The notes beneath the pieces were generated by a model, which worked only from the letters and a program-made list of their open reading frames with translations, had not been told where the DNA came from and did not search any database. From positions 1-33,013 of the IMG/VR virus record IMGVR_UViG_3300010370_000132: DNA of 33,013 bases; one strand, written 5' to 3'. Positions 1 to 33,013 of this stretch are shown here, piece by piece. The DNA is from a virus. Made by a program: the position numbers and the translations under genes. Positions within the stretch are counted from its first letter, which is position 1; every line of letters starts with the position of its first letter.

Positions 1-51
1 AGTCCCCAAAGGACACACACAAGCCGAATCTCAAAAATACGAGGTAATCTA
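1..51 (+). promoter_or_regulatory. gp32 leader with Shine-Dalgarno site
   Basis: This is the untranslated leader of the gp32 gene as far as the window shows it. A GAGG Shine-Dalgarno core at 41-44 lies seven bases before the ATG at 52 and fixes that start. I see no -10 or late-promoter motif here, so the promoter is probably upstream of the window. Confidence 0.55.
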
Positions 52-1002
52 ATGTCTTTCGCAGATCTTAAAAAACAATCTTCACTTGGTTCTCTTACTC
101 AAAAACTGGTAAAAGAAGTTGAGAAGATGAACACTAGTTCTAATGGCGCTGATGAGCGTCTTTGGAAACCAGAAATGGACAAAACTGGTAATGGTTATGC
201 AGTTATTCGTTTTCTCCCTGCTCCTGAAGGAGAAGATCTTCCTTGGGTGAAAATGTACTCTCACGGATTCCAAGGTCCTGGTGGTTGGTATATTGAAAAT
301 TCTTTGACCACTCTTGGTCAAAAGGATCCCGTTTCCGAATACAATCGTGGACTCTGGAATAGTGGCAACGAAAAGGATAAAGAAACTGTCCGTAAGCAGA
401 AGCGTAAACTGTCTTACTATTCCAACATCTATGTTGTAAAGGATCCCGCAAACCCTTCAAATGAGGGTAAAGTATTCCTCTTCAAATATGGTGCTAAAAT
501 CTTTGATAAGGTTATGGCAGCAATGCAACCTGAGTTTGAAGATGAAGAACCCATCAACCCCTTTGACTTCTGGCAAGGTGCAAACTTCAAACTGAAGATT
601 CGTAAGGTTGATGGTTATTGGAATTATGATAAGTCTGAGTTTGATCGCGTCTCACCTCTTCTTGAGGATGATGATGCTCTAGAAGGTGTATGGAAGAAGG
701 AATATTCGCTGCAAAGTTTGCTAGCACCTTCTGAGTTTAAAACCTTTGAAGAACTTCAGAAGCGTCTTGATTATGTTCTTGGTAAGAAGGGCACTCCTAA
801 GTATCAAGATCCTGATGAGTATGAAGAGGAAGATACCACCCGTGGTTCCTTCAAACCAGATTTTGGTTCTCGTCAAACTCAAGAGAGTGAACTCCCAGAA
901 GATTTGAGTGCTCAACTTGAATCTCTGAGTTCTTCAAAATCTTCTTCTGATGATGAAGATGATGATGCTCTTAGTTACTTCCAGCGTCTTGCTGAAAGTT
1001 GA
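52..1002 (+). CDS. 32: gp32 single-stranded DNA-binding protein
   Basis: This is the T4-type helix-destabilising protein that coats ssDNA during replication, recombination and repair and recruits other replisome proteins. The 316-residue length is close to T4 gp32 (301). It has a basic N-terminal part (about residues 1-30) suited to cooperative binding, an OB-fold core with the family-like stretches HGF...GGWYIE and NIYVVKDPANPSNEGKVF, and a very acidic serine/aspartate tail (about 280-310) that in T4 docks partner proteins. The protein contains no cysteine, so the zinc ligands of T4 gp32 (three Cys and one His) are not conserved; only the His of the HGF motif remains. Arginine codons are almost all CGN, unlike the neighbouring structural genes, which favour AGA. 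The gene runs tail-to-tail into gp53, with nine bases between the stop codons. The identification is confident. Confidence 0.95.
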   Translation: MSFADLKKQSSLGSLTQKLVKEVEKMNTSSNGADERLWKPEMDKTGNGYAVIRFLPAPEGEDLPWVKMYSHGFQGPGGWYIENSLTTLGQKDPVSEYNRGLWNSGNEKDKETVRKQKRKLSYYSNIYVVKDPANPSNEGKVFLFKYGAKIFDKVMAAMQPEFEDEEPINPFDFWQGANFKLKIRKVDGYWNYDKSEFDRVSPLLEDDDALEGVWKKEYSLQSLLAPSEFKTFEELQKRLDYVLGKKGTPKYQDPDEYEEEDTTRGSFKPDFGSRQTQESELPEDLSAQLESLSSSKSSSDDEDDDALSYFQRLAES

Positions 1003-1011
1003 TCAAGTAAA

Positions 1012-3393
1012 TCAATTATATAAACGAGGATTATCTCCTCTCTTAAGGGTTCTGGACACATATTGTTCAGAACCTTCTTTGTATTCCATGATGTTCTCAA
1101 TATCATCAAGAACCATAGTTAAGTATTCTGGTTTTAGAACATAGATATTTCTTTTTTCGTTCTCAATACGTTCTTCGTATTGGAAGTTTGTTACTGGAAT
1201 ACAAGATTCTTTACCACTAACCTCTAAAAGTTCTCCTGCTCTGGTATCAAAGTAAACTGTTCCGTAACTAATTCTCTTTCTCCAGTTGTACCCATCATAT
1301 TTCCACTCTTGTCCAGATCGTTCAAACACCTCATTAACTTGAGGTTCATATAAATTACCAGGTTTACTAAAAATGAGGTCTGGAGGATTATTATATCCTC
1401 TGCCAGGATTTTTGAGTGTAATTTCAATTATTTCTCCATCTTCTGTTTTTACTTCTCCAGTCGCTGTGATTGGTGGAAGAGGATTTTCGATTACAGCAGT
1501 TGGTGCTGTTCTATAATTGTATCCACGATCTACCATGACAACTTCAGAGACGCCACCGTTAAGAATTAATACATATCCAGTTGCAGTTCTATGTGGAATT
1601 GGTGGTTGAATGTAAATGTTTGGTGGATTTGTTGAAGTATAACCTGCACCCGCCTTTGTAACTGTAATACTGACAATTTTTTCAGATGTGGTACTTCCAA
1701 CTCCTACAGTTGCCGTTGCTGTTGCAGTAATATCGGTGCTGTAACGATATAATTTTCTATTGCTAGATCCACCAACAATAAAGAAGGTTTCTGATGGATT
1801 TGCATAAGCATCCATTGGAATAGTGTCTCCACTATCTGTTTGAATATTACGAGAACCTAATAGAGTAAATGTATTTAAATCCCAGTTTGCACCTAGATCC
1901 AAAACATGCATTTGCCTAGTATCAGTTCCAGATACATACAGTTTAGTTCCATCATCTTTAAATGCAAAACCACGAATAGAAGTTTCTCCAGTTAATACCT
2001 GCATATTAACTTGCTGTGATGGAAGGGGTCTTAAGGTGTTTATATTCCATTCAGTTAGTAATTCATATTTTTTAATAGTATCTGGATCTTGGGTATCAAT
2101 AATGAATAAATGTGTTCCATCATCCTGTATTCTGATTCCAGAAGAGGTTGGCATACTGATAGCACCCGCTACTGTTGCGGTGCTGATATCCCACTCTGTT
2201 GATAAATCATATTGTGCAATTTTAAAACCAGAACCTGTTAATCCACAGACATACATTCTAGTGCCATCTGGTTTAAATTCTATTCCAGTTAAGTATAAGA
2301 AGGATACACCACCAAAGTTTAATGTACGAGTTGCAACTAATGTACCACTTGTTATATTGTATGGGGATGATAATTCATAATATTCGACAACACCATTAGT
2401 GTAAGTGTTTGCACCATGACAAGTATATACTCTTATTCCAAGAGCATCCATGAAAAATCCTTCAAACCCAGATCCTACAGTAAAGTTAGAATCAGTGATG
2501 AATAATGCACTGCTAATAACATCGGGTGGTGGATCAATCGTAATTAATGGAGTAAATGTATAACCATCTCCTCGATTTGAAATTGTTATAGAAGTTATTG
2601 AACCACCAACACTAATAACTGGAGTTAATTGTGCAGTAATTGTTGGTGGTGGGTCACTAAATGTAATTGTTGGTTGGAATGTATAACCAGTTCCAGCATC
2701 TATAATTGTAATTGCACCAACTTCTCTATCATCTGGAGGAACATTAAGTTCTACAGACACTATTCCTTTTCTTGGATTTGGTGGTGCAGTAATTGATACC
2801 GAGGCAATTCCAGTGTATCCTGCTCCAGGACTTGTTAATGTTAATTGAGTAACTGTTCCTGATACGGCATCAACAGATGCCGTTCCTGCTGCAAAAATTC
2901 CAGGAATCACAGTGGGTAATTGTACATTAAAATCTAATTCTACTTCGTATTCAGGTGCTTTAAAAAATCCCTCATTAACTTCTTTACCACCTTCTACGAT
3001 GATATATCCCGCCCTTGTTTTAACTTCACTGGTTTCATAATGGTGAATTCCTGAGTATAAATTTTCATAACTTCCATATTTTTGTAAAAGATGCTCATTA
3101 AAGGCGTATTGAGTCTTTGGCCATTCTTCATAAACATTATTAATATTATTTGCTGTTAAAACTAACCAATCTAGAGTGGGATCTTTATAAAATAAATCAG
3201 CTACTTGGTCGGGTCTTTCATCACCACGAATTGTATATTTTTCAAAATAAGAAATATTTTGAAAAATATCCTCTCGTATTTTAGATCTTTTAAAAAGATT
3301 TTTTACGGTAGTATAATCTGATATGGAATTTCTTTCTAAATCAATTGCAGCATATTCAAAATCTGGAATTTGTTTAAAATATTCTCTGGTCAT
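1012..3393 (-). CDS. 53: gp53-like baseplate wedge protein with large inserted domains
   Basis: The first 155 residues look like T4-type gp53, the wedge protein that lets wedges join around the hub; stretches such as DYTTVKNLFKR, DPTLDWLVLTANNI and the YGSYENLY region are typical of cyanophage gp53. The last about 100 residues (690-793) finish this core. Between them lies an insert of about 520 residues that T4 gp53 (about 196 residues) lacks. It has three GxGYT-type beta modules (about 165-290), a propeller-like region (about 297-553) with repeats of the form FxxDGTxLYV...W(D/N)(I/L)xT, and three more GxGY-like modules (about 560-680). It is the last gene of the minus-strand block gp4, possible gp2, gp48, gp53, and starts four bases after the gp48 stop. 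The gp53 identity is strong. The inserted domains' role is unknown; surface exposure and host binding are inferences. Confidence 0.88.
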   Translation of the reverse strand: MTREYFKQIPDFEYAAIDLERNSISDYTTVKNLFKRSKIREDIFQNISYFEKYTIRGDERPDQVADLFYKDPTLDWLVLTANNINNVYEEWPKTQYAFNEHLLQKYGSYENLYSGIHHYETSEVKTRAGYIIVEGGKEVNEGFFKAPEYEVELDFNVQLPTVIPGIFAAGTASVDAVSGTVTQLTLTSPGAGYTGIASVSITAPPNPRKGIVSVELNVPPDDREVGAITIIDAGTGYTFQPTITFSDPPPTITAQLTPVISVGGSITSITISNRGDGYTFTPLITIDPPPDVISSALFITDSNFTVGSGFEGFFMDALGIRVYTCHGANTYTNGVVEYYELSSPYNITSGTLVATRTLNFGGVSFLYLTGIEFKPDGTRMYVCGLTGSGFKIAQYDLSTEWDISTATVAGAISMPTSSGIRIQDDGTHLFIIDTQDPDTIKKYELLTEWNINTLRPLPSQQVNMQVLTGETSIRGFAFKDDGTKLYVSGTDTRQMHVLDLGANWDLNTFTLLGSRNIQTDSGDTIPMDAYANPSETFFIVGGSSNRKLYRYSTDITATATATVGVGSTTSEKIVSITVTKAGAGYTSTNPPNIYIQPPIPHRTATGYVLILNGGVSEVVMVDRGYNYRTAPTAVIENPLPPITATGEVKTEDGEIIEITLKNPGRGYNNPPDLIFSKPGNLYEPQVNEVFERSGQEWKYDGYNWRKRISYGTVYFDTRAGELLEVSGKESCIPVTNFQYEERIENEKRNIYVLKPEYLTMVLDDIENIMEYKEGSEQYVSRTLKRGDNPRLYN

Positions 3394-3397
3394 TTCT

Positions 3398-4849
3398 TTA
3401 ATATCCTATTAGGTGATCCTTAGCGTTCTCGTCATCATAATCTTTTGCATACACTGGTTCTAATTCCATAAACTGTAGTGACAAATTATAAGAAACCATT
3501 GCGCCATCTTCAAATGACATGTAACTTCCATCGGGTGTGTAATCAACATTACATGCTTGAAGGGCACAATCTTTAATCAAACCTATACCAGGATGACCTT
3601 TTGTTCCATTGTAATAATAGTCAATGTTAAAAATTTTAGGTGCTTTTAAATACAATCCACTTGTTTCTGTTTGTGGGGCCATATTACGTTTAAAAAATCC
3701 AATAATTTGCCTAACGATTTTAGACTCAGTATCTGATCTGGGAGTTAGTTTAAAATTAAAACTAAAAGATCTAAGTTGAGGACCCTGGAACAATAACTCA
3801 GTATTTGGATTAAATACTGCTCCTGATACTTTTGATAAAACTTGTGTTCCTATTGCTTGTTCAGTGAAGTATGCAATGATTGCTTTTTCTACTGAACCTT
3901 GCATATTTTGTTGTGTACTTTTGTCCAAAGCTTCTTTAAGACTACCAATAAATGCTGATCCACCTCCAGTAATTCCAGATATTGCTAAGTTTGCTCCAAT
4001 TATTTGAGCTGGATTAAAAGTTTCTTCATTCCATCCAACTGTATTTGCATCACTTATAGCCGATTGAATTGGTAAAATTACTGATTCCTCTGTTTGAGCA
4101 TTTTTGCTAGACCTCTCTCCAGGTACGAAAGTAGTTGTGTTAAGATTTTTATTCCCATATGTTTTAGATGAAAATTTAACATAATCCATATTGTCTGGGA
4201 ATGATTCTGGATACTTGAGTCCAGCGGCAGCAGCTTTTCTGGGTGATGCTGCTTCACCTGTTATGCTTAAAGCAAGACTGGAAAGACTAGTTAATGATTG
4301 TGCTACTTGATCACGAGTTCCAGATACGTCTGCTTCTCCTCCAGAACGACCAGGGAGAGCACCTGCTCCTGGGGGGCGAGGTAAGTTTCCTGAAGATCCT
4401 CCTCCCTGAACACCTTGACCTGACAAAACACGGGATACTGAATCTTGGTCATATGATGCTCCTGCTGCCCTTAGTCCGCTTGATACTGTACTATTTGTTA
4501 CCGATTCTAATGGTGTTGCTGCAGCGCCATTATTTGCTATGCTATCTGCAAATGCTCTTCCGTATTCGCTGGTAGCAAAGGGTGTTGGCACCCAAACATT
4601 ACTATCTCCTCTTCTTGTTGCTATAACTCTGTCATAATTCAAATTTCCTTGTGCATCTAATGCATAGGCTTGTGTTAATCCAGTTTTCTGTACGGTAACA
4701 GTTTGAACTCTTACCTGTGGACCTTGTGCTGCATTTAGAGAAGATGTATTTCTTGGTACGTTAATAGTTGGACTAACCCATAATGACGTATTGCCAAGGT
4801 TCGCGGGGTTATTTAGTATTTGATTTGCTGTTAATGTTCGCACCGACAT
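3398..4849 (-). CDS. 48: gp48-like baseplate tail-tube cap protein
   Basis: This is the probable tail-tube-associated baseplate protein, which with gp54 forms the platform on which the tube polymerises. The C-terminal half carries the tube-fold signature seen in T4 gp48: a strand reading LRSFSFNFKLTPRSDTES, then a helix and a final strand region (YNLSLQFMELEPVYA). The N-terminal half, rich in Ser, Gly and Ala, looks flexible, including a low-complexity GGGSSGNLPRPPGAGALPGR segment around residues 150-170. At 483 residues it is longer than T4 gp48 (about 364). It sits between the possible gp2-like gene and gp53, with spacers of three and four bases, so it is part of one co-transcribed unit. 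Another tube-fold baseplate protein is possible but less likely given the gp53 neighbour. Confidence 0.8.
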   Translation of the reverse strand: MSVRTLTANQILNNPANLGNTSLWVSPTINVPRNTSSLNAAQGPQVRVQTVTVQKTGLTQAYALDAQGNLNYDRVIATRRGDSNVWVPTPFATSEYGRAFADSIANNGAAATPLESVTNSTVSSGLRAAGASYDQDSVSRVLSGQGVQGGGSSGNLPRPPGAGALPGRSGGEADVSGTRDQVAQSLTSLSSLALSITGEAASPRKAAAAGLKYPESFPDNMDYVKFSSKTYGNKNLNTTTFVPGERSSKNAQTEESVILPIQSAISDANTVGWNEETFNPAQIIGANLAISGITGGGSAFIGSLKEALDKSTQQNMQGSVEKAIIAYFTEQAIGTQVLSKVSGAVFNPNTELLFQGPQLRSFSFNFKLTPRSDTESKIVRQIIGFFKRNMAPQTETSGLYLKAPKIFNIDYYYNGTKGHPGIGLIKDCALQACNVDYTPDGSYMSFEDGAMVSYNLSLQFMELEPVYAKDYDDENAKDHLIGY

Positions 4850-4852
4850 TTG

Positions 4853-5500
4853 TTAAGTTCCCTTAAAATCTTGGTCTTTTTGACCGTATCCTTTGTATAT
4901 TCTGGATCCTCTCAACATCCGTCTAAACGATTTGTTCGTTTGCTTCCAAATGTCTTCTAACATTAAATCTTTTTGTTCACCATTTATGACAGAAACAAAT
5001 CCTTCAATAGGCAAGTTGGCGGCAACAGACCACTCACTGAATGCAATATCTAAAAGAAGTCCATCAATTTGACTTATTATATATTTAGATATGGAACTAT
5101 ATGGTAATGTTAATTTGCCTTCTTTTAAATTCTCCAGGACTATCTTTCTTTTGATTGGGTGAATGTAATGCAAGTTACAACCAGTAAAAGATCTACCATC
5201 AAAAGAGATGACATAAACTAATGGAAATGGGTCAAATATTTTTACATCCTTTTTAAATGGTGGAGTGTATTCAAACATGTAAATATGTCCCTGTCTGGGA
5301 ACTCTTCTTAATAAATTCTCATCTTGGTCATCAGGATCTTCTTGTGCAGAATCTCTTTTTTCATCGAGTATGAATTTTTTTGGATTATTCAAATATTGTC
5401 GTGTCAATCTACGATATGCTCTTCTATAAAAAAACGGAGATCTACCCTCTTCTGCGTCTACCTCTTCTTTTAGTTCCTCAAAAAGAGTTTTTTTTGCCAT
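4853..5500 (-). CDS. Virion assembly protein, possibly gp2-like DNA end protector
   Basis: This is a 215-residue basic protein. The N-terminal 70 residues are charged and helical. The centre holds a beta-rich motif, GHIYMFEYTPP followed by FDPFPLVYVISFDGRSFTG, then LHYIHP (about 72-115). In my memory this pattern (tyrosine-proline, FPLV, G...N.HY) recurs in proteins annotated as DNA end protector in T4-like phages. T4 places gene 2 next to gene 4, which fits the gene order here. Its start codon overlaps the gp4 stop by one base (TAATG arrangement), so the two are translationally coupled. The family assignment is from memory and is tentative; an unassigned structural protein remains possible. 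Confidence 0.55.
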   Translation of the reverse strand: MAKKTLFEELKEEVDAEEGRSPFFYRRAYRRLTRQYLNNPKKFILDEKRDSAQEDPDDQDENLLRRVPRQGHIYMFEYTPPFKKDVKIFDPFPLVYVISFDGRSFTGCNLHYIHPIKRKIVLENLKEGKLTLPYSSISKYIISQIDGLLLDIAFSEWSVAANLPIEGFVSVINGEQKDLMLEDIWKQTNKSFRRMLRGSRIYKGYGQKDQDFKGT

Positions 5501-5943
5501 TACTTGATCCCTAGTTCGTCTTCTGTGATGATTTTAAATTCTAATCTTCTATCCTTACACCATTCTTCAGCAGCTCTCCATTTTGCTTTATTGACTTCAT
5601 AAGTTTTTGCTTCGTAAATAAAAGATTTTGTAACTCTGGACTTTCTTGTTGGTGGTAAAGTTTGTCTTTTTGGTTTTACTTCAACAACATAAGTTTTAAT
5701 TTGACCAGTAGATTCTTTTACCTTTATAATAAAATCTGGAAAATACCGATGAATTTTTTTGTCTAATGGAGATATGTAAGGTATATAAAATTCTTCACTT
5801 GCCCACTCAATTATATTCTCATTCAAGTCACACCAAGCACAAAATTTTCTCTCCCAACTGCTTCTACAAATAATATTATTGGGATTGCCTTTGTATTTTT
5901 GTGGATAAGATGGTCTATACTTACTTTTTATACTTTCGTTCAT
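5500..5943 (-). CDS. 4: gp4 head-completion nuclease
   Basis: This matches T4 gp4 in length (147 versus about 150 residues) and motifs: KYRPSYPQKYKGNP, the SSWERKFCAWCDLNENIIEWASEE stretch and the RYFPDF...VVEVKPK core. T4 gp4 is needed to finish the filled head before tail joining. A PD-(D/E)xK-type nuclease arrangement is visible, with Asp70 in PDF and Glu88-x-Lys90 in EVKPK, plus a conserved Glu31 in WERK. This suggests a TnsA-like endonuclease fold acting on packaged DNA ends. It is the first gene of the minus-strand unit, directly downstream of a divergent promoter spacer (5944-5984). The identification is confident; the nuclease role is inferred from the motif. Confidence 0.88.
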   Translation of the reverse strand: MNESIKSKYRPSYPQKYKGNPNNIICRSSWERKFCAWCDLNENIIEWASEEFYIPYISPLDKKIHRYFPDFIIKVKESTGQIKTYVVEVKPKRQTLPPTRKSRVTKSFIYEAKTYEVNKAKWRAAEEWCKDRRLEFKIITEDELGIK

Positions 5944-5961
5944 TAAGTATACTACATATAA

Positions 5962-5969
5962 TATAAACA
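5962..5969 (+). promoter_or_regulatory. Candidate late promoter (+ strand)
   Basis: TATAAACA matches the T4 late -10 consensus TATAAATA at seven of eight positions and lies 15 bases before the ATG of the gp54-like gene. It shares the 41-base divergent spacer with a similar site on the other strand. Late promoters of this phage group are recognised by a phage sigma factor (gp55), which is established for T4; its use here is inferred. Confidence 0.45.
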
Positions 5970-5977
5970 GTTAACTT

Positions 5978-5985
5978 TATTTAGA
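5978..5985 (-). promoter_or_regulatory. Candidate late promoter (- strand) for gp4 unit
   Basis: Read on the minus strand this is TCTAAATA, seven of eight matches to the T4 late consensus TATAAATA. It is 34 bases before the gp4 start codon, which leaves room for a start point and a short leader. It would drive gp4, the possible gp2, gp48 and gp53. It overlaps the first base of the divergent gp54-like gene. Confidence 0.42.
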
Positions 5986-6905
5986 TGGCAACGCCTCCAA
6001 TATCTTCTGGAGTTACGATGAATACTTTGAAGAGCAGGATTCTAAATCCTGCTTTAACTTCAATTTACTCTGTTATTATAGAGTCTCCTGCACAACCACA
6101 ACGACAGGGCAAATCTACTGGTATTCCTTTAGCAACATACTTTAAAAATGAGTTTGGATTAAATTATGATAAACAATTAATGGAATTGACTTGTCTTGAA
6201 GCTTCTCTTCCTGGATCTAGTCTTGCCACCATAGAGACTATGGATTATACTGGAGTTACTGAGAAACATGCATATCGTAGATTATATGATGACACTATAG
6301 ATTTTACTTTTTTAGTAACACAAACTGATAATTATCAACAAATTAGATTTTTTGATGCTTGGTTGAGATTTATTATCTTTGAGGAAGAAGGGAGAAATAT
6401 TAGTGAACCAAATTTTTATTCTAGAGTAAAATATCCAAAAGATTATCAAACGAATGTAACTATCACAAAGTTTGAAAAAAATCTTGGATCTGGAATTAAC
6501 GGAGCAGTACCACTTTTAACTTATAATTTTGTTGGTGCTTACCCAAAAGCAATTAATTCTGTGCCAGTATCTTACGACCAGCCTGATTTATTAAAAGTCA
6601 CTGTTTCATTTACATATACTCGTTATTATATTGATAAAATTATTTTTAGTGGCACACCAACGTCAGGTCAACCAAATTCAAATGCTCCTGGGGTTACTGA
6701 ATTGCAAGTTGTTCCTTTTGATGCTAATAATACCCGTGCTAGTTGGAGATATTCTCAGCAAGAATTGGATCAATTTAGAGGTGCTGCTGCATCGGCAAGT
6801 TTAGCTAGATCTCCGCTTGGATTGAGAGCATTAGAGGGAACTGCTAGATCATCAACTGCAAATCAAATCGGTGGAGAATCACTTAATAGAATTGCTGGGC
6901 AATAA
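5985..6905 (+). CDS. 54: gp54-like baseplate tail-tube initiator
   Basis: This 306-residue protein resembles T4 gp54 (320 residues), the baseplate protein from which tail-tube growth starts. Evidence for the tube-type fold is a central block with LPGSSL, a strand YDDTIDFTFLVTQTDNYQQIRFFDAWLRFI, a short aromatic segment, then VTITKFEKN and the late strand LLKVTVSFTYTRYYID. In T4 gp54 the matching elements read PLVISFRMD...MQDWVNAV and TTFNVTFAYRVM. The C-terminal 80 residues are a flexible Ala/Ser-rich tail. It opens the plus-strand late block and has no clear Shine-Dalgarno sequence. It could instead be another gp19/gp54-fold tube protein; its position opposite gp48 favours gp54. Confidence 0.65.
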   Translation: MATPPISSGVTMNTLKSRILNPALTSIYSVIIESPAQPQRQGKSTGIPLATYFKNEFGLNYDKQLMELTCLEASLPGSSLATIETMDYTGVTEKHAYRRLYDDTIDFTFLVTQTDNYQQIRFFDAWLRFIIFEEEGRNISEPNFYSRVKYPKDYQTNVTITKFEKNLGSGINGAVPLLTYNFVGAYPKAINSVPVSYDQPDLLKVTVSFTYTRYYIDKIIFSGTPTSGQPNSNAPGVTELQVVPFDANNTRASWRYSQQELDQFRGAAASASLARSPLGLRALEGTARSSTANQIGGESLNRIAGQ

Positions 6906-6943
6906 GAACTAAATAATAACACTGAAACCTATATCAGAATATC

Positions 6944-7663
6944 ATGCCTTTACCTAAGATATCTACGCCAACTTATGAACTTGAATTGCCATCAACTGGA
7001 AAACCAATTCAATATAGACCTTTTTTGGTAAGAGAAGAAAAACTTCTTGTTCTTGCCTTAGAGAGTGAAGACACAAAACAAATTACTACTGCAATCAAAA
7101 CAGTAATTAAAAATTGTGTCCTGACAAAAAGCGTTAAAGTAGAAGAACTTCCTACATTTGATATTGAGTATTTGTTTCTGAATATCCGAGGGAAGTCTGT
7201 AGGAGAAGATCTGGAAGTTAATGTAATTTGTCCAGATGATGAAGAGACTTTAGTCCCAGTTAAAATTAACATCGATGACATTGGTGTTAAGAAAAACGAT
7301 GAGCACAATAAACAAATCAAAGTTGACGATAGCATCATGATGGAAATGAAGTATCCATCTCTTGATCAGTTTATTAAAAACAATTTTGACTTTGCTTCTG
7401 GTGGGACAGTTGAGCAATCGTTTGATCTTATTGCTACCTGTATTGATCAAATTTATACTGAAGAAGAATCTTGGGCAACTTCAGACATCACTAAAAAAGA
7501 AGTTGTTGAATTCTTGGATCAAATGAATTCGTCTCAGTTTAAGCAAATTGAAAAATTCTTTGAGACCATGCCCAAGTTGTGTCATGAGATTACAGTTAAG
7601 AATCCTAAGACTGGGATTGAAAGTACTGTTGTTCTGGAGGGACTCTCAAGTTTTTTCGCATAG
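6944..7663 (+). CDS. 26: gp26-like baseplate hub / tail assembly protein
   Basis: This 239-residue protein fits the T4 gp26 family (Pfam T4_baseplate, as I recall it), which is needed for hub assembly. Visible features are the N-terminal LPSTGKPIQYRPFLVREEKLLVLALES motif typical of this family, an acidic middle with an ECPDDEET-like segment lacking metal-binding cysteines, and a helical C-terminal part. T4 gp26 is 208 residues. The gene ends SSFFA-stop, and the TTTTTTC in those codons is a canonical -1 slippery heptamer, so a longer 299-residue product joined to the next reading frame is likely made as well (see the entry at 7651). In this respect it looks like the G protein of the lambda G/GT chaperone pair. 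gp26 identity is strong; the frameshift is inferred from sequence. Confidence 0.85.
   Translation: MPLPKISTPTYELELPSTGKPIQYRPFLVREEKLLVLALESEDTKQITTAIKTVIKNCVLTKSVKVEELPTFDIEYLFLNIRGKSVGEDLEVNVICPDDEETLVPVKINIDDIGVKKNDEHNKQIKVDDSIMMEMKYPSLDQFIKNNFDFASGGTVEQSFDLIATCIDQIYTEEESWATSDITKKEVVEFLDQMNSSQFKQIEKFFETMPKLCHEITVKNPKTGIESTVVLEGLSSFFA
7636..7657 (+). promoter_or_regulatory. Candidate programmed -1 frameshift cassette
   Basis: In the gp26 frame the bases T TTT TTC (7651-7657) form an X XXY YYZ heptamer. Ten bases upstream sits GGAGG (7636-7640), an internal Shine-Dalgarno-like sequence at the spacing that stimulates -1 slippage in E. coli dnaX. Slipping back one base reads on through CGC ATA GCC CTC TCT CAC into the 55-residue downstream frame, which is open from 7621 to the stop at 7842. 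The zero-frame stop lies only one codon after the heptamer. I see no strong downstream hairpin. Confidence 0.6.
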
Positions 7664-7674
7664 CCCTCTCTCAC

Positions 7675-7842
7675 ATGGATTTAGAGAATTATTATAAATT
7701 GAATTTTGCTTTAATGCAGTATCATAAATATTCATTAACTGAAATTGAAAATCTAATGCCATGGGAGCGAGATGTATATGTTGCTCTGTTGAAGGCTCAT
7801 TTAGAAGAAGAGAAATTAAAGCAACAACAAAATGGCGGATAA
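7675..7842 (+). CDS. Small tail-assembly ORF, probable gp26 frameshift extension
   Basis: This 55-residue frame begins MDLENYYKLNFALMQYH and contains the segment LTEIENLMPWERDVYVALL, the helix-plus-aromatic pattern (W-E-x-x-x-Y) found in short tail-assembly proteins next to gp26/gp51 genes and in the T part of lambda-type GT chaperones. It ends in a Lys/Gln-rich helix. No Shine-Dalgarno sequence lies within 20 bases of the ATG, and its frame is open back through the end of gp26, so it is probably translated mainly by -1 frameshifting from gp26. It overlaps the next gene by 11 bases. It may correspond to gp51, but T4 gp51 is far longer (249 residues), so I give no symbol. Confidence 0.65.
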   Translation: MDLENYYKLNFALMQYHKYSLTEIENLMPWERDVYVALLKAHLEEEKLKQQQNGG

Positions 7843-9367
7843 ACCCAAGTATGTAGAAAAGTTTATATCTTACTCTTCTGTTCAAGCAAAACGTGGACTG
7901 TGGAGATCCATTCTTGCTGAGAGAATGGAGTTTGCTAAATTTTTGATTGCAAATACTTATAATGTAAATGCAGATAGAGTTAAAGATATATTTTTAAGTG
8001 CTTGGGATAATTCAACAAAAGATTATCCATCACCAACTCATGCTAGACCTCAAAATTCAAAAGAATGGGAGTCTTTTAACAATTACATTGTATACTTGTG
8101 GGAATATTATGTAGAAAATCCAGGAACTAAAAAAGATCTCCCAAAAGAAAAAGATAAGGGTGCATTAGTTCCTACTGATAAACCTGATAGTTCACAACAA
8201 GAACCACCAGGTAAAGAGAGATTATATGAGGGTGTTAGTGAAGAAGATCTTGTTGATGAAGATATTGATGAGCGTATTTTAAAACTTTTAGGAATTGATA
8301 ATGTCTTTGACATAGATTATGCAACATATATGTCTCTTTTAAGGGAGAGAATGGCTGCTGCTAGAATGTCTGGCAGTAGTATTCCCACTGAAGAAGCAGA
8401 ATTACTAACAAATGAATGGAAAAGAGTAAAGGGTAAGGTTGGTAGATTTAGAATTAAAAGAAAGAGTGTAAACACTGAAGGATTTGGTGGTGGACCTTTA
8501 GCAATTAGAACGGGATCATTTTTTGTTGCACAAAAAGTAGCATTCCCAGAAAAAGAAGAAGGTGATAAAAAATTAGTTGGTCTTGCAGCAATTGCAGATG
8601 ATATTGCCGCAATTAGAAAAACTGTTGAGTCAATTGCTGATTTAATGACTCAACAAATCTCCATGATTAAAAAGGAGTTGGAGAAAGATAGGAGATTAAA
8701 AGAAGGTAAGAAGAGACAAGATAAAGAGAATCTTTTAGAAAAAGGTGGGAAGGCAGTTCTGGCACTTGCCAAAAAGATGTTATCGCCAGTTCAGAGTCTT
8801 TTAGACCGAATTATTAAATTCTTAACCACTGTTTTGATAGGACATTTAGTATTAAAACTATTTAAATGGTTTGCAGATCCAGCAAATAAAAAGAAGGTAG
8901 ATACTATCTTTAGGTTTATAAAAGATTGGTGGCCTGCTTTACTTGCTGCATTTTTACTATTTGGAACTTCTGCTGGTAAATTAATTAGAACAATTCTAGG
9001 TACTTTAACTAAATTAACAATTACAATGGCAAGGAAGGGAATTCCTATGCTGTTGAATTTTATAAGAAGCAATCCATATGTTGCTGGTGCTTTAGCAATA
9101 GGTGGAACCGCACTCCTTGCAAATGAGGTTACTGGTCAACGCAAAGCGGCAGGCATTCAAGCAGACCAACAGGCAAAAGTAAACAGAGGAGATGCGTTAT
9201 CGGTACAAGGAACAGATACTATGGCAGATAGAACGCCAAGTACTGGTAACCTTAGACCCCCATCTCCAACTGGATCTCTTCAAGGAGCAAGTGGTGGTGG
9301 ATTAATAAAAGGATTTGCTGGCGGTGGAGAGCAAACGGTTACACCATATAGTGGTATGGAGAGATAA
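7832..9367 (+). CDS. Tape-measure-like tail protein, N-terminal part (frame broken)
   Basis: This is a 511-residue structural protein typical of cyanophage tail clusters. The N-terminal 90 residues are aromatic-rich and helical (VEKFISYSSVQAKRG...). A charged, low-complexity linker follows, then a helical coiled-coil-like part (about 255-310) and two hydrophobic segments (about 322-345 and 365-385) with the pattern LLDRIIKFLTTVLIGHLVL and WWPALLAAFLLFG. The hydrophobic segments and position after the gp26-type assembly genes suggest a tape-measure or tail-lumen protein. The end is unnatural: after GGGEQTVTPYSGMER it stops, while the -1 frame continues at once with ITKETGVTVAGAG. Reading GMEITKETG needs the removal of two bases from the GAGAGA run at 9359-9364. 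The intact protein would be about 792 residues, ending at 10212. It is paralogous in layout to the next large gene. Confidence 0.6.
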   Translation: MADKPKYVEKFISYSSVQAKRGLWRSILAERMEFAKFLIANTYNVNADRVKDIFLSAWDNSTKDYPSPTHARPQNSKEWESFNNYIVYLWEYYVENPGTKKDLPKEKDKGALVPTDKPDSSQQEPPGKERLYEGVSEEDLVDEDIDERILKLLGIDNVFDIDYATYMSLLRERMAAARMSGSSIPTEEAELLTNEWKRVKGKVGRFRIKRKSVNTEGFGGGPLAIRTGSFFVAQKVAFPEKEEGDKKLVGLAAIADDIAAIRKTVESIADLMTQQISMIKKELEKDRRLKEGKKRQDKENLLEKGGKAVLALAKKMLSPVQSLLDRIIKFLTTVLIGHLVLKLFKWFADPANKKKVDTIFRFIKDWWPALLAAFLLFGTSAGKLIRTILGTLTKLTITMARKGIPMLLNFIRSNPYVAGALAIGGTALLANEVTGQRKAAGIQADQQAKVNRGDALSVQGTDTMADRTPSTGNLRPPSPTGSLQGASGGGLIKGFAGGGEQTVTPYSGMER

Positions 9368-9585
9368 CCAAAGAAACTGGTGTTACTGTTGCTGGAGCAG
9401 GAAGAGACACGCAACTTACAGCACTAAGACCAAAAGAATTTGTTCTTGTTCCTGGTGCAGCACAAGAACTCGGAATAGACCGTCTGAAAAAATTAAATAA
9501 AAAACATGGCGGAACAAACGCTCCAAAATTTATCAATACAAATAATGTTCAACTTGCTTATGGTGGTGGACTTATTGGTAAGGGA

Positions 9586-10212
9586 TTGAATGCTTTGGGT
9601 AATCTTGGACTTCCAGGAACTGGTAGCGTCATGGCACCAAGATATACTGATATGGGATATCAGAATAAATTTCTTGGAATGAATCTTAATCGAATTAGAT
9701 TGCCACAACTTACTGGTAAACAATTTTCTCCTGCTGAAGTTAATAGGTATAATCAAAGACCAGGTGCGCCAAGTATGATACGAGATTGGAGTGCTTATGA
9801 TCCAGTTCAAGTAAGTGTTCCAAAACCAAGACCGATTCAAAGTGGATCCTTTATGGGATCAAATGTTAGACAAAATGCTGGAGTTATACACAACAGAATA
9901 AATGAACAAATCCGTATCATGAAGCAATATGGACATGAACCAGATGGGTATGATACGATGTTTAATAGGCATCCTGCTGTTATGCAACCACAATCAAATG
10001 TTCTTCCCAAAAAGAATATGACAGTGGCATCAAACATCTCTGCTCCAGTAAGAAAGGTTGAGATAACTGCTACAACGATTGAGAGAAAAACAAATGTCAA
10101 AGCTCAACAGAGTGTAGGTCAAAGAGATATTGATACTAGTTTTGATGTTGCTTATAGTAGTAGTGCTCGTCGTAAAAATTTAGCAATTTATGGGATAAAG
10201 GGTGTAGCATAA
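9586..10212 (+). pseudogene. C-terminal part of the frame-broken tape-measure-like gene
   Basis: This is the continuation of the preceding gene in a different frame. The frame is open from 9352, and the sequence before the nominal TTG start (9586) is clearly coding, for example TALRPKEFVLVPGAAQELG. The first start-like codon, TTG, has no ribosome-binding site. The 208 residues shown are Pro/Arg/Asn-rich and include a segment around IRIMKQYGHEPDGYDTMFNRH. They end one base before the next gene's start region. Either this is a true broken gene, a 2-base sequencing or assembly error in a dinucleotide repeat, or an unusual recoding event. I favour an indel. If it is an error, the gene is intact at 7832-10212. 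Confidence 0.6.
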
Positions 10213-10213
10213 A

Positions 10214-13200
10214 ATGGCATTTATTGATCCCAAAAAACTATTAAATTCTTCAAGCAATAGTGGTGGTAGTGCTCTTGTTGCACAACCAAAAATGTTTTTG
10301 GTTCCTGTTAAAAATACAGAATATAAACAAACTGTAGATTTATCTGAGCAAATTCAAGAGAATGATTTAAGCGATCCTGAGCAACAAGTAATTGAAGATA
10401 TTAAAGTTATCCGCGAAAAGGTTGTTAAGATTGAAGATATTCTTAAAAAGACAATTAAGATTAATGTTAAAAAAATTCAACTTAGTAGAAAGGAGGATGA
10501 GAATAAAAAAAGAAAGGCGCAAGAAGACAAGTTAGAAAAGAAGGATAAAAAAAGAATAGGAATGCCAAAGATTCCTATTCCTGGAATGAGTTTTATTGAT
10601 CGAATAAAACAATTTTTAGGAACTGTTTTTACTGGATTTTTAGTCTTACAGATATTCAAACTGGTGCCAAAATTGATGGCATTTTTAGATTATGTCAAAC
10701 CAGTTACAGCGTTTATTGAAGATTTTGTCAAAGGAATGTTTGATAAATTTGTATTTGTCATAGACTTTGGGTATAAAATTGTAGATGGTGCTCAGTCTAA
10801 AGTTAAAGAATTATTCGGTGATGATGGTGAAAAGAAGTTTAGTGAATTTACAAGCACCTTTACTAAATTTATGAATCTCGCAATTATTGCGGGTATGGCA
10901 ACAATGGGCGGGCAAGATCCACTTAGAGATAGAAGATTTCAGGGACCACAAAGAAGAGGGTTTGATCGATCTGGTAGAAGAGTTACTAATAGGGCACAGC
11001 AAAGATATCAAAGAAGATTTGGTGATCAACGATATAAAGAAAGGTTTGGTGATAAAAATTTAAGAAGATTAAAAGGACAATCGCCTAGACCTGCTCGTGG
11101 ATTAGATCAAAGACTAGTTCAACGGGGAGTAACCAGAGTTGCTGGTAAAAATGTTGGTAGAATTGCTGGTAGAATCCCAATTGTAGGACCTTTAATTGAT
11201 TTTGGTATTCGTACTTTAGTTTTTAAAGAACCTTTAGGTAAAGCGGCTGCAGGTGCAGTTGGTGCTGGAGTTGGACAAGCTCTTGGTGCATGGTTGGGGG
11301 GAACTGTTGGAACTGTTGCTGGATCTGTAGTTCCAATTGTTGGCAATCTTCTTGCGGGTGCTGCAGGAGCTACGATTGGTGGATTAATTGGTGGATTAAT
11401 TGGAGATCAAATTGGAGTCAGTCTTTATAATGTAATTATGAGTTCAAAACCAGGAAAGGTTCAAGCAAGATCTTCAGGTGGAAAAATTACACAAAGAACT
11501 GGTAGAGATCCAGGTAAAAATGTAAAAAGAAAAAAACCAAAACCAGTTCGGATTCAAAAATTAAAAATCAATAAAGTAAGTGTTGGTCAATCATCTGGTG
11601 GTAGACCCATTCAAGATTTGTATGGAACAAAAGATGTAAGACAAAAACCCCTTTCAACTTTAGTTGCCACTTCAGAACGTCTAAAGAGATCTGGAAGTTC
11701 AATCATGGGTAAAATTATGTCATTGGGTGTTGATTATGTGTTGGGGCAAAAACCATCTAAGTCAACTAAAAAGGACATTGCTAAAAGTTTTGCTTCATTA
11801 ATGTCAATGATATCTGAATATCCAGATGCTGCTGGTGCTGATATTACAAAATCATTTCAGGCACTTGCTGGTGGTGGAGAGGTTTTGCGTAGAGATGTAA
11901 AGATAAGAAGAAAAAATGAACAGATGGCAGGATTTATGCGAGGCATAGAAAAAGCCTTGGATAAAGATATTGGAAGTTTAGGATCTTTAGCAGCTATTAT
12001 TAGAAACGGTGATAGACCATTTAATGATCCTTATGGAGATGGAACTCCTCTGGATACAAATCAACAAGCAGCGTTTGAAAAAATTAAAAAAATTGCTGAA
12101 AAGGTAGGGTCTCCCAATCCATCAGTTACTGCTGCAATCGCTATGCTTGAGAGTGGTTGGTTGGCAAATCCAAATAGTGTTTATTTTGATAGTAATAAAA
12201 CTAATCCTTTTGGGCAAACTGGAAGAGGTCCAAAAGGATCAACAGCAAATGGTCATGCAATTTATAATAGTCTTGAAGAAGGTGTTAAAGCACACGTTGA
12301 TCGTTGGAAACAATCTTATAAGGGAAAAGATGCTAGAGAAGTTATTGAAAGTATACGACAAGGATTACATGGTGGACCTGGATATTACAATACAAATCCA
12401 GACTGGACTAATAAGGTCATGTCTGTATATCAAAGTGCAATAGCACCCAAACCAAGTCGAATAACAAGTGCTCAATTCAAAGCTGTATTGCCAGAAGGAA
12501 ATCCACAATTTTCAAGTGGTTTTGGTAGAAGAAATGTTAGGTGGGGATCTAAGGATCATAAAGGAATTGATATTGGTGTTGATGCTGGTTCTAGAGTTTT
12601 ATCCTTAAGTGATGGTACTGCTAGAATTATTAGTAATGCTACTTGGGGATCTCATGGACAAGCTGTTGTTATTGATCATGGAGATGGAAATTCAACATTA
12701 TATGGTCACGTTAATCCATCAGTAAGAGATGGTCAAAAAGTTAAAAAGGGTGATAAAATAGCCACAGTTAAAGCATGGAAAAATGGAGAATATGGTGCAG
12801 ATCCTGGCGATAATACTCACCTTCACTTAGAATACAGAATGGGTGGAGTTGGATTTGCTGGAAGGGCGGTAGATCCAACTAATTTTTTACAATCTGTCAC
12901 TCCAAAACCAGCACCAAGACCCGCATCAAGACCTACAACAACTGCATCAAACAATCAAAACAAAGGTGTGGTATTTAGAGATGGTCAATTTATTAAATTG
13001 GGTGGTGGTTTACTAGGATCTAACCAAGCAGTTTCTGTTACAGACACACAAAATACAAATCTTAGATCAGCAGTTAAGGGATTTGGTTTAGGAACTGGTA
13101 AAGCGGAAGGAGAAACAAAGCAAGCAGCAGATGGTTCTTATTATAGGTGGCAAGGAGGTAAATGGATATCTTTATTTGCGGGAGGTAATGCTTCATTAGC

Positions 13201-13315
13201 GCCATCAAGAGGCGGGTCAAGATCTCAGGATATTGCATCATTAAGTCAACGTACATCATATGATGATGGTGTTGATCGTGTTTTGATTGTAAATTTAGTT
13301 GATAAAGTTGGTTAA
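10214..13315 (+). CDS. Tail protein with GH73-like and M23 peptidase wall-degrading domains
   Basis: This 1033-residue protein combines a tape-measure-like front with two muralytic domains. From the N-terminus: a Lys-rich coiled coil (about 55-110), a hydrophobic segment (about 130-165, FLGTVFTGFLVLQIF) resembling the previous gene, a basic Arg/Gln-rich stretch, a glycine-rich hydrophobic segment (about 342-400), and a linker. Next comes a glucosaminidase-like domain (about 618-745) with the putative acid in LESGW (Glu646) and the motif TNPFG. Last is an M23 metallopeptidase domain (about 764-880) with zinc ligands His782 and Asp786 in HKGID and His869-x-His871 in HLHLE. T4 places its lysozyme on gp5, and the gp5-type protein here lacks one, so this protein probably cuts peptidoglycan during infection. 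The tape-measure role is inferred. Confidence 0.8.
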   Translation: MAFIDPKKLLNSSSNSGGSALVAQPKMFLVPVKNTEYKQTVDLSEQIQENDLSDPEQQVIEDIKVIREKVVKIEDILKKTIKINVKKIQLSRKEDENKKRKAQEDKLEKKDKKRIGMPKIPIPGMSFIDRIKQFLGTVFTGFLVLQIFKLVPKLMAFLDYVKPVTAFIEDFVKGMFDKFVFVIDFGYKIVDGAQSKVKELFGDDGEKKFSEFTSTFTKFMNLAIIAGMATMGGQDPLRDRRFQGPQRRGFDRSGRRVTNRAQQRYQRRFGDQRYKERFGDKNLRRLKGQSPRPARGLDQRLVQRGVTRVAGKNVGRIAGRIPIVGPLIDFGIRTLVFKEPLGKAAAGAVGAGVGQALGAWLGGTVGTVAGSVVPIVGNLLAGAAGATIGGLIGGLIGDQIGVSLYNVIMSSKPGKVQARSSGGKITQRTGRDPGKNVKRKKPKPVRIQKLKINKVSVGQSSGGRPIQDLYGTKDVRQKPLSTLVATSERLKRSGSSIMGKIMSLGVDYVLGQKPSKSTKKDIAKSFASLMSMISEYPDAAGADITKSFQALAGGGEVLRRDVKIRRKNEQMAGFMRGIEKALDKDIGSLGSLAAIIRNGDRPFNDPYGDGTPLDTNQQAAFEKIKKIAEKVGSPNPSVTAAIAMLESGWLANPNSVYFDSNKTNPFGQTGRGPKGSTANGHAIYNSLEEGVKAHVDRWKQSYKGKDAREVIESIRQGLHGGPGYYNTNPDWTNKVMSVYQSAIAPKPSRITSAQFKAVLPEGNPQFSSGFGRRNVRWGSKDHKGIDIGVDAGSRVLSLSDGTARIISNATWGSHGQAVVIDHGDGNSTLYGHVNPSVRDGQKVKKGDKIATVKAWKNGEYGADPGDNTHLHLEYRMGGVGFAGRAVDPTNFLQSVTPKPAPRPASRPTTTASNNQNKGVVFRDGQFIKLGGGLLGSNQAVSVTDTQNTNLRSAVKGFGLGTGKAEGETKQAADGSYYRWQGGKWISLFAGGNASLAPSRGGSRSQDIASLSQRTSYDDGVDRVLIVNLVDKVG

Positions 13316-13337
13316 ATAGTAAATATAAGTTCTAAAA

Positions 13338-14633
13338 ATGGCAGCAACCGCAAACACAAAAGGATTATCTGGTAATATAACAAAGTGTGTTGTTACCTCT
13401 AATAGGGGTGGCGGTTCTGAAGACATATCGGCATTAATTCAAGATCTCTCTTACTTTGAAAGTGTTTTAGATACATCTGTGCGGTTTAGGTTGATAATTT
13501 TAGAGACAGGTCACAGTTCTGCGGGAAATGATATTGCAGTTTTATATAAATTGAAATTATCTGGATTTGAAAAAGTCGAATTAAGTTTTGAAGATAATAA
13601 TAATAATAAATTAAAATTTGCTGGTAGTAATGCACTTTATATTAGTAAAATTGAGAATGTTATCTCATCATCAGAGACTGTTCTTTATACGATAGACCTT
13701 GCATCAAAAGAGGATTTAGCAAATGATTTTTTGAAATGCGAAGTATATCAAAGATTTGATGGAGAATTATCCCAATCTGTTAGTATTATTTTGAAAGAAA
13801 TTTTAAAAACTAAAAAGAAAATTATTAGTGATCAGACATCAAATCAAATTTGTCTTTTCGGATCTGGTAAGAAAGCATTTGAATTTTGTGCGGAAATAGC
13901 AACGCTATCAATTCCAGCAGGATCGAAGTCTTCTGCTGGATATTTTATTTTTGAAACTTATGATGGATTTAATTTTAAAGCAATCGATAAATTATTTGAA
14001 GGATCTCCTAAAAAATCATTTATTTACAATAATAGTACTTTACTACCACCTGGATATGATGCAAAAATTATCAGTTATAAGTCTATAAAAACAATAGATG
14101 TTAAAAATAATCAAGAGACGGGAGCATATGGTGGAAGATTAACATCATATGACCCATATAACCAAGTATATACTCCTAAAGCAAAAGAGGTAAAGAGTGA
14201 AGAACAAAAACCAAGAGGTGGACAAGAATTACCTAAAATATCTCCAGATTTCAGTGTTTACGGTGATTTAACTAAGAGATTTACTTATAGGAAAGATACA
14301 GGACAAGTTGCTCCAGGAAATAGAGGTAGGCAATTAGAGAAGAAGACTGAAGAGAATTTGAAGGTTGCAGATATTTTAGTTCAATCTTCAATGACGTATA
14401 ATAAAGTATTTAATTTGTCTGTTGAAATTGCAGTTGTTGGAGATTTGTCTTTAAGAGCAGGACAAATGGTTCATTGTGATTTTCCAGAGCAATCTTCTAA
14501 GAAAGAAATTATTGCTAACAAGGAATTAAGTGGTATATATATCATACAGGATATTTGCCATCACTTGACACCTAAACAATGTATGACTAAAATGATTTTG
14601 ATTAGAGATTCTTACGGTAGAAAACCAAAATAG
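13338..14633 (+). CDS. 27: gp27-like baseplate hub subunit
   Basis: This 431-residue protein fits the hub ring that in T4 (gp27, 391 residues) joins the tail tube to the gp5 spike. Its tube-like layout shows an N-terminal beta domain with SYFESVLDTSVRFRLII, a middle part with FETYDGFNFKAID, a Lys-rich loop of low complexity (about 280-300), and a C-terminal barrel segment GDLSLRAGQMVHCDFP...SGIYIIQDICHHL typical of hub (D-type) proteins. A run of Asn codons (NNNNK) at about residue 85 is a simple repeat. It starts 22 bases after the muralytic tail gene, with no strong Shine-Dalgarno site. The order after the tape-measure genes and before the gp5-type protein supports the call. Confidence 0.78.
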   Translation: MAATANTKGLSGNITKCVVTSNRGGGSEDISALIQDLSYFESVLDTSVRFRLIILETGHSSAGNDIAVLYKLKLSGFEKVELSFEDNNNNKLKFAGSNALYISKIENVISSSETVLYTIDLASKEDLANDFLKCEVYQRFDGELSQSVSIILKEILKTKKKIISDQTSNQICLFGSGKKAFEFCAEIATLSIPAGSKSSAGYFIFETYDGFNFKAIDKLFEGSPKKSFIYNNSTLLPPGYDAKIISYKSIKTIDVKNNQETGAYGGRLTSYDPYNQVYTPKAKEVKSEEQKPRGGQELPKISPDFSVYGDLTKRFTYRKDTGQVAPGNRGRQLEKKTEENLKVADILVQSSMTYNKVFNLSVEIAVVGDLSLRAGQMVHCDFPEQSSKKEIIANKELSGIYIIQDICHHLTPKQCMTKMILIRDSYGRKPK

Positions 14634-14642
14634 GTTACTTAA

Positions 14643-14855
14643 ATGGAAAACATTCAGCAACATATTGACCACGATAAAAAAATTCTTGATGATCCAACCA
14701 TTTCTCCACAAATGCGTCGCCATACTGAAGAAGAATTGCAAGAATTAGAAGCTTATCAAACCCGTCATCCAGAAGATAGTCACGATCCAACATCTCTGGA
14801 ACTGTATTGCGATTCTCATCCAAATGCATTGGAATGCAAAGTTTACGATGATTGA
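14643..14855 (+). CDS. cp12: CP12 Calvin-cycle inhibitor (phage form)
   Basis: This 70-residue protein ends with the CP12 signature: LELYCDSHPNALECKVYDD, two cysteines (Cys56 and Cys65) eight residues apart, followed by an acidic-aromatic tail. In cyanobacteria and plants CP12 binds GAPDH and phosphoribulokinase and shuts down the Calvin cycle when its cysteines are oxidised; phage CP12 is known in cyanophages and is thought to divert carbon toward the pentose phosphate pathway and nucleotides. The N-terminus (MENIQQHIDHDKK) also resembles bacterial CP12. The first cysteine pair and the AWDxVEE core of host CP12 are missing, leaving a helix with EEELQELEAY. It lies between gp27 and the gp5-type gene, 9 bases after one and 4 before the other. 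The identity is strong; its function here is inferred. Confidence 0.88.
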   Translation: MENIQQHIDHDKKILDDPTISPQMRRHTEEELQELEAYQTRHPEDSHDPTSLELYCDSHPNALECKVYDD

Positions 14856-14859
14856 ATAA

Positions 14860-17253
14860 ATGTCAGATATTAAAATAACGGCAGAAGACTTTCATCGTGT
14901 TTCTAAGTGGAATTTTATTGACGATCCTTCTTTAGACCGTATTAGGTGGAGAGGAACGGTTGCTCCAAGAGAGAGTTGGTCTACAAATGAACAAGAGGAA
15001 GGAACAGCAAATCCTCAAGTTTGTGCAAGAGGTAATTGGGGAACACATGTTAAAGTTAGGATAGATGATATTCATCCTGATAAGAAATTACTTCCTGATG
15101 AAAAACTTCCAGACGTAGAAGTGTGTTTGAGCCCTATGTCTGGTCAAGGGGGAGCTGTTTTAATTGGAGGACCAACACAAGGATCTCGGGTTTATGGATT
15201 TTGGTCAGATCCAGAACGTAAAACTGGACCGATACTTACGGGAGTTTACCCTACAAATGAACATGTAAAATTACCGAGAACTCAAAAGACTGGATTTGAA
15301 ATTATTAGTGGATATACTGCTAAAGATCAAATTGCTGGATACAATGTTCCGTTAAGTGGCACTGTGGGATTCCAAGCTTTAGAGGGGGCAAACCTTTCTA
15401 ATCTTTGGGGAGTATCTGATAAGAACCTTATGGAAGAATTTACTTATGGTCTTTCTTCTCCAACTGAATGTGAAAAGGTTCCATTGACTGGAATTATGAA
15501 GTCAATGCAGGAGCTAATTCAGCAAATTGAAAAAGCACAAAAGCAATTGGGAGAATGGGAAGCTGCTGCACAAGGTTGGATTGGTGAAAAGCAGGCATGG
15601 ATACAGGAGAAAACTCAAAAAGCACAAGACTTTATTGCTCAAGGTATTAAATGGGTATTTAAAGAAATTCGTAAATTTGTTGAAGAACAAATTAATAAAG
15701 AAACAAAAAAATTATATGAGAATATAAATCCTCCAGACAGAGATAAAGCAAAGGTCGGGCACGATGCTTTAATGGAGTTGATTACTTGTTTGTTCAACAA
15801 ACTAATTCAAAATTTGTTTAAGATGATTGGTAATTTTCTTAATCAGATTTTTGATCGATATATCAATGTCCCCGCTTGTGCAGTCTCAAATTTTATTGCA
15901 AACCTTTTGGGTAATACCATAGGAAAGATTGCTGGAGCAATTGATGCAATCATTAGTTCAGTATCTGGTTTGATTGGTGGTGCATTTAGTCTTGCAAATT
16001 CTATTTTAAATATTTTAAAAGCACTTGCTGGATTTTTTGCTTGTGAAGAAGATCAAGAATGTCCAGAAACAAAAGAATGGAATATTTTTGAGGGTGGAAA
16101 ACCATCAGCAATTTTTGATATCGATTCAATTATAAATGCTGCTAAGGGGGCCGCAGATCAAGCGGTAGGACTCGTTAGTAGTGCTTCTGGACTAATTGAT
16201 ACTGTTGTTGCTGCAGTAGACTTTAGTGATTTAATTAATAGTGCTATTAGTGCAACTGATGGTTGTAATGTTGGTCCCGTTTTTTGTGGTCCCCCACAAG
16301 TTACTTTTTGGGGTGGTGGAGGTTCAGGTGCGAGAGGTAATGTAATTGTAAGTGCCGCTGGAGATATTTTGGGTGTAGATATTATTGCCAGAGGTACTGG
16401 ATATACAAAAGCTCCTTTTGTTGATATTTCTGATAATTGTGGAAAGGGATCTGGTGCTAATCCAATTGCAATTACAGAACCAGATGGGGGAACAGACCCA
16501 GAAACTGGATTGCCAACTCAACAAGTTGTACAGGTTGTAATAGAAACTCCTGGGGGAGATTATCCAACAAGACCAGATGGTGATTTGGGTGGAGATGGAA
16601 GGGTTTGGGCTCCTGCAGAAAATACCGTCATTAGAACTCCAGATGGTCGTTGGGAACAATATCCCCCAGGTGCAGAAATTCCTCAGCGTCCTGGTGATAC
16701 TATAATTAGACCAGAAGATCGTCAAGTTTTAGAAGGTGGATTACCTGTAATTGGTCCTGGTGGTAATGTTACTCCAGGATTTGGTGCAGATAATGATGCG
16801 GGACAACCACTTGAGAATCAAGTTGCAAATGCTAGGGGAACAACAAGAATTCCAGGAACAGGTCCAAATGGTGCAACTGAATTTGATTCTTTCCCAGTAA
16901 TTAATATTGGTAGTTATCCTGCACTATTATATCTTTGTGATTTGTATGTTGATAACTATGGTCTTAATTATTCTGAGGGGGATCAAGTTGTAATTGAACC
17001 AAATGAAGGTGGTGCTGAAATTGAAGTCAAATTTGGACCTTTTGGGACAGTATCTTCTCTTAGAATTATAAATTCTGGTAATGGATTTACTGAAAGACCA
17101 GAAATTTACATACAATCGGAAACAGGTTATAATGCAAATATTGTTCCAGTTTTTTGTGTAAGAAGAATTGGTGATGATACTGTGGGTCAATTAACAGATG
17201 AAGAAAAATTTAAAGTTATAAAAATCGTCGATTGCGTAGGAACGGTTGACTAA
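14860..17253 (+). CDS. 5: gp5-type baseplate hub / spike protein without lysozyme domain
   Basis: The N-terminal about 130 residues form a gp5/VgrG-type OB domain (VKVRIDDIHP...PMSGQGGAVLIGGPTQGSRVYGFW...GPILTGVYP), the part of T4 gp5 that sits on the hub. A long amphipathic helical region (about 210-310) follows, rich in Gln, Lys and Glu, then hydrophobic helical stretches (about 310-385) and an Asp/Gly/Pro-rich beta part with GxGY modules (IIARGTGYTKAPFVDI and INSGNGFTERPEIYIQ). No lysozyme catalytic domain is visible, unlike T4 gp5 (575 residues); the 797 residues suggest replacement by other material. The next gene's ATG overlaps the stop (TAATG), so the two are coupled and the downstream beta-helix protein may supply the needle. 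The OB assignment is moderate to strong. Confidence 0.7.
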   Translation: MSDIKITAEDFHRVSKWNFIDDPSLDRIRWRGTVAPRESWSTNEQEEGTANPQVCARGNWGTHVKVRIDDIHPDKKLLPDEKLPDVEVCLSPMSGQGGAVLIGGPTQGSRVYGFWSDPERKTGPILTGVYPTNEHVKLPRTQKTGFEIISGYTAKDQIAGYNVPLSGTVGFQALEGANLSNLWGVSDKNLMEEFTYGLSSPTECEKVPLTGIMKSMQELIQQIEKAQKQLGEWEAAAQGWIGEKQAWIQEKTQKAQDFIAQGIKWVFKEIRKFVEEQINKETKKLYENINPPDRDKAKVGHDALMELITCLFNKLIQNLFKMIGNFLNQIFDRYINVPACAVSNFIANLLGNTIGKIAGAIDAIISSVSGLIGGAFSLANSILNILKALAGFFACEEDQECPETKEWNIFEGGKPSAIFDIDSIINAAKGAADQAVGLVSSASGLIDTVVAAVDFSDLINSAISATDGCNVGPVFCGPPQVTFWGGGGSGARGNVIVSAAGDILGVDIIARGTGYTKAPFVDISDNCGKGSGANPIAITEPDGGTDPETGLPTQQVVQVVIETPGGDYPTRPDGDLGGDGRVWAPAENTVIRTPDGRWEQYPPGAEIPQRPGDTIIRPEDRQVLEGGLPVIGPGGNVTPGFGADNDAGQPLENQVANARGTTRIPGTGPNGATEFDSFPVINIGSYPALLYLCDLYVDNYGLNYSEGDQVVIEPNEGGAEIEVKFGPFGTVSSLRIINSGNGFTERPEIYIQSETGYNANIVPVFCVRRIGDDTVGQLTDEEKFKVIKIVDCVGTVD

Positions 17254-17843
17254 TGGCAAAACCAAAGCTTCATAACCCAGTAGAACTGGGTAGTAATTAC
17301 GGGCATTTAAAATTGGGTCATGTTAATCTCAATAACACCTATGCTGGTGTGTTATTGAGAAATGGTCCGCATGGAATGGCGTGTGAACAATACTTGATGT
17401 TTGGATCGTCTGGAAAGATGAAGGGCAGCACAATTAATCGCTGCCCTGGTGTTTATCAAATTCATTGTGGAATGAAACCCGTAGATAATATGGGATTTGT
17501 ATTAAGATCTTCCGATGGTGATATTTCAATATCTGCTCCCTTGGGTAGAATTAGATTAGAGGCAAAAATGATTGATATTATTGCCAATGGAAGTGGTAAT
17601 AAGACGGGGTATGTTAATATTGAGGGCAATGAAAAAATTAAATTAACAACGAAGAATTTTGAAGCAAACGTTGATTCTGTTGCCAAATTTTTATCATCTG
17701 GAATACTTGAATTAGTGGGCAGTGGATCTCTTAATTTTTACGGTGGATTAATTGATTGTGCGGATTCTTGCACAACTTTAAAACCATCTAAAGGAACATC
17801 AAAATTTGAAGACCAACAAAAAACTGGAGGATTTTTAGCATGA
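17253..17843 (+). CDS. Spike-like structural protein with beta-helix repeats
   Basis: This 196-residue protein has a central part of alternating short strands: DGDISISAPLGRIRLEAK, then VNIEGNEKIKLTTKNFEANV and ILELVGSGSLNFYGGL. This regular polar/hydrophobic alternation resembles the triple-stranded beta-helix at the C-terminus of T4 gp5 and of VgrG spikes. N-terminal Gly/His/Asn and Cys residues (HGMACEQYLMFG, RCPGVYQIHCGM) could be metal-binding. It overlaps the gp5-type gene by one base and the next gene by four. I infer a spike tip or spike-associated role; no specific family name is certain. Confidence 0.5.
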   Translation: MAKPKLHNPVELGSNYGHLKLGHVNLNNTYAGVLLRNGPHGMACEQYLMFGSSGKMKGSTINRCPGVYQIHCGMKPVDNMGFVLRSSDGDISISAPLGRIRLEAKMIDIIANGSGNKTGYVNIEGNEKIKLTTKNFEANVDSVAKFLSSGILELVGSGSLNFYGGLIDCADSCTTLKPSKGTSKFEDQQKTGGFLA

Positions 17844-18610
17844 AATTACCTGATTTAGAGGTTAAAAAAACGTTATATGTTGGTGTTGGAGACCCTTCTC
17901 TTGTCCTAGGAAAAGGTCCGCTTCAAATTAGAGGTGGATCTTATATGGAGGGGCCATCAATTTTTGGTGCAATTCCGCCTTTTCTTACAGCTACCGTGAT
18001 GATTGGAGCATGTAGGAATTCTGACGTATTTAAACCGCCATTGATTCCTGGTGCGTTATGTACTGGTATTAATAATCCATATTCTCTTGCAGTTACTGGA
18101 CCAACTGCATTTTTGGGTGTTGTTGATACAAATGCCAATGTAAATGTTGGTGGAAATTTAATTACTCAAGGTGAAGTTATGTCTCGCTGTGGTGGACATA
18201 TTCTTTCTGCCAAAAAGAATTTTGATATTCCACATCCAACAAAAGAAGGATGGAGGCTTCGTCATACTTGCCCTGAAGGACCATCTAATGATGTATACAT
18301 AAGGGGTAAATTAAAAAATTCAAATATAATTGATCTTCCAGATTATTGGAGAGAATTGGTAGATTCTGATTCAATTACAGTTTCCATCACTCCAGTTGGG
18401 TCTCATCAAAGCATTATTGTTCAAAAAATAGAAGACAATAAGATATATCTTCATGCTGCAAAACCAATTGATTGTCATTATCATGTTTTTGGTGAGCGTA
18501 AAGATGGTGAGAGATTAATACCAGAATATCAAGGACAAACCCCAGCAGATTATCCTGGAAATAACGATGAGTATTCTGTATCTGGGTATCATTATGACAC
18601 GAAGAGGTAA
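17840..18610 (+). CDS. Structural protein, KNFDIPHP-domain paralogue 1
   Basis: The N-terminal half (about 1-120) is a short beta-rich glycine/valine module. The C-terminal 140 residues carry a domain often seen in cyanophage tail or fibre proteins: SAKKNFDIPHPTKEGWRLRH, then EGPSNDVYIRGKL, LPDYWRELVD, SITVSITPVG and the ending YQGQTPADYPG. The next gene has the same domain at similar position, so the pair arose by tandem duplication. A good Shine-Dalgarno GGAGGA lies about ten bases upstream of the ATG. The function is unknown; attachment of fibres or baseplate decoration is an inference from position. Confidence 0.6.
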   Translation: MKLPDLEVKKTLYVGVGDPSLVLGKGPLQIRGGSYMEGPSIFGAIPPFLTATVMIGACRNSDVFKPPLIPGALCTGINNPYSLAVTGPTAFLGVVDTNANVNVGGNLITQGEVMSRCGGHILSAKKNFDIPHPTKEGWRLRHTCPEGPSNDVYIRGKLKNSNIIDLPDYWRELVDSDSITVSITPVGSHQSIIVQKIEDNKIYLHAAKPIDCHYHVFGERKDGERLIPEYQGQTPADYPGNNDEYSVSGYHYDTKR

Positions 18611-18612
18611 TT

Positions 18613-19266
18613 ATGGCAGAGGAAAAGTTTATTTTAAAGAATACAAATAAATCAAATTGCGCTGATAAGGGTATTACTGGACCTTTTTCATCAAAATTTG
18701 ATTACATTCTTAAATCTACCACTGGAGATCCAGATTATCCTAAGGAAGCATGTACTCCTTGGATTCATTACAATGTTAAGGTTGGTAATTTAAAAGCAGA
18801 TGCTCTTGTTCAAGCGCAAGATGTAAAAACTGCTGCGGTTGGATCTTTAAATGCAAAGTCTGCTATTTGGGATGCCAAAAAGTCGTTTGATATTCAACAT
18901 CCCACTAAAAAGGATCATCGTCTTAGATACATCTGTTTAGAGGGACCAACTGCAGATGTTTATTTAAAGGGTAAATTAGTAGAGCAGTCTTATATTCAAC
19001 TTCCAGATTATTGGAAGGATTTTGTTGATATGGAGACTCTTGTAATTAATCTTACTCCAAATGGGCATTGGCAAGAATTATTTGTGGATCGCATTGAATG
19101 GGGTGATAGGATCTACGTTAAGAATAATGCAGGAACTGCTATTAACTGTGATTATGTGGTTTATGGCGAGCGTATTGATACCTCAAAGAATATTTCCGAA
19201 TATCAAGGCTTGACACCAGCAGACTATCCAGGGGATAATAGAGAATATAATATCAACGGTAAGTGA
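18613..19266 (+). CDS. Structural protein, KSFDIQHP-domain paralogue 2
   Basis: This 217-residue protein shares the 130-residue C-terminal domain of the preceding gene: AKKSFDIQHPTKKDHRLRYI, EGPTADVYLKGKL, LPDYWKDFVDMETLVINLTP and YQGLTPADYPGDN. Its N-terminal 80 residues differ from paralogue 1 (KFILKNTNKSNCADKG). A GAGG site six bases before the ATG supports the start, two bases after the previous stop. The proteins probably belong to one virion substructure. The next gene overlaps its stop. Confidence 0.6.
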   Translation: MAEEKFILKNTNKSNCADKGITGPFSSKFDYILKSTTGDPDYPKEACTPWIHYNVKVGNLKADALVQAQDVKTAAVGSLNAKSAIWDAKKSFDIQHPTKKDHRLRYICLEGPTADVYLKGKLVEQSYIQLPDYWKDFVDMETLVINLTPNGHWQELFVDRIEWGDRIYVKNNAGTAINCDYVVYGERIDTSKNISEYQGLTPADYPGDNREYNINGK

Positions 19267-19940
19267 TGCATCGTGTACATGAAGCATTCCCTCTGATTGT
19301 TTATCAGGGAATGGTGGAGTCTCAAGATAAAATTAAGATTTATCTTGAAGAACTTCGTGATTATTGGTTTGATGGTTATCAAAATGAAAGTCCAGAGTAT
19401 TCTGGTAGAATTTTTGCACATCAAAATAAGATTTATCGACCGTTTTTTGAAGAACTTCGGACGCATGTGGACAATTACTTTGAATATCTTAATGTGGACC
19501 ATTCAAAACTTGATTATCATATTATCAAATCCTGGGTTGGGTATCATAAAGACGATGATACTCCATCAATCAAACCACATAATCATAATGCATCTGATTT
19601 GAGTTTTGTTTACTATGTTAAAACTGACGAGACCTCTGATAAGTTTTGCGTAGCTCAGGAAAAAAATCATAATGAGTGTGTTGGTGATATGTTTACTGAG
19701 GCATTGCAAAAGAATCTAATCACTGGATATAACCGTTATAACTGTAATGTTTATAGCATTACTCCGATTGAAGGAAGTGTTGTTATTTTCCCTAGTAAAA
19801 TTGGACACTTTACTCAAAAATTTACTGAAAGAAAAGGTGAACGCCTTGTAATTCCTGGTGATATTCGTGTAACTTTAAAACCAGAGCATCCAGACTATCA
19901 TCAGGGTTCTACTCATCCTTCCCAGTGGTTACAACTTTAG
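19266..19940 (+). CDS. Putative 2-oxoglutarate Fe(II) oxygenase
   Basis: This 224-residue protein fits the phage 2OG-Fe(II) oxygenase group (Pfam 2OG-FeII_Oxy_5). The core shows candidate iron ligands in KPHNHNASDLSFVYYV (His105/His107) and VIFPSKIGHFTQ (His181), and a basic residue in ERLVI (Arg193) where the 2OG carboxylate is usually bound. Such enzymes in cyanophages hydroxylate unknown substrates. I prefer ATG at 19266 (TGATG overlap with the previous stop); a GTG at 19263 would add one residue. It converges with the next gene and overlaps it by 32 bases. The family is likely; the substrate is unknown. Confidence 0.65.
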   Translation: MHRVHEAFPLIVYQGMVESQDKIKIYLEELRDYWFDGYQNESPEYSGRIFAHQNKIYRPFFEELRTHVDNYFEYLNVDHSKLDYHIIKSWVGYHKDDDTPSIKPHNHNASDLSFVYYVKTDETSDKFCVAQEKNHNECVGDMFTEALQKNLITGYNRYNCNVYSITPIEGSVVIFPSKIGHFTQKFTERKGERLVIPGDIRVTLKPEHPDYHQGSTHPSQWLQL

Positions 19941-20649
19941 TGGGATCATATTTTTTGTAAATGCTTTGAACTTCAGACATCCAAGGTTCATTTCTCATTT
20001 TCCAATCTATATCATAGTCTAGTGTGATATGTTCGGAACCAATATACCTATCGATGTATGATTTGATTAGGGTTTCTCCTAAGGAGACATCGCCCCAATC
20101 ATTATCATGCATCTCTTTTGTTCTTTCATATAATTTAAGATACTTCTTCATCCAGTATCCGTTTCCATGTGCAAAGTAATCCACATAGGAATCTTCTGGA
20201 TTGCATGGACCTGGATGAACCTTCCATGCAGGTAAAACTAAGTCTTTATCTGGTTGTAATTTAAAATTTTGTATAGAAAAATCTGATCTACATTTAATGA
20301 CGACATCGTAATCTCTAGGATTAAACAAACGCAACCCCAGATAGTTTGTATACCATTGTCTCAATATTCGATACGACCATTCTCTACCACTAACCTCCAT
20401 GCCACCATCTTTAAAATTAAATGGCGGCATGGTTTCTACATCTCTAAAAATATATTCTTTTGGATTATAGGCATCAATAACTTTTTTAGTATCAATTTGT
20501 ACAATATCAGAACCCATGTAAAGTTCTGAATAACTATATGAACTAATATAAATGTCGGCTTTATATTTTTGTATAATATTTTTTTGGATATTTAAGAAGT
20601 GGTCTTCCCAATTTCTCATGTAACCAGTTAATAGCAGAGCAATTTTCAC
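19909..20649 (-). CDS. Glycosyltransferase-like protein
   Basis: This 246-residue protein starts at GTG, giving the family-like beginning VKIALLLTGYMRNWEDHF. The longer open frame upstream (to 20817) is not conserved-looking and overlaps the oppositely directed gene. Features that fit a nucleotide-diphospho-sugar transferase are the N-terminal beta-strand with LTG and RNW, KADIYISSY, DYDVVIKCRSDF (an arginine-x-aspartate pair that could bind metal or sugar), and a W/Y/D-rich C-terminus. It is the only minus-strand gene between 5.9 and 33 kb, so it looks like an inserted cargo gene. It could modify host envelope or phage structures; that is speculative. Confidence 0.45.
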   Translation of the reverse strand: MKIALLLTGYMRNWEDHFLNIQKNIIQKYKADIYISSYSYSELYMGSDIVQIDTKKVIDAYNPKEYIFRDVETMPPFNFKDGGMEVSGREWSYRILRQWYTNYLGLRLFNPRDYDVVIKCRSDFSIQNFKLQPDKDLVLPAWKVHPGPCNPEDSYVDYFAHGNGYWMKKYLKLYERTKEMHDNDWGDVSLGETLIKSYIDRYIGSEHITLDYDIDWKMRNEPWMSEVQSIYKKYDPTKVVTTGKDE

Positions 20650-20657
20650 AATAAATA
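20650..20657 (+). promoter_or_regulatory. Candidate late promoter (+ strand)
   Basis: AATAAATA matches the NATAAATA late -10 form used in cyanophages and lies 22 bases before the ATG at 20680. It also touches the GTG of the divergent glycosyltransferase-like gene. On the minus strand a poorer late-type site (CATAAATC, 20675-20682) lies about 25 bases before that GTG. A sigma70-like TATAAT at 20669-20674 is an alternative. Confidence 0.4.
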
Positions 20658-20679
20658 TAAAAAATACATATAATGATTT

Positions 20680-21432
20680 ATGGGAATTGTAATAGATAGA
20701 TTGCAAGCAGATAGAGAAATGTATCTGCTTCAGCAAGAAGAATTGCCAGTAAGAATTGCGATAGCAACTTCCTTGAGGGATGCTTTTAGTGGCCCTGCTA
20801 CACAGTCTTCTAGTCAAACATTAACTAGTATAAATTCTGCAAATAGTTTAAAAAGTCAAATTGTTGCTATTGGTGGAAATACTGGATTAACTACAAATCG
20901 TTACGGAACCAGTACTGCCAATATAACTTCTCAATATGGATCTGTTGTAGTATCTGTTGGTTCTACTTCAGGAAGTCTATTAGGAATTGCTGGACTTGGA
21001 AGCGCAGTGATTGCATATGGGATTGTTAAGACTGATGAGGCAAAGGTATATGATTATCCAAAAATATCAGGTGGTAATTATGGATCTGATTATCCTTTTA
21101 CTGGAGAGGGATTTGTTAATTTAACAAGTTCTAATCTTGGTGTTGGAGTGAGCACTAGGTTATTCCAATCAAACGGGGCAGAAATTGGTAAAGTATTTGA
21201 TATTATTGGACCAGCTGTAGATGTTAGTTCTTTAGTTAGTCAATATAATTCAACTTGGTCTACTGCTGGTGGGCAAGCAACCTCTTCAACTGCTTCTCAA
21301 AAAGTAAAAGGAGATTATGAATTGCAGGTATGGGGACTTAATCGACAACTACAAGAGAATACTGAAAAACTTGCTGACATTGAGGAAGCAATTGGAATCG
21401 CCTCCAGCCCATCCTACGGCGGACCTTGGTAA
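20680..21432 (+). CDS. Hypothetical virion-type protein, Ser/Gly/Thr-rich
   Basis: This 250-residue protein is not recognised as a named family. The N-terminus (MGIVIDRLQADREMYLLQQEELPVRIAIATSLRDAF) is helical. The middle (about 55-115) is low-complexity Ser/Thr/Gly/Ala-rich, with a hydrophobic stretch GSLLGIAGLGSAVIAYGIV. A beta part follows, with KVYDYPKISGGNYGSDYPFTGEG, and the C-terminal 50 residues form a coiled coil (LQVWGLNRQLQENTEKLADIEEAIG). This mixture is typical of small structural or fibre-connector proteins in cyanophages. It follows the divergent spacer and precedes the early promoter region. A tail role is inferred from context. Confidence 0.55.
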   Translation: MGIVIDRLQADREMYLLQQEELPVRIAIATSLRDAFSGPATQSSSQTLTSINSANSLKSQIVAIGGNTGLTTNRYGTSTANITSQYGSVVVSVGSTSGSLLGIAGLGSAVIAYGIVKTDEAKVYDYPKISGGNYGSDYPFTGEGFVNLTSSNLGVGVSTRLFQSNGAEIGKVFDIIGPAVDVSSLVSQYNSTWSTAGGQATSSTASQKVKGDYELQVWGLNRQLQENTEKLADIEEAIGIASSPSYGGPW

Positions 21433-21433
21433 A

Positions 21434-21445
21434 GGGGGGGGGGGG
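21434..21445 (+). repeat. Twelve-G homopolymer tract
   Basis: Twelve consecutive G residues sit two bases after the stop of the preceding gene and directly before the -35 box. Such a tract is unusual in AT-rich DNA and may vary in length among reads. Confidence 0.9.
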
Positions 21446-21474
21446 TTGACAACCCAGGAGCAACGTCGTATAAT
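21443..21474 (+). promoter_or_regulatory. Strong sigma70-type promoter with palindromic -35
   Basis: TTGACA (21446-21451) and TATAAT (21469-21474) match the sigma70 consensus exactly, with a 17-base spacer. The -35 is the centre of the palindrome GGGTTGACAACCC (21443-21455). Transcription would start near 21481 and read into tRNA-Gly, the small genes and the other tRNAs. A consensus host-type promoter is expected for early phage genes. The same palindromic -35 recurs at 29525-29543. Confidence 0.8.
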
Positions 21475-21538
21475 ATATGGGTAATCAGTTGAGGGGTCGC
21501 CCAAGTCTCAGTTTAGATCTCTCCTTTGGTTACAACCC

Positions 21539-21609
21539 GCGAATGTGGTGTAGCGGTAACATCCCATCCTTCCAAGTTGGTGTCACGGGTTCGATCCCCG
21601 TCATTCGCT
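21539..21609 (+). tRNA. tRNA-Gly (TCC)
   Basis: The acceptor stem is GCGAATG paired with CATTCGC, with discriminator T. The D-arm is GTGT-AGCGGTA-ACAT, the T-arm is ACGGG-TTCGATC-CCCGT, and the anticodon loop CTTCCAA gives anticodon TCC. The anticodon stem has one T-T mismatch. CCA is not encoded. It lies about 60 bases downstream of the early promoter start point. Confidence 0.9.
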
Positions 21610-21610
21610 T

Positions 21611-21624
21611 CCCCTTTATTGGGG
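21611..21624 (+). other. Small stem-loop after tRNA-Gly
   Basis: CCCC TTTATT GGGG forms a four-pair hairpin two bases after the tRNA 3' end. No run of T follows, so it is more likely a processing or spacer feature than a terminator. Confidence 0.3.
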
Positions 21625-21643
21625 ATTTACAAATTAAATAACT

Positions 21644-21892
21644 ATGAAACCAAAACCTCTTTATTCTGACCTGATTGAAATGCCTGTAAAGACAACTCCA
21701 GAGAATGTCAAGGAAGCAAACCTAGGTCTTTTTAATTGTACGATGACACTTCCTGCTGCAGCAACTCACTGTGGCATGACCCAAAAAGAAATGAAAATGA
21801 CTTTTAGGGAGTATTTGAAGTATCATCCACCCACATACGGGAGCGTGGTGGAATCGGTAGACACACCAGACTTAAAATCTGTCGGGAATTAA
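21644..21892 (+). CDS. Small conserved-looking protein overlapping tRNA-Leu
   Basis: This 82-residue protein (MKPKPLYSDLIEMPVKTT...) reads as a compact protein with a helical C-terminal half; the segment GLFNCTMTLPAAATHCGMTQKEMKMTFREYLKYH resembles a helix-turn-helix-like helical pair, such as found in small DNA-binding or sigma-like regulators, but I cannot name a family. Its last 18 codons (from 21839) lie inside the tRNA-Leu gene, so the tail after YHPPTYG is encoded by tRNA sequence and may be a non-functional extension. It has no Shine-Dalgarno sequence and is transcribed with the tRNAs. Confidence 0.6.
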   Translation: MKPKPLYSDLIEMPVKTTPENVKEANLGLFNCTMTLPAAATHCGMTQKEMKMTFREYLKYHPPTYGSVVESVDTPDLKSVGN

Positions 21893-21923
21893 TCCTGTGG
21901 GGGTTCAAGTCCCCCCGCTCCTA
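21839..21923 (+). tRNA. tRNA-Leu (TAA)
   Basis: The acceptor stem GGGAGCG pairs with CGCTCCT (one G-T pair), with discriminator A. The T-arm is GGGGG-TTCAAGT-CCCCC, the variable arm is long as expected for leucine, and the anticodon loop CTTAAAA gives TAA. Length is 85 bases. It overlaps the 3' end of the preceding small gene. CCA is not encoded. Confidence 0.92.
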
Positions 21924-21997
21924 CTGGGAGGAATAATAAAGGGATTGAGTATAACTCTCCGCCTTCCTTAAACTAAATATAATAAACGGTGTAGAGA

Positions 21998-22285
21998 ATG
22001 AAGCTCAGAATCACCAAAGCTTATTGCTGGCATTCTCCAGAAAAGAGTATAAAAAACGTCGTTATGATGTACTTCGTCAATTCTATACCGTTTACATGGG
22101 ATGATTTAACCGAAGAGGAAGAAGCAGACCCATCAGTTATTGTTGAAGCCAATAATAATTTGACTTATAGTGCAGAAGATTTATTCAGAGCTTCTGCATA
22201 TCTAATAATGGAAGAAGCACATCCATGCTTTTTTGAAATGGAATTGGAAAATCCAGAAGTATTGGCAGAATTAGATGATTTTTAA
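21998..22285 (+). CDS. Hypothetical acidic small protein
   Basis: This 95-residue acidic protein is not recognised. The N-terminus (MKLRITKAYCWHSPEKSIKNVVMMYFVNSIPFTWDDL) has a possible beta-alpha start. An EEEE-rich loop follows, and the C-terminal 40 residues (LFRASAYLIMEEAHPCFFEMELENPEVLAELDDF) are helical. It starts 74 bases after tRNA-Leu; the spacer contains AT-rich sequence (TATAATAA at 21978-21985) that could be a weak promoter. Its stop ends one base before tRNA-Thr. It probably belongs to the early tRNA transcript. Confidence 0.6.
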   Translation: MKLRITKAYCWHSPEKSIKNVVMMYFVNSIPFTWDDLTEEEEADPSVIVEANNNLTYSAEDLFRASAYLIMEEAHPCFFEMELENPEVLAELDDF

Positions 22286-22286
22286 T

Positions 22287-22358
22287 GCCCTTGTAGCTCA
22301 GTGGTAGAGCAACGGTTTTGTAAACCGTTGGTCGCTGGTTCAAATCCAGTCGGGGGCT
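22287..22358 (+). tRNA. tRNA-Thr (TGT)
   Basis: The acceptor stem GCCCTTG pairs with CGGGGGC (with G-T pairs), with discriminator T. The D-arm is GCTC-AGTGGTA-GAGC and the anticodon arm is ACGGT-TTTGTAA-ACCGT, giving anticodon TGT. The T-arm is GCTGG-TTCAAAT-CCAGT. CCA is not encoded. The tRNA begins one base after the preceding gene's stop and ends 17 bases before the next ATG. Confidence 0.93.
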
Positions 22359-22374
22359 TAGCAGAAGAATAAGT

Positions 22375-23481
22375 ATGGTTATATTTGACGCTACTCATAA
22401 TGAATATAATCTACAAAAGTATCCTTTTAGTGACATTATATTGTCTCTAGTTAAACGATACTATCCAGATGTAAATGATCTTCAATATTTGCATGAATGT
22501 GTCCCATCAAATTCTGTTGGGGAGTTGGTAAAATATCTAACCAAAGATCTTGCAGACACGGATTTTTATGTGTTGTTTGATAAAATGGTAGAAGAATATG
22601 TTGTTCCTCAGTTGGATACTGATATTCTTATACAAAAATTTGGAAACATTCGGGCAACAATTCCAGATCAAGATAAAAATGGAACAGTCCTTCCATTTCA
22701 TCAAGGCAGATGGGTTGGTAATGGACTTGGACTGAGAACTGTTTGGTTACCATTTACTGAAACTTTTGATAGTAACTCTCTTCAAATTATCGGTATTGAT
22801 AAAAGTAGAGAAATTACCCGTAAATCTGAACAAGAAAAATGGACACATGAAAGACTAGAAGAAGTCTGTGCTCAAGAATGCTATCCAGTAAACATGTCTC
22901 CTGGTAATTTTTTATTGTTTACTCAGGAAAATATTCATGGAGGAGTTCCAAATAGAACTGGAAAGACTAGAATGAGTATTGATGTGAGACTTTTGCTTAG
23001 GGATGGTCAACCACACCGTAAATGGCCAGGTGCATACTTTAGACGTTTACATGATACTGATATTCAATCTCGTAAAATTGAAATTTTACCTCATGAGAAT
23101 GTAATAACTTATGCAGAGTATGAAGGATTTAAGACTAAACATATCGATCTATACTTTCAAACTTTAACCGTTAGAGAATATTGTTCAAGAATGGGATATA
23201 AATTTCCACATCAAACTGGAGATAATGAAGGAAGAAATCATTCATTCTTAGAATATTCTATAGAACATACAAATCTGGATCATATCATTTTGTTTAGTAT
23301 TTTCTCTTTACCAGATGACAAATCCAGGAGATCATATATAATGAATCTTGCATTGGAATATAACTGCAAACTCCATTTTGCCAATGAAGAGTTTGTTCTT
23401 GATAGTCAAGAAATGCTAGAAAAAATAGAATATCTCAGATCTTTTACTAACGATTGGAGTAGTCCTGTAAATGAAAATTAA
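22375..23481 (+). CDS. 2OG-Fe(II) oxygenase fused to LIC12192-like carbohydrate-cluster domain
   Basis: The first about 215 residues resemble the sporadic carbohydrate cluster 2OG-Fe(II) oxygenase family (TIGR04322, from memory): FHQGRWVGNGLGLRTVWLP holds the probable first iron ligand (His109), ENIHGGVPNRTG holds the second His (His188), and RMSIDVRLL holds the 2OG-binding arginine (Arg199). The last about 120 residues (from 250) resemble the LIC12192 family, with the pattern LTVREYCSRMG, ILFSIFSLPDDKSRR and CKLHFANEEFVL. Both families occur in surface-polysaccharide gene clusters of bacteria, which suggests a glycan or lipid-linked substrate, but none is known. The 368-residue length fits a two-domain fusion. 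It overlaps the next small gene by 11 bases. Confidence 0.65.
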   Translation: MVIFDATHNEYNLQKYPFSDIILSLVKRYYPDVNDLQYLHECVPSNSVGELVKYLTKDLADTDFYVLFDKMVEEYVVPQLDTDILIQKFGNIRATIPDQDKNGTVLPFHQGRWVGNGLGLRTVWLPFTETFDSNSLQIIGIDKSREITRKSEQEKWTHERLEEVCAQECYPVNMSPGNFLLFTQENIHGGVPNRTGKTRMSIDVRLLLRDGQPHRKWPGAYFRRLHDTDIQSRKIEILPHENVITYAEYEGFKTKHIDLYFQTLTVREYCSRMGYKFPHQTGDNEGRNHSFLEYSIEHTNLDHIILFSIFSLPDDKSRRSYIMNLALEYNCKLHFANEEFVLDSQEMLEKIEYLRSFTNDWSSPVNEN

Positions 23482-23635
23482 CTTGTGGTATTGCAAAGAG
23501 ATGCAACAATGGAGATGGACCATGTGTGATGATTCAAGACCAATTATTAAACAAGAATCAGGACAAAGACCAAATCTTAGAGATGCTATGAATGATGTTG
23601 CAAATACCGTGGAGTATATTTTAGCAGGCAAATAA
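23471..23635 (+). CDS. Small hypothetical protein, W-rich N-terminus
   Basis: This 54-residue protein (MKINLWYCKEMQQWRW...) has an aromatic-rich N-terminal strand, a middle with SGQRPNLRDAMNDVANTVEYIL and a helical C-terminus. The pattern resembles small conserved proteins of cyanophages, but I cannot name a function. The frame was too short for a longer-ORF screen. It overlaps the previous stop by 11 bases (ATGAAAATTAA), which implies translational coupling, and ends 62 bases before the fibre gene. Confidence 0.6.
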   Translation: MKINLWYCKEMQQWRWTMCDDSRPIIKQESGQRPNLRDAMNDVANTVEYILAGK

Positions 23636-23660
23636 ACCTCTGGTTATGGTTTTTAGTATG

Positions 23661-23668
23661 AATAAATA
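23661..23668 (+). promoter_or_regulatory. Candidate late promoter (+ strand) for fibre gene
   Basis: AATAAATA matches the NATAAATA late -10 form and lies 29 bases before the ATG at 23698. It is the best late-type site in the 62-base spacer, giving the large fibre-like gene its own late promoter. Confidence 0.5.
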
Positions 23669-23697
23669 AATCATAATAGCCATCCTAGAGTAATAAA

Positions 23698-26600
23698 ATG
23701 GGTCTTAGTCGCTTAGATAATTTTCTGAAGAATAGTAGAGGCGATATTCTATACGTCGATCCTTCTAGTATAGACTCTACAGATAGTATTGAAAACCAAG
23801 GTAACTCATTAGTTAGACCTTTTAAAACAATTCAAAGGGCACTGATTGAGGCAGCAAGATTTTCATATCAAAAAGGATTTGATAATGATAGATTTAGCAG
23901 AACAACTATCATTGTTTATCCAGGTGAACACCTCATTGATAATAGACCAGGATGGATACCAGTACATAATGCACCAATCTCTGGTAATAATTGGTTGACT
24001 AGAAGTGGTGCAACTTCTAATGACCTTACAGAGTTTACATTAAATAGTGATTTTGATATTGATTCTCCAGAGAATGATCTTTATAAGATGAACTCTGTTT
24101 ATGGGGGTGTTATCATTCCTCGTGGTACATCAATTGTTGGTATGGATCTTCGTAAAACAAAGATTCGTCCAAAATTTGTTCCAAATCCTGCTGATGATAC
24201 AATTGATACAACTTGTTTATTCCGAGTAACTGGTACTTGTTACTTCTATCAGTTTACATTCTTTGATGCTGATCCAAATTCAAACGTATTTAAGGACTAC
24301 GGTCCCTCAAAATTTGTTCCTAACTTCTCTCACCATAAATTAACTTGTTTTGAGTATGCAGATGGTGTTAATCCTGTAAAATTCAATGATACTTATTTAA
24401 ATTATAATACAACCAGAACTGATCTTGATATTTACTATCAAAAAATTGGACTGGTTTATGGACCCTCTAGTGGAAGAGATATTAGTCCAGATTTTCCAAG
24501 TGCTTCTCTTGATGTTCAATCAAAGATTGATGAATTTAGAATTGTTGGATCTAAAGGTCAAAATGTAGGGATCTCTAGTATTAGAGCTGGTGATGGTTCA
24601 TTCTCTAGCAAAAAGATTACTGTTGATATTGTTGAATCCGTTGGTGGATTGGATGTAGACACTCCAATTAGAATCGAAGGAATTCCTAGCGGTGGATATA
24701 ATGGATCGTTTGTTGTAAAAACTGTAGAGAGTCCAACACGGATTACTTATGAAGTATCCTCTGCTCCTGCAAATCCACTTCCAACAATAGTATCTGGAGC
24801 TCCAACACTTAACATCGTCGTTGATAGTGTTACATCTGCTTCTCCATATATCTTTAACTGTTCTCTGCGTTCAGTTTATGGAATGTGTGGACTTCATGCG
24901 GACGGAAGCAAGGCAGATGGATTTAAATCCATGGTTGTCGCTCAGTTTACTGGTATTGGTCTGCAGAAGGATGATAATGCATTTGTAAAATATAATGCAG
25001 TATCTGGTGTTTACGAAGATTCCACAGCAGTCACAAATCTCCACACCAATTCTTCTGCAGTATATAAACCAGCATACGAAAACTTCCATATTAAAGCATC
25101 AAACGATGCGTTCTTGCAGTTGGTGTCGGTATTTGCTATTGGATATGCAAATCACTTTGTTGCAGAATCTGGTGGAGACCATTCGATTACAAACTCCAAC
25201 TCAAACTTTGGTGCAAAGGCAATTGTTTGTAGAGGATTTAGAAATGATGCCTTCCCGAGAGATGATACTGGATACCTCACTCACATCCTGCCACCACAAC
25301 GAGTAGAGAGTGATGAAATAACAATTGAATTTGCTCCTATTGATGTTGAGAAGACAATTTCTGTAGGTAATACATCAAGATTGTACCTCTATAATGAATT
25401 CAACAGAAACATTCCTCCAAAATCCGTTTTAGAAGGATATCGCATTGGTTCAAAGTATAATGATAAATTAAAGGTCATCATCAACATTGGTAATGTTGGT
25501 GTGACTAAAGAAGCTGTTATTGTAATGCCAAATACCCAAGGGACTGGCAACTACGAAGTAACCGCTACAAAATTATCTACCGTAGGTAGAACTGCTATTG
25601 GTATTAACAGTATTACATCAAATATTTTTACAGCAACTGAACCTCACCAGTTCATTAATGGTGAATCGGTTCGTATTTTGAGTGATGATGGTGAACTTCC
25701 TGATGGTCTAAGACATAACCAAGTTTATTATGCAATCACTTCAGGAATTAATACTGATCAAATCAAATTAGCACAAACTTTTAACGATACTGTAAGTTTA
25801 TCTGCTATTACTGTTAATAGTAAGGGTGGTATTCTTCAAATTGAATCCAGAGTATCTGATAAGAAGTCTGGAGATGTTGGACACCCAATACAGTATGATA
25901 GTACTATTGGTCAGTGGTTTATCACTGTAAGTTCTTCTAGTAACTCAATTTATAGTACTATTGTTGGTTTGGGGACAGCAGCTCTTGGTAGAGCAACTCC
26001 CAAAACCTTTATCAGTAGAACTCCTGATAATAGATCTCTTGAAGATAGAATTTATAAGGTAAGATATGTAATTCCAAGAGATTCTACTGTTCTTGGTAGA
26101 CCTCCAGAAGATGCATTTATTATGCAAGAATCTGGAAGCACTTCTGGATTAAGCAATCCTGAGATTGCTAAATTTAAGAGCATCTCCCCAGTTGTTCTAT
26201 CAAATACTTCAGAACTTAGAAATCCTAGATTTATTTCTAATGCAACATGGGATGGTAACGTTGGTCTTGCATCATTTACAACAGAAGTTCCACATGAACT
26301 ATCTGTTGGTTCTAAAGTTCAAATCTTTAACGTTGTATCAACCGCAAACACTGTTGGTCTAGCCAATACTGGATACAATGGAGTATTTACTGTTGTATCT
26401 AGAGCTCATAGAAGAGAATTTACTGTTGGACTGACAACTAACCCTGGTTTATTTGCCAACAATGTTAACCAAAGAAATACAAATCTTCCAAGATATGAGA
26501 GAAAGGAGTTTAATAACACATTCTACATTTATAGAAAAGAAACCGTTCAGGACTACGTTCCAAATGCTAAGGATGGTGTTTATCACTTAACTCTTCTTGA

Positions 26601-29517
26601 TTCATCTTCATCACCACAAGTTGCCCCATTCCAGGGATTAAGATTCTCTCAACCAGTTAAGAATTTATACCCACAACTTGATAGGGATAATCCAGATTCT
26701 GATCCTGATCAGACCAGAACCTTTGCTCTTCCATCACCACTTGGACTGACTGAAATCAATAACCCCCAAAATAGCGTTACGAAAGAGGTTATTAACAAAA
26801 ACATTCGTGACTTTGTTGTTGGATTTGGAATTGTTGATATTCAATCAAGCTCTGGCACAGCACATACTATCAGAACTCAAAAGGACCATGGACTAAATCC
26901 AATCACTAGGGTTGGAATTACTAGTGCTGGTGTAAATTATGGTGATGGGTCTGGAAGCATTCAGACATTATACAATGCAAGACTTGTTGGATTTGCTGGT
27001 TCTACAACTGGTAAGTATGCAACAGCAAACGTTGAAATTGATTCTACGGGTGCAATAACTGCAGTTAAAATTGTAGAGGGTGGATCTGCTTTTGGTATTG
27101 GCAATACTTTAGCAGTTGTTGGTGTCGCAACAACTGCTGGATGGGTTCCTGGATATGTAACTGTTCTCAATATTCACAACAGCGTTGGTGATGTAATTAA
27201 AATTGATGGTATTCGTGACAGTAGATTTACTGATTATAACAACGTTTATAAAATTGAAAATATTGTAACTGGTGATGAAGAGAATATTCAAGTGTCTTCT
27301 TCATCAACAATTTATGCCAGGTATCAATTTACTGGATCACAACCGATTGCTGGAATTAATACGAATGGACTCAGTAATGTAAACTCTACGATTCTATCTG
27401 ATGTAACTGCTTATGTTACTGGAGAATCTGTTGGTATATCTTCACTTACATATAATAATATTACAGGTATTGCTAGTGTAATTACATCTAAATCCCATGG
27501 ATACCTAGTTGGAAATAGAGTTAAGTTTGGTGGGTTTAATCAAGGAATTTATAATGGAGAATTCACAATCTCTGAGGTTTATAATGTATCAAGTTTTGCT
27601 GTAAAAGTTGGTGTTGGAACAACTACAGCAGTTGCCTCTGGATCTGGTTTAGTTTATCCAGTAGGATTTAGTGCTCAAAATAGTCCTATAGATTTTGCAG
27701 ATGAAGCAGCATCCTCAAGACTTGTCTATCAATATGCTGGCATTACTACCACTCTTAGTGCATCTCTAACAGATCCTACAATTAATACCTTGACGGTTAC
27801 TAATGCAACTCATATGGGTTGGGATCTTGGTGATTATCTGATTGTAGATAATGAAATTATGCGTATCAGTGAGTCAATCACTTCTAATACTGCGATTGAT
27901 GTATTCCGTGGATTATTTGGAACTCAAAAACAAACTCACGTTGTTGGAGCAGTTGCTAGAAAAGTTAGATTTAAACCAGTAGAATTTAGAAGAAACTCTA
28001 TTGTTCGTGCATCTGGACATACCTTTGAGTATCTTGGATTTGGTCCTGGTAACTACTCAACTGCATTACCAGAAAGACAAGATAGACAATTTAGAAGCGT
28101 TGAGAGAATTCTATCACAGTCTGTATCTGATAATGGTGGTACTCCATTCTATAATGGATTAGATGATAAGGGTAATGCATATACTGTAACTAAGTTTACA
28201 AGTGGTGCAACAGGTCAAGATTTAATTACTAATGCGCCAATTCCAACAGTAAGAGGTGAAGATCTTACTAGTAATAGTGATGCTATTGGATTTGATGTTG
28301 ACATAACAGAACAACTGACAGTCAACAGGGGTCTTAAAGTTGATGGCGGTAAAGATAATAATATTGTCTCTGAGTTTAATGGTCCAGCAGTATTCAATGA
28401 AAAGGTAACAATTAATGATTCTGTTGAAGCAAATAGTTTGCTTGTTCAGGGTGATCAAATTATTGCTAGAGAATACACAATTGGAATTGCAACACCAGCG
28501 ATTGCTGGTAATGTTGGTAACGTTGTATTTGATGCAGAGCCACCATCTGGTGGAGAACTTGGATGGGTTTATACTAATGATAATGCTTGGAAGAAGTTTG
28601 GTCCTATCCAGTCTGAACCAGATAATTACTATGTTGGTCTATGGAGCGGAACATTCCAGGGAGACGGATCTGGACTATTCAACGTATCTGACGTTTGGGT
28701 ATTTGATGGTGTTGGTATCTCTACTATTACAAACGTAGGTATTGAGACAACATCTGCAAAAGCTGGGTACTCCCTGTATGTTGCTGGCCAAACTCTGTTT
28801 GAGAACAACGTTGAGTTCAGAGCACAATCACTAACTTGGAATATTACTGATGGATTCTTGGTTAATACTGGTATTAGCACATTTAACCAACAAGTTAATG
28901 TTAATACTTTAAGAGTAATTGGTATCTCAACATTTAGAAATGATGTCTTAATTACAACAAATCCAGATACAACTGGTGATGTTAATGGTAACTATCTAAG
29001 ATTCCAACAGACTGACCTTGCTCTTAATGCTTCATACTTCTATGGTGGATTGAAGTTTGAAGGTAAGGATATTGGTAATGATGGCGAACGTGGATATATT
29101 AAGGGTGTATCTGAAGGAACTTCAGGACAATTTGCTCTTATCTTCGGTACACAAGGTTCTGGTGTATCTAATCCACAAGAAAGACTGAGACTTAATAATG
29201 CTGGTAATGCCACGTTCTCTGGAACAGTCACGGCAAATTCTGATGAGAGACTTAAGGAAAACGTTGTTGGTATCAGCAACGCTCTCAGCAAGGTTCTGGA
29301 TCTCAGAGGTGTATACTTCAACCGTATTGGTCAATCTGAGCGTGAGATTGGTGTTATTGCACAGGAGATTGAAAAGGTCCTACCAGAACTGGTGTATGAG
29401 TCTCATGATGGCACTAAATCTGTTGCATACCAGAATATGGTTGCGGTTCTGATTGAAGCTATTAAGGAACAACAGCAGCAAATCAACGAACTCAAAGAGC
29501 GACTGGACAATCTTTGA
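23698..29517 (+). CDS. Giant fibre-like structural protein with C-terminal S74 chaperone
   Basis: This 1939-residue protein is the largest in the window. The N-terminus (MGLSRLDNFLKNSRGDILYVDPSSIDSTDS...) has the look of a pectate-lyase-like beta-helix, the type used in phage fibres and tailspikes, and the long middle consists of short beta modules rich in Gly, Ser, Thr, Asn and Val. The C-terminal about 95 residues are an S74 intramolecular chaperone that trimerises and then cuts itself off: SDERLKENV holds Ser1848 and Lys1853, the same five-residue spacing as the catalytic pair of endosialidase, followed by IGVIAQEIEKVLPEL and a terminal coiled coil (AIKEQQQQINELKERLDNL). A late promoter precedes it and a strong terminator follows 8 bases after the stop. 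Its exact tail location is unknown. Confidence 0.8.
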   Translation: MGLSRLDNFLKNSRGDILYVDPSSIDSTDSIENQGNSLVRPFKTIQRALIEAARFSYQKGFDNDRFSRTTIIVYPGEHLIDNRPGWIPVHNAPISGNNWLTRSGATSNDLTEFTLNSDFDIDSPENDLYKMNSVYGGVIIPRGTSIVGMDLRKTKIRPKFVPNPADDTIDTTCLFRVTGTCYFYQFTFFDADPNSNVFKDYGPSKFVPNFSHHKLTCFEYADGVNPVKFNDTYLNYNTTRTDLDIYYQKIGLVYGPSSGRDISPDFPSASLDVQSKIDEFRIVGSKGQNVGISSIRAGDGSFSSKKITVDIVESVGGLDVDTPIRIEGIPSGGYNGSFVVKTVESPTRITYEVSSAPANPLPTIVSGAPTLNIVVDSVTSASPYIFNCSLRSVYGMCGLHADGSKADGFKSMVVAQFTGIGLQKDDNAFVKYNAVSGVYEDSTAVTNLHTNSSAVYKPAYENFHIKASNDAFLQLVSVFAIGYANHFVAESGGDHSITNSNSNFGAKAIVCRGFRNDAFPRDDTGYLTHILPPQRVESDEITIEFAPIDVEKTISVGNTSRLYLYNEFNRNIPPKSVLEGYRIGSKYNDKLKVIINIGNVGVTKEAVIVMPNTQGTGNYEVTATKLSTVGRTAIGINSITSNIFTATEPHQFINGESVRILSDDGELPDGLRHNQVYYAITSGINTDQIKLAQTFNDTVSLSAITVNSKGGILQIESRVSDKKSGDVGHPIQYDSTIGQWFITVSSSSNSIYSTIVGLGTAALGRATPKTFISRTPDNRSLEDRIYKVRYVIPRDSTVLGRPPEDAFIMQESGSTSGLSNPEIAKFKSISPVVLSNTSELRNPRFISNATWDGNVGLASFTTEVPHELSVGSKVQIFNVVSTANTVGLANTGYNGVFTVVSRAHRREFTVGLTTNPGLFANNVNQRNTNLPRYERKEFNNTFYIYRKETVQDYVPNAKDGVYHLTLLDSSSSPQVAPFQGLRFSQPVKNLYPQLDRDNPDSDPDQTRTFALPSPLGLTEINNPQNSVTKEVINKNIRDFVVGFGIVDIQSSSGTAHTIRTQKDHGLNPITRVGITSAGVNYGDGSGSIQTLYNARLVGFAGSTTGKYATANVEIDSTGAITAVKIVEGGSAFGIGNTLAVVGVATTAGWVPGYVTVLNIHNSVGDVIKIDGIRDSRFTDYNNVYKIENIVTGDEENIQVSSSSTIYARYQFTGSQPIAGINTNGLSNVNSTILSDVTAYVTGESVGISSLTYNNITGIASVITSKSHGYLVGNRVKFGGFNQGIYNGEFTISEVYNVSSFAVKVGVGTTTAVASGSGLVYPVGFSAQNSPIDFADEAASSRLVYQYAGITTTLSASLTDPTINTLTVTNATHMGWDLGDYLIVDNEIMRISESITSNTAIDVFRGLFGTQKQTHVVGAVARKVRFKPVEFRRNSIVRASGHTFEYLGFGPGNYSTALPERQDRQFRSVERILSQSVSDNGGTPFYNGLDDKGNAYTVTKFTSGATGQDLITNAPIPTVRGEDLTSNSDAIGFDVDITEQLTVNRGLKVDGGKDNNIVSEFNGPAVFNEKVTINDSVEANSLLVQGDQIIAREYTIGIATPAIAGNVGNVVFDAEPPSGGELGWVYTNDNAWKKFGPIQSEPDNYYVGLWSGTFQGDGSGLFNVSDVWVFDGVGISTITNVGIETTSAKAGYSLYVAGQTLFENNVEFRAQSLTWNITDGFLVNTGISTFNQQVNVNTLRVIGISTFRNDVLITTNPDTTGDVNGNYLRFQQTDLALNASYFYGGLKFEGKDIGNDGERGYIKGVSEGTSGQFALIFGTQGSGVSNPQERLRLNNAGNATFSGTVTANSDERLKENVVGISNALSKVLDLRGVYFNRIGQSEREIGVIAQEIEKVLPELVYESHDGTKSVAYQNMVAVLIEAIKEQQQQINELKERLDNL

Positions 29518-29524
29518 TTTGGTC

Positions 29525-29549
29525 GGGGGGTTGACAACCCCCCTTTTTT
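29525..29549 (+). terminator. Rho-independent terminator overlapping next promoter
   Basis: GGGGGGTTGACAACCCCCC (29525-29543) is a perfect inverted repeat followed by six T residues, so the transcript from the fibre gene should end here. A workable stem is GGGGGGTT/AACCCCCC with a three-base loop. The -35 box TTGACA of the next promoter is inside this palindrome. Confidence 0.85.
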
Positions 29550-29561
29550 ATGGGTTATAAT
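29531..29561 (+). promoter_or_regulatory. Sigma70-type promoter embedded in the terminator
   Basis: TTGACA (29531-29536) and TATAAT (29556-29561) match the consensus, with a 19-base spacer that is slightly long. Start would be near 29568, 35 bases before the preferred ATG (29603) of the helicase-methyltransferase. The spacer contains the terminator arm and T-run. Confidence 0.65.
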
Positions 29562-29602
29562 ACCTGGGTAGTTTACAAGCATAGTACTTGATCAACATTT
29601 AC

Positions 29603-32600
29603 ATGGACACCCTAAAGGGTGCTACTAACAGTTTTAACCTGGGTGAGACTCATTTTACCTGGGAAGAACGCCACCGTGGTCGTGATTACGGAAAGGCAAA
29701 GCAAGTAGTAACCCAACTTGATTCTGGGTATGTTCGTGTATCCTGGTGGGAAGGTGTATCTACTCGCACAGATAAAGATCACCACCATGACTCTATTATC
29801 CATGCTTGGTTGCTGACTCTTCCTGGAATTAAGAAGATTGGTCAGGAGACGTTTGAATTTGATCTCAAACTCTACACTCTAGAGATCATCTCTCAAATGA
29901 TCTATGAGAAGTTCTTTTCTGGTAAAGAAGAGGTTTATGAAGTATTTGATCCTCGTCCTTATCAAACTAAATTCTCACAGAAAATTTCTACTGCATGGAA
30001 TCAGAAAAAATATCTAGAATTTCTTCTGTTTGCAAAGTGTCGTGCTGGTAAATCAGTGATGGTTTTGAAGCATATTGTAGATAGTAATTATAAATTGTCT
30101 GTTGTTTGTTCCCGCCAAAAGTCTCCTGAAGGTTCTTGGTATAATGATTCCAAACGATTCTTCCCCACAATCAAGTACATTTCCGTTAAGGATCCTTCTT
30201 GGGAAGTTCAACTCGCTTATTGGATGGATCGTGATGTAAACATTGTTCTCTGGGGCACAGTTCAAAGTATTATCAAACGTCTTGATAAAATTAGTAATGT
30301 TGACTTTCTTGCCTTTGATGAAGCACACATTGGTGGAACTGCTGATCAGTTTGTGCAAGTTCGCAACACATTAAACACTCGCACCTGCTATATCTCTGGC
30401 ACTGCTCACAAACTTTGTTGGATGTTCCCTGAGGAAGATCAGAAGTTTGTTTACACTTATTTTGACGAGCAACTTGATGTTCAACGTGGTGTATTTAAGC
30501 GTCCTAAGATGAACATTGCTTTCGCAAAGTATCAAACTTCGGCATATCAAGAGTTGTTTGGTGATGATCCAGATGCCATGAAGAATATCTTTACCATGAA
30601 GGGAGACAAGTTTCTTCATGAATCTCTTGTCCGTGAGTTTATTCATAATTATTTTGGACCTCAACGTGAGATTCGTATTGGAGATCGTCTTCTTAAAGGT
30701 ACTTATCACATGATGGCAATGCCCAGTGTTAAAGCGTGTCATGCATTTCAGGAATTGGTTGATTGTTATTATCCTGCTCTGGTAGTTACTTCTGATACTA
30801 AAAACGATCAAGATGATATCAATCGCTTTCTGGATGAGCATCCAAAAGCACTGATCATCACTCAATCTGCAAATGTTCTTGGTGTGACTGCTAAGAAGAT
30901 TGATACTGTTATTAACTGCCGTGGTGGAGAATCAATTGAGTTTTGGACTCAGTTTGCTTTCCGTGGTGGTTCTGGTGATCATGACTGGTGGGTAATTGAT
31001 TTTGATGCTCAACGTTGTCTCCGTGCCATTCATACTGCTTTCCAACTTGCATGTGATAATAATCCTGCACTTTCTCAATATAGTGTTATTGACTTTACAA
31101 ATATCCATGAATGGAATAATGGATTCCAAATTCTGTCTAAGGAAATGCTTGAGGATGCTCTTGCTGCAGATGTAGAAGGAAGTATCTCTACTATTACAAG
31201 TATTGTTGAATCTTTAGATTTGAGTGGAGTTGGGGATTTTAATTTGAATATTAAGACCGATCTCACTACTGTGATGAAAGAGACTCAACTTAATGATAAT
31301 GGTGCCAATAATAAAAGTTGTGTGGTTCGGGAGACTGAAAGTGTAAAAAAGTCTGATGACCTTGATACTCTGAAGAAGCAAACTATCAAGGCACTGCTTG
31401 AATCTATTCCTCTGACCATGTTTTATATCATTAGAAATGGTCAGAACGTGTATTCAATCAATGATGTAATTGGTTCTGAGATTTATCCTTCGGTTACTGG
31501 TGATCATGAGGGTATTCTTGATGAGGTTATTCGTAAAAACCCACACAGCATTGAACTTCTTACTCGTCGTATTGGTATTGTTTCCAATAGCATTCAAAAA
31601 AGTATGAGGGATTCTGTATCCAATACCATTAATGAATTGTCAGTATCTTCTCAAACTCAACAGAGTATTCCTGTAAAACTTTTTGATTCTATGATTGATG
31701 GTTGTAAGGATTTGACCCAAACTTATATGTTTGGTGATCCTAGTGGATCTCATACTGCTCGTCTTTTGGAGAGAGGCGTGAATCCAAATAACATTACTGT
31801 ATGGGAGAGTTGCGATAGTCACCGCAATCGTGTAAAATATGTAAATGGTAGTGTCAATGTTGTTGGTTCTCATCCAAATATGAAGTTTACTGCTATTCTT
31901 GCCAACCCCCCATATAACGATCCTACTAAGAAGGCAAAGAATAATAAACTTTGGCCTATTGTAGTCGAACAGCATCTTGAATTGATTGCTCCTGGTGGAG
32001 ATGTGTGTGAGGTTACTCCCGCATCTGTTCTAGGTACTACTGGTAAAGGTAAGAAGTTCATGAAGTTGTTCTCTACCAAATATAATCTAAAGTTGATTGA
32101 TTATACAGCAGACGATTATTTTGTTGAAGGTGTTGCTATTTGTCGTTGGCACCTTACAAATGAACCATATCAAGGTAAAACTGTCGTGATTACTCATGAT
32201 GGTTCCTTCACTTGGGATTTGCGAGATGGTCTTCCTTTAGTTGGAGATGCTGCAATCAAGAACTCTATTCTTAATAAAATTGCTAACTCAAATCATCCAC
32301 GCATTCCTTTGAAGATGGGTCAAGCAATTGCTAAGGAGGATCACATTCCTGATGGTAAATATGAGATTTACCATTCTTCTAAAAAAGTCAAGCGCACTAA
32401 CATTGTTCCTACAACTGGAGATGTGCTAAAGTTTATTGTTCCATTCTCTTCTACCTATAAAAATGGTGGTATTTTTACTTCCAATGGATTTGTAGGTATG
32501 TTTAATTGTTGGTGTCCTATTACTTCGGAAGAAGAAGGGGATCGTCTTACTAAGATTTTTGATCTTAAAATCATTCAGTTTTTCATTGACAATTATAAAA

Positions 32601-32731
32601 AGACTGCAGGATTTACTGCTGCCATTAAGAATGGGGAAGTTCCTGAAATCACAGATTATGATAATCTGCCTGAACAATTTGGTTTTACCGAAGAAGAAGT
32701 TGAATATCTAAAGCGCACAAATGTCCTCTAA
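29603..32731 (+). CDS. SF2 DEAH helicase fused to N6-adenine DNA methyltransferase
   Basis: This protein of about 1042 residues (from ATG 29603; a TTG at 29588 would add five) joins two enzymes. The N-terminal about 110 residues have no clear family. An SF2 helicase core follows, with a variant Walker A CRAGKS (146-151), Walker B DEAH (239-242), motif III SGTAHK and a motif VI-like FRGGSGDHD. The C-terminal half has a SAM-binding segment FGDPSG and the adenine methyltransferase motif NPPY (768-771). ATP-driven helicase and methyltransferase together recall Type III, Type ISP and BREX-like modification modules, but no nuclease motif is visible. Codons favour CGN arginine, as in gp32. Its stop overlaps the start of a second methyltransferase by 11 bases. 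Roles in modifying phage DNA or blocking host restriction are inferences. Confidence 0.75.
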   Translation: MDTLKGATNSFNLGETHFTWEERHRGRDYGKAKQVVTQLDSGYVRVSWWEGVSTRTDKDHHHDSIIHAWLLTLPGIKKIGQETFEFDLKLYTLEIISQMIYEKFFSGKEEVYEVFDPRPYQTKFSQKISTAWNQKKYLEFLLFAKCRAGKSVMVLKHIVDSNYKLSVVCSRQKSPEGSWYNDSKRFFPTIKYISVKDPSWEVQLAYWMDRDVNIVLWGTVQSIIKRLDKISNVDFLAFDEAHIGGTADQFVQVRNTLNTRTCYISGTAHKLCWMFPEEDQKFVYTYFDEQLDVQRGVFKRPKMNIAFAKYQTSAYQELFGDDPDAMKNIFTMKGDKFLHESLVREFIHNYFGPQREIRIGDRLLKGTYHMMAMPSVKACHAFQELVDCYYPALVVTSDTKNDQDDINRFLDEHPKALIITQSANVLGVTAKKIDTVINCRGGESIEFWTQFAFRGGSGDHDWWVIDFDAQRCLRAIHTAFQLACDNNPALSQYSVIDFTNIHEWNNGFQILSKEMLEDALAADVEGSISTITSIVESLDLSGVGDFNLNIKTDLTTVMKETQLNDNGANNKSCVVRETESVKKSDDLDTLKKQTIKALLESIPLTMFYIIRNGQNVYSINDVIGSEIYPSVTGDHEGILDEVIRKNPHSIELLTRRIGIVSNSIQKSMRDSVSNTINELSVSSQTQQSIPVKLFDSMIDGCKDLTQTYMFGDPSGSHTARLLERGVNPNNITVWESCDSHRNRVKYVNGSVNVVGSHPNMKFTAILANPPYNDPTKKAKNNKLWPIVVEQHLELIAPGGDVCEVTPASVLGTTGKGKKFMKLFSTKYNLKLIDYTADDYFVEGVAICRWHLTNEPYQGKTVVITHDGSFTWDLRDGLPLVGDAAIKNSILNKIANSNHPRIPLKMGQAIAKEDHIPDGKYEIYHSSKKVKRTNIVPTTGDVLKFIVPFSSTYKNGGIFTSNGFVGMFNCWCPITSEEEGDRLTKIFDLKIIQFFIDNYKKTAGFTAAIKNGEVPEITDYDNLPEQFGFTEEEVEYLKRTNVL

Positions 32732-33013
32732 AAACAAACATAACAAACTACATGGATCTAAATTAGATAGATCCGATGAACGAATTAAACAAACTCAGGA
32801 GGTTTTTACTCCTCCTGAGTTGATCGATAAAATGATTGCTGAGATACCAGAAGAAGTTCTTAAAGATCCAAATTCTACATTTATTGATAACTGTGCTGGT
32901 GATGGTAACTTTTTAGTTCAATTACTCAAAGCTCTTAGGAAGTATCATTCCGAACAGCACATTGTTGATAATATGTTGTATGCTGTTGAGTTGATGGAAG
33001 ATAATCATAAAGA
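32721..33013 (+). CDS. Second adenine-type DNA methyltransferase (3' end outside window)
   Basis: Only the first 97 residues are seen. They start MSSKNKHNKLHGSKLDR with a basic leader, then give methyltransferase motif X-like TQEVFTPPELIDKMI (about 25-39), SAM motif I FIDNCAGDGNF (54-64) and the acidic motif II-like YAVEL (about 88-92). This is the layout of the TaqI/gamma class of N6-adenine methyltransferases. The ATG overlaps the helicase-methyltransferase stop by 11 bases (ATGTCCTCTAA), so the two are co-translated. A perfect 10-bp inverted repeat lies inside the coding sequence at 32793-32820. Truncated by the window end. Confidence 0.75.
   Translation, partial: MSSKNKHNKLHGSKLDRSDERIKQTQEVFTPPELIDKMIAEIPEEVLKDPNSTFIDNCAGDGNFLVQLLKALRKYHSEQHIVDNMLYAVELMEDNHK
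32793..32820 (+). repeat. Perfect 10-bp inverted repeat in the second methyltransferase gene
   Basis: ACTCAGGAGG, eight-base loop TTTTTACT, then CCTCCTGAGT form a perfect 10-pair hairpin about 70 bases after the start codon. The left arm contains AGGAGG, a full anti-16S match held in the stem. It codes for part of the motif X region. Confidence 0.7.

What the first reader, a model, noticed from the sequence alone, without database searches (positions are those of the whole stretch)
29531..33013. Helicase-methyltransferase fusion paired with a second methyltransferase
Seen: one gene combines a variant Walker A (CRAGKS), DEAH box and NPPY motif. The next gene (ATG overlapping by 11 bases) is a second adenine-type methyltransferase with motif FIDNCAGDGNF. 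The unit has its own sigma70-type promoter, so it is probably expressed early. Known: helicase-methyltransferase fusions occur in Type III/ISP restriction and BREX modules. Inference: a phage modification or anti-restriction system, with no nuclease visible in the window; the unassigned N-terminal 110 residues could hold extra function.
Basis: partly seen in the sequence, partly recalled or inferred. Interest (0 to 1): 0.68.

Follow-up and report, generated by a model that had tools for sequence, protein, structure and literature searches.

The report
Phage DNA methyltransferase split across genes
In a virus of cyanobacteria, two overlapping genes that look like two DNA-methylating enzymes are probably two halves of one enzyme, and the larger half also carries a DNA motor and a probable DNA-cutting domain, which together resemble a restriction-modification machine.

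Summary
The helicase-methyltransferase fusion and the 11-base overlap with the next gene are real. The reading "two methyltransferases, no nuclease" is not what the evidence shows. The second gene is cut by the window end; its relatives are short proteins (mostly 133-138 aa) with motifs X, I, II and III (SAM binding) and no catalytic motif IV. The large protein has motif IV (NPPY) and what follows, but no canonical motif I. Partners that begin at motif IV, one of them 59% identical to this protein's C-terminus, still carry the small gene. Searches started from the large half found the small gene beside it in 14/14, 21/21 and 46/46 testable loci (the first two sets overlap). Aeromonas phages and a rumen contig fuse both halves in one chain, motif IV first. 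The pair is best read as one split amino-methyltransferase (about 0.85). The "unassigned" N-terminus looks like a T5orf172/GIY-YIG-type domain, so a nuclease is likely. Some related loci carry a separate Mrr-like PD-QxK protein. The module looks like an ATP-driven, Type ISP-like restriction-modification or self-modification system of T4-like cyanophages (restriction role about 0.45, untested). The claimed promoter is weak and the Walker A box is canonical.

The parts
29525..29550 (+).
   Evidence: Terminator scan; loop sequence not conserved in L016, L031, L032
29556..29561 (+). TATAAT, -10-like element kept in most close relatives; no conserved -35 at normal spacing
29588..32731 (+). Large subunit, 1047 aa (TTG start preferred; ATG at 29603 gives P0001, 1042 aa)
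   Evidence: ORF; phrog_22930 E=1.5e-212, phrog_3689, phrog_16; dN/dS about 0.06 against L005
29588..29917 (+). N-terminal T5orf172/GIY-YIG-type domain, probable nuclease
   Evidence: Relatives exceed the Pfam T5orf172 cut-off; invariant Y5 G19 D33 D68 H72 E87 over 22 sequences; AF2 pLDDT 79.9; Foldseek viral hits are mainly Orf172/GIY-YIG/Bro/N1R proteins
30032..30055 (+). Walker A, AKCRAGKS (canonical)
30317..30328 (+). DEAH box of the SF2 helicase/translocase domain
   Evidence: phrog_16 helicase E=4e-17
31670..31897 (+). Lobe before motif IV with GDPSGSH where SAM motif I would be; conserved in this clade, variable or absent in others
31880..32731 (+). Catalytic half of the methyltransferase: motif IV NPPY (31904-31915) onward plus probable target-recognition region
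   Evidence: Pfam Eco57I, phrog_3689; L092 homologue (59% identical) begins 7 residues before NPPY
32721..33013 (+). Small subunit: SAM-binding half (motif X about 32793-32813, motif I about 32880-32912, motif II about 32979-33005); runs off the window, expected about 138 aa
   Evidence: Relatives are short ORFs without motif IV; alignment of 29; L005 full length 138 aa

Best explanation
The two genes encode the two subunits of one split amino-methyltransferase (m6A more likely than m4C). The small protein supplies the SAM-binding half (motifs X-III); the C-terminus of the large protein supplies the catalytic half (motif IV onward) and target recognition. The overlapping genes probably give coupled translation. 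The large protein also carries an SF2 DNA motor and an N-terminal T5orf172/GIY-YIG-type domain that is probably the nuclease. Together they would form an ATP-driven complex, analogous to Type ISP restriction-modification, by which a T4-like cyanophage marks its own DNA and could cut unmarked DNA of host or competitor, or at least methylates its own DNA. Shown here: domain content, split point, pairing, natural fusions, selection. Inferred: assembly, methylation, nuclease activity, biological role. Confidence: split methyltransferase about 0.85; T5orf172-type domain about 0.85 and active nuclease about 0.55; restriction-modification role about 0.45.
For: Small-gene ORFs in L001-L099 are short and lack motif IV. 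Large partners that begin at motif IV still carry the small gene: NPPY at residue 9 in 42 of 45 P-SSM2_036-type ORFs; L092. Searches from the large half: small gene abutting in 14/14, 21/21, 46/46 testable loci (the first two sets overlap). From the small gene: 63 of 80 abutting, 12 within 0.9 kb, 2 cut by contig end, 3 overlapping or one gene away. Natural single-chain fusions in permuted order; the fusion profile aligns its C-terminal half to residues 10-93 of M.BseCI, with NPPY at 128-138 as a sub-threshold segment. Both halves map to consecutive stretches of intact families phrog_799, phrog_9133, phrog_5172. N-terminal domain. PD-QxK-like protein in sister loci and full gene sets L063/L077. 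GIY-YIG fused to the catalytic half in PKO111. Purifying selection.
Against: No complex was modelled; the AF2 model of a fusion was poor (pLDDT 49). The large protein keeps a conserved DPxGxH lobe that could bind SAM by itself. S-CAM7 00055 has a normal-looking motif I and still has a small gene next door. Some loci have two catalytic ORFs for one small gene. The window N-terminus gives no Pfam hit, profile-profile support is weak, and no PDB fold match was found. Co-occurrence counts come from related phages and are not independent.
Confidence: 0.6

Rival explanations
1. Split methyltransferase used only for self-protection (anti-restriction): the helicase moves or remodels the methylating complex, and the N-terminal T5orf172-type domain only binds DNA or is an inactive nuclease.
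For: Phage methyltransferases commonly serve anti-restriction; T5orf172 is often annotated as a DNA-binding domain (names); the second Tyr of the GIY-YIG pattern is not conserved; some loci (L092, P-SSM2) have the split pair without the nuclease-helicase protein.
Against: Invariant Y, H and E residues in the domain; a different nuclease-type protein occupies the locus in other phages; nuclease plus motor plus methyltransferase is the make-up of restriction-modification systems.
Confidence: 0.35
2. The large protein is a complete methyltransferase with an unusual SAM site (GDPSGSH lobe), and the small protein is a regulator or a second SAM-binding partner rather than half of the active site.
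For: GDPxGxH and the following ITVWE are conserved in this clade and keep a strand-loop-helix-strand pattern; S-CAM7 00055 has its own motif I beside a small gene.
Against: Close homologues without this lobe persist with the small gene (L092, 59% identical); the lobe differs strongly between partners while the small protein keeps motif I; fused forms have no such lobe at all.
Confidence: 0.12
3. Homing- or recombination-type nuclease module: the T5orf172 domain and helicase act in DNA exchange, and the methyltransferase part is a passenger.
For: T5orf172 has been linked to recombination in jumbo phages (PMC7824862); PHROGs labels the PKO111 relative a homing endonuclease.
Against: The methyltransferase halves are under strong purifying selection and are the most constant part of the locus, kept even where the nuclease-helicase is lost (L092, P-SSM2).
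Confidence: 0.04

Closest known systems
Type ISP restriction-modification enzymes (LlaGI, LlaBIII)
   Same: Order of parts: nuclease-type domain, SF2 motor, linker, methyltransferase with NPPY, recognition region (PMC3874165)
   Different: The nuclease-type domain is T5orf172/GIY-YIG, not Mrr PD-QxK; the methyltransferase is divided over two genes; no detectable sequence similarity to any PDB chain
Gamma-class amino-methyltransferases (M.BseCI, CamA)
   Same: Motif X TP box, motif I and NPPY; profile matches to M.BseCI and CamA
   Different: Motifs X-III and IV onward are on separate polypeptides; fused relatives have the order IV - recognition - X - I, the order of beta-class enzymes (own knowledge)
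Natural two-polypeptide C5-methyltransferases M.AquI and M.EcoHK31I
   Same: One enzyme divided between two polypeptides
   Different: C5 chemistry; split late (motif IX or X on the small subunit), not between SAM-binding and catalytic halves (PMC3404938)
Cyanophage proteins in S-CAM7 (gp055-gp056-gp057) and ACG-2014f; phrog_22930, phrog_3689, phrog_4376
   Same: The same families, as separate genes
   Different: Labelled 'restriction subunit' or hypothetical, 'DNA methyltransferase' and hypothetical; the split is not noted in these annotations

Membership tests
Type ISP restriction-modification | N-terminal Mrr-like PD-(D/E/Q)xK nuclease | tested here: not met
   N-terminus is T5orf172/GIY-YIG-type; a PD-QxK-like protein occurs only as a separate gene in other loci
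Type ISP restriction-modification | SF2 helicase-like translocase in the same chain | tested here: met
   Walker A, DEAH, phrog_16 E=4e-17; translocation not testable
Type ISP restriction-modification | Complete gamma-methyltransferase and recognition domain in the same chain | tested here: not met
   No canonical motif I in the large chain; motifs X-III on the small gene
Type ISP restriction-modification | ATP-dependent cleavage between two head-to-head sites | not testable with these tools
   Needs biochemistry
Amino-methyltransferase (gamma-like), split | Motif IV (N/D/S)PP(Y/F/W) | tested here: met
   NPPY at 31904-31915; Eco57I above the Pfam cut-off
Amino-methyltransferase (gamma-like), split | SAM-binding motifs X and I | tested here: met
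   On the small protein; N6_Mtase above the Pfam cut-off; invariant over 29 relatives
Amino-methyltransferase (gamma-like), split | The two halves assemble into one active enzyme | not testable with these tools
   Supported only indirectly by fusions and pairing
T5orf172 / GIY-YIG superfamily | Profile match of the domain | tested here: inconclusive
   Relatives L044, L062, L071, L093, L094, L142 pass the Pfam cut-off; the window itself does not; hhalign weak
T5orf172 / GIY-YIG superfamily | Fold and conserved catalytic-type residues | tested here: met
   Foldseek viral hits with probability 0.96-1.0 (E 3e-3 to 5e-2) mainly to Orf172/GIY-YIG/Bro/N1R proteins; invariant Y, G, D, H, E; no PDB hit
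Type III restriction-modification | Separate Mod (DPPY, beta class) and Res with C-terminal PD-EXK | tested here: not met
   Helicase and catalytic half are one chain, NPPY, no C-terminal nuclease
BREX | PglX/PglZ/BrxC-type partners | tested here: inconclusive
   No PADLOC family matches the large protein; no BREX gene labelled in annotated relatives; the other window proteins were not run against PADLOC

The most novel reading that the evidence does not exclude
A new phage-borne class of ATP-driven restriction-modification in which one conserved small SAM-binding subunit serves interchangeable catalytic/recognition subunits and interchangeable nucleases (T5orf172/GIY-YIG fused to the motor, or a free PD-QxK protein), used by cyanophages against host or competitor DNA.
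Probability: 0.35. Interest if true: 0.8.

Novelty: new variant of a known kind. Interest (0 to 1): 0.62.

Why it matters
Amino-methyltransferases are normally single chains. A natural split exactly between the SAM-binding and catalytic halves, kept in scores of phage contigs and mirrored by fused forms in other phages, is a natural test of how this fold can be cut and permuted, and offers parts for targeted DNA methylation. It would also suggest functions for PHROG families of unknown function (phrog_4376, phrog_22930, phrog_11371) and points to a phage-encoded Type ISP-like system, so phage-against-host or phage-against-phage restriction becomes testable.

Tried and rejected
AF2 of the natural fusion (7 sequences): pLDDT 49, not used for a fold search. 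PDB sequence search with the large family: nothing; PDB fold search with the N-terminal domain: nothing credible. hhalign of window-type N-termini against T5orf172-positive ones: weak (P 0.013; 1e-4 for an intermediate group). N-lobe of the large protein against the small subunit: no similarity. P-SSM2_035, upstream of a split pair, was first suspected to be part of the system; it had no profile hits and its start resembles other tail proteins (by eye). PotF matches to the small protein are chance-level. The genome scan with the small-family alignment gave 3 MAG contigs in a collection of 84,980 species genomes, so the family looks mainly phage-borne. Searches of the open literature for split or permuted adenine methyltransferases found no natural example like this one; subscription journals and REBASE were not searched.
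Full report
WHAT WAS CHECKED. The window is a 33,013-base virus record. Its baseplate-hub and tail genes match T4-like cyanophages. The reported ORF is real: 29588-32731, 1047 aa from TTG. AKCRAGKS, DEAH and NPPY are where described. The next ORF begins at 32721, overlaps by 11 bases and runs off the window. The Walker A fits the standard pattern. The 'sigma70 promoter' pairs a TTGACA in the loop of a terminator hairpin with a TATAAT 19 bp downstream; relatives L016, L031 and L032 lack the TTGACA, while most keep the TATAAT.

THE SECOND GENE IS HALF A METHYLTRANSFERASE. The small protein's best PHROG is a 134-aa family (phrog_4376). For all places found in loci L001-L099 the ORF is short (mostly 133-138 aa; the longest values are open starts upstream of the real one) and none contains an NPPY-like motif. 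The alignment of 29 keeps motif X (TxEVFTP), motif I (F-D--AG-GNF), motif II (Y-VE--EDN) and a motif-III-like end, then stops. Its best PDB match is the N-terminal part of CamA.

THE LARGE GENE HOLDS THE OTHER HALF. Its C-terminus matches Eco57I and phrog_3689 and carries NPPY, but in the place of SAM motif I it has GDPSGSH. In other large partners this lobe is very different or missing. L092 begins 7 residues before NPPY and is 59% identical to residues 760-1042 of P0001. In the search started from P-SSM2_036, 42 of 45 short partner ORFs have NPPY at residue 9. So the split lies between motifs III and IV.

THE HALVES TRAVEL TOGETHER. Three searches started from the large half gave the small gene abutting in 14/14, 21/21 and 46/46 testable loci; the first two sets share contigs. 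Started from the small gene, 63 of the 80 best contigs have a motif-IV ORF abutting, 12 have one within 0.9 kb, 2 are cut by the contig end, and the remaining three have one overlapping (L086) or one gene away (L063, L077). Many of these loci are related phages, so the counts are not independent events. They do span divergent large halves and both gene orders (in ACG-2014f the small gene lies upstream of the helicase).

NATURAL FUSIONS. Aeromonas phages phiAS5 (417 aa), ZPAH1 (386 aa) and avDM12 (415 aa) and a rumen MAG contig (448 aa) encode one chain that starts at NPPY (residues 9-12) and ends with the small-like half. The profile of such fusions aligns its C-terminal half to residues 10-93 of M.BseCI (E=4.4e-6), and its NPPY to residues 128-138 in a second, sub-threshold segment. 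In intact families the two halves map to consecutive stretches (phrog_799, phrog_9133, phrog_5172). These fusions are the strongest evidence that the window's two proteins make one enzyme. An AF2 model of a fusion was too poor to show the joint fold.

THE N-TERMINUS. N-terminal domains of relatives L044, L093, L094, L142, L062 and L071 exceed Pfam's T5orf172 cut-off. Across 22 aligned N-termini Y5, G19, D33, D68, H72 and E87 are invariant. The AF2 model (pLDDT 79.9) finds, after its own family, mainly Orf172/GIY-YIG, Bro and N1R/p28 viral proteins, but no PDB structure. The window's own sequence gives no Pfam hit, and profile-profile support is weak. So a T5orf172/GIY-YIG-type domain is likely and its activity is open.

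CONTEXT. Ten loci in hand carry a protein of about 190 aa with an invariant D-G-D-G...QxK pattern like Mrr nucleases (no Pfam hit). In seven of the 80 small-gene contigs it sits between a motif-IV ORF and the small gene, and L063 and L077 have nuclease-methyltransferase-helicase-small. Klebsiella phage PKO111 fuses a LEM-3-like GIY-YIG domain to the catalytic half, with a small gene next to it. A DEAH helicase of about 390-430 aa follows the small gene in many loci (ResIII in L005). A nuclease-type part, a motor and the split methyltransferase therefore recur together. That favours restriction-modification over plain self-methylation without proving it.

SELECTION. Against L005, dN/dS is about 0.06 for both genes (dS 0.88 and 0.78), and every domain of the large protein has far fewer replacement than silent changes.

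COMPARISON. The order nuclease-type domain, motor, methyltransferase, recognition part is that of Type ISP enzymes (PMC3874165), but two defining features are not met: the Mrr nuclease and a complete single-chain methyltransferase. It is built like a Type ISP enzyme; it is not filed as one. Natural two-polypeptide methyltransferases described in the paper read here are C5 enzymes split elsewhere (M.AquI, M.EcoHK31I; PMC3404938). The order IV-TRD-X-I of the fused relatives is that of beta-class enzymes (own knowledge), while the motifs are gamma-type. NPPY enzymes can also make m4C (PMC9613975), so the methylated base is not settled.

WHAT IS NOT KNOWN. Assembly, SAM binding, methylated base and motif, nuclease activity, timing and role are untested. 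The conserved GDPxGxH lobe, the loci with two large ORFs per small one, and a partner with its own motif I (S-CAM7 00055) are unexplained.

Noticed in passing
window 23698-29517: Tail-fibre-like protein of 1939 aa ending in a Peptidase_S74 self-cleaving chaperone domain (Pfam E=1.2e-13).
   Followed up: partly
window 21446-21474 and 21539-22358: A perfect 12/12 sigma70 consensus just upstream of a tRNA cluster (Gly-TCC, Leu-TAA, Thr-TGT).
   Followed up: no
L045, L053, L056, L068 upstream of the small gene: Two different catalytic-half ORFs stand before one small gene, as if one SAM-binding subunit served two catalytic partners.
   Followed up: partly
L063 2606-6414, L077 2672-6411: Compact gene set: PD-QxK-like protein, NPPF methyltransferase, DEAD helicase, small subunit.
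   Followed up: partly
L004 678-2149 (S-CAM7 00055-00056): A methyltransferase with a normal-looking motif I (FYDPAMGGGQYL) still has a small-subunit gene 8 bp downstream; unexplained by the split model.
   Followed up: no
L101 1991-3926 (Klebsiella phage PKO111 gp114-gp115): LEM-3-like GIY-YIG domain fused to an NPPF catalytic half, followed by an overlapping small-type gene of 153 aa.
   Followed up: partly
L005 8564-9826 and equivalents: A DEAH/ResIII helicase of about 390-430 aa follows the small gene in many loci and may belong to the system.
   Followed up: partly
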